A DNA stretch of 35,276 nt from a virus: positions 1-35,276 of IMG/VR virus record IMGVR_UViG_3300042887_002493; one strand, 5' to 3'. Below are positions 1 through 35,276 of this stretch, one piece after another. How positions within the stretch are numbered: position 1 is the stretch's first letter; every line of letters begins with the position of its first letter. A program made the position numbers and the translations under genes. Under the pieces are notes generated by a model. It ran no database searches. It had not been told where the DNA came from and worked only from the letters and a program-made list of their open reading frames with translations.

Positions 1-29
1 CCGAGTAAAAAAAAGAAAACCAAAAAAAA

Positions 30-281
30 ATGAAAAACATAAAAACCAATAATCAAAAAACCGTCACCGAGGACACATTGTTCGTAAACCACACCAACGA
101 CCTCCACCTCATCATCACCCACAAAAATGGCTATGCGGTGAGTGGAGAAATCCGACTCGGAAGTGGGAGAAAACCAATCGCACTTTCCAATATTCAGGCC
201 GTTCAATTCATGGATGAAATGATCGCCTTACATGACAGAATCAGGGTTTACGGCCAACCAATTATTGGCATCCTCGCCTAA
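30..281 (+). CDS. Small hypothetical accessory protein
   Basis: An 83-residue protein that I do not recognise. It has a basic, Lys/Asn-rich N-terminus followed by short beta-prone segments and a GSGRKP motif near residue 45; no signal peptide or membrane segment is visible. The start is the first ATG after an A-rich leader (positions 1-29) with no Shine-Dalgarno site. That leader matches the one before the gene at 33751. This style of start is shared with the accessory genes at 33185-35152, so it probably belongs to the same early accessory block. Function unknown. Confidence 0.6.
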   Translation: MKNIKTNNQKTVTEDTLFVNHTNDLHLIITHKNGYAVSGEIRLGSGRKPIALSNIQAVQFMDEMIALHDRIRVYGQPIIGILA

Positions 282-304
282 AATCAGAAATCAGAAATCA
301 GAAA

Positions 305-790
305 ATGAAAAAATACAAAACAACAGAAATCAAATTGATGACCGTGCGGGAAATGGAAACCCCCGCAGGGCTCTGTGATTCACCCTCTGCCATGATGGAA
401 TACTGGCAGACTGCGATCACTCCGGCGGCATGGCACTCACCGGATCGTGAGTGCGTGGTGGTGGTGATGCTCGACGCGAAGCTAAAGGCCTTCGCCCACG
501 CGCTGGTCGCCGTGGGAACGGTCAACGAGTGCTCGATTCACCCACGGGATGTTTTCCGCCCAGCAATCCATTTGAATGCCGTGAGCGTTTGCATCATGCA
601 TAACCATCCATCAGGTGACCCCGCTCCAAGTGCCGCCGATTACCGCATCACACGGGCAATTAAGGAGGCGGGTGAGCTCCTCCGCATTCCGCTGACCGAC
701 CATGTGGTGATCGGAACCCCAAACGCCGGAAGTGCTCATGACATCTGCAAAACGGGCTACTTCTCATTCAGGGAGGCGGGTTGCGTATGA
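305..790 (+). CDS. radC: RadC-like JAMM/JAB domain protein
   Basis: A 161-residue protein of the RadC (UPF0758) family. The JAMM metal-binding signature is intact: H99-N-H101-P-S-G, then PSAAD with Asp112, and an upstream VNE (Glu75) that fits the conserved glutamate. Bacterial RadC proteins are longer and carry an N-terminal helix-hairpin-helix domain. Here only about 40 residues precede the JAMM domain, so this is the short form typical of mobile elements and phages. The biochemical role of RadC is unsettled; a metallopeptidase-like or nucleic-acid role is possible. The leader is a tandem TCAGAAA stretch (about 283-304) with no Shine-Dalgarno. The stop overlaps the next ATG (ATGA at 787-790). 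Family assignment is strong, function is not. Confidence 0.9.
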   Translation: MKKYKTTEIKLMTVREMETPAGLCDSPSAMMEYWQTAITPAAWHSPDRECVVVVMLDAKLKAFAHALVAVGTVNECSIHPRDVFRPAIHLNAVSVCIMHNHPSGDPAPSAADYRITRAIKEAGELLRIPLTDHVVIGTPNAGSAHDICKTGYFSFREAGCV

Positions 791-954
791 GAGGAGGGAA
801 ACGAAAAGGTAGTGGGAGAAAACTCGGCAGCGGTGGCGGCAACGTGAAAATTGGGAAACAGATTTACATGACCGCCGCCGAATGGAAAAAATTTGATGAA
901 CTGAAAGCAGGATCCGCTCGGGGCAAATTTATCGCCGCCGAAATGCTGAAGTAA
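787..954 (+). CDS. Tiny ribbon-helix-helix-like protein
   Basis: A 55-residue protein starting inside the radC-like stop (ATGA). The N-terminus is a basic GGKRKGSGRK stretch, similar to the RPGAGRP-type tails common on phage small DNA-binding proteins. The rest (KIGKQIYMTAAEWKKFDEL, then a Gly-Ser-Ala-Arg turn and FIAAEML) fits the beta-strand, helix, helix pattern of ribbon-helix-helix (Arc/CopG-like) domains: a strand with alternating residues, a T-x-x-E-W helix start, then a second helix. It may be a transcriptional regulator or a DNA-binding accessory protein. It is the last gene before the terminator at 976-1008. Family assignment is tentative; that it is a real gene is likely from the coupling. 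Confidence 0.6.
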   Translation: MRGGKRKGSGRKLGSGGGNVKIGKQIYMTAAEWKKFDELKAGSARGKFIAAEMLK

Positions 955-975
955 CAAAACCAGATTCATCCAATG

Positions 976-1008
976 AAGCGAGAGGCTAAAAACCTCTCGC
1001 TTTTTTTT
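976..1008 (+). terminator. Rho-independent terminator
   Basis: A perfect 8-bp stem (978-985 with 993-1000, GCGAGAGG/CCTCTCGC), a 7-base A-rich loop and a run of eight T. It separates the small accessory genes from the head operon, so the head genes probably start from a promoter just downstream or from limited read-through. Confidence 0.92.
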
Positions 1009-1035
1009 GTGATTTTGACAAATTGAGTTTTACTG

Positions 1036-1284
1036 ATGGGACTCAACAAGACATTTTTTGGATTACCAGTTGCCACGCTTCAGGAACTGCTTACCGATTT
1101 CACGGCCTGCCTCAAAGCAATCGCGGTTGCTGGATCGAGTTACAGCATAGCAGGGAGATCATTCACGCGAGCAAATTTGGCAGAAGTGGCTCAAACCATA
1201 AAGGAGCTCCAAGCAGCTATTGATTCATCGAGTGGGAACAGGGTGACCCGATTCACTCCAACCTTCCCAACACAAAGACCATGA
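1036..1284 (+). CDS. gpW-like head-tail connector / head completion protein
   Basis: An 82-residue helical protein with the pattern LQELLTDFTACLKAIA, then GSSYSIAGRSFTRANLAEV and KELQAAI. The middle 'S-Y-S-I-x-G-R-S-F-T-R-A-N-L-A-E' block resembles lambda gpW-type small proteins, in which a beta hairpin separates two helices. In lambda, W lies directly upstream of the portal gene B, and here the stop overlaps the portal start (ATGA at 1281-1284). Its role would be to stabilise the filled head and form part of the head-tail joint. Position and size support the call; sequence similarity to gpW is short. The ATG at 1036 is preceded by 'gagttttactg', with no Shine-Dalgarno. Confidence 0.7.
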   Translation: MGLNKTFFGLPVATLQELLTDFTACLKAIAVAGSSYSIAGRSFTRANLAEVAQTIKELQAAIDSSSGNRVTRFTPTFPTQRP

Positions 1285-3122
1285 AAAATGACCTCATTAC
1301 AAAAGCCCTCGCATTCATTTCGCCAAGGGCCGCGCTGGACAGAGTGATTTCGCAGGAACGGCTGAAAAATTTTGGCCGATTTGACTCCGCGATGATTTCA
1401 GAAAAAAGGGGCATCTCGCGTGGAGTGAGTGGTGCCGAGGATACCAGCGGAACACGGGAGAGGTACAACCTCATTCGGGCTGCAAGAGATTTGGCAGACA
1501 ATTTCCCGCCTGTCCGCTCTATCCTCTTAAAATTTACAACTTACGTTGCTGGACGGATTACCTATCAGGCGCGGACGGGAGATCGGGACCTTGACACAAG
1601 CATTGAGCGGTATTGGCGCAAGTGGTGCAGTGATTGCGATTTTCTGGGCAGGCATGATTTTGTTACCCTTTTACAGCTTGCAGTCGCATCAATTTTGAGG
1701 GATGGCGATTGCGGATTTATTATTGTGCGAGATAAGGGGCAGCTGAAATTACAGAGCGTGGAAGCTGACCGAATCGGCTCGCCTTATGACAGGACAGACA
1801 CCGACCAATACATAGGGGGAATCAACATTGATGAGTTTGGCAGGCCGATTTCTTATGCCGTTTTTACAAGGACAATCAACAACCAATACATCAATCCGAC
1901 AAACATTGAGGCGAATGAGTTTGTCCATATTTTTGACCCATCGCGATTGGATGAGTACAGAGGCAGAAGTGCATTCGCAACAGCATTAAATGCAACAAGA
2001 GATTTGCAGGAAGCAATAAAAGCGGAAGTGCAGGCGATAAAATTTGCAAGTTACCAAAGCGGAGTGATCACCACAGAATCAGGAGCCGCCGACGCGAGCG
2101 ACTATTTTGCAAGAAGCACATCGCCTGAGAGTGGGCAAATCACTCGCCTGCAATCAGTTGACCCAGGTGCGGTGAACTACTTGAGCGCCGGTGAAAAAAT
2201 GGAGATGTTTAGCTCAAACAGACCCACGGGGGCATTCGGTGAATTTATCAGACTGATACAGGCTCACGTATGCATGGCCGTTGGGTTGCCTTATGGATTC
2301 GCATTTGATGCAGACAAAAGTGGCCCAATGGCTCGGATGGAAGCCGCAATGGCAGAAAGAACATTTCAAAGATGGAGGGGATTGCTCGAGTCGCAATTTC
2401 TGAACAGAATTAAAAACATCGTGATTTTGGATGCGGTTGCAAGGGGCCTCATTCAGGATTCGGAATACGTGCTTGATGGTCGCTGGAGCTGGCCTGCAAA
2501 GGTAAGCATTGATTATGGCCGTGAGGCAAATGCGGACATCAATCTTTGGAAAGCTGGCCTAAAAACAGCGGGGCAAATTTATAGCGATGCAGGAGAAGAT
2601 TACGAAGAAGCAATCAGGGCGAGGGCAAAGGAAAGTGCAATGATCGTTGCCCTCGCCCAAGAAATGGAAATACCCGCAGAGTACATTTCAGATTCCATCG
2701 TGCAAATTCAACCGACCGCGCCGATCGAGTCTGCATCAGATGCAGCGAACCAGACGGGTGCGCCAGTACAGGCTGAGATGACAATGCCATCGCAATTTGC
2801 CGATGAAAATAAACCTACCAAGGGAATGATTGAGGAAGCAAAAAAGGGCTTGGAATGGAGGCAGAAATTTAACAGAGGGGGAACTATCATTGGCGTGTCG
2901 CGAGCTCGGGACATCATAAATGAAAAAAACCTTTCAGATGATACCGTGAAGCGCATGAACTCATATTTTGCGAGACATGAAGTGGACAAAAAGGGGCAAG
3001 GATTCAATCAGGGGGAAAAGGGCTTCCCGTCTGCTGGCCGTATTGCTTGGGCATTGTGGGGCGGAGATGCCGGACAGACTTGGGCGGCAAATAAAGCCGA
3101 GAAAATGAGAACCAACTCCTAA
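1281..3122 (+). CDS. Lambda-family portal protein with C-terminal extension
   Basis: A 613-residue portal protein that forms the dodecameric DNA entry/exit ring at one head vertex. Residues 1 to about 475 follow the lambda gpB pattern: an N-terminal SPRAALDR segment, 'RAARDLADNFPPVRSILLKF', a 'RDGDCGFIIVRD' strand, 'VEADRIGSPYD', 'FDPSRLDEYRGRSAFATAL' and 'GLPYGFAFDADKSG'. From about residue 515 there is an extra domain (KGMIEEAKKGLEWRQKF, then SFARHEVDK-like and SAGRIAWALWGGDAGQTWA motifs) that is seen on several phage head proteins and is not part of the portal core. It overlaps the gpW-like gene by 4 bases and is followed after 25 bases by the protease-scaffold. The family call is secure; the role of the C-terminal domain is unknown. 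Confidence 0.92.
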   Translation: MKNDLITKALAFISPRAALDRVISQERLKNFGRFDSAMISEKRGISRGVSGAEDTSGTRERYNLIRAARDLADNFPPVRSILLKFTTYVAGRITYQARTGDRDLDTSIERYWRKWCSDCDFLGRHDFVTLLQLAVASILRDGDCGFIIVRDKGQLKLQSVEADRIGSPYDRTDTDQYIGGINIDEFGRPISYAVFTRTINNQYINPTNIEANEFVHIFDPSRLDEYRGRSAFATALNATRDLQEAIKAEVQAIKFASYQSGVITTESGAADASDYFARSTSPESGQITRLQSVDPGAVNYLSAGEKMEMFSSNRPTGAFGEFIRLIQAHVCMAVGLPYGFAFDADKSGPMARMEAAMAERTFQRWRGLLESQFLNRIKNIVILDAVARGLIQDSEYVLDGRWSWPAKVSIDYGREANADINLWKAGLKTAGQIYSDAGEDYEEAIRARAKESAMIVALAQEMEIPAEYISDSIVQIQPTAPIESASDAANQTGAPVQAEMTMPSQFADENKPTKGMIEEAKKGLEWRQKFNRGGTIIGVSRARDIINEKNLSDDTVKRMNSYFARHEVDKKGQGFNQGEKGFPSAGRIAWALWGGDAGQTWAANKAEKMRTNS

Positions 3123-3147
3123 CATTTTTTGACATGTCCAACTTGGT

Positions 3148-4056
3148 ATGGACATCATCAAAGGCGTTTCAATCATTTCAATCGGAGAGGCGAAGGGTCA
3201 CAATATTTTCGTAGACCAGCAAACCTTGCTTGAGGTTAAGGCCTGTGCAGAGCAGTACAGCGGAGGCGTGAAAGTAAATCTGGACCATGGTGCCGGAATC
3301 GCCGACATCGTTGGATTCGTTAACAATTTCCGCATCGTCGGATCGCAGCTGCTTGGGGACTTAAATCTACTCGATTCATCACCTCTGCATGATTATGTGA
3401 TGGAGATCGCAACAAAATTGCCGGACACGTTCGGCATCAGCATTTCCTTTAGTGGCGGACGGCGCGAGGTTGGTGGATTATTTTTTGCAAGTTGCGATGA
3501 GCTCTACAGCGCAGATTTAGTGCAGACGCCGGCAGCAAATGCGTCAGGTCTATTTTGCCAATTCAATTTCACGGCTAAGCCAGTTGACATTTCTCACATA
3601 GAAATGGCTGCTACATCACCAACAACCGAGATGCCCGAAACTGAGATGCCCGAAACCGAATCAGAAAAACCAGAGATTCAAGTCGCAATCATGGACCTGA
3701 TTAAACGCATGGATGCGATGGAAGCGTCATTTTATGAATTGCAGCAAAAAATGGCAATGCCGGAAGATGCCCAGGCTCCAGAGGTAATGCCTGCCGAGAT
3801 GTGCGATTGTGGCTCTAATTCTATTGCCTCAAAACTCGAGGCCAAACTTGATGCAATAATCCTCAACTTTGGAGCTGCTCCCGTCAAAGCATCGGTAGTC
3901 GCTGAAGAAAAAAAGGAAGTGGAACTCAGCATAAAAGATTTAATCAAACAGAAAGCAATCGAACTCGGAAGCCGCACAGAGGCCATCTTGTTCGCGATTC
4001 GCAATCACCCCGAGCAATACGTTTATGCAAGGGACAACAACCAACTCAATTTCTAA
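3148..4056 (+). CDS. Prohead protease fused to scaffold-like domain
   Basis: A 302-residue protein between portal and capsid genes, where head maturation proteases lie. Residues 1-150 show a prohead-protease-like pattern: His47 in 'VNLDHGAGI', a following 'IVGFVNNFRIVGSQLLGDLNLL' strand pair, Ser98/Ser100 in 'GISISFSGG' and 'ADLVQTPAANASGLF'. His47 and one of these serines would be the catalytic pair by analogy with herpesvirus/HK97-type prohead proteases. Residues about 155-260 are Glu/Pro/Met-rich and helical (EMPETEMPETE, then DLIKRMDAMEASFYELQQKM), consistent with an internal scaffold. No separate scaffold gene is visible. Catalytic residues are inferred, not proven. The ATG at 3148 has no Shine-Dalgarno. 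Confidence 0.75.
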   Translation: MDIIKGVSIISIGEAKGHNIFVDQQTLLEVKACAEQYSGGVKVNLDHGAGIADIVGFVNNFRIVGSQLLGDLNLLDSSPLHDYVMEIATKLPDTFGISISFSGGRREVGGLFFASCDELYSADLVQTPAANASGLFCQFNFTAKPVDISHIEMAATSPTTEMPETEMPETESEKPEIQVAIMDLIKRMDAMEASFYELQQKMAMPEDAQAPEVMPAEMCDCGSNSIASKLEAKLDAIILNFGAAPVKASVVAEEKKEVELSIKDLIKQKAIELGSRTEAILFAIRNHPEQYVYARDNNQLNF

Positions 4057-4068
4057 AAAAACCAATTT

Positions 4069-4434
4069 ATGGCAACACAAAACGACCAAGGGATTCGCAG
4101 CTTTAGCTTCGCATCCGCAGTAACAGCCAACACGCTGATTAGCGTTAGTGGCGACAACGCGGCGCAAGCCGCATCAACAGGAGCATCCGCGATTGGCGTT
4201 CTACAAAACGACGTTGCCGCTTCTTCCATTGGCGCGGTGAAATTGTTTTTCCCAACCCAGTTTGGCATTGTAGGAACAAGTGCAATCGTAACGGCTGGCA
4301 ATACGGTTTTCGCCGTCACCAGCGGCACAATCATTGGCACTTATGCTAATGCCTCAACCGTCACTCTTGGCGTTGCCATTAACTCTGGCGTTGCCGGAGA
4401 TATTGTGGAATACGTCCCGAAATTTAACCAATAA
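4069..4434 (+). CDS. Head decoration protein (DUF2190-like)
   Basis: A 121-residue Ala/Val/Gly/Thr-rich, all-beta protein directly upstream of the major capsid gene, the usual place for head decoration or stabilising proteins. The pattern 'ANTLISVSGDNAAQAASTGASAIGVL' followed by repeated strand-turn-strand units (AIVTAGNTVFAVTSGTIIG, ASTVTLGVAINSG) resembles the DUF2190/capsid-stabilising family. It has no Cys and no charged helices. It would bind the outside of the capsid lattice after expansion. The start follows 'aaaaaaaccaattt', an A-rich leader without Shine-Dalgarno. The call rests on position and composition. Confidence 0.7.
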   Translation: MATQNDQGIRSFSFASAVTANTLISVSGDNAAQAASTGASAIGVLQNDVAASSIGAVKLFFPTQFGIVGTSAIVTAGNTVFAVTSGTIIGTYANASTVTLGVAINSGVAGDIVEYVPKFNQ

Positions 4435-4446
4435 AAAACACAACCC

Positions 4447-5394
4447 ATGATCTCAACAGCTAACATTCGCGGAGATATTGCTCAGGCCGTCATCGAAGGC
4501 CTCAGCAACAAGAAAAACCTATTTGTCGGAACCGAACTCATGCCGATTTACTCATCTGATGTTCGCTCGGGCATCTACATGAAGCTCGGCCTCGGTGACT
4601 CTGAAGCCCTCAACGATGATGCCTTGAAAATCGCATCCGGTGCTGGATACCCACGGACAAGCCGCCGATTCACATCCGACACCTTTGATGCAGTCGAATA
4701 CGGACTTGAGGAAGTGCTCCCAGACGCCATTCGCCGCGACACGGATCGTTTTTTCAACACTGAAACCAACATCGCAGAAATGCTTTTGCGTCAGATTCAG
4801 ATTAGCCATGAAGCTCGCGTTGCATCAGTTGCATTCGCCGCCAATGGTCTCACCGCGATTTCTGCCTCAGTTCCATATACCGATGCAAACGTCCTAACTA
4901 TGGACGTGCCAGCCGATGTCGCTTCTGCAAAATTGGAGCTCGCAAAATATGGAGTGATGCCAAATACATTGGTAATGTCACAAGTGCTTTTCGAGCGCAT
5001 TCGCCGTTCGGCCAAAGTGCAAAACCAATTCTTTGGCGTTGTCACCACCGATCAAAGTCGCTTGCTCAGCGAGGCTGAAGTTGCCTCTGCTGTTGGCGTG
5101 GATCGCGTGCTCGTTGGACGTGCCGCAAAGAATACCGCCAAAAAGGGACAAGCCTATGCTGGTGGTTTCATTTGGGGAAACAGCTACTTGGCCCTTGCAA
5201 ACACAAGTGGCGGTGATTTCTCCGGTGGTGGATTCGGCCGAACAATCATCTGGTCAGCAGATGCCTCCGCCCCATTCGTTGCCGAGACATATCGCGACGA
5301 TGCTCGCCGTGCAGACGTTCTGCGTGTTCGCCAAAATTCCGCCGAAAAAGTGATCGACGGATCGAGCATCATCAGGATCACCACTGGCGCGTAA
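4447..5394 (+). CDS. Major capsid protein
   Basis: A 315-residue protein in the position of the major capsid gene, after the decoration protein and before a strong terminator. It has features of HK97-fold capsid proteins: an N-terminal helical arm, an E-loop-like segment with 'LGLGDSEALNDDALKIASGAGYPRTSRRFTSDTFDAVEYGLEEVLPD', a helical 'RRDTDRFFNTETNIAEMLLRQIQISHEARVA' spine helix, and a C-terminal beta-rich P-domain ending 'RQNSAEKVIDGSSIIRITTGA'. The spine helix and P-domain order match phage capsid proteins of the 'phage capsid protein/gpE-like' type. Fold assignment is by pattern only; the identity as main head protein is well supported by gene order. Confidence 0.85.
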   Translation: MISTANIRGDIAQAVIEGLSNKKNLFVGTELMPIYSSDVRSGIYMKLGLGDSEALNDDALKIASGAGYPRTSRRFTSDTFDAVEYGLEEVLPDAIRRDTDRFFNTETNIAEMLLRQIQISHEARVASVAFAANGLTAISASVPYTDANVLTMDVPADVASAKLELAKYGVMPNTLVMSQVLFERIRRSAKVQNQFFGVVTTDQSRLLSEAEVASAVGVDRVLVGRAAKNTAKKGQAYAGGFIWGNSYLALANTSGGDFSGGGFGRTIIWSADASAPFVAETYRDDARRADVLRVRQNSAEKVIDGSSIIRITTGA

Positions 5395-5406
5395 GCTCCC
5401 CAACCA

Positions 5407-5426
5407 TACCACCAAAAAAGGTGGTA
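5407..5426 (+). other. Perfect hairpin after the capsid gene
   Basis: A 7-bp perfect stem (TACCACC/GGTGGTA, 5407-5413 with 5420-5426) around an A6 loop, just after the capsid stop and ahead of the terminator at 5433. It lacks its own T-run. It may protect the abundant capsid mRNA from 3' decay or help termination. Confidence 0.6.
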
Positions 5427-5432
5427 ACCCAG

Positions 5433-5464
5433 AAAAGCCGCACTTGCAAAGGTGCGGCTTTTTT
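5433..5464 (+). terminator. Rho-independent terminator after capsid gene
   Basis: A 7-bp GC-rich stem (GCCGCAC 5437-5443 with GTGCGGC 5452-5458), extended by AAAA/TTTT pairing and followed by a T-run to 5464. It sets the head operon apart from the glycosyltransferase cassette that follows. Confidence 0.9.
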
Positions 5465-5492
5465 GCTATTTCATTTCGGACATCTTTTAAAC

Positions 5493-7196
5493 ATGAACAA
5501 AAAAATGAAAATCGTTGGGGCTGTCATCGCAGGGAATGAGGAGCAGCTGATAGAACGCTGCATTTTATCGCTGAAAAAAATATGCGATCAGATCGTTGTC
5601 GTTCGCGCAATAGGATCAGCAAACCCTGACCGGACGTTGGACATTGCAAGTGAGCTTGGGTGCGTAGTGGGAGAATACCAGAACCATCCATTGCTTCAGG
5701 ATTGGCCGCATGTGGATGATTTTTCTGCTGCAAGAAATCAGGCATTCAAGATCGCATACGAGATCGCAGGAAAAGATGGGCTCGTTACATGGGCTGATTG
5801 CGATGACATAATCGAGGAGAACATGGTTGAGAAAACAATCGCGGCCTGCAATTCAATGCCCGCAGATTGTGATTGGATGCTAACCGAATACGTTGTGCCA
5901 GAGGCCCACAAGAGAGTGCCGAGGGAGAGATTTTTCAGATACAGAACAGGATGGTGGCACAAGCCAATACATGAGAATGTGCAGGCCGTGAACGATGTGA
6001 AAATCAACATCCGCAGGGATATTGAAATTTTACATCAACCTCAAAGCGGCAAGAATAGTGGAGCAAGAAACAGGGCGATTCTATTGAATCAGGACAAGCT
6101 CAGCTCCTATTGGAAATTTTACCTCCACTACGAAAATTTCATAAGAGGAAACAGAGCTGATTGCGTCAGGTATGGAACAGAGGCCTTGGCGATGAGCGAC
6201 CTTGATGCCGTCTATCGCTATGAGACATTGGTGAATTGCGCTTCGCTTGCAGCAATGGAGGATGCGCTACGGCTTGCCGATGATGCAATCAGGACAACGC
6301 CGGACAGACGAGAGGCCTATGGACTAAGGGCAACATTGTTGCTCGATTGCGTGGATTTTAAAGAACCAACTCGAAACAATGAAGGAATCCTGATTGAGGC
6401 CGAGAAAACATTGAACCAAATGCTCGCAGTTTCAGTCCCCGCCTTCCCGCAATGGACGCATCGAAAAGAGTGGTACGGATGGAAGGCTGATGCCTTGCGA
6501 GACTGGATTTTGAGAATGAAAGGGGATGCGGAAAGTGCCGACAAAATAAAAAAGGATTTTTTTGCGAAAAGCAAATTGCCTTCCATTTCACTAATTCATG
6601 CAACCAGAGGGAGGCCAATAAAAGCAACGAAGTGCATGATGCTTTGGATCGAGAGAGCAAAACATCCGGAAATGATTGAACACATTTTTTGCATTGATGC
6701 CGATGACCCGCAAATTGATTTCTTCAACAGATTCAAAAAGGAAATACAAAACGAAAATGGATTTTCAGTCGGAGCTTGGAATTTAGGTGCAAAAAAAAGT
6801 AGCGGTGACATAATCGTGCAGCTTTCCGACGATTGGGAACCACCGTTGCATTGGGATGAGGAGATCGCCTCGCGATTAGATTTGGCCGAGGAGCAAGTGC
6901 TTCGAGTTTCTGATGGATACAGAAAAGATGATTTGATCTGCATGGCAATTTTAACACGCAAATACTATGAAAATTACGGTTTATTCAACCCGCTCTTCCG
7001 AAACGTCTACTCAGACACCGACTTCACTTATCGTGCCGCGAAAAGTGGGAAAATTATTGAGGCTCGCGATCTTGTTTTCTTACATCATCACCCGTTTTTT
7101 GAAAATGGTGAAATGGATGAAACCTACCAACGTGGCAACAGCCCTGACGAGTATCAACGGGCGAAAGCAATCTTCGACGAACTCCACCCGAAATGA
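5493..7196 (+). CDS. Two-domain GT-A glycosyltransferase with central TPR-like region
   Basis: A 567-residue protein. I chose the ATG at 5493; an in-frame start at 5421 would lie inside the terminator stem. Residues 1-230 are a GT2-type domain: 'MKIVGAVIAGNEEQLIERCILSLKKICDQIVVVR' opening, 'SANPDRTLDIASELG' and a DxD-like Asp102-Cys-Asp104-Asp105 for metal/sugar-nucleotide binding, then 'HKPIHENVQ'. Residues about 230-340 are helical repeats, TPR-like. From about 365 there is a second GT-A-like domain (LPSISLIHATRGRPIKATKCM, IVQLSDDWEPP, FLHHHPFFENG). This domain order resembles SunS-like and other bacterial GT2 proteins. The acceptor is unknown (virion protein, host envelope or capsule). The ATGA overlap with the next gene indicates co-translation. 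Confidence 0.85.
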   Translation: MNKKMKIVGAVIAGNEEQLIERCILSLKKICDQIVVVRAIGSANPDRTLDIASELGCVVGEYQNHPLLQDWPHVDDFSAARNQAFKIAYEIAGKDGLVTWADCDDIIEENMVEKTIAACNSMPADCDWMLTEYVVPEAHKRVPRERFFRYRTGWWHKPIHENVQAVNDVKINIRRDIEILHQPQSGKNSGARNRAILLNQDKLSSYWKFYLHYENFIRGNRADCVRYGTEALAMSDLDAVYRYETLVNCASLAAMEDALRLADDAIRTTPDRREAYGLRATLLLDCVDFKEPTRNNEGILIEAEKTLNQMLAVSVPAFPQWTHRKEWYGWKADALRDWILRMKGDAESADKIKKDFFAKSKLPSISLIHATRGRPIKATKCMMLWIERAKHPEMIEHIFCIDADDPQIDFFNRFKKEIQNENGFSVGAWNLGAKKSSGDIIVQLSDDWEPPLHWDEEIASRLDLAEEQVLRVSDGYRKDDLICMAILTRKYYENYGLFNPLFRNVYSDTDFTYRAAKSGKIIEARDLVFLHHHPFFENGEMDETYQRGNSPDEYQRAKAIFDELHPK

Positions 7197-7495
7197 GTGA
7201 CACACCAGATACAGATCATCTCGAATTTCAATTAGGGCGTGCGGCAACGCACTCGCATCCGATTTTGTGGGAACACGGTCGCAAGATGGAACGCGAGCGC
7301 GACGAGGCGAGGGTTGAATTGGAAATGTGGCGAGATGGAAACATCATGCACCAAATCCATAAGGATGAGTTAGAAAAAACAGAACGCGAGCGCGACGAGG
7401 CGAGGGAGCAGGCGCATCGTTTCCGCTCATTGCATTACAGTCACCTCGGAATTAACAAGAGCGCAAGTTGGTTTCCTTGGGAGAGGCATGAATAA
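7193..7495 (+). CDS. Small coiled-coil protein with internal duplication
   Basis: A 100-residue protein coupled to the glycosyltransferase by ATGA. It is Glu/Arg-rich and helical, with 'ERERDEAR' occurring twice (about residues 34-41 and 65-72). The duplication is exact at the DNA level (25-bp perfect repeats at 7289-7313 and 7382-7406, 93 bp apart). Such 'ERDEAR' coiled-coil proteins are frequent in phages of environmental bacteria, but no function is known. It may be a partner of the neighbouring glycosyltransferases or just an accessory gene. The stop overlaps the start of the next gene by 8 bases. Confidence 0.65.
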   Translation: MSDTPDTDHLEFQLGRAATHSHPILWEHGRKMERERDEARVELEMWRDGNIMHQIHKDELEKTERERDEAREQAHRFRSLHYSHLGINKSASWFPWERHE

Positions 7496-8072
7496 GGACG
7501 TGACATTGATCGTCTTTGAGGGCGTTGAATCGAGGTGGGATCAAACAGAGCGGCTTTTTTGCCATCTTAAAAACATGGGGGCTTTTGGTGATGCAATTTA
7601 CATTCAGGATAAGTGCAATTACCAGCAGGCAATGCATTGGGAACTGGGCCGATTCGGTGCATATTTAAATACATCACACGCGCTCATTTGCACTTGGGAT
7701 GGATTCATCGCAAACCCGCATCTTTGGAATGATGGATGGCTCAACTATGATTTCATTGGTGCCCCGTGGCCAAATTTTTGGAATGTATCGAACCGAGTCG
7801 GTAACACCGGATTTACACTACAGAGCAAAAGATTCTTGAGCATGGCAGAAACCGCGGAGCCCCTTTGGAGAGGGGAGGCTGGTGATGTTTTTTTGTGCCA
7901 AAAAATGGCAGAAGCGTTTAAAAAAAATAGGATCAATTATGCTCCAGTTCAAGTAGCGGCCGCATTCAGCTGGGAACACTACATTGAGGAAAACCTCGCA
8001 GGCCCTGACAGATCGTTTGGGTTTCATGGATGGGTCGCTGGGAAAACTCAAGAATACTATTACAGATTTTGA
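7488..8072 (+). CDS. DUF5672-like glycosyltransferase
   Basis: A 194-residue protein with the DUF5672 pattern: 'THALICTWDGFIANPHLWNDGWLNYDFIGAPWPNFW'-type block (here residues about 60-100), then 'VGNTGFTLQSKRFL' and a C-terminal 'EHYIEENL...FGFHGW'. The W-D-G-F and Y-D-F-I-G-A-P-W-P segments are family hallmarks, and DUF5672 proteins are GT-A-fold transferases of surface polysaccharide or glycoprotein loci. The acidic metal-binding residue is probably Asp in WDGF. It overlaps both neighbours (8 bases upstream, TTGA at 8069-8072 downstream), so it is part of the four-gene glycosyl cassette. Acceptor unknown. Confidence 0.8.
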   Translation: MNKDVTLIVFEGVESRWDQTERLFCHLKNMGAFGDAIYIQDKCNYQQAMHWELGRFGAYLNTSHALICTWDGFIANPHLWNDGWLNYDFIGAPWPNFWNVSNRVGNTGFTLQSKRFLSMAETAEPLWRGEAGDVFLCQKMAEAFKKNRINYAPVQVAAAFSWEHYIEENLAGPDRSFGFHGWVAGKTQEYYYRF

Positions 8073-8734
8073 ACATATTACTCGTTTACCATCTACGGCT
8101 TGGAGACATCGCGAGATGCCTTCCAATAGCAAAGCATTTTGCTGATCGGGGGCATCACGTCTATTTTGAATGCAACCAAGAATATCACGGGCTCTTTCAG
8201 ATGGTGGATTACTGCCGACCATTGTTTCCAAACACCTTCCGCGAACATTTTGATAGAGTAATCGACCTACAAGTTTGGCCTGAAAAATTTGATGATTTCA
8301 AGAACGGCGACAAAACATGGGACGAGTTTGTTTTCGGACTTTTGCCGGAAGGAAAAGACATCGACAGGCAGATTTATCTTTCAACGCCGGCCATCGTGAC
8401 GCCACCAGAAATTAAAGACATGGTGATCTGCTTCCCATGCGGTTTTTCTCAAGTGAAAAAACATGAGATCAGAAACGTGATAGCAGCCGCGCACATAGTC
8501 GCAAAGGGTCGCCCTGTCCTGCTGATAGGCAAGGAGGAGCACGGACTGAAGCAGCTTGATTCAATCGAGGAAATGTGCGCTTACATAAAAAATGCAGGAG
8601 ACGTGGTTACGATAAATACAAGTGCGTCAATACTCGCGTCAGCATTCCGAGATAAATGGTGGCACTTATCCGATTTACCAAAGCTTGATTTTGTCCACCC
8701 GAAGCAAATCAGGATTGATACACCTAACATTTGA
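8069..8734 (+). CDS. GT-B (GT9/heptosyltransferase-like) protein
   Basis: A 221-residue protein. The start is TTG at 8069, which overlaps the previous TGA (TTGA) and begins exactly at the conserved strand 'NILLVYHLRLGDIARCLPIAKHFADRGHHVYFE'. A longer start at 8030 would add 13 unconserved residues over the upstream gene. The N-terminal 'LGDIARCLPIAKHF' and C-terminal 'VVTINTSASILASAFRDKWWHLSD' resemble GT9 ADP-heptose-type transferases (lower part of a GT-B fold with a sugar-nucleotide binding end). It is shorter than standalone GT9 enzymes (about 330-350 residues), so it may be a reduced form. Probably works with the two glycosyltransferases upstream. Confidence 0.65.
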   Translation: MNILLVYHLRLGDIARCLPIAKHFADRGHHVYFECNQEYHGLFQMVDYCRPLFPNTFREHFDRVIDLQVWPEKFDDFKNGDKTWDEFVFGLLPEGKDIDRQIYLSTPAIVTPPEIKDMVICFPCGFSQVKKHEIRNVIAAAHIVAKGRPVLLIGKEEHGLKQLDSIEEMCAYIKNAGDVVTINTSASILASAFRDKWWHLSDLPKLDFVHPKQIRIDTPNI

Positions 8735-8749
8735 CGTAAACCGCATATT

Positions 8750-9058
8750 GTGGGGCTACTCGATATTTTTACATCAGACCTGAATGCCGCTTTGAATGAA
8801 TTGCCCATGGGCGTTTTATTTCGAGGGAGGGAATTTATTGCAAATCGGACGACATACAGGCGAGACAATTCGCTCGCAGATGGTGGATTCATGAACACGG
8901 CAAACATGAACATCACCGCGATTTATAGCGACATAACCCAAGGGATTTCGCTCGGAGATATTCTGACAATAGGTGGGAGACAATTTCGCGTTACGTCCGC
9001 CGAGTTGAGCCAAGATGCCGTTTCGGTGGATTTCAACCTTGAGGACATAAACAAGTGA
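8750..9058 (+). CDS. Head-tail joining / head completion protein
   Basis: A 102-residue beta-rich protein. GTG at 8750 is the only plausible start ahead of the conserved body. The pattern 'MGVLFRGREFIANRTTYRRDNSLADGGFMNTANMNITAIYSDITQGISLGDILTIGGRQFRVTSAELSQD' fits the lambda gpFII/phage-attach type of small head-closure proteins: N-terminal strand, a flexible loop, then GDILTIGGRQFRV strands. It lies between the head operon (plus glycosyl cassette) and the tail genes, where gpFII-like proteins are expected. Its TGA overlaps the GTG of the next gene (GTGA at 9055-9058). Confidence 0.6.
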   Translation: MGLLDIFTSDLNAALNELPMGVLFRGREFIANRTTYRRDNSLADGGFMNTANMNITAIYSDITQGISLGDILTIGGRQFRVTSAELSQDAVSVDFNLEDINK

Positions 9059-10413
9059 GCATTTTTTTTAATAACGACGAGAACCGCGATGTGCCGGACT
9101 CGAACAACAATCCGATATTACGAACGGAGCAAATCCCTGGCCCAGCGGGGCCCGCAGGAGCGCAGGGACAGCAGGGGGACCAAGGGCCACAGGGAGGGCA
9201 AGGGCCGCAGGGAAACGCCGGAGTGGGCGTGCCTACAGGAGGGACAATCGGGCAAGTTTTAGCAAAAAAAACAAGTGCTGATTTCGATACCGAGTGGGCT
9301 TCAGCAGGATCCGCTATTGTATTGTGGGGAGGAATCACCGGAACGCTTTCAAACCAGACCGATTTGCAGGCTGAACTTGATGCGAAAGCATTTAAAATTA
9401 CAGCGATAACAGCTGGAAATGGGCTTACAGGGGGTGGAGATTTTTCCGCTTCCCGAACAATCGCAATGCTGCCTGATGTTCCAGCAGATTCAGTAAACTT
9501 CAACCTCGCAGCGACGGAAGCCAATGGAATCGGGAAGATGTTCTGGAACTCAACAGAGGGAGCACCGCAAGTCGGACTTGCAGGCGGAAACGTGCAGCTT
9601 CAAATTGGCTCGATGGTTGTTGCCTATGTTCGCAATGCAGAGACAACGACCCTCGCAAAGGGGGAGGTGGTTTACCTTTTTGGCGCAAGTGGAAATCGTG
9701 CAAAAGTAAAGCGAGCATCAAATGGAGGGGACCCGACATCATCCAAAACGATGGGGATTGTGGCTGAGCCGATCGCAGCGAACCAAGTCGGTTTCATTGT
9801 GACGCAAGGCGTGATTGCTGGCCTATCGCTTGGATCGCCTTACACAGAAGGAGATCAACTCTACCTTGGAGCGGTAGCAGGAACATTCACCAGAGTGAAA
9901 CCAGTTGCTCCAGCTCATACCGTTTTTCTTGGAGTGGTAGAGAGAGCGAATGCAGGGAATGGGCAGATATATGTAAAGCCGCAGAATGGCCTTGAATTAG
10001 AGGAGCTGCACGATGTTCTAATCACATCGCCAACAACAGGGCAAACGATCCTTTGGGATGGGGCGACATCATTGTGGGAAAACACAACAATCACCATCGG
10101 AACGGTAACTGGATTGAGTGCGGAGCTATCTGCAAAAGTAACAGCCGTTGCCGCAACATCGCCGATTTTGTCATCAGGTGGAATAACGCCAACAATTTCG
10201 ATTCCGGTGGCGACCGCTGTAACGAGTGGCTATCTAACCTCAGCAGATTGGATCACCTTTAATTCAAAGCAGGAAGCAGGGAGCTATGTGACCTCCGTTA
10301 CAAGTGGCACAACGGGAGCAACTCAACTATCGAACATGATGCAAATTACAGCTGCCGGATATAATGCAATCACCTCGCCCTCGGCAAACACGCTCTACAT
10401 AATCGTGGGATGA
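9055..10413 (+). CDS. Collagen-like fibre protein
   Basis: A 452-residue protein starting with GTG at 9055. Residues about 27-60 are Gly-X-Y collagen-like triplets (GPAGPAGAQGQQGDQG, then GPQGGQGPQGNAG), which form trimeric triple helices in phage fibres. After it come 'TAGNGLTGGGDFSASRTIAM', a motif of phage fibre/adhesin shafts, and a beta-rich domain with repeated 'GEVVYLFG...GIVAEPIAANQVGFIVTQGVIAGL...EGDQLYLGAVAGTFTRVKP' (about residues 190-320) found in many phage fibre and structural proteins. The role would be host attachment or head/collar decoration. Its position, between head completion and tail terminator, is unusual for a tail fibre. Confidence 0.75.
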   Translation: MSIFFNNDENRDVPDSNNNPILRTEQIPGPAGPAGAQGQQGDQGPQGGQGPQGNAGVGVPTGGTIGQVLAKKTSADFDTEWASAGSAIVLWGGITGTLSNQTDLQAELDAKAFKITAITAGNGLTGGGDFSASRTIAMLPDVPADSVNFNLAATEANGIGKMFWNSTEGAPQVGLAGGNVQLQIGSMVVAYVRNAETTTLAKGEVVYLFGASGNRAKVKRASNGGDPTSSKTMGIVAEPIAANQVGFIVTQGVIAGLSLGSPYTEGDQLYLGAVAGTFTRVKPVAPAHTVFLGVVERANAGNGQIYVKPQNGLELEELHDVLITSPTTGQTILWDGATSLWENTTITIGTVTGLSAELSAKVTAVAATSPILSSGGITPTISIPVATAVTSGYLTSADWITFNSKQEAGSYVTSVTSGTTGATQLSNMMQITAAGYNAITSPSANTLYIIVG

Positions 10414-11270
10414 TTCTGACAAATTCCAGCGCAGCGAAAGTGCAGGGAGCCGCCGTGACGGCTATCATCAGCGCTTCCTCAACTTTTTTGCAATTCATGC
10501 AATACAGCGCGCTTACCGTTTCCGCAGCAATATCGGGAACAATCGGCCTTGTAAAAAATGGGATCGGGGAACTGACTCTTTCAGGAATTTGCAATTATAC
10601 TGGGCCAACACAGATAAATCAGGGATCGCTTGCAATCATTAGTGCGTCAACCTTGAATGGCGTGATTAGTGGGGCTGGGTCGCTAACAAAAACTGGAATA
10701 ACAGCTCTAACCCTTGGGGGCAACAACACTTATTCTGGAGGAACATTGTCTGCCCCATCAGGTGCAGCCGGAACCATTTCTGTTTCCTCCAACAATGGGC
10801 TCGGAACAGGATTATTCACGTCAGCAGGCCCTTCGCAAATCATTGCTGGAACAACAATAACGCTCCCAAACAATTTTCAAATAAACAGCGGAGCATCGTT
10901 GCAATTTCGAGTGAGCGGAGGAGCAGTAATTCTAACGATTTCAGGAAACATTACTGGAGCTGGAAGCTTAAATAAAACATCAACAGGCAACGTAAGACTT
11001 AATGGAGTGCTCTCTTATACGGGATCAACAAACATTATAGCCGGAACGTTACGGGCCATTAAAACAAGCGGGGCATCAACCGCAACGGCGACATTTCCAG
11101 TAACAGGCAACCCGCTTTCCGTTTCATTTGATGTTGCCCCAACCGCCGGAATGACGTTTCGTTTTTTTCAAGGATTAACAACCAATACCTATGCAACGGT
11201 GAATTTAATTGGTGCAACTGGACGGACGGGGACATACAATTCCGCAAACTCAACACTTACAATATCATGA
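10410..11270 (+). CDS. Autotransporter-associated beta-strand (PATR) repeat protein
   Basis: A 286-residue protein coupled to the collagen-like gene (ATGA at 10410). It holds repeats of the passenger-associated transport repeat type: 'GIGELTLSGICNYTGPTQINQGSLAII', 'GAGSLTKTGITALTLGGNNTYSGGTLSA' and 'GAGSLNKTSTGNVRLNGVLSYTGSTNIIAGTLRAI'. Each has the Gly-Ala-Gly-Ser-Leu-x-Lys, LxLxGxxxYxGxTxIxxGxL signature of parallel beta-helix strands. PATR repeats are abundant in Verrucomicrobiota and rare in phages. No signal peptide or autotransporter barrel is present, so this is a free beta-helical protein, probably a virion fibre/adhesin. The C-terminus ends in 'TGTYNSANSTLTIS', also seen after such repeats. 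Likely acquired from a host. Confidence 0.85.
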   Translation: MILTNSSAAKVQGAAVTAIISASSTFLQFMQYSALTVSAAISGTIGLVKNGIGELTLSGICNYTGPTQINQGSLAIISASTLNGVISGAGSLTKTGITALTLGGNNTYSGGTLSAPSGAAGTISVSSNNGLGTGLFTSAGPSQIIAGTTITLPNNFQINSGASLQFRVSGGAVILTISGNITGAGSLNKTSTGNVRLNGVLSYTGSTNIIAGTLRAIKTSGASTATATFPVTGNPLSVSFDVAPTAGMTFRFFQGLTTNTYATVNLIGATGRTGTYNSANSTLTIS

Positions 11271-11707
11271 GCGAAAATTACACATTGACACTTGAAAAGG
11301 CACTTACGGATGCCTTTGTCTTGGCGTTGCAGCAATCGTTACAGGGAGCATTGATCGTAACAGCGGTGGAAAATTTTGAATCAATCCAGCTGCCTGCTTG
11401 CTTCGTAAAATGCACAAGAAAAAAAGAATCAATCATCAACTCAGCGATCTATGAGTTTGATGTACAGATTTCGCTTGTCGTGCAGGCAGATGATTCTGAT
11501 GCGATGACCATCGAGAATTTATGGGCGAGCGTGCTCAATGTGGCATTCGATATTGAAAACCTAAAAACAAATTTAAATGCGATTACTCCGCTCTACGCAT
11601 TTATTTTTGGAATCCTCCGCGATGCCCCAGTAACACTACAGACAAGCGAACGGCATTTCATTCGGCAAGTGTCATTGACTACTCATTGTGGGCTATTGGC
11701 GAGTTGA
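11267..11707 (+). CDS. Tail terminator / tail completion candidate
   Basis: A 146-residue protein of mixed alpha/beta pattern: N-terminal helix (LEKALTDAFVLALQQSLQGALIVTAVENFESIQLPACFVKC), then strands 'INSAIYEFDVQISLVVQADD' and a C-terminal 'RDAPVTLQTSERHFIRQVSLTTHC'. Size and fold pattern agree with tail terminator proteins (gpU-like) that cap the tail tube, and the gene directly precedes the probable tube protein. ATGA overlap with the PATR gene. No direct family match recognised; inference from size, pattern and position. Confidence 0.5.
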   Translation: MSENYTLTLEKALTDAFVLALQQSLQGALIVTAVENFESIQLPACFVKCTRKKESIINSAIYEFDVQISLVVQADDSDAMTIENLWASVLNVAFDIENLKTNLNAITPLYAFIFGILRDAPVTLQTSERHFIRQVSLTTHCGLLAS

Positions 11708-11722
11708 CAATTCCGCCTTGAT

Positions 11723-12088
11723 ATGGCCGCAACCGTTATCACCTCATCTGTCGCCTCTGGCGTATCATTCGGACTTTTACAAGAGACCGGACTCCTTTTA
11801 AGCTCATTCAGCCGTTCCGTACAAGCGGACAAGGCGACCGTCATGGATGCCCTCGGCGATACCGTCGCCGTCGCATATTACAATAAAACCGCAACGATAA
11901 GCTTGAACGGCGTTATCAATGGCGGCGTGAACTATCAGCTCGCAAATGTGCTCACGCTTGCAAATGACACGACCACGTCCGGCGTTTCAGGTGGTGCAAT
12001 CATTGTTGATTCCATTTCGGAAGAGACCGGCGCGGGAACCTTCAAAACCATTACCGTCAGCGCCACGCAGTACCCAGAAATCGTTTAA
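11723..12088 (+). CDS. Probable tail tube protein
   Basis: A 121-residue beta-rich, Ala/Val/Thr-rich protein between the tail-terminator candidate and chaperone genes. It has alternating strands: 'GLLQETGLLLSSFSRSVQADKATVMDALGDTVAVAYYNKTATISLNGVINGG' and 'TSGVSGGAIIVDSISEETGAGTFKTITVSATQYPEIV'. The 'NKTATISLNG' and 'KTITVSATQYP' strands resemble the end strands of tail tube subunits. It is shorter than lambda gpV (246 residues) but similar to minimal tube proteins. The major tail tube call is by position and pattern. No Shine-Dalgarno precedes the ATG. Confidence 0.55.
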   Translation: MAATVITSSVASGVSFGLLQETGLLLSSFSRSVQADKATVMDALGDTVAVAYYNKTATISLNGVINGGVNYQLANVLTLANDTTTSGVSGGAIIVDSISEETGAGTFKTITVSATQYPEIV

Positions 12089-12102
12089 TTTCTAAAAGCG
12101 AT

Positions 12103-12123
12103 GCCACCCGCTTCGTAGGTGGC
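12103..12123 (+). other. Short hairpin upstream of 12134 gene
   Basis: A 6-bp stem GCCACC/GGTGGC (12103-12108 with 12118-12123) just before the next gene. It lacks a T-run and contains the only AGGTGG-like sequence near the start, so it could hide a weak ribosome-binding site. Weak evidence. Confidence 0.35.
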
Positions 12124-12133
12124 GCCCACAGAT

Positions 12134-12520
12134 ATGAAACTTTTTCAGACAATAAATTTAAAGGCCGCAGTTTGCCTCGCAACCCTCGGCTTTAAACCTA
12201 ACAACCCACCAATCACTCGAATGGTGAGGGCCGATGGCAAGGAATCCACCGTATTTTGGTTTGAGGGAACAAACGACAAAGGGGAAGACGCCGGATTCGT
12301 TTATCGGAACATGACCAAAGAGGGCGATAACTTGGAAAGAAAAGACCCAGAAAATCCGATTTGCTACATTCGGGCAGCCCTTGCAAATAGGGACATTCTT
12401 GTAGACCTAATCAGGGAGACGCCGCGAATAATTGAAATCGTGCGCAACGGGAAGCGCATTGCAATTAGCGAGAATGCGTCAGAGGAAACCAGACGCGAGA
12501 TGACTCGATTTTTGAAATAA
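12134..12520 (+). CDS. Conserved-looking tail-region protein of unknown function
   Basis: A 128-residue protein from ATG 12134; an in-frame GTG at 12119 is possible but lies in the hairpin. It has 'LATLGFKPNNPPITRMVRADGKESTVFWFEG' (strand pair) and 'DPENPICYIRAALANRDILVDLIRETPRIIEIVRNGKRIAISENASEETRREMTRF', with a C-terminal helical part. I do not recognise the family. It sits between the tube and chaperone genes. Its stop is followed 4 bases later by the next ATG. It could be a tail assembly factor. Confidence 0.55.
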   Translation: MKLFQTINLKAAVCLATLGFKPNNPPITRMVRADGKESTVFWFEGTNDKGEDAGFVYRNMTKEGDNLERKDPENPICYIRAALANRDILVDLIRETPRIIEIVRNGKRIAISENASEETRREMTRFLK

Positions 12521-12524
12521 CAAA

Positions 12525-12845
12525 ATGCAACCCGATTCATACAATTCCGCATGTAAGGAAAAGAAGCTCACAACAAGTGAGAAGATCGCCCAACAAAAGG
12601 CCGCAAGGGCCCAGAAAAAAATTGATGCGAAAACCAAAAAAGCATCAAAGGGAAGTGGGGGAAGGATGGGAACAAAGGGAGAAGAAAAAAAGACCAAGGG
12701 GGCATCAGGGAAGGAGGCTGCGCCAGAGAAAAAAAAGCTTACAGCGAGTGAACGTGTCGCGCAGCAAAAGCAAGATAGAGAGAAGAAAAAAGCAAAAGGC
12801 AAATGCGGACCAAATGGGCAAAAAGGGAAGACAGCAAAAAAATAA
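12525..12845 (+). CDS. Lysine-rich low-complexity protein
   Basis: A 106-residue, very basic protein with about 29 Lys plus many Ala, Gly and Gln. The N- and C-terminal halves carry a repeat: 'KKLTTSEKIAQQK' (about 13-25) and 'KKLTASERVAQQK' (about 70-82), joined by a Gly/Lys/Thr-rich linker. Composition is like histone H1 tails or polymer-binding proteins. It lies in the tail operon between two small tail genes and could bind DNA, RNA or an acidic tail-chaperone partner. A second frame (12577-12858) is also open over the same A-rich region. I favour this frame because of the repeat and because its start is 4 bases after the upstream stop. Confidence 0.5.
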   Translation: MQPDSYNSACKEKKLTTSEKIAQQKAARAQKKIDAKTKKASKGSGGRMGTKGEEKKTKGASGKEAAPEKKKLTASERVAQQKQDREKKKAKGKCGPNGQKGKTAKK

Positions 12846-12854
12846 AAAAACTTT

Positions 12855-13262
12855 ATGAAAAAAAATAAAAACGAAGGAACTGAACTCAAGCGCGACGATG
12901 AAGAAATCAGGATGCAAGCGATGGGTGATGGCAAGAAAAAATTACACCGCTGGAACTTCAGACCAATTACCGCGCTGACAATTTCATGGATTCAACGAAA
13001 TGAGGTTTTTAGCGACAAGCATGATTTGATTTGGAAATCCGCAGCATACGCATTTTTGCATTGCCAGCCATTTGCTGAAATCCGCCGCGTTGTTAATGAC
13101 CCTGATGCTTTCAGGGATGCTGTTGACTGCTGGATTGAGAAGAACATCATGCACCACAATGAGATCGAGGCTATCGCGGCAGAAATGAATTCTGCTTTTG
13201 ACCTTTATTCCTCATCCGTTTTTACATCATCTGATGCGGAAGGCGAATCCTCGGGAAACTAA
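12855..13262 (+). CDS. Tail assembly chaperone (short form)
   Basis: A 135-residue protein ending at TAA 13260-13262. Its body 'HRWNFRPITALTISWIQRNEVFSDKHDLIWKSAAYAFLHCQPFAEIRRVVNDPDAFRDAVDCWIEK' is helical, with an N-terminal charged stretch. It is immediately followed by a slippery heptamer, GGGAAAC (13253-13259), in the right frame, and a long downstream reading frame (see the extension at 13259). This matches the lambda gpG/gpGT design, in which the short product and a frameshifted longer product assist tape measure and tube assembly. The tape measure gene lies one gene downstream. Confidence 0.8.
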   Translation: MKKNKNEGTELKRDDEEIRMQAMGDGKKKLHRWNFRPITALTISWIQRNEVFSDKHDLIWKSAAYAFLHCQPFAEIRRVVNDPDAFRDAVDCWIEKNIMHHNEIEAIAAEMNSAFDLYSSSVFTSSDAEGESSGN

Positions 13263-13322
13263 ACAGCCCCAACTGGCTCGCTGCTTACGTCTATAAGCTC
13301 GCGACACTGACCAGCTGGGGCT
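13253..13322 (+). promoter_or_regulatory. -1 programmed ribosomal frameshift signal
   Basis: Slippery heptamer G-GGA-AAC at 13253-13259 in the zero frame, followed directly by the stop TAA. After a 5-base spacer comes a stem: 13265-13276 pairs with 13311-13322 over 12 positions with one A-C mismatch. Inside its loop is a second 5-bp stem (13283-13287 with 13294-13298). A slippery XXXYYYZ, a stop and a strong stem 5-9 bases downstream is the classical layout. Slippage gives GGG-AAA-CTA and continues to the stop at 13507. Confidence 0.88.
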
Positions 13323-13507
13323 TTCAAGAGATTACAGAGGAAGTCCCGTTTGCCGTAGGATTGCAGCTAATTCATGCAGACCTACATGCACATGGAGCAA
13401 AACGCGCTTGGGCAAGAGATGAGCAGCCAGCAGACATTGATGCGCTAACATATATCGACAGCGTGCTTAACAAGTTTTCATTAAGTGATGAACCCCCGAT
13501 TGAGTAG
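13259..13507 (+). CDS. Frameshift extension of tail chaperone (gpGT-like)
   Basis: The -1 frame entered at GGGAAAC adds 82 residues, starting 'LNSPNWLAAYVYKLATLTSWGFQEITEEVPFAVGLQLIHADLHAHGAKRAWAR' and ending 'LNKFSLSDEPPIE'. The extension is helix-rich, with N-P-N-W-L and G-F-Q-E-I-T segments like the C-terminal parts of tail chaperones. It has no plausible independent start, so it is expressed only as a fusion (about 217 residues from 12855). The fraction made cannot be read from the sequence. Confidence 0.82.
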   Translation, partial: LNSPNWLAAYVYKLATLTSWGFQEITEEVPFAVGLQLIHADLHAHGAKRAWARDEQPADIDALTYIDSVLNKFSLSDEPPIE

Positions 13508-13548
13508 GCCCCGCCGAGGGTTGACTCTTTCCGCATTAGTAAAGACCG

Positions 13549-14358
13549 ATGCCAATTTTAAGCTTCAACAATGCACCTTTCAAAGACTTGATGCAAAAAT
13601 ATGCAACGATCAGGGAGAAGACAATACCTGAAAGCATACAGTTGCACGCGAGATTGCTTTGCGTTGAGTTGGCAATGAGGACACAGCCGTTTGGAAAAAA
13701 CGAGAGCGATGTGAAATCAGGCGAGGGAGCAATTCGCAGGGATTTATTGGGAAGGGCAATGCAAAGAGCAGGGCTTTTTGGAGCTATCGGAAGTGTTACT
13801 CCTTACAGCACCGGTAATGTGCGCCTATACGTTTTTGGCGGACATGCCTATGGGTTGGACAAAACGCATTACCGACCAGATGCAGGAGAGGGAGACATGA
13901 GGACATTCCACAAAGCAAATTTCAAAGATGGAAAAGTCACCTCCGCAGGATCGAGAACACTTGACGTAGGCAGATGGAAATTTGTCGAGAAAATGTATGT
14001 GAACAAAAAGACCCTCGGGTCTTATGTGAACTATGTGAAGGATCACGTTGGCATTGCAAAAAGTGGATGGTCGGGTTGCTGCGAATTATTGCCGAAGGTG
14101 GTTGCAGGAAGCATGACGCGAGGCATTCCATCATGGGTAACAAGACACGTCAGAGGAAGCTCAGAGGTGATTGACAGAACGAGCGATCAGGACAACCCAA
14201 GCATTGTTGTAAAAAACCTTGTCCCGTGGGCAAGTAGTGTTTGCCCGTATCCGCAGATTATCGTTGCTTTGACTGATGTTAAAATGAAAGCAATTAAACA
14301 ACTCAATTACGTCTTGAAATCACAAGGCAAAGAAATACCGAAATTAACCGAAAGCTAA
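13549..14358 (+). CDS. Hypothetical tail-region protein before the tape measure
   Basis: A 269-residue protein with basic helices and no membrane segment. Features: an N-terminal 'LMQKYATIREKTIPESIQLHARLLCVELAMRTQPFGKN', central 'HAYGLDKTHYRPDAGEGDMRTFHKANFKDGK', and C-terminal 'VKDHVGIAKSGWSGCCELLPKVV...MTRGIPSWVTRH'. The V-G-x-A-K-S-G-W motif occurs in several phage proteins of unknown role that lie near tail genes. I cannot name the family. It sits between the chaperone and tape measure genes, so a tail assembly or tail-tip-related role is likely. Confidence 0.6.
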   Translation: MPILSFNNAPFKDLMQKYATIREKTIPESIQLHARLLCVELAMRTQPFGKNESDVKSGEGAIRRDLLGRAMQRAGLFGAIGSVTPYSTGNVRLYVFGGHAYGLDKTHYRPDAGEGDMRTFHKANFKDGKVTSAGSRTLDVGRWKFVEKMYVNKKTLGSYVNYVKDHVGIAKSGWSGCCELLPKVVAGSMTRGIPSWVTRHVRGSSEVIDRTSDQDNPSIVVKNLVPWASSVCPYPQIIVALTDVKMKAIKQLNYVLKSQGKEIPKLTES

Positions 14359-14362
14359 AAAT

Positions 14363-17300
14363 ATGGCAGAAGTCACCGTAGAGTTTGGGGCCACCGATAC
14401 AGGGCTCGAAAAAACACTTGAGAATGTAAGGGCCGCAATGGCCGACTTAGAGACAAAGCAAAAAACCACAGCTATGTCTGCTGAGGATTTCATGCGTTCG
14501 ATGGCAGAAATGAAGAAGCTGCAAGGGACTGAGCAGCAGTTGCTCAAGATGATGGGGGCTACCGATCAGCTCGGGAAATCGCAAAAGGAAACCGCAAGCG
14601 GAACTGAAAAATTCGTCGATGCAATACAGGCTGTAGAAAAACCAACACAAACCGCAGCGCAGAGATTGACCTCGCTTCAGGGGGAAATTTCAGAACTGAA
14701 GGAAAAGACAAAATCAGCATCGCTCACCGAGGAGGAATTTGCTGACACATTAAAAAAAATCAGCCAACTCGAGGCGACCGAGAAGCGGTTAAAATCAATC
14801 GCTGGAGGAACTGAAGAGCTTGGAAAGATTAGCTTCGCCACCGATGAGAAGGTGGAGGAAGTGGACAAGAGCCTGATTGAGGTTGGAAATACAGCAGCCA
14901 AGACAGACCCGAAAATTAAAAAGCTCGGGGAGGGGATGAAATCATCAGGAACAGACGCAGAAACCTCCGGAGCTAAATTTAAGGTGGGCTTTGCCGATAT
15001 TGCAATCGGCGCGACCGTTGCGGGAGCAGCGGTAAAAGCGGGCATGCTTTTGATGGATGGGGCGTTTGCAGCCGTCAAAGGGACATTTGAGGCGTTCGGT
15101 AAGGCTCTCGACATGGGAAGCCGTATGCAAGACCTTTCAGACCGAACAGGAATCATGGCCGACAAGGCGATTGTGCTGGAGAGAGCATTTACAAATGCAG
15201 GCATCGAGGCGTCGGACTTCGGCGTGATTATTAACAAGATGCAGGACGGATTGATTTCTGCAAAGGAAGGATCAGGAAAAGCTGCTGATGCTTTAAGCAT
15301 GCTTGGCATAAGCTTTTCAGATATTGAAAAACTCAGCCCTGACCAGCAATTTAAAATCATTGGAAAAGCGATTGCGGGGATACAGGATCCGGCACAAAAA
15401 ACATCGCTTTCGATGGATTTATTTGGCCGATCAGGCGGCAAGATGAATCAGATTTTTGCCGACATGGACAAAAACATCGACGATGCCCAAAAGCAGCTTG
15501 GGAGCTTGCCGGAAGCGATGAAGAGGGTCGGAGGTGCATTTGATCGAATCGGGGAGAACATGCAAAATTCCAAGGCAAAGATTGTGGAATTTGCAGCGGG
15601 AATCCTGGACAGAATATCGCCTGCATTGGATGCTGTTTTTATTGCGCTGTCGCGAATTGATGCAACAAAATTAGGGCAAGACCTTGCAAAGGCATTTCTC
15701 GGGGCTGGGGACAACATGAAGAACTTCCAGCTTGCCATTGATGCAATCAACGGTGGGGACATGGTGACGGCTCTGAAAATCATGTTTAAGGCCATCGAGA
15801 TTCAAGTGATGGAAACAGGCAACATCATTTACAAAACATTGATTGCCTCATTTCAAACCGCTGGGGATTTTATTGAAAAGATTTTTTCAAGTGACGGGGC
15901 AGTGATGAAATCAATGCTCAGCCAAGCAAAACTTTTTGGCTATCAAATTATCGAGGAAGTCACGATGGCATTGGCTAAAGCCTTTAATGGAAATGCGCTA
16001 ACAAAGGGCCTATCGGATAGCATGGCCGATGCGTCTTACGAGGCAAAAGCAATGGGGACGATGATGGAAATTGAACTCGTCGGGGCGGGTCGCAAAATCA
16101 AAGAGCAATTCACGGAAGCCGGAGCAGCATTACCAAAATCATTTCAGACAAATTTTAAAAACGTCCAACCGCTTTTCACCAGCATTGCAGACAAGCAAAA
16201 GGAAATCCTCGAACTATCAACAAAAAATGCCCTCGCGGTAAATTCATCGCAGAAAGGATTAGAGGGAGTCGCGCAGCATCAGCAGAACATTCGGGATTTA
16301 ATCGAACAACAGAAAAAATCATCCGAGCCGATACCTGGAATACAGGAAAAAATTAAGGGCGAGGTGCAAAAAATTGAAGCTCTGCAAAAGGGAGTTACGG
16401 TCGCAACGCAGCAAACCGAAACAGCAGAAAATGGAGTAAATAATGCAGCTAAATCGACAAATAGCACGTTAGCGGATCAGTCCGCAAAGCGGGATCAGCT
16501 ATACCGTCAAGCAGCGGCACAAGCCACAAAGGAGTGGGAAGCCTCTAAACAAAAGGCTCAAAGTGTAGCTGACGAAATCGTAAGCACGCTGGAGCTCAGC
16601 AGAGCGAGAGCAGCGGGGAATGTGCCTTTTGAAAAGAGTTTGGCATACCTAAAGGAATTTAACAAGCTACAGGAGGAATACAGCAAGTACATGCCCGAGG
16701 AAAAGGCGAAGCAGCTTGCAGCGGAGATGGCAAAGGTCAAAGCACCATTGCAGACGATTGGTGATGAGTTGAAACGAATTGAGCAAATGAAAATCGACAA
16801 GCCGTTGCTTTCCGCAACTGAGGCCAGCAAAAAATTGAAAGAAGATTTGAAGAGCTTAGCGGTTGAGCTTGGAGGTGATTTTAGTGGATGGAGCGTGCAA
16901 GATTTGAGCAGGGCCATGGGGATTGATACGATGGGGAAGACATCTCAAGAAGCGATCGCGGCGGTGCAAAAAAACATCGACAATTTAAAAGCCTTACCAG
17001 TTATGTTCACCGCAAACGGGGATGGAATCATCCGCGAATACGACAAGGCGGGGAAAGATATTACAGATAAGCCATTGACCATTCAGGGGAGCCTGAGTGA
17101 CCTTCGGAAAAAATGGGATGAAATCGAAAAGGATATTACGAGAGAGCAAAAGCTGAAAGGGGATTTAACTCAGCTCAAGGATGCCGTTACCAAATTTTTT
17201 GCTGACCCAAAAAATTTGAACCTTAAAATTGAGGACGCGCAGAAGAAAATCGCAGAACTTGCAAACATTCCTGTTGCCGTAAAGCCCCAGATAGACAAAC

Positions 17301-17557
17301 CCGCATGGGATCAGCAGACAGCACAAATAAAGGCTGATGTAACCGTGAATGCAAGGGGCGGAGATGGTGGCGATGCTTCCTCAACTGGTGGAGAGGGAGG
17401 CGAAGGCGGCGAGGGCGGCGAGGGCGGAAGCACCGCAGATGGAACAGGAAAAAATGGAGCGGATGATGCCGCCGGAACGTGGGAATCAAACCTTCAAAAG
17501 ATCGCCGAAAACACAACACAGCTATTGCAAAAATTGCCTTCACCTGTGCTAATTTAA
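14363..17557 (+). CDS. Tail tape measure protein
   Basis: A 1064-residue protein, the longest in the window and placed after the chaperones. Residues about 20-200 are coiled-coil rich (LETKQKTTAMSAEDFMRSMAEMKKL, QGEISELKEKTKSASLTEEEF). About residues 208-245 form a hydrophobic Ala/Gly stretch (FADIAIGATVAGAAVKAGMLLMDGAFAAVKGTF), as in tape measure membrane segments. The pattern 'FTNAGIEASDFGVIINKMQDGLISAKEGSGKAADALSMLGIS' is the typical phage tail tape measure (TMP) region. Further coiled coils (650-900) and a Gly/Glu-rich tail (about 1000-1030) follow. It sets tail length and travels through the tube at injection. Long size and site make the assignment firm. Confidence 0.93.
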   Translation: MAEVTVEFGATDTGLEKTLENVRAAMADLETKQKTTAMSAEDFMRSMAEMKKLQGTEQQLLKMMGATDQLGKSQKETASGTEKFVDAIQAVEKPTQTAAQRLTSLQGEISELKEKTKSASLTEEEFADTLKKISQLEATEKRLKSIAGGTEELGKISFATDEKVEEVDKSLIEVGNTAAKTDPKIKKLGEGMKSSGTDAETSGAKFKVGFADIAIGATVAGAAVKAGMLLMDGAFAAVKGTFEAFGKALDMGSRMQDLSDRTGIMADKAIVLERAFTNAGIEASDFGVIINKMQDGLISAKEGSGKAADALSMLGISFSDIEKLSPDQQFKIIGKAIAGIQDPAQKTSLSMDLFGRSGGKMNQIFADMDKNIDDAQKQLGSLPEAMKRVGGAFDRIGENMQNSKAKIVEFAAGILDRISPALDAVFIALSRIDATKLGQDLAKAFLGAGDNMKNFQLAIDAINGGDMVTALKIMFKAIEIQVMETGNIIYKTLIASFQTAGDFIEKIFSSDGAVMKSMLSQAKLFGYQIIEEVTMALAKAFNGNALTKGLSDSMADASYEAKAMGTMMEIELVGAGRKIKEQFTEAGAALPKSFQTNFKNVQPLFTSIADKQKEILELSTKNALAVNSSQKGLEGVAQHQQNIRDLIEQQKKSSEPIPGIQEKIKGEVQKIEALQKGVTVATQQTETAENGVNNAAKSTNSTLADQSAKRDQLYRQAAAQATKEWEASKQKAQSVADEIVSTLELSRARAAGNVPFEKSLAYLKEFNKLQEEYSKYMPEEKAKQLAAEMAKVKAPLQTIGDELKRIEQMKIDKPLLSATEASKKLKEDLKSLAVELGGDFSGWSVQDLSRAMGIDTMGKTSQEAIAAVQKNIDNLKALPVMFTANGDGIIREYDKAGKDITDKPLTIQGSLSDLRKKWDEIEKDITREQKLKGDLTQLKDAVTKFFADPKNLNLKIEDAQKKIAELANIPVAVKPQIDKPAWDQQTAQIKADVTVNARGGDGGDASSTGGEGGEGGEGGEGGSTADGTGKNGADDAAGTWESNLQKIAENTTQLLQKLPSPVLI

Positions 17558-17560
17558 ATT

Positions 17561-18130
17561 ATGAGTTACGAATACCATGGAACGGATGACCCAGTTTTAC
17601 AGGCTGGGCAAAAAATAACAAACTGGGCGAGTGGACTGATGCAAGTGCAGCAAAACTACATGGTGAGATCGAATGATCTTGCCGCGCTTGAAGGCTTCCG
17701 AGCGGGAGATTTATTGGATGCGGAGAGCCCCGCATTAGATGGGCTATTCATTTTTCCAGAACCGAGCTATGCGGACTTAGGAAATGGATTCGCTCAGATT
17801 GATGTTTCAGCTTATGGACGTAGAAAATTAGAACCTGAGGTGAGGTATGAATCCGAAACGAAATCGCTTTTAAATACAACGACAGCAACGGCAACCGTTT
17901 CCTGCATTGTTTCAACTCCGGTGCTGGTGCTCGTAGTTAAAACAGGCGACCCTGTTTTATTAACGCCAAGCACATATGCCTCACTTATTGACGTGACTCG
18001 CGCAGACGGATCGCCATTAGCTCCGCTCGTATTGGCTCCAAAGCTTACATTGGCTTCAATCGCGACGCAATCGTTTGGATTTTTTTCAGAAGCTACCGTA
18101 CGATTTCTTAACACAAGCACCGTATCATGA
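17561..18130 (+). CDS. Distal tail protein candidate
   Basis: A 189-residue protein directly after the tape measure gene. The N-terminus 'SYEYHGTDDPVLQAGQKITNWASGLMQVQQNYMVRSND' is helical; the C-terminal half has Val/Thr/Ala-rich strands (TTTATATVSCIVSTPVLVLVVKTGDPV). I do not recognise the family. By position it should be a distal tail or tail-tip protein. ATGA overlap with the next gene at 18127-18130. Its start follows 'ctaatttaaatt' without Shine-Dalgarno. Confidence 0.5.
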   Translation: MSYEYHGTDDPVLQAGQKITNWASGLMQVQQNYMVRSNDLAALEGFRAGDLLDAESPALDGLFIFPEPSYADLGNGFAQIDVSAYGRRKLEPEVRYESETKSLLNTTTATATVSCIVSTPVLVLVVKTGDPVLLTPSTYASLIDVTRADGSPLAPLVLAPKLTLASIATQSFGFFSEATVRFLNTSTVS

Positions 18131-18654
18131 CCTTACCCGTCGATTTCACAGGAGTTTCAAAAGGTGGGGGATCAGGTGGATCAGGCTACCCATATCAAAT
18201 TAGTGCAAGAGATTTGATGGCAAACTTTGCTGCGGCGGCATTGGATGTTCAAGGCGGGGAGATTACACAAGCAGGAGGAAGTGCCGGAGGGCAAGCAATT
18301 AGGCTGCTTATATTGCCTGCCGTTGCAAAAAGTGGATCGTACTCAGACCTTATTGAAAAACCAGATTCTAACAATCTGCAAGGATTCGCTGCTGTTGCAT
18401 TTAGCGGAGTTTATGCTGATCTTGGGGGAATACCGAATTCAGGAGACCCGCAGGGATTTTCTACCGTTGCATTTTCTGGCTCTTACAATGATTTATTGAA
18501 TAAACCATCTTTGGCAAATGTGGCATATTCTGGCTCATACAATGATTTAACAAATAAGCCCTATGCGGTGCCTAATCCTCCAAGTGGCGGCACTTATGTG
18601 CTATCCAACGGCGGCTGGATAGGCACTACGCCTTGCCCACCACCTCCAGCATAA
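18127..18654 (+). CDS. Tail fibre-like protein with shaft repeats
   Basis: A 175-residue protein with four copies of a degenerate 14-residue unit like 'A-x-SGSYxDLxxKP': 'VAKSGSYSDLIEKP', 'VAFSGVYADLGGIP', 'VAFSGSYNDLLNKP', 'VAYSGSYNDLTNKP' (about residues 65-145). This unit is the well-known shaft repeat of phage tail fibres. The N-terminal 'GGGSGGSGYPYQ' is a flexible linker and the C-terminus is Pro/Cys-rich (TTPCPPPPA). It probably forms a short fibre at the tail tip that contacts the host surface. It is very short for a fibre, so it may be an adapter that joins the next Cys-rich protein. Confidence 0.7.
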   Translation: MTLPVDFTGVSKGGGSGGSGYPYQISARDLMANFAAAALDVQGGEITQAGGSAGGQAIRLLILPAVAKSGSYSDLIEKPDSNNLQGFAAVAFSGVYADLGGIPNSGDPQGFSTVAFSGSYNDLLNKPSLANVAYSGSYNDLTNKPYAVPNPPSGGTYVLSNGGWIGTTPCPPPPA

Positions 18655-18655
18655 A

Positions 18656-19069
18656 ATGGCCATCTACACCTTAAACGGATCAGTATTGCTTGTGGATGGG
18701 GGAATCAGAAATTGCTGCTGCGATCAACCGACTGATTGCAACTATAATACGGTAGACGTTCCTGCAAACCGAGGGTTTAGAACAGGAACAGGCGTTTTTA
18801 TTACAAATGCTTTGCCTTATTTATCTGTTAGCTCATGGGGAGAAATTACCTTAATTCCAGAGAAGCCGCCCGACCCCGCTGTTATATTTAACGCGCCAGC
18901 ACAGCTGCAAATTTACGTCGGAGCCACAATGGTTGCTTATGGGGAAACTTTTTCTGACAGGCTGATGACTGAACGTGGGCAGGTATTTTTTCGGATACAA
19001 GACACCGGACGTTTTGATAACAGCGGATCGTACAGCTGCTTCGCCTCCGCTTGCCCTTTCGCGTATTAA
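18656..19069 (+). CDS. Cys-rich small tail-region protein
   Basis: A 137-residue protein with a cluster of Cys: 'NCCCDQPTDCNYN' (about residues 20-32) and two more in 'SYSCFASACPFAY' at the C-terminus, six in all. Such a Cys pattern is unusual in phage tail proteins made in the cytoplasm and suggests disulfides. The next gene encodes a sulfhydryl oxidase of the Erv1/ALR type. The rest is beta-prone (ALPYLSVSSWGEITLIPEKPP, AQLQIYVGATMVAYGE). No family recognised. It starts 2 bases after the stop of the fibre-like gene. Confidence 0.6.
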   Translation: MAIYTLNGSVLLVDGGIRNCCCDQPTDCNYNTVDVPANRGFRTGTGVFITNALPYLSVSSWGEITLIPEKPPDPAVIFNAPAQLQIYVGATMVAYGETFSDRLMTERGQVFFRIQDTGRFDNSGSYSCFASACPFAY

Positions 19070-19082
19070 AATAGACGTTGCA

Positions 19083-19457
19083 ATGAATGCTGCTGAAAAA
19101 ATGGAGCATTGGGATTTTTTAAATAAGCAGCAAAAATTGCGTCAAGAAAAATACAAAGCGAAAAGCCCAGCAAAGGATTTATCAAAGATTGAGGAGTGGG
19201 GGCCCGTGCTATGGGAGAGCTTTCACAATAAAACAAGGGAGCCTATTGAGAATACAGGGGCTCACCGCAAATGGTTTTTAGATTTTGCAATGTGGATTCC
19301 ATGTGCAACATGCCGTCTGCACTACATCCAGCTCCTGCACAAAATTCCGTTCAATTTCAATAGCCAAGACAGCCTTTGCAGATGGGGAGTTGAGTTGCAC
19401 AACGCAGTAAATATCAACCTCGGCAAGCCAATTTTTCCCTTTGACAAAAATGCATAA
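19083..19457 (+). CDS. Erv1/ALR-type FAD sulfhydryl oxidase
   Basis: A 124-residue protein from ATG 19083; a longer in-frame start at 18975 would overlap the gene before it. The ERV/ALR signature is clear: 'WGPVLWESFHNKT', then the catalytic C74-A-T-C77 in 'IPCATCRLHY', and 'LHNAVNINLGKPIFPF' with His106/Asn107/Asn110, the HNxxN FAD-binding motif. The family catalyses disulfide formation by passing electrons to O2 through FAD. There is no signal peptide, so it acts in the cytoplasm. It stands directly after the Cys-rich tail protein, which is a likely substrate. Such enzymes are known from large eukaryotic viruses and some phages. Function by family is strong; substrate is inferred. Confidence 0.85.
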   Translation: MNAAEKMEHWDFLNKQQKLRQEKYKAKSPAKDLSKIEEWGPVLWESFHNKTREPIENTGAHRKWFLDFAMWIPCATCRLHYIQLLHKIPFNFNSQDSLCRWGVELHNAVNINLGKPIFPFDKNA

Positions 19458-19460
19458 TAA

Positions 19461-20198
19461 ATGGCCCGCAATATTTACATCGACACAACCTCGCGGAGGC
19501 TCGCCGCAAGTGCGACAAGCCTTTCTCCGGCTCTTCGCCAATCTTTTACTCAGGGAGACACGGAGCAAGTAAATTTATTTTTCCTACAATCGACTGGGGC
19601 AACCGTAACCCCTTTTACTTACATCAATACCTCCGGACAGAGTGTTCGCATGAGCGTTGGGTTTCGGGCATTCAATGTGCCAGAAATTGATGGGAGTTAC
19701 TCGCTCGGATTTTCCGCCGTAACAGGAGGACAGATCACTTGGGGATCGAATGCAACAACCGTTGCCAGCTCATTGAATGCAATCACTTCAATCGTTTCGG
19801 CTGGTGGAGTGATGGTCACAGGAGATGGCAAGGATGGATTCATCGTGCGATTCAACTCTAACGGGGTGCAAAGCGGTTTAACATCCGACACAAGCCGACT
19901 TGTCCCTTCCGTAGTTTGCTCAACAGGAATCAGGCTTGCAGGATCCGCAACAAGCCCGAGCGTTCAAACATTGACATTCAACCAAGTTGCCGCCGTCGAT
20001 CAATCATCATGGGGAGCAGTTACAGGGACAACGCCATACAGATTTGCATCACTCGCCTTCAGCAGCAATGACATGGCAATCTTATTGCAAAACAATTCGC
20101 ATATCGTTGCCGATTTGGAAATACAGCTTACAAATGGATCAGATATTGCAACCTACATTGTGACTCAATGCGTGGTAAACAAACAACTTATTCCCTGA
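19461..20198 (+). CDS. Structural tail-tip or receptor-binding candidate
   Basis: A 245-residue beta-rich protein with N-terminal 'ARNIYIDTTSRRLAASATSLSPALRQSFTQGDTEQVNLFFLQSTG' and later 'SVGFRAFNVPEIDGSYSLGFSAVTGGQITWGSN' and 'HIVADLEIQLTNGSDIATYIVTQCVV'. The opening is similar in style to phage baseplate/tail-tip proteins that present a small beta-sandwich. No family recognised. It follows the sulfhydryl oxidase by 3 bases and precedes the lysis genes by an overlapping TGATG, so it is the last structural gene. Two Cys (about 148 and 236) might matter. Confidence 0.5.
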   Translation: MARNIYIDTTSRRLAASATSLSPALRQSFTQGDTEQVNLFFLQSTGATVTPFTYINTSGQSVRMSVGFRAFNVPEIDGSYSLGFSAVTGGQITWGSNATTVASSLNAITSIVSAGGVMVTGDGKDGFIVRFNSNGVQSGLTSDTSRLVPSVVCSTGIRLAGSATSPSVQTLTFNQVAAVDQSSWGAVTGTTPYRFASLAFSSNDMAILLQNNSHIVADLEIQLTNGSDIATYIVTQCVVNKQLIP

Positions 20199-20362
20199 TG
20201 GACTCACACGCGCACGCTCTCATTGGAGGATTTGCAAGTGGGACAGCTGTGCTGATTTCATTTTCGGAGCTTGAAGCATGGCTCAGGCTCGCCTCGCTTT
20301 TTATCGGAATTGCAATCGGACTTGTTTCACTTTTCAACATGATTAGAAAACCAAAAAAATGA
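20198..20362 (+). CDS. Small membrane protein, holin candidate
   Basis: A 54-residue protein from ATG 20198, directly on the previous stop. It has a hydrophobic first segment (HALIGGFASGTAVLISF, about residues 6-22) and a second (LASLFIGIAIGLVSLFNMI, about 32-50), then a basic tail (RKPKK): a two-segment holin-like topology. The location just before another membrane protein, a lipoprotein and an M15 peptidase supports a lysis function. An alternative start 10 codons upstream is less likely. No family name. Confidence 0.55.
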   Translation: MDSHAHALIGGFASGTAVLISFSELEAWLRLASLFIGIAIGLVSLFNMIRKPKK

Positions 20363-20523
20363 AGGAAATTTACGCGAGACTAAAACAGCCGTCGACTTAT
20401 CGTGGATTGGCAATACTGATGGGCGTTGTAGGGGTAACCCTTGAGCCCTCAAAGTGGGATGCGATTGGAGCAGCGGTCGCAGCATTGGTCGGATTGGTGG
20501 AGGTTTTCAGAAACGAAAAATGA
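20359..20523 (+). CDS. Second small holin-like membrane protein
   Basis: A 54-residue protein, ATGA-coupled to the gene before. Sequence features: a polar N-terminus 'MKEIYARLKQPSTYRGLAILMGVVGVTLEP', a hydrophobic segment (residues 16-28) and a second (AIGAAVAALVGLVEVF, 35-50), ending NEK. The L-x-x-P-S-T-x-x-G-L-A-x-L pattern is common in small phage membrane proteins annotated as putative holins. It would form pores or support the endolysin. Its stop overlaps the next ATG (ATGA at 20520-20523). Confidence 0.65.
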   Translation: MKEIYARLKQPSTYRGLAILMGVVGVTLEPSKWDAIGAAVAALVGLVEVFRNEK

Positions 20524-20696
20524 ACGCAAGAACGCTTGCTCTTTGGATGGTGATTTTCGCTTTCGCCTGCTTGGGCATGGCATTTTTGACTTCCTGCGCC
20601 GGCGGAGCATTCTCAACTCCGCAGCTCTGTGTTAAAACAGACTACGGAACATTCTGCTATCAGCCGGAATTTGCCAGAACCTTAAAGGACAAATGA
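20520..20696 (+). CDS. Small lipoprotein, o-spanin candidate
   Basis: A 58-residue protein with a signal peptide (NARTLALWMVIFAFACLGMAFLTSC, hydrophobic core) ending in a lipobox, L-T-S-C, with Cys25 as the lipidated residue. The mature part is short and has two more Cys (CVKTDYGTFCYQPE). It sits inside the lysis cassette before the endopeptidase, where o-spanin lipoproteins (Rz1-like) occur, but no i-spanin gene was recognised. Could also be another lipoprotein. The lipobox is clear; the spanin role is inference. Confidence 0.65.
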   Translation: MNARTLALWMVIFAFACLGMAFLTSCAGGAFSTPQLCVKTDYGTFCYQPEFARTLKDK

Positions 20697-21145
20697 TTTT
20701 CGATGAGCGGACAGAGCGGAATATCAAAACGCTGCATCCGATAGCTCAAAAGAAGGCTCGCGAATTTATGCAGCTAATCGTGCCGATGATGGGCAAATCG
20801 GGGATTACAGCAAGAATCATTTCAGGACTCCGAACATTTGCCGAACAGGACATCTTGTATGCAAAGGGCAGAAGTACTCCAGGACCAAGGGTAACCTCGG
20901 CCAAGGGGGGATTTAGCAATCATAACTACGGAACAGCTTGGGACGTAGGGCTTTTCAATGGCAAGCAGTACTTGGACGAGTCACCATTTTACAAAGAATG
21001 CGGAGCAGCGGGAAAATCTTTGGGCATCGAGTGGGGAGGGGATTGGCAATCATTCAAAGATGAGCCGCATTTTCAGGTGCCGACCGGACTTTCCCTTGCT
21101 CAAATGAGACAGAGAGTGAAAGAGGGAAAAGACATTTTCGCATAA
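20693..21145 (+). CDS. M15-family peptidase, endolysin candidate
   Basis: A 150-residue peptidase of the VanY/CwlK/T5-endolysin type (M15). Zinc ligands are visible: His77 in 'SNHNYGTAWDVG', Asp84 in the same motif and His126 in 'DEPHFQVP'; Asp123/Glu124 is the likely catalytic acid. The upstream 'ISGLRTFAEQDILYAKGRSTPG' is a standard part of L-Ala-D-Glu peptidases. It would cut peptidoglycan cross-peptides at lysis. No signal peptide, so export needs the holin. ATGA overlap with the lipoprotein gene. Confidence 0.92.
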   Translation: MIFDERTERNIKTLHPIAQKKAREFMQLIVPMMGKSGITARIISGLRTFAEQDILYAKGRSTPGPRVTSAKGGFSNHNYGTAWDVGLFNGKQYLDESPFYKECGAAGKSLGIEWGGDWQSFKDEPHFQVPTGLSLAQMRQRVKEGKDIFA

Positions 21146-21210
21146 TTTTCTGCATTGACGTTCTGAACGAAGTCAAGACAGCACGACAAAAAGACAAAAA
21201 CTTTTTTTTC

Positions 21211-21233
21211 ACAAAAAGCTTTTGTTTTTTTTT
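21211..21233 (+). terminator. A/T-rich hairpin with T-run after lysis genes
   Basis: ACAAAA/TTTTGT stem (21211-21216 with 21220-21225) with a three-base loop, followed by eight T. Short and AT-only, so weak, but well placed between the lysis cassette and the next operon. Confidence 0.55.
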
Positions 21234-21255
21234 GCGTTTGGAATCTTGTCGACAT

Positions 21256-21276
21256 CGGTGAGGGGAATCCTCGCCG
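21256..21276 (+). other. Leader hairpin before 21309 gene
   Basis: An 8-bp stem CGGTGAGG/CCTCGCCG (21256-21263 with 21269-21276, one G-U pair) around GGAAT. It is followed by an A-rich leader (aaaaaccagat) before the ATG at 21309. The layout, hairpin then A-rich leader, is the same as at 34002-34056. A promoter probably lies within 21146-21250, which holds no gene. Confidence 0.5.
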
Positions 21277-21308
21277 AAACCAAAACCTAAAAAATAGAAA
21301 AACCAGAT

Positions 21309-21614
21309 ATGAAAATCAAAAACCAAAAAATCCAAAACGCTTGGGAAAAAGGAATCGCCGCAAAATGTGGAAGCATCAGAACAGATGGGACTGATGTTTG
21401 GCTCCATGACAACAAAATCATTCAAACCCATGGGGAGGTGATTTTCGCCTGCCTCGCAGGGTGGAATACCCCAACGACCCGCACGGCATTGAATGACATA
21501 TTGAGCAACTGCTGGGGATTAAGTGGAAATGCTCCGAGATTCACCCAAAAAGATTTTACTCCCTTTTACAATGGGGAGCAAATTTCTTCCACCGAATGGG
21601 TGAAAATCAACTGA
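21309..21614 (+). CDS. Hypothetical early protein
   Basis: A 101-residue protein that I do not recognise. N-terminal basic start 'KIKNQKIQNAWEKGIAAKC', then strands and helices ('DGTDVWLHDNKIIQTHGEVIFACLAGWNTPTTRTALNDIL', 'NGEQISSTEWVKIN'). It opens the replication/recombination block, after an A-rich leader (aaaaaccagatATG). The pattern GW-T-T-R-T-A-L-N-D occurs in phage-type small proteins but no function is known. Confidence 0.6.
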   Translation: MKIKNQKIQNAWEKGIAAKCGSIRTDGTDVWLHDNKIIQTHGEVIFACLAGWNTPTTRTALNDILSNCWGLSGNAPRFTQKDFTPFYNGEQISSTEWVKIN

Positions 21615-21631
21615 TCAACTAAGGAAAAAAA

Positions 21632-21844
21632 ATGACAACATCTAAAACAGAAATGGCAATCGCTCGGTACGGCCTCAACACTTGTTACGAGGCATACAAA
21701 ATGAATGAGGAGGGAGAGGGGGCCTCAACAATCGGCATTTACCTCGGGCTGACAACCCGACAAGCTGATGCCGCAATCAACGCCGGAAGGGAACTGACCT
21801 TTTTATTTCATGGAAGCATTGAACTGGTGGAGGAAACAAAATGA
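21632..21844 (+). CDS. Small hypothetical protein
   Basis: A 70-residue protein, helical and mildly acidic, with 'EMAIARYGLNTCYEAYKMNEEGEGASTIGIYLGLTTRQADAAINAGRELTF'. The segment TIGIYLGLTTRQADAAINAGRE looks like a helix-turn-helix-type region (I-G-x-x-L-G-L-T-x-R-Q-A-D-A-A-I-N), so it may bind DNA. No family named. Its ATG has an A-rich leader and its stop overlaps the next start. Confidence 0.55.
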   Translation: MTTSKTEMAIARYGLNTCYEAYKMNEEGEGASTIGIYLGLTTRQADAAINAGRELTFLFHGSIELVEETK

Positions 21845-21999
21845 GCCACTGGCAATTTCTCGCAATTTATCTGGCCGGATGCATCCTCGCTTTTATGGCT
21901 GGGCATACAATCGGCTTCTTACGGGCCAGCAATCGAGCCGAGGATGAGCGCAGATGGTGGATGAATCGCCAGAACAGAAGGGAGGGCAACGGGCAATGA
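21841..21999 (+). CDS. Small single-span membrane protein
   Basis: A 52-residue protein, ATGA-coupled to the upstream gene. Hydrophobic segment 'FLAIYLAGCILAFMAGHTIGFL' (residues 6-27) followed by a basic/polar cytoplasmic tail (NRAEDERRWWMNRQNRREG). N-out/C-in is likely by the positive-inside rule. Unknown role. Confidence 0.55.
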   Translation: MSHWQFLAIYLAGCILAFMAGHTIGFLRASNRAEDERRWWMNRQNRREGNGQ

Positions 22000-22343
22000 A
22001 TGAGCAGCACCAACGCGAACAAAACGAGCTCATGTTCATCCGGAACATCCTTTGTGGAATGATTGAGCAGGCGGTTTCCGATTGTAAAAACGAAAGCCTT
22101 TACAAATGTGCAAAAGTAAACGAGGACATTTTGAGGGACAGGGAGTCTGCGGTGCGTTTTTTGCGCTCGAGGCAATTCGATGCAATTTGCGATGTGTTGT
22201 CACTCCCTGCCGACAAAATTAAAACCAATGCATTTACCCAGCAACATCCTCGCAATAGACCCGGGAACGACGGCCAGCGCGTACGTTCATTACGACCCAA
22301 AAAGGAAAGCAATTCTGGAATCAGGATACTTGCCGAACATTGA
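21996..22343 (+). CDS. Conserved-looking phage protein overlapping the RuvC-like gene
   Basis: A 115-residue protein starting at ATG 21996 (ATGA with the gene before). Residues 1-75 are helical (NEQHQREQNELMFIRNILCGMIEQAVSDC; 'DRESAVRFLRSRQFDAICDVLSLPADKI'); the second block is a common pattern in small phage proteins (x-R-E-x-A-x-x-F-L-x-x-x-x-F-D-x-x-C-x-x-L-x-L). The last 37 residues overlap the RuvC-like gene in another frame, which is a long overlap and may only be read-through tail. No function known. Confidence 0.5.
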   Translation: MNEQHQREQNELMFIRNILCGMIEQAVSDCKNESLYKCAKVNEDILRDRESAVRFLRSRQFDAICDVLSLPADKIKTNAFTQQHPRNRPGNDGQRVRSLRPKKESNSGIRILAEH

Positions 22344-22698
22344 AATGAGGGAGCACTTGAAGCAATCCAACTATGAGGCCGTGGCGGTGGAGAGGATCGC
22401 CAGTTACGGCATGGCAGTCGGAAGGGAAACCCTCGAGACGTGCGAGTGGGTGGGGAGATTTCAGGAGTGCAGCAAGACGGATACATACTTGTGCTATCGC
22501 AAGGACATCAAAATTTTTCTCTGCAATTCCATGAGGGCAAAGGACGCCAACATCAGACAGGCGCTCATTGATCTCATCGGGGAACAGGGAACAAAAAAAA
22601 ATCGTGGGCCAACCTACGGAATGAAATCCCACAATTGGGCGGCTCTGGCAGTAGCCGTATACGCTGCCGATTACATAACAAAAAACAGAAACCAATAA
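22228..22698 (+). CDS. RuvC-like Holliday junction resolvase
   Basis: A 156-residue protein with the RNase-H fold pattern of RuvC: the first acidic strand 'NILAIDPGTTASAYVHYD' (Asp11), the second acidic residue in 'VAVERIASYG' (Glu55), and C-terminal 'MKSHNWAALAVAVYAADY' with His135. Start ATG 22228 is directly before the conserved strand; an in-frame ATG 16 codons upstream is within the overlap. It would resolve recombination junctions or debranch DNA before packaging. Cellular RuvC is about 170 residues, so length is normal. The third acidic position is not clear by eye. Confidence 0.8.
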   Translation: MHLPSNILAIDPGTTASAYVHYDPKRKAILESGYLPNIEMREHLKQSNYEAVAVERIASYGMAVGRETLETCEWVGRFQECSKTDTYLCYRKDIKIFLCNSMRAKDANIRQALIDLIGEQGTKKNRGPTYGMKSHNWAALAVAVYAADYITKNRNQ

Positions 22699-22701
22699 AA
22701 T

Positions 22702-23628
22702 ATGAAACGAACATCAGGAATCCTAACAAGACCGCAGAGAGTGGTGCTATATGGGGTGGAGTCGGTGGGAAAATCCACCTTCGCCAGTAAATTCCCAACG
22801 CCACTATTTATCGACATCGAGCAGGGCTCGCAAAAAATAAATGTGGAACGATGGGAACTTGAGGAGACAGAGCCCACCTTAAGGTGGCGCGAGGTTGTCA
22901 CCGCAATCGGGGAGGCCAAAACCACTCCGCACAAAACAATCGTTATTGATTCCATCGACGCGCTTGAGCGCATCGTGGGGGAATCGCTTTGTGCCGAGAA
23001 CAAGAAAAAATCGCTGGAGGATTTCGGATACGGCAAAGGCTACGTCATGGTCGCAGAGAGAATCTGCCGACTTCTGACCACGTTGGATGAATTGATTACC
23101 GCTGGAAAAAATGTGGTGCTCATCGCTCATTCGCGGATTGTGAAATTTGAAGCACCGGATGCGCTCGCCGCTTATGACCGTTATGAATTGAAGCTGCTCA
23201 AACAATGTTCGCCGATCGTGAAAGAGTGGGCGGATGAGCTTTGGTTTCTTCGATTTAAAACCCGAGTGGCAACAAGCGAATCCGGCAAAGGCAAAGGCAT
23301 TGGAGGCTCCGAACGTATCATCGTTACCACTCATGCCGCATCACATGATGCAAAGACCCGCAGCGGGCTCCCAGAGGAATTGCCGCTGGATTGGGAAAGC
23401 GTGAGGCAGATTTTTGAAATGGGAAACCCCATACAGATCGAGGCTCCAAAGCAAAGCGGAGATTTTTTTGCCGAGAACGCTGAACTAATCAATGCCTTTT
23501 TGATTAGCCGCGCAGTCATTCAAGATGGCCAAACCTATCAGGATTGTGACCCTTCCTACATTGAGAGAATTAACCAAAGACCGGAAGCATTTTTAAATGC
23601 GGCGATTGCATGGAGGGCACAGAAATGA
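22702..23628 (+). CDS. Sak4-like RecA-fold ATPase
   Basis: A 308-residue P-loop ATPase. Walker A G18-V-E-S-V-G-K24-S25-T; 'LFIDIEQGS' follows; Walker B 'KTIVIDSID' with Asp83; 'VVLIAHSRI' (about residue 138-146) as a later sensor-like strand. The layout matches the phage nucleotide-binding/AAA_24 family (Sak4), which act as single-strand annealing or RecA-like recombination helpers. It lies between a RuvC-like and a Cas4-like nuclease gene, the usual setting. ATGA overlap downstream. The start is the first ATG after 'aaaaccaataaaat'. Confidence 0.88.
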   Translation: MKRTSGILTRPQRVVLYGVESVGKSTFASKFPTPLFIDIEQGSQKINVERWELEETEPTLRWREVVTAIGEAKTTPHKTIVIDSIDALERIVGESLCAENKKKSLEDFGYGKGYVMVAERICRLLTTLDELITAGKNVVLIAHSRIVKFEAPDALAAYDRYELKLLKQCSPIVKEWADELWFLRFKTRVATSESGKGKGIGGSERIIVTTHAASHDAKTRSGLPEELPLDWESVRQIFEMGNPIQIEAPKQSGDFFAENAELINAFLISRAVIQDGQTYQDCDPSYIERINQRPEAFLNAAIAWRAQK

Positions 23629-24710
23629 AAGAGATTACACCATCTTCGCTCCCAAAGCTCGAGGCCTGCGCATTGTTTGATGGAAAGGAGGGCGCGAGTG
23701 CAGCCGCCGAGAGGGGCACCGCAATAGACATTGTGATTCGACGAGTGGTTGAATACCATGAGGAGCCTGACTTTTGGCTTCCGGAGCATTCGCAATGGAT
23801 TGAAAGAATACCAGTGCAGTCGGCGATGCTATTTGCAGGTGAATCGGTGAAAGTGGATTTGAGTGCAGACATCGCCGTGATTCATTGGGGGGCACAGAAA
23901 TTGCGAGATTTATCAGACGGGGCAAAAGTGGAGACCAGAGAACCTTACCTCGCAATGCACGTAGAGGGGCTTTCCAAAGTGGGAACAGCAGATGCGGTCT
24001 GCCCCGACATGCTTTGGGTCGCCGACATAAAGACCGGAGCCATGCGGGATTACAGAAATCAGCTCGCGGCCTATAGCCTCGCCTGCATGGACAAATACAA
24101 TAAGACATTCTGGACTGCTCACGTCTTGTATGTGGATCACATGACCGAGAGGACATATACATTTACCTATGACACGGCGAAGCAGATTGTGGATGGGCTT
24201 ATCGCGAAGGCGACAGCAAAGGATGCCCAGCCCACTCCCTGCGAGTTTTGCTCATGGTGCCGTCATTTCAATGGATGCTCTGCGATTGTGAAGCAAGCCG
24301 AGGAGGCCGTGGCATTGGTAACATCTGCAAATGGCAATTCAGTTGAGAAAATAAAAGCAGAAATCACCGCTGACAAAAACACATTTGCCGCATTCCTGAA
24401 GCAGTGGAAATTGGTTGAGAAGGAAATTGCAGAGCCCTTGTTCGCAGAGCTGAAAGAGAGGCTCGGAAATGGTGAGGATTTCGATGGATGGAAACTTTCG
24501 AGCATTCAGGGGAGGACATATGTGGAAGCCGCAGCCATAGCAAAGGCCGCTGTTGGCATCGACCCCTCCACCCTGATATGTGCGATGGGTGGAAAGATGA
24601 GCGGAACAGCATATTTAGACTTTTGTGCCAAGAATGGGATAGAACCAGATGGGGATGCCGTGAAGACAGGGGCTCCCTCACTTATGTTACGTCAGACCAA
24701 GAAGAAATGA
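23625..24710 (+). CDS. Cas4-like / PD-(D/E)XK Fe-S nuclease
   Basis: A 361-residue nuclease. Core motif 'VGTADAVCPDMLWVADIKTGAMRDYRNQLAAYSLACM' gives Asp123, Asp134, Lys136 and the QxxxY pair Gln146/Tyr150, as in RecB/Cas4 exonucleases. The Fe-S cluster cysteines are Cys15 near the N-terminus (LEACALFDG) plus the cluster C206-E-F-C209-S-W-C212 and C218. Phage proteins of this type (also DUF2800) are the exonuclease partners of annealing proteins. The C-terminal part from about 220 is helical and specific to the phage form. Start ATG 23625 overlaps the Sak4 stop (ATGA). A Cas role is not implied. Confidence 0.88.
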   Translation: MKEITPSSLPKLEACALFDGKEGASAAAERGTAIDIVIRRVVEYHEEPDFWLPEHSQWIERIPVQSAMLFAGESVKVDLSADIAVIHWGAQKLRDLSDGAKVETREPYLAMHVEGLSKVGTADAVCPDMLWVADIKTGAMRDYRNQLAAYSLACMDKYNKTFWTAHVLYVDHMTERTYTFTYDTAKQIVDGLIAKATAKDAQPTPCEFCSWCRHFNGCSAIVKQAEEAVALVTSANGNSVEKIKAEITADKNTFAAFLKQWKLVEKEIAEPLFAELKERLGNGEDFDGWKLSSIQGRTYVEAAAIAKAAVGIDPSTLICAMGGKMSGTAYLDFCAKNGIEPDGDAVKTGAPSLMLRQTKKK

Positions 24711-24720
24711 TTTGCATCGC

Positions 24721-24739
24721 TCCCTGACTAAATCAGGGA
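24721..24739 (+). other. Hairpin after the Cas4-like gene
   Basis: A 7-bp perfect stem TCCCTGA/TCAGGGA (24721-24727 with 24733-24739) just before GGAGGTGAAAATG. It may mask or present that Shine-Dalgarno sequence. Confidence 0.5.
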
Positions 24740-24749
24740 GGAGGTGAAA

Positions 24750-24788
24750 ATGGGGGGCGTCGCATCCAAAAAAACGCGCACCAACTAA
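24750..24788 (+). CDS. 12-codon leader-like ORF with strong Shine-Dalgarno
   Basis: An ATG at 24750 follows AGGAGGTGAAA, the only near-perfect anti-Shine-Dalgarno match I see before a start in the window. It reads MGGVASKKTRTN and stops at 24788, 16 bases before the next gene. Translation of this peptide could affect the next gene (coupling, attenuation) or it could be coincidence. It is too short for confident calling. Confidence 0.3.
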   Translation: MGGVASKKTRTN

Positions 24789-24804
24789 ACAAGAAAAAAA
24801 AGAT

Positions 24805-25068
24805 ATGAAACCAACAGCAACAACAACAAGATTGGCGCAATGCAATTGTGCCGAAGTGAAGGATGAGAGGGACAACCTCTTGCCTTATGTGGAGGGCCAT
24901 GATTGTGAGTACATCAGACAGCGGAACCGATTTATCGGGGAGGCATCAAGCTGGGCTCAACAGGAAATGGACAAGCTCGGATTAAGTGAAGTCGCAGCAA
25001 GATCCGCTGCATTTAACAAACTATTCGCAGAGAGAATGGAATCACTCTGCTTCAGCCTAACAATATAA
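24805..25068 (+). CDS. Small hypothetical protein
   Basis: An 87-residue helical protein. Cys residues lie early (CNC at 13-15, and C34 in 'HDCEYIRQRNRF'), followed by 'IGEASSWAQQEMDKLGLSEVAARSAAFNKLFAERMESL'. It lies between the recombination nuclease and the SSB-like protein, so it may serve in replication or recombination. Not recognised. The ATG follows 'aacaagaaaaaaaagat', an A-rich leader. Confidence 0.55.
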   Translation: MKPTATTTRLAQCNCAEVKDERDNLLPYVEGHDCEYIRQRNRFIGEASSWAQQEMDKLGLSEVAARSAAFNKLFAERMESLCFSLTI

Positions 25069-25081
25069 ATTAGAAAAAAAT

Positions 25082-25567
25082 ATGCCAACATACATCGCAG
25101 GAAAACCACAAGCCCGATTCTTTGTAGACTCGGGAATTTACAAAATTAAAATCAGCGAGTGCGAAGAGAAAATTTCCGAGAAAGGAAATGCCATGCTCAA
25201 ACTGATTTGCAAAATCATCATGCCGGATGGATCAGATGGGCCGGACGTTTGGGACTTTTTGGTTTTTCTACCAAAAAGCGCATTCAAGATCGACAACTGC
25301 CTTTGGAGCATTGGCCGAGCCACCGTGGAGGGGGAGACCGTGAGCGTTGAGCCAAAGGACTTCATTGGGAAAACCGCTCTTGCGGAAATCGGGGAGAAAG
25401 AAGGAAGTGTAAACCCCGACCATAAATTCAACTGCATCCTTCGCTGGATTTATGGGGACGAGAAACGTGATTGGATTGAGAAAAACAAGCCACAAACGGA
25501 CAAGCACATCAAAGCCAAGGCGAATGCTTATGTGAAAGATGATGATGGTGATGACATCCCGTTTTAA
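25082..25567 (+). CDS. SSB-like single-strand DNA-binding protein (DUF669-type)
   Basis: A 161-residue protein. N-terminal strands 'GIYKIKISECEEKISEKGNAMLKLICKIIMPDGSDGPDVWDFLVF' fit an OB-fold-like DUF669 pattern, and the C-terminus ends in an acidic tail, DDDGDDIPF, as in SSB proteins, where it recruits partner proteins. It lies downstream of the RuvC/Sak4/Cas4-like set, a usual partner order. The cellular SSB motif is not present, so it is a phage analogue. The start follows an A-rich leader (25069-25081). Confidence 0.8.
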   Translation: MPTYIAGKPQARFFVDSGIYKIKISECEEKISEKGNAMLKLICKIIMPDGSDGPDVWDFLVFLPKSAFKIDNCLWSIGRATVEGETVSVEPKDFIGKTALAEIGEKEGSVNPDHKFNCILRWIYGDEKRDWIEKNKPQTDKHIKAKANAYVKDDDGDDIPF

Positions 25568-25570
25568 GTG

Positions 25571-25780
25571 ATGAGCGGCGCCCTCTCATTCAGGATCGTG
25601 ATTTGCTATAATGACTGCCCGATAGGCCCCAGATTGGAAAGGGCAACCCCCTTGCCAAAATATCAGCATACCTATGCAGACACAGATGAGGGGAGGGCGC
25701 AAGCCCAACAGGACATGGAAAAAATGCATGAATATATTCAAAGACATCATACAAATGGCAAGCATGGCAAAAGCAGTTAA
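25571..25780 (+). CDS. Small hypothetical protein
   Basis: A 69-residue protein from ATG 25571 (GTG at 25568 is an alternative) that follows the SSB-like gene by 3 bases. 'SGALSFRIVICYNDCPIGPRLERATPLPKYQHTYADTDEGRAQAQQDMEKMHEYIQRHH' has a strand, then a helix; His/Gly/Lys-rich end. It overlaps the next small gene in another frame. Not recognised. Confidence 0.4.
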   Translation: MSGALSFRIVICYNDCPIGPRLERATPLPKYQHTYADTDEGRAQAQQDMEKMHEYIQRHHTNGKHGKSS

Positions 25781-25907
25781 AGCTCAGATTCAAGACATGG
25801 AAGAACTAATCAACCTATTGAACACCAGAGCAAAACAGCTCAAGGAAGAGAACAAAGAACTCAAAAAAGAGATCAAAAACTTAACCCAATTATTGCACGG
25901 AAAATGA
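25728..25907 (+). CDS. Small coiled-coil protein
   Basis: A 59-residue helical protein; 'AQIQDMEELINLLNTRAKQLKEENKELKKEIKNLTQLLHGK' has leucine-zipper-like heptads (L/I spacing). The start at 25728 is uncertain; 25764 is another in-frame ATG. It overlaps the preceding small gene and shares ATGA (25904-25907) with the next. Possibly an oligomerising partner of replication proteins. Not recognised. Confidence 0.5.
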   Translation: MNIFKDIIQMASMAKAVKAQIQDMEELINLLNTRAKQLKEENKELKKEIKNLTQLLHGK

Positions 25908-26095
25908 AAGAAGAAATAACATGGAGAGGTTACCCGCTCCGGTGCTGGCCCAATCATCAGGATGACTGCGAGCGATGGGATTGGGAGGCTAAAATTGATG
26001 GTGAATGGATCGAGGTGATAACTCAGGCAACCAGATGGATTGAGGAGGAGGCCGACGAGGCCTTACAGAAACACTTAAAAAGAAAAATGAAATGA
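25904..26095 (+). CDS. Small hypothetical protein
   Basis: A 63-residue, Trp-rich, charged protein: 'EEITWRGYPLRCWPNHQDDCERWDWEAKIDGEWIEVITQATRWIEEEADEALQKHLKRK'. It reads as short strands followed by an amphipathic helix. ATGA coupled on both sides (25904 and 26092-26095). Not recognised; DNA-related role possible from context only. Confidence 0.55.
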   Translation: MKEEITWRGYPLRCWPNHQDDCERWDWEAKIDGEWIEVITQATRWIEEEADEALQKHLKRKMK

Positions 26096-26442
26096 TTACA
26101 AATTTTGAATATGAAACCAGAGACCTATCGCCGCAAGAGATTGCATTGATTCCGGTGGTGATTGAGATTTTAAAAAATCACAATTCATGGAACCCGATTA
26201 AAAGCCCAGCCCTTTGCAAGGCCGTGGATGGGCTCACTGGAGTCCGATTGCGAAAGATGGTGAACTGCATCAGGCGAGGCGGGCTGCTTCCGGTGATCGC
26301 AACCTCCACCGGATATTATTGCAGCTACGATACTGATGAGATAAAAAGGCAGATCGCATCGCTTGAGGAGAGGGCGAGGGCAATCCAAGCATCGGCCGAG
26401 GGGCTCCGGTCTTTCATTTGGGAACAGGGAGACTTATTCTGA
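26092..26442 (+). CDS. Winged-helix phage replication/regulatory protein
   Basis: A 116-residue protein of a type common in phage replication blocks: 'ETRDLSPQEIALIPVVIEILKNHNSWNPIKSPALCKAVDGLTGVRLRKMVNCIRRGGLLPVIATSTGYYCSYDTDEIKRQIASLEERARAIQ'. The pattern (helix, helix with L-R-K-M-V-N-x-I-R-x-x-G-L, then a wing with A-T-S-x-G-Y-Y) is a winged helix. It precedes the replisome-organiser-like protein and probably binds origin or promoter DNA. ATGA coupling upstream. Confidence 0.7.
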   Translation: MITNFEYETRDLSPQEIALIPVVIEILKNHNSWNPIKSPALCKAVDGLTGVRLRKMVNCIRRGGLLPVIATSTGYYCSYDTDEIKRQIASLEERARAIQASAEGLRSFIWEQGDLF

Positions 26443-26443
26443 C

Positions 26444-26806
26444 ATGATTCTGTCACCGGATTTTCCAGATCACTACAAAACAAAAGTCCTGCTTAAACTG
26501 GGGGGACACGCTGCTGTTTTCTCGCTTTTAAAATTGTGGAGCCAATGCCAATTCAGGAAGTCGGAGAGGATAGAAAAACCAAAGGAGATTATTGCGGCTA
26601 TCGCCGATTGGGATGGGGACCCGCAGCTGTTGGAGTCGGCACTTATTCAATCAGGATACGCGAGGCGAGATGGGGATTGCTTTATCCTCCACCAGTGGCA
26701 GGAGCAGAATAAGAGGCTCCTTGCCAATCAGGCTAATGGCAAAAAAGGGGGCAGACCGAAGGAAGAATCCAAGAAAACTCAGCGCGCTTTTGGTGTAAAA
26801 CTATAA
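26444..26806 (+). CDS. Replisome-organiser-like protein, short C-terminus
   Basis: A 120-residue protein from ATG 26444. The body 'DFPDHYKTKVLLKLGGHAAVFSLLKLWSQCQFRKSERIEKPKEIIAAIADWDGDPQLLESALIQSGYARRDGDCFILHQWQEQNKRLLANQANGKKGGRPKE' matches the N-terminal winged-helix domain of phage replication-initiation proteins (with the typical HxWxxxN and GGRP motifs). Those usually continue with a Pro/Asn-rich tail; here TAA at 26804 cuts the frame just before an 11-bp repeated NPxET-like tract, so the tail may have been lost by a small shift. Confidence 0.65.
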   Translation: MILSPDFPDHYKTKVLLKLGGHAAVFSLLKLWSQCQFRKSERIEKPKEIIAAIADWDGDPQLLESALIQSGYARRDGDCFILHQWQEQNKRLLANQANGKKGGRPKEESKKTQRAFGVKL

Positions 26807-26832
26807 CCCAATCGAAACCCAATCGAAACCCA
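26807..26832 (+). repeat. 11-bp tandem repeat with half copy
   Basis: CCCAATCGAAA twice (26807-26817, 26818-26828), then CCCA. All three frames read NP, ET, SK-like residues, typical of the C-terminal tail of replication proteins. As 11 is not a multiple of 3, a change of copy number would shift the frame. Confidence 0.7.
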
Positions 26833-26867
26833 ACACTAACCCATAACAAACCATACATGGATGAGAT

Positions 26868-26899
26868 AGATAGATAGTATCTATCTGCTCCGCAGATAG
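26868..26899 (+). other. Overlapping hairpins before the helicase gene
   Basis: GATA-type repeats (26865-26877) form a 9-bp inverted repeat (26868-26876 with 26878-26886). A second perfect stem, CTATCTGC/GCAGATAG (26881-26888 with 26892-26899), shares bases with the first, so only one can form. This resembles switch-like alternative structures. Confidence 0.5.
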
Positions 26900-26903
26900 G
26901 ATA

Positions 26904-26926
26904 GCCCTCACCTAAGAAGTGAGGGC
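26904..26926 (+). terminator. Hairpin, possible terminator
   Basis: Perfect 8-bp stem GCCCTCAC/GTGAGGGC (26904-26911 with 26919-26926) with 7-base loop CTAAGAA, followed by ATTCCTTTT. T-run is weak. It lies 18 bases before the helicase ATG and could end the upstream operon. Confidence 0.6.
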
Positions 26927-26944
26927 ATTCCTTTTAGAAAATAA

Positions 26945-28210
26945 ATGACAACAAAATCCCAAAACAGAGAATCGACCCGAGCAGAAATCCCAACAGCTCC
27001 TTCCGCTGAGTTGGCTGCGATTTCAATAATTCTGCAAAACCATGAGACATTGGACAACGCGAAGTGGGATGCAGACCTCTTTTTGAATCCAACATATCGA
27101 GTGCTGTTATCAGTCGCAAAAGAGTGCCACAATGAAGGACACAAGGCCGACCTATTCAGGATTCAATCGGTGCTTGAGCAGAAAGGGCAGATCGATGAAA
27201 TCGGAGGATACCATGGATTGATGGAAATTTTCACAGCATACCCATGTGGAGACATGACCGTGGCGATTGATTTTCGCAGGGATTTGATGAAGGCGCGCCG
27301 TTACCGAAAAGCCATGCAGAGGATCGCTGAGTCGCGTGATGACATCAGGGACATGAGGGCGGACTTAAACGGCATAGCTCAACAGCTGATCGAGGAAGAT
27401 GAGGAGACCACAACAGCAGATTCAATCAAAACGCAGTGCCTGAAACTCATTGACGTTCTGGAGAGGACAACACCGCCGGATAAGTTCCGCAGCGGGATAG
27501 CAGGGCTCGACTTGATGCTGAATGGAGGATTTGAGAGGGGAACCGTTGCCGTCTTCAGCAGCGAGACCTCGGGAGGCAAAAGCATCATTCTACTTCAGGT
27601 CGCATTGCAATCCGCCTTGAATGGCAAAAAGGGGATTATTTTCTCGCTCGAGATGAGCGCATCACAAGTGATTGGTCGCCTTGTGGCAAACAAATCAGGA
27701 TGGAAATGCGTTTCGCTTTTCGAGAACCCAAGCAAAGCTCAACAGGATGGAATGATGCAGGGCATTGCAGAAGTGGCCAAATTGCCGATAACGATACACG
27801 ATGGAATATCTGACATTGATTCCATCGAATCCATTTGCAGACAGGCAAAGAGGGGGGGCATTGATTTTGTGGTGGTGGATTACATCCAGCTTTGCTCAGC
27901 GTCCGCAGACAGCAAGAGTGAAACACGCGAGCAGCAAGTTTCGGAGGTGGTGCGAAGATTAAAGTTGCTCGCATTGAATCTGGACATCTGCGTCCTGACC
28001 GCCTCGCAGTTAAACGACAAGGGGGAACTCAGGGAATCCCGAGGAATCGGGCACCATGCAGATTATGTGATGATGATTGACCATTCCGGCCATCCGGACA
28101 CCGAACTTAAAATTTCAAAGCAAAGAAATGGAGAAAGGAACATCTCGGCGCCGGTCACAATGATGGGTAGCCTTTCGAGGTTTATTGACCGAGAACGAAA
28201 AAGACATTGA
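26945..28210 (+). CDS. dnaB: DnaB-type replicative helicase
   Basis: A 421-residue helicase. N-terminal helical domain (residues about 15-150: 'SAELAAISIILQNHETLDNAKWDADLFLNPTYRVLLSVAKECHNEGHKADLFRIQSVLEQKGQIDEIGG'). The C-terminal RecA-like domain has a P-loop 'SSETSGGKSIILL' (around residue 205), 'IIFSLEMSASQVIGRLVA' (a DnaB motif), and Walker B 'FVVVDYIQLCS' (around 308), then 'ASQLNDKGELRESRGIGHHADYV'. It unwinds the replication fork. Slightly shorter than E. coli DnaB (471). The start is in an A/T-rich leader without Shine-Dalgarno. Confidence 0.93.
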   Translation: MTTKSQNRESTRAEIPTAPSAELAAISIILQNHETLDNAKWDADLFLNPTYRVLLSVAKECHNEGHKADLFRIQSVLEQKGQIDEIGGYHGLMEIFTAYPCGDMTVAIDFRRDLMKARRYRKAMQRIAESRDDIRDMRADLNGIAQQLIEEDEETTTADSIKTQCLKLIDVLERTTPPDKFRSGIAGLDLMLNGGFERGTVAVFSSETSGGKSIILLQVALQSALNGKKGIIFSLEMSASQVIGRLVANKSGWKCVSLFENPSKAQQDGMMQGIAEVAKLPITIHDGISDIDSIESICRQAKRGGIDFVVVDYIQLCSASADSKSETREQQVSEVVRRLKLLALNLDICVLTASQLNDKGELRESRGIGHHADYVMMIDHSGHPDTELKISKQRNGERNISAPVTMMGSLSRFIDRERKRH

Positions 28211-28244
28211 CGGCCGCAGAACGCCATGAATACTCACGGCAAAT

Positions 28245-28661
28245 ATGAATGACGACAGAACTGCTGACGAGTACACAGAGCTATCGTACACGCCAGATTT
28301 TTTGTCATTCGATGAGCCGGAGCTTGAGGCCTTCAAACAAAGCGCGACATATCAGGAAGCAGCAAAAATCCTGATGGGATCGCTGAACCGCATGGTTTCA
28401 TTTATTCACGATCGAGGTTACAGCAAGTCGCCCACATTGTGGGGCGTCATTTTCGCATTGGGGCATCCATTGACCGCAGGCCGTTCAATGACCGACGTGG
28501 CGAGGGAACTCCAATGCACAAAAGCGTGCATATCAAAGATTGCTACAGACTTTATTGATGGGACAGGGCTTCCACCATCGCATGCAATGAAGAGTGAGGA
28601 AGCCAGAAATACATACAGGAAAACCAACACAAACAAATATGGAAATCGCAAAACACAATAA
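28245..28661 (+). CDS. HTH-type DNA-binding protein
   Basis: A 138-residue protein. The segment 'GRSMTDVARELQCTKACISKIATDFIDGTGLPPSHAMKSEEARNTYRKTN' (about 85-135) fits a helix-turn-helix followed by a basic tail: T-x-x-x-V-A-x-x-L-x-x-T-x-x-x-I-S-K-I-A. The N-terminal part is acidic (DEPELEAFK). It probably acts as a transcription regulator or replication-associated binder. It follows the helicase and overlaps the next gene start by a short stretch. Confidence 0.65.
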   Translation: MNDDRTADEYTELSYTPDFLSFDEPELEAFKQSATYQEAAKILMGSLNRMVSFIHDRGYSKSPTLWGVIFALGHPLTAGRSMTDVARELQCTKACISKIATDFIDGTGLPPSHAMKSEEARNTYRKTNTNKYGNRKTQ

Positions 28662-29199
28662 CATGGAACTCCAGAACACCGGAGTAACCAAAGAAATCGC
28701 AGACATTGAGAATGAAATCCGGCGCACTTACCATGAGGCAAATGCGCTTTCAATTCAGGCGAATGGAACAGCGCGCAACGCCGTGATGAAAATGGCAGAG
28801 TGCGGGCTTTTTATTCTGATGGGCAAAGAGAAATATCGCGGGAACAAAGTGGAGTGGATCCGCTCACTTGGCATAAAGGAAGACGTCGCAGAGAAGGCCG
28901 TGCATCTGGCCAGAAATCGTGACCAACTTGAGCTCGCCCTTTGGCCCTCCGACATCGCAAAAATGGGGGCTCAAATTATTGGAATGCTACCGCCTCCAAG
29001 CTCGGCGAATAGGATGACCGACGACCCCGAACGATCGACGGCCCCAGCGAACAGCTGGCTCACCCATGCGGGAAAGTTGCAGAAGGCATTCAAGGAACTT
29101 TTCACGGCTCGGCCGATTACCCATTGGCGGGAAGATGAGAGGGAAAATGTCCGCTTTGCCCTCCGGCCGCTTGTGGATTTATACGAGTCGCTCCGGTGA
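28639..29199 (+). CDS. DUF3102-like phage protein
   Basis: A 186-residue protein from ATG 28639 (28663 possible), after an A-rich leader (aacacaaacaaat). Body: 'EIADIENEIRRTYHEANALSIQANGTARNAVMKMAECGLFILMGKEKYRGNKVEWIRSLGIKEDVAEKAVHLARNRDQLELALWPSDIAKMGAQIIGML'. The arrangement with A-x-x-C-G-x-x-L-x-x-x-K and W-x-x-x-L-G-I-x-E-x-x-A-x-x-x-x-x-L-A-R resembles the DUF3102/phage protein pattern. The C-terminal helix is separate (RPLVDLYESLR). Function unknown. Confidence 0.55.
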   Translation: MEIAKHNNMELQNTGVTKEIADIENEIRRTYHEANALSIQANGTARNAVMKMAECGLFILMGKEKYRGNKVEWIRSLGIKEDVAEKAVHLARNRDQLELALWPSDIAKMGAQIIGMLPPPSSANRMTDDPERSTAPANSWLTHAGKLQKAFKELFTARPITHWREDERENVRFALRPLVDLYESLR

Positions 29200-29349
29200 G
29201 GCTTCGCTTCCATAAACGCATGAAAAGTCGAACCTTGCGCGGGGCAAAAACGGAAGGAATCTCTTGTCCTGGACGGGGGACCGAGGGTAAAGAGACTCTT
29301 GTAAAGGACTTATGAACGGACTGCAAAATTTCAGTTATCAAAAAAAAAT
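29200..29349 (+). other. Gene-free region with a nested stem-loop
   Basis: 150 bases without a gene. A hairpin TCTCTT/AAGAGA (29260-29265 with 29290-29295) encloses GTCC/GGAC (29266-29269 with 29278-29281). The region ends with a T/A-rich leader to the ParB gene. It may hold a promoter for the late block or a structured RNA. No tRNA-like cloverleaf found. Confidence 0.35.
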
Positions 29350-29964
29350 ATGAACATCATCGAACGAAAAATTTCTGACCTAATTCCGGCAGATTACAAC
29401 CCACGGGAATTAACAAAAAAACAGAAGACAGATTTGAAAAAAAGCCTGACGGATTTTGGATTTGTCAACCCAATTTTGGTGAACGTAAATGAGGCACGAA
29501 AAAACATCGTGATTGGGGGACACCAGAGGCTGAAAATTTGGGAAGAACTCGGAAACAAAAAAGTGCCATGCGTGGAAGTGGATTTGAGCTTTGAAAAGGA
29601 GAAGGAGCTCAACATCAGATTGAACCGCAACAATGGACAATGGGACATGGATTTGCTCTCTGCAAATTTTTCGGAAAAGGATTTGCTTGATTGGGGATTT
29701 GAGACAGAGGATTTGCTCAAAGCCTTTGGAGATGAGGAAAAGGAGGAGGAGGACGGGGAAGTAAAATTTTCGGAATTTCTAAACGAGTCCAACAACTACG
29801 TGGTTTTATTTTTCGACAATGACATTGATTGGCTGCAAGCCCAGACTCATTTCAATCTCGAGACGAAAACAGCGATGAGGGCCAACGGCAAGCCATGGAG
29901 CAAGGGGATCGGCAGAGTGATTCGCGGTGCTGAATACTTAAAAGGCATTACAAGTAACGCTTGA
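29350..29964 (+). CDS. ParB-domain (ParB/Srx fold) protein
   Basis: A 204-residue protein. 'MNIIERKISDLIPADYNPRELTKKQKTDLKKSLTDFGFVNPILVNVNEARKNIVIGGHQRLKIWEELGNKKVPCVEVDL' (1-78) is the ParB nuclease-like core with 'YNPR' and 'GGHQR'. From about 100, an acidic patch (DEEKEEEDGE) and a C-terminal domain follow. In phages such proteins accompany DNA methylases or hypermodification enzymes and terminases. No partitioning system is present, so segregation is unlikely. It overlaps the next gene by TTGA. A-rich leader, no Shine-Dalgarno. Confidence 0.82.
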   Translation: MNIIERKISDLIPADYNPRELTKKQKTDLKKSLTDFGFVNPILVNVNEARKNIVIGGHQRLKIWEELGNKKVPCVEVDLSFEKEKELNIRLNRNNGQWDMDLLSANFSEKDLLDWGFETEDLLKAFGDEEKEEEDGEVKFSEFLNESNNYVVLFFDNDIDWLQAQTHFNLETKTAMRANGKPWSKGIGRVIRGAEYLKGITSNA

Positions 29965-29969
29965 ACAAA

Positions 29970-30719
29970 ATGTTTAAAATCTTCTCACCCACGTTCAAGC
30001 GGCATCATTTATGCAAGACCCACAAATACCTTAAGGACGTCACTTATGTGCTCCGCGAAAGTGAGGCAAAAAACTATGAGGGAGTGCATGACAAATTGTG
30101 GATTGTGCCGGACTCCGCTCAGGGTAACCCGTCAAGGATTCGCAATTACATATTGGACAATTCAAAGGAGGAAAACATCATCATAGTCGACGATGACATT
30201 GCTTTTTTCGGCAGATGGAATGGAAGAGACCATTGCCGATTAGATGAGGATGGCGCCTACGACATGATGACGGAAGGATGCATTCTCGCCGCAGAGCTCG
30301 ACGTTGTTTTTTGGGGGCTAAATTGCATTGGGGACAAAGGCTCATACCGTGAGTACACGCCGTTTGGTACAAAGCAATTTATCGGTGGGCCATTTCAGGG
30401 GCACAGAAAAAATGACCTCCGATACTCAGAAACAATTTACCTGAAGGAAGATTACGACATGACTCTTCAGGTATTGAACAAATACCGCCGATTGCTTCGC
30501 ATGAATATGTATCATTACGTTTGCGACCAAGCGACTCTACCGGGTGGATGCGCCGAACAGCGCAGCATTTCAAGAGAGATTGAGATGAACAAGATGTTTC
30601 AAAAAAAATGGGGGAGCAAGATCGTTACATTTGATACAGGCAAATCAAGCGTAAATCGCAAAAAGGCAATCAACTATGACATCAATCCAATAATCAAAAT
30701 ACCCATTGGCGGCGTTTAG
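29970..30719 (+). CDS. TET-associated-type glycosyltransferase (TAGT-like)
   Basis: A 249-residue GT-A-like protein; TTG at 29961 is an alternative start that overlaps the ParB stop. Motifs: 'FSPTFKRHHLCKTHKYLKDVTYVLRESEAKNYEG', 'RIRNYIL', the metal-binding acidic cluster D74-D75-D76 in 'IIIVDDDIAFFG', 'FIGGPFQGHRKNDLRY' and 'YLKEDYDMTLQVL'. The arrangement resembles TAGT proteins, which in phages glycosylate oxidised or otherwise modified DNA bases. No TET/JBP gene is in the window. The ParB neighbour supports a role in DNA modification; a protein or host target is also possible. Confidence 0.65.
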   Translation: MFKIFSPTFKRHHLCKTHKYLKDVTYVLRESEAKNYEGVHDKLWIVPDSAQGNPSRIRNYILDNSKEENIIIVDDDIAFFGRWNGRDHCRLDEDGAYDMMTEGCILAAELDVVFWGLNCIGDKGSYREYTPFGTKQFIGGPFQGHRKNDLRYSETIYLKEDYDMTLQVLNKYRRLLRMNMYHYVCDQATLPGGCAEQRSISREIEMNKMFQKKWGSKIVTFDTGKSSVNRKKAINYDINPIIKIPIGGV

Positions 30720-30721
30720 AA

Positions 30722-31306
30722 ATGAAAAAGGGCAATGCGAATGACTTACAGGAAAAGGTAAGAGCCGCCGAGATCAAGAACATCCTGAAAAAATTACAGG
30801 ATGGGAAAACCCTCACCGCAAGAGAGAGCAAAATTATTGAGGAGTACGCAGAGAAAAAGGACTCCGGAGACAAAAATCTTACCCAACGGGATATTGCAAA
30901 AGCATGGGGGATGACCCAGCCGAATGTTTGCAAGATGGTGAAGATGGGGATGCCGACCGATTCGATGAAGGCGGCTGAGGAGTGGAGGAAAAACTTTCTT
31001 GAGCAAAATGGGAGAGGCGACTCCGCTCCCAAGGGGCTAAACGAGGCAAGGCTTCGCAAAACATTATTGGAATGCGAAAGGATCGAGTTTGCGTTAGCTG
31101 TTGACCGTGGAGAATATGAGAGGAAATCAACCGTGAGAGAACAGGGCATACGGATTGGAGCTATACTCTCGGCAAAATTTGCAACATTGGTAAATGATGC
31201 CTCCGGCTCATTGGCTGGATTAGATGAAATTGCGGTAACAAAAAAATTGCAGGAAAAGACCCAAGCAATACTTTCGGAATTTAAAGAGGAAATGGCAAAA
31301 ATATGA
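30722..31306 (+). CDS. Terminase small subunit candidate
   Basis: A 194-residue protein directly upstream of the large terminase, coupled by ATGA (31303-31306). Residues 50-75 'LTQRDIAKAWGMTQPNVCKMVKMGMP' form a helix-turn-helix as in Nu1-like proteins, followed by 'SMKAAEEWRKNFL'. The C-terminal half is helical (EARLRKTLLECERIEFALAVDRGEY, then 'GIRIGAILSAKFATLVNDASGSLAGLDEI'). It would recognise the packaging site and recruit the large subunit. ATG starts 2 bases after the glycosyltransferase stop. Confidence 0.85.
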   Translation: MKKGNANDLQEKVRAAEIKNILKKLQDGKTLTARESKIIEEYAEKKDSGDKNLTQRDIAKAWGMTQPNVCKMVKMGMPTDSMKAAEEWRKNFLEQNGRGDSAPKGLNEARLRKTLLECERIEFALAVDRGEYERKSTVREQGIRIGAILSAKFATLVNDASGSLAGLDEIAVTKKLQEKTQAILSEFKEEMAKI

Positions 31307-33027
31307 GCGCGCTCGCAAGTGGCCTGTTCGATGGCATCAAGCTCTCATTTGATGGAACAATCCTCGAGTGGGCGGAAGCAAATGTAAATTTTCCGAACTC
31401 AGACAGGGCATCGAAATTTGATGTTACGATTGCGCCGTGGCTCAATGAGCCGCTTCTCGCATCAAGTGATAATGAGACAACTCAGGTTTTTTTGAGGGCT
31501 CCGACAGGTGGAGGAAAAACAACATTGATGGAGGTGCTGGCTTGTTTCGTTATCGCGCAAAAGCCTGGGCCTACGCTATTTATCGGACAGACAGATGACA
31601 TGGTGAAAGATTGGACGGAGAGCAGACTCATGCCTGTATTCAATGAATGTGCGCCAGTTCGCGCCTTGTTTCCAGAGGACAGACACGCATTGAGGAAAAC
31701 CACAATTTTGTTTCCTCACATGGCAATGTTCGCGGGTGGAGCAAATATTACAAACCTACAGGAAAAATCCATGCGGTATTGCGTCGGGGATGAGGTTTGG
31801 CGGTGGAAGGCAGGGATGATTAGAGAAATGAAAGCTCGGCATCATGACAGATGGAATCGCAAAACCGTGCTTGTTTCGCAGGGATGGGATGAGGGACACG
31901 AAGCCGATCGAGAGTGGGACAGCGGAACCCGTGAAGTTTGGGGCTGGACGTGTTCGCAATGTGGAAATTGGCAGAGGTATTTATTCGATGCAATAAAGTA
32001 CGAAATTGAAAAAGATGAGGAGAATAACATCAACTGGGAAAAGGTGCAGCAGTCAATCGCGCTGGAGTGCTCCCATTGCAGTAAAAGACACCAGGACACC
32101 GCTGCGACACGGCGGGAACTCTCCGCAAGATCCACCTACAGGGCTTTGAATCCTCACCCGATAAAAGGACACCGCTCCTTTGAATATCCAGCCTATGCAG
32201 TCTGGTGGGTGCCGTGGTTTACTATCGTGCGAGAGTGGATTGAGGCTAATGAGGCCAAGGCATCAGGGAACCTTGAACCGCTAAAACAATTTGTGCAAAA
32301 GAGGAAGGCCCAGACATGGAAGGAGGAAGTCACCAGCAATCTTCCGGACATAAAAGTGGCCGATTACACGAAAAGAGAATATACGGAGGGGCAAAAAATT
32401 GATGGGGAACACCGGAGATTTCTGTGCGTAGATAAACAGCGCGACCATTTCTGGGCCGTCGTGCGCGCGTTTCGATCAGATGGCTCATCGCGGCTCCTGC
32501 ATGAATCGAGGCCGTTAACTTGGGAAATGCTGGAGGCGGTGCAAATACAATTCGATATTCAGAGCAGGTGCGTTGTAGTGGATGCGGGTTACGACACCGC
32601 AATCGTTTATGAGCAATGTGCGCGCCGTGGATGGACAGCCTCGCATGGATCAGGACAGAGCTCATTTTCTCATTCAGAAAATGGAAGGCGGACAAAGCGA
32701 TTCGTTTCAAAGATTGAGGCCGCACAGGCTGGATCGAGTGGGGCAAAATGTGCCTACTTCCATTATTCCAACGAGGGCATCAAAGATAAATTGGCATCGC
32801 TCCGCCAAATTGAATCGGTGATTGAGTGGGAAGTGCCGAGGGATGTTTCGGAGGATTACCGCAAACAAATGGTTTCAGAAATGAAAAGGGATACGATCAA
32901 CAAGAGAACAAAACAGGTCGAGCAACGATGGGTGAAAATCGGAGGGAGACCGAACCATCTTTGGGATTGTGAGTGCATCGCAATCGCCTCGGCAATGTTG
33001 GCTGGCGTTCTGCCAATCGGAGAATAA
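31303..33027 (+). CDS. Terminase large subunit (lambda GpA family)
   Basis: A 574-residue packaging motor. Walker A 'APTGGGKTTLMEVLACF' (around residue 65); acidic 'YCVGDEVWRW' (about 155-165) as Walker B region; paired zinc-binding Cys 'CSQCGN' (about 216) and 'CSHCSKRH' (about 255), as in GpA-type terminases; the nuclease part starts near 'CVVVDAGYDTAIVYEQC' (about 423), with Asp residues for metal binding. It cuts DNA and pumps it into the head. Length agrees with GpA (about 640) minus a shorter C-terminus. GpA-type terminases usually make cohesive ends. Confidence 0.95.
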   Translation: MSALASGLFDGIKLSFDGTILEWAEANVNFPNSDRASKFDVTIAPWLNEPLLASSDNETTQVFLRAPTGGGKTTLMEVLACFVIAQKPGPTLFIGQTDDMVKDWTESRLMPVFNECAPVRALFPEDRHALRKTTILFPHMAMFAGGANITNLQEKSMRYCVGDEVWRWKAGMIREMKARHHDRWNRKTVLVSQGWDEGHEADREWDSGTREVWGWTCSQCGNWQRYLFDAIKYEIEKDEENNINWEKVQQSIALECSHCSKRHQDTAATRRELSARSTYRALNPHPIKGHRSFEYPAYAVWWVPWFTIVREWIEANEAKASGNLEPLKQFVQKRKAQTWKEEVTSNLPDIKVADYTKREYTEGQKIDGEHRRFLCVDKQRDHFWAVVRAFRSDGSSRLLHESRPLTWEMLEAVQIQFDIQSRCVVVDAGYDTAIVYEQCARRGWTASHGSGQSSFSHSENGRRTKRFVSKIEAAQAGSSGAKCAYFHYSNEGIKDKLASLRQIESVIEWEVPRDVSEDYRKQMVSEMKRDTINKRTKQVEQRWVKIGGRPNHLWDCECIAIASAMLAGVLPIGE

Positions 33028-33184
33028 AAAAAGACAATCGACCCAGCAACGGGATAGGCAAAGGCGCCGGCCGACGATGATTTTTTTTGAAAAAAAGGGT
33101 TGCGTTTTTTTCAAAACATGAGAGAGTGGCTGCATCGAAGGGGATGACCTCCAACGATAAAACAAAAAACCAGAAATCAAAAAA
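33028..33184 (+). promoter_or_regulatory. Leader/promoter region, copy A
   Basis: 157 bases without a gene. From 33050 it matches 33918-34056 in order: GGxTAGGCAAA, GCGCCGG, an A/T tract, TTGCGT then TTTTTTCAAAACATGAGAGA (33105-33125), an ATCG...CGAT hairpin (33134-33158, imperfect) and ACCAGAAATCAAAAAA before the ATG. Probably a duplicated promoter plus 5' leader for early genes. Exact promoter boxes are not defined. Confidence 0.55.
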
Positions 33185-33322
33185 ATGAAAAACATCAGAA
33201 CAGAACAAGAAAAAAAAGCCTTCGAGACCGCAATGAAAATTTCATCAGTCTATCAAGGCTTCGTTTTAAAATATGGCACAACCCTCCTGCGGGACGCCGC
33301 TTTCTTCGCCCTCATCAAGTAA
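33185..33322 (+). CDS. Small early protein
   Basis: A 45-residue protein starting after the leader ACCAGAAATCAAAAAAATG. Sequence: basic/acidic N-terminus 'NIRTEQEKKAFETAMKISSVYQGF', then 'VLKYGTTLLRDAAFFALIK'. Helical. Not recognised. It opens the string of small genes after the terminase. Confidence 0.5.
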   Translation: MKNIRTEQEKKAFETAMKISSVYQGFVLKYGTTLLRDAAFFALIK

Positions 33323-33339
33323 AACCAGAAATCAAAAAA

Positions 33340-33549
33340 ATGAAACCTACTTGCTGCACTCGCCGATATTTAAACTCTCACCCAACCCTGCCCCGCACCA
33401 CCTATGGCTGCTGGGCTTTTCAGGAAGCCGTGCCAATCGGGCATCCATTGGATGAAAAAAGGGAAATCCTTTTCACGTCCGGCAAATATGCCGAAGCAAA
33501 AAAAGTGGCCTTGGCACATTTTCAAACCAACATCGAGGTACTTCCATGA
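33340..33549 (+). CDS. Small early protein
   Basis: A 69-residue protein with the same 19-base leader as its neighbours. Features: two Cys in 'TCCTRRY', 'RTTYGCWAFQEAVPIG' and 'KREILFTSGKYAEAKKVALAHFQTN'. ATGA overlap with the next gene at 33546. An overlapping frame (33404-33673) is open but lacks the leader. Not recognised. Confidence 0.6.
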   Translation: MKPTCCTRRYLNSHPTLPRTTYGCWAFQEAVPIGHPLDEKREILFTSGKYAEAKKVALAHFQTNIEVLP

Positions 33550-33731
33550 AATCCCGCTACGAAATTTTGGATTCGATGGAATTAACCATCGCCACCGCCG
33601 CAACCCTGATGGACGCCATGAACGCCGCCGAAGAATATACGGCGGAGCATTCGGACACGGCCATGGTTTATGACACCACCCGACAGATGGTGATTCATAC
33701 GAGCAGCCGCCGTTGGAATGTTACCGAGTAA
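33546..33731 (+). CDS. Small early protein
   Basis: A 61-residue protein. 'YEILDSMELTIATAATLMDAMNAAEEYTAEHSDTAMVYDTTRQMVIHTSSRRWN' has a helix, then strands. It ends in VTE*, and the 27 bases from its last codons through the next leader are the same as the first bases of the window, which suggests a related gene ends just upstream of position 1. Not recognised. Confidence 0.6.
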   Translation: MKSRYEILDSMELTIATAATLMDAMNAAEEYTAEHSDTAMVYDTTRQMVIHTSSRRWNVTE

Positions 33732-33750
33732 AAAAAAGAAAACCAAAAAA

Positions 33751-33795
33751 ATGGAAATCGAAAAAATGGAAATCGAAAAAATGGAAATCGAAACA
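33751..33795 (+). repeat. Three 15-bp repeats with in-frame ATGs
   Basis: ATGGAAATCGAAAAA at 33751, 33766 and 33781 (last copy ends ...CGAAACA). Each copy carries an in-frame ATG preceded by A-rich sequence, so each could start translation of the same gene. Confidence 0.85.
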
Positions 33796-33903
33796 ACAGA
33801 ACCCCCGATCAGAACAGACTCATTGGATGAACTCCGCGCAATGCACGAAGCTCACCTCGATTATTGTGAAGCTCAAGATTGCTGCTGGGAGGATTCTTAC
33901 TGA
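33751..33903 (+). CDS. Small acidic protein with MEIEK repeats
   Basis: A 50-residue protein from ATG 33751, which follows an A-rich leader. The N-terminus is MEIEK three times (45-bp repeat), then 'ETTEPPIRTDSLDELRAMHEAHLDYCEAQDCCWEDSY'. An upstream in-frame ATG (33718) lies inside the previous gene and is less likely. The first two repeat Met codons give products shorter by 5 or 10 residues. Two Cys pairs near the end. Not recognised. Confidence 0.6.
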   Translation: MEIEKMEIEKMEIETTEPPIRTDSLDELRAMHEAHLDYCEAQDCCWEDSY

Positions 33904-34056
33904 TGAGGACAGCAGAGCGGGGTAGGCAAACCCTGCGCCGGACGGCAAAAATAAATGAAAAAAACGATTGTGTATTTTTCAAAACATGAGAGATTGAATC
34001 CATCGAAGGGGGCACAAAGCTCCCTTCGATAAAACCAAAAACCAGAAATCAAAAAA
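33904..34056 (+). promoter_or_regulatory. Leader/promoter region, copy B
   Basis: 153 bases without a gene. Copy B of the leader at 33050-33184, with the same core CAAAACATGAGAGA (33980-33993) and the same 3' end. Its hairpin is perfect: ATCGAAGGG/CCCTTCGAT (34002-34010 with 34022-34030). A promoter probably lies near 33960-33985. Confidence 0.6.
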
Positions 34057-34254
34057 ATGAAAAAAATGAAAAAATCAGAAATCAAAGAAATCAAAGACAT
34101 CGAAAATCTTAAAAAAGAAATCCTCCGCCTCCGCCGGACAAATGCCGAGGTTACCAAAAGTGGAAACTGGTTTACCGATGAACAGGTTGAAAATGAGAAA
34201 AAAATTTGGTACATGACCATGACCCTTCGATTCCGTTACCACGTGGCATTTTAA
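34057..34254 (+). CDS. Small early protein
   Basis: A 65-residue protein. Lys/Glu/Ile-rich N-terminal helix 'KKMKKSEIKEIKDIENLKKEILRLRRTNAEV', then 'SGNWFTDEQVENEKKIWYMTMTLRFRYH'. The leader is ACCAGAAATCAAAAAAATG. It may be a coiled-coil partner. Not recognised. Confidence 0.6.
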   Translation: MKKMKKSEIKEIKDIENLKKEILRLRRTNAEVTKSGNWFTDEQVENEKKIWYMTMTLRFRYHVAF

Positions 34255-34288
34255 TCTTAAAAAATCAGAAAACCAGAAATCAAAAAAA

Positions 34289-34666
34289 ATGAAAACAGAA
34301 CAGACATTCAAAGTGGGAGACAAAGCGACCTTCACCACCTACTCCGATTCCAAGGCGGGTTACATCACAGAGGTGAGTAAATCAGGTAAAACCGTTACCT
34401 TCCAAGTGGGAGACGCAAAGCTGCTCAATGGATTCGACTCCGGCGAATCTGATGCCTTGGAGTTTACGGCCGGAGGATTCTGCGGCCATGTGTCAGGGGA
34501 TCAAAGATGGGAGATTACCCCGAACCCCGCAAACTACACCATCAAATGCACCTACCGCAACCGCCCAAGTGGCAACGGCGTTTGGAAATCAGTCGGACAC
34601 CCTACCAATTCGATGGGATGCGTGCTCGGAGCCGGACACTTTCATCATTACGATTACAACTTTTAG
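34289..34666 (+). CDS. Conserved-looking beta-rich protein
   Basis: A 125-residue protein. N-terminal 'FKVGDKATFTTYSDSKAGYITEVSKSGKTVTFQVGDAKLLNG' fits a small SH3-like barrel, then 'DALEFTAGGFCGHVSG...RWEITPNPANYTIKCTYRNRPSGNGVWKSVG' and 'GAGHFHHYDYNF'. The ending H-x-x-Y-D-Y-N-F and the first motif recur in many phage/plasmid proteins of unknown function that I have seen in such blocks. It is followed by a terminator. No function assigned. Confidence 0.7.
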   Translation: MKTEQTFKVGDKATFTTYSDSKAGYITEVSKSGKTVTFQVGDAKLLNGFDSGESDALEFTAGGFCGHVSGDQRWEITPNPANYTIKCTYRNRPSGNGVWKSVGHPTNSMGCVLGAGHFHHYDYNF

Positions 34667-34674
34667 GAAACACC

Positions 34675-34702
34675 GGAGCGGGGGAAACCCCGCTCCATTT
34701 TC
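34675..34702 (+). terminator. Strong GC hairpin, terminator-like
   Basis: Perfect 9-bp stem GGAGCGGGG/CCCCGCTCC (34675-34683 with 34688-34696) with a GAAA tetraloop, then ATTTTC. The T-run is short, so it may be a terminator or a stabilising structure. Confidence 0.65.
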
Positions 34703-34738
34703 AAACCCAAAACACAGAAAAAATAGAACCCAAAAAAA

Positions 34739-34936
34739 ATGAAAAACACAGAAATCAATCGGAGGAAAAGCAAACAAATTTCATACAATGAATTCATGAG
34801 GATAGCAGAAAAATTCCGGCGGTGCCCCGTTTCACAATTTCAGGCATCAAACGAGGCCTACTACACGGTAGAGTGGACTGACGGCAATAATTTCCCTGAC
34901 CGATTAGTGGAAAACTTCAAGGCCATTTTTGGTTAA
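34739..34936 (+). CDS. Small early protein
   Basis: A 65-residue basic protein: 'NTEINRRKSKQISYNEFMRIAEKFRRCPVSQFQASNEAYYTVEWTDGNNFPDRLVENFKAIFG'. N-terminal helix and then a strand pair. A-rich leader (aaacccaaaaaaaa-like). Not recognised. Confidence 0.55.
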   Translation: MKNTEINRRKSKQISYNEFMRIAEKFRRCPVSQFQASNEAYYTVEWTDGNNFPDRLVENFKAIFG

Positions 34937-34952
34937 CAGAAAACCAGAAAAA

Positions 34953-35132
34953 ATGAAAACAGGAATCAATCAGGATGGCTCGTTGCAGCCCCAAAGTACA
35001 ATCACCCGATATAACGGAACCCTCGCCGATCGCTATGACGTCTATTTACAATGCTGCGATGATGGGAAGGGGGGAGACATTACCCGAGATGGGGAACCCC
35101 TAAAAACCTTCAATGAGTGGATCAACAGCTAA
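34953..35132 (+). CDS. Small early protein
   Basis: A 59-residue protein from ATG 34953, after an A-rich leader (ccagaaaaaATG). 'TGINQDGSLQPQSTITRYNGTLADRYDVYLQCCDDGKGGDITRDGEPLKTFNEWINS' is beta-prone with Cys-Cys. An in-frame upstream ATG (34929) lies in the previous gene. Not recognised. Confidence 0.55.
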   Translation: MKTGINQDGSLQPQSTITRYNGTLADRYDVYLQCCDDGKGGDITRDGEPLKTFNEWINS

Positions 35133-35151
35133 CCCAGAAAAACCAGAAAAA

Positions 35152-35276
35152 ATGACAACACAAGAAATCAACGACCGCTTAATTTCGGCCATCATTGAAT
35201 CGGTGAAGGAAGGGGGGGCCTTTGGGGCCCCCTCCGGACATATATATGCCGCCTTCTCATCCATTGGGTGCCCCCT
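35152..35276 (+). CDS. Partial gene cut by the window end
   Basis: At least 41 residues: 'TTQEINDRLISAIIESVKEGGAFGAPSGHIYAAFSSIGC', running off the end. N-terminal helix followed by a GAP-SGHIYAA motif that looks like the start of a small winged-helix/accessory phage protein. A-rich leader (aaaccagaaaaaATG). It includes a GC hairpin GGGGGCC/GGCCCCC. Not recognised. Confidence 0.5.
   Translation, partial: MTTQEINDRLISAIIESVKEGGAFGAPSGHIYAAFSSIGCP

Follow-up and report, generated by a model that had tools for sequence, protein, structure and literature searches.

In phage lambda the short form of the tail-assembly chaperone (G) binds the tape measure protein, the extension that a frameshift adds to it (GT) binds the major tail protein, and the 30:1 ratio matters for assembly (PMC5009743). 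This G/GT arrangement is widely conserved despite low sequence similarity. Heptamers with AAG as second codon are highly shift-prone in E. coli, G_GGA_AAC and A_AAA_AAC rank with the heptamers on which mammalian ribosomes shift most, and G_GGA_AAC is the reported g-t shift site of the haloarchaeal siphovirus HCTV-1 (PMC5009743). Because of the HCTV-1 report, the heptamer that we describe below is not new in a tail-chaperone role, and the frameshift mechanism itself is well known; what is new here, and well supported by comparison of sequences, is a frameshifted gene family of uncultured phages.

The locus lies in a window of 35,276 nt, the whole stretch of DNA that was analysed, from an uncultured virus (IMG/VR virus record IMGVR_UViG_3300042887_002493). 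A preliminary description made from the letters of this window had proposed a -1 frameshift in a tail chaperone gene, and from the evidence set out below we infer that a programmed -1 ribosomal frameshift of the lambda G/GT kind very probably operates here, the frameshifting, its efficiency and the chaperone role of the products all being part of that reading. The features concerned are collected in Table 1.

Table 1. Features of the frameshifted unit and the genes downstream of it (positions in the window)
Feature	Position	Strand	Remarks
Upstream (G-like) ORF, putative short tail-assembly chaperone	12855..13262	+	135 aa; C-terminus ...S-G-N-stop
Slippery heptamer G_GGA_AAC	13253..13259	+	X_XXY_YYZ register; XXXAAAC in 106/106 distinct sequences
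-1 frame extension (T-like)	13253..13507	+	82 residues past the slip; stop TAG 13505-13507; coding-like codon-position pattern
0-frame stop TAA	13260..13262	+	abuts 3' side of heptamer; stop adjacent in 106/106 distinct sequences
Stimulatory stem-loop (predicted)	13265..13322	+	outer stem 13265-13276 / 13311-13322; 5-nt spacer
Conserved 269-aa protein, no known family	13549..14358	+	between GT-like unit and tape measure gene
Tape measure protein, 1064 aa	14363..17557	+	PHROG 8462 E 6e-14, PHROG 9483 E 2e-13; tblastn to annotated tape measure proteins

The upstream ORF closes with the codons TCG GGA AAC TAA, so that GGGAAAC stands in the right frame for a tandem slip, the stop follows straight after it, and the -1 frame is open for 82 residues up to its own stop, all as the preliminary description had it. 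Its further statement that the extension has no start codon of its own is correct near the beginning of the extension but not over its full length, where a TTG at codon 37 (13361) and a GTG at codon 71 (13463) are present. Heptamers of the XXXYYYZ type are common in frame, with 79 across 38 likely genes of the contig, and GGGAAAC is the only one of the 79 that both abuts a 0-frame stop and opens a long extension. A second stop-abutting heptamer, AAAAAAA, is found at 12836-12842, where the -1 frame opens only 10 codons.

Among cultured phages, blastn gave no DNA match to positions 12500-14400 and tblastn gave no match to the upstream protein; relatives were instead found in viral contigs and in one contig of a Verrucomicrobia metagenome-assembled genome (MAG). 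The first large search for relatives was seeded on the extension and returned 82 sequences including the window, all with GGGAAAC; its pattern includes GKL and hence leans towards this very heptamer. Because of this leaning we ran two later searches seeded only on the upstream protein and not on the slip site, and these returned XXXAAAC directly before the stop in 65/65 and 80/80 loci (the two sets overlap in contigs) and uncovered CCCAAAC and AAAAAAC forms. Across the 106 distinct sequences the XXX triplet is GGG in 88, CCC in 16 and AAA in 2, the adjacent stop is TAA in 94, TAG in 8 and TGA in 4, and in none of them is the extension interrupted within the 222 nt compared; in two further loci (L111 and L135) the extension is cut off by the contig ends. 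Absence of the heptamer from relatives, or stops in their extension frame, had been named beforehand as the finding that would speak against a frameshift; in all 106 sequences XXXAAAC is present, a stop abuts it and the extension is open.

The XXX triplet shifts as a block, for which parsimony on the extension tree requires at least 8 changes (recombination may explain some of them), and each such change alters a residue in both frames, the extension starting with GKL, PKL or KKL and the ORF ending with GN, PN or KN; it is therefore the heptamer pattern that is conserved and not the peptide. Directly after the slip, Leu is encoded only by CTA or CTG, so that the 0-frame stop stays in place (106/106), whereas a stop is overlapped by only 97 of the 786 Leu codons found elsewhere in the extension. 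At the first, second and third codon positions of the extension the mismatch rates are 0.31, 0.18 and 0.52, a pattern by which the extension evolves as a protein. Judged from these alignments, the conservation reflects selection on the slip rather than shared ancestry. CCCAAAC occurs in two separate clades of the extension tree (L117-L139 and L096-L146), flanked by identical bases (GGAAGCCCAAAC) in both, as if exchanged by recombination near the end of the upstream gene.

If the extension were a separate gene, with its own start or reached by termination-reinitiation at the UAA, the heptamer would be incidental. Stop-adjacent arrangements can support reinitiation, and the TTG and GTG codons given above do lie in the extension frame. 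However, the conserved part of the extension begins at the slip itself (GKL..P.W), and from -20 to +12 codons around the slip an ATG is present in the extension frame in 0 of 106 sequences and any of ATG, GTG or TTG in only 7; as the keeping of the XXX triplet as a block also argues against a separate gene, we regard this explanation as very improbable. There is next to no chance that the extension is what is left, by decay or through a sequencing error, of a gene that was once continuous (a pseudogene or an assembly frameshift), an explanation that a single sequence would have left standing and that no tool result favours. The same split, with protein-like conservation on both sides, recurs in sequences of many samples, 106 of them distinct, and in the Verrucomicrobia MAG, which refutes it.

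Downstream of the heptamer the preliminary description had placed, after 5 bases, a 12-position stem with one mismatch and a second stem inside its loop, and had asked for conservation of the stem in aligned relatives. The outer stem, formed by the strands AGCCCCAACTGG and CCAGCTGGGGCT, agrees with this in full, with 11 of 12 positions paired, a single mismatch (A13272-C13315) and a spacer of 5 nt. The region 13260-13335 folds with -28.5 kcal/mol (z = -4.3), none of 200 dinucleotide shuffles was equally stable, and among windows of the contig, folding as good was reached by only 5 of 1631 with similar G+C and folding as good or better by 12 of 3521 sampled. Across the relatives 94.6% of the outer stem cells are paired, a share that drops to 22-64% if the strands are displaced by 1, 2 or 3 columns, and of the 90 folds predicted 74 have a 5-nt spacer. 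Two-sided compensatory changes in the outer stem are few (14 cells, one pair) because most of the stem bases are invariant. The Pro codon in the stem is CCC in 104 of 106 sequences, compared to 13 of 140 for the other Pro codons of the same extensions, and third-position entropy in the outer stem is 0.14-0.75 bits against a mean of 1.36. In three relatives (L129, L132 and L133) TCT has replaced the Ser codon and GGA the Gly codon, and here the stem is formed anew in an adjacent register. By these measures synonymous sites are constrained so as to preserve the outer stem. The second stem is present in the window (13283-13287 / 13294-13298) but is not conserved among the relatives, as it is paired in 50.7% of cells, no better than after a one-column slide, and we rejected it as a conserved element. 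The heptamer, its register, the stem and the open, protein-like extension, with selection on all of them, hold across about 100 relatives.

In the mechanism that we propose, most ribosomes would read the 135-codon ORF and terminate at the UAA, giving the short protein. A minority would pause at the stem-loop with tRNA-Gly on GGA and tRNA-Asn on AAC, both tRNAs would slip back by one base from G_GGA_AAC to GGG_AAA in a conventional, stem-aided tandem slip, and the shifted ribosomes would continue from CUA for 82 residues to give a fusion of about 217 residues, with a predicted junction peptide ...ESSGNLNSPNWLAAYVYK (including S-G-N-L-N-S-P-N). By analogy with lambda, the short form would coat the tape measure protein and the long form would additionally recruit the major tail protein during assembly of the tail tube.

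A variant of this mechanism is that the slip occurs partly with the stop codon in the A site and is then dependent on release factor. The adjacent 0-frame stop is invariant in the 106 sequences though most Leu codons would remove it, and this lineage keeps AAC, whereas AAG second codons are the highly shift-prone type in E. coli (PMC5009743); both observations fit such a stop-assisted slip. However, the keeping of the XXX triplet speaks for a conventional tandem slip that takes place while the stop has yet to reach the A site, and the adjacent stop may simply end the short form exactly, so that we see a small though appreciable chance of the variant being correct. With the same small likelihood the fixed stop would be part of the mechanism, termination kinetics would compete with or feed the slip, and the ratio of short to long product would be tied to the release-factor activity of the host.

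The preliminary description had called the shifted gene a tail chaperone gene standing just before the tape measure region. It does lie upstream of the tape measure gene, which starts 1.1 kb downstream of the slip site, but one gene, the 269-aa ORF, intervenes. Counterparts of the 269-aa protein are found in two relatives, L002 (584-1411) and L003 (2688-3491). A Lys-rich ORF of 106 aa (12525-12845) closely precedes the frameshifted gene in the window, and L003 has no counterpart of it at that place. Homology identified no major tail protein in the window, where 11723-12088 is a candidate only. Further upstream, ORF 10410-11270 matches the Pfam family PATR (passenger-associated transport repeats, E 7e-13) and, weakly, a tail fibre, and a glycosyltransferase-like ORF with two domains (5421-7196; PHROG 13126 and 14945) separates the major head protein gene from the tail genes.

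The upstream ORF and its extension are likely to be a tail-assembly chaperone, a name that derives from position and architecture, by analogy, because neither half matches a known family. The upstream protein forms a conserved family in the alignments of relatives. In searches with single proteins and with a 17-member alignment there was no significant Pfam or PHROG match for any member of this family or for the window's own extension and no PDB sequence match for the upstream half, and scattered Pfam, PHROG and PDB matches at E 0.02-0.2, each resting on one to three members, were discarded. The AlphaFold2 model of the upstream ORF has a mean pLDDT of 75 and consists of a beta-hairpin plus helices; its fold search against PDB gave chance matches only, and the best match in BFVD is an uncharacterised protein of an uncultured phage (E 6e-3, TM 0.62). 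The model of the -1 half was too poor for a fold search (pLDDT 57), and the window holds no Rfam family. Judged by these searches the protein family matches no described one and is a divergent addition to the lambda G/GT kind. As this kind is conserved despite low sequence similarity, the lack of a family match does not count strongly against a chaperone, and the original naming of the gene is upheld by position and architecture but not by any sequence or fold match to a known chaperone.

It is unlikely that the product of a real frameshift here is another two-form protein of the tail cluster and not a tail-assembly chaperone. The missing homology or fold match to known chaperones would fit this, as would the 269-aa gene ahead of the tape measure gene, whereas the size of the protein, its two-form product by a -1 shift and its location upstream of the tape measure gene fit the G/GT arrangement (PMC5009743), and Marinomonas phage P12026 and Idiomarinaceae phage 1N2-2, which are weak relatives by their tape measure proteins, have a comparable arrangement with AAAAAAG.

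The only relative among genome contigs is the one in the Verrucomicrobia MAG (L154, JAGWWS010000019.1). This MAG also encodes a portal relative, on contig C79, and the tape measure protein of the window has a weak match in the Verrucomicrobia phage P8625. The MAG contig and the P8625 match suggest Verrucomicrobia as the probable hosts; the former may be a misbinned virus contig. Ordinary annotation of such genomes would show an orphan ORF only and miss the extension altogether. The replacement of GGG by CCC or AAA as a block, with all else fixed, amounts to a natural mutagenesis series, from which the features of a bacterial -1 slip site that selection requires can be read.

Compared with described systems, the unit resembles lambda G/GT and its counterparts in long-tailed phages in having a short ORF upstream of the tape measure gene, an X_XXY_YYZ slip at the end of that ORF and a -1 extension that here, too, would be read only as a fusion. 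It shares no detectable sequence family with lambda G/GT, and has one intervening gene ahead of the tape measure gene. The shift site reported for HCTV-1, whose host is archaeal, is the identical heptamer G_GGA_AAC. The candidate chaperone genes of P12026 and 1N2-2 also precede the tape measure gene, and each has an XXXYYYZ heptamer in frame and a -1 frame that stays open beyond it, but their heptamer is AAAAAAG, placed 54-69 nt before the 0-frame stop. In the literature searched, which was covered in part, we found no report of an invariant stop right behind a tail-chaperone heptamer, and across the sequences compared the invariant adjacent stop is the one unusual feature of this frameshift unit. 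In contrast to the lambda G/GT kind, the lineage of the window has AAC and not the AAG second codon that is shift-prone in E. coli, a 0-frame stop directly past the heptamer in every member, and a strongly conserved outer stem; since AAG is the shift-prone codon in E. coli, a phage lineage that keeps AAC everywhere together with a fixed stop is slightly unusual.
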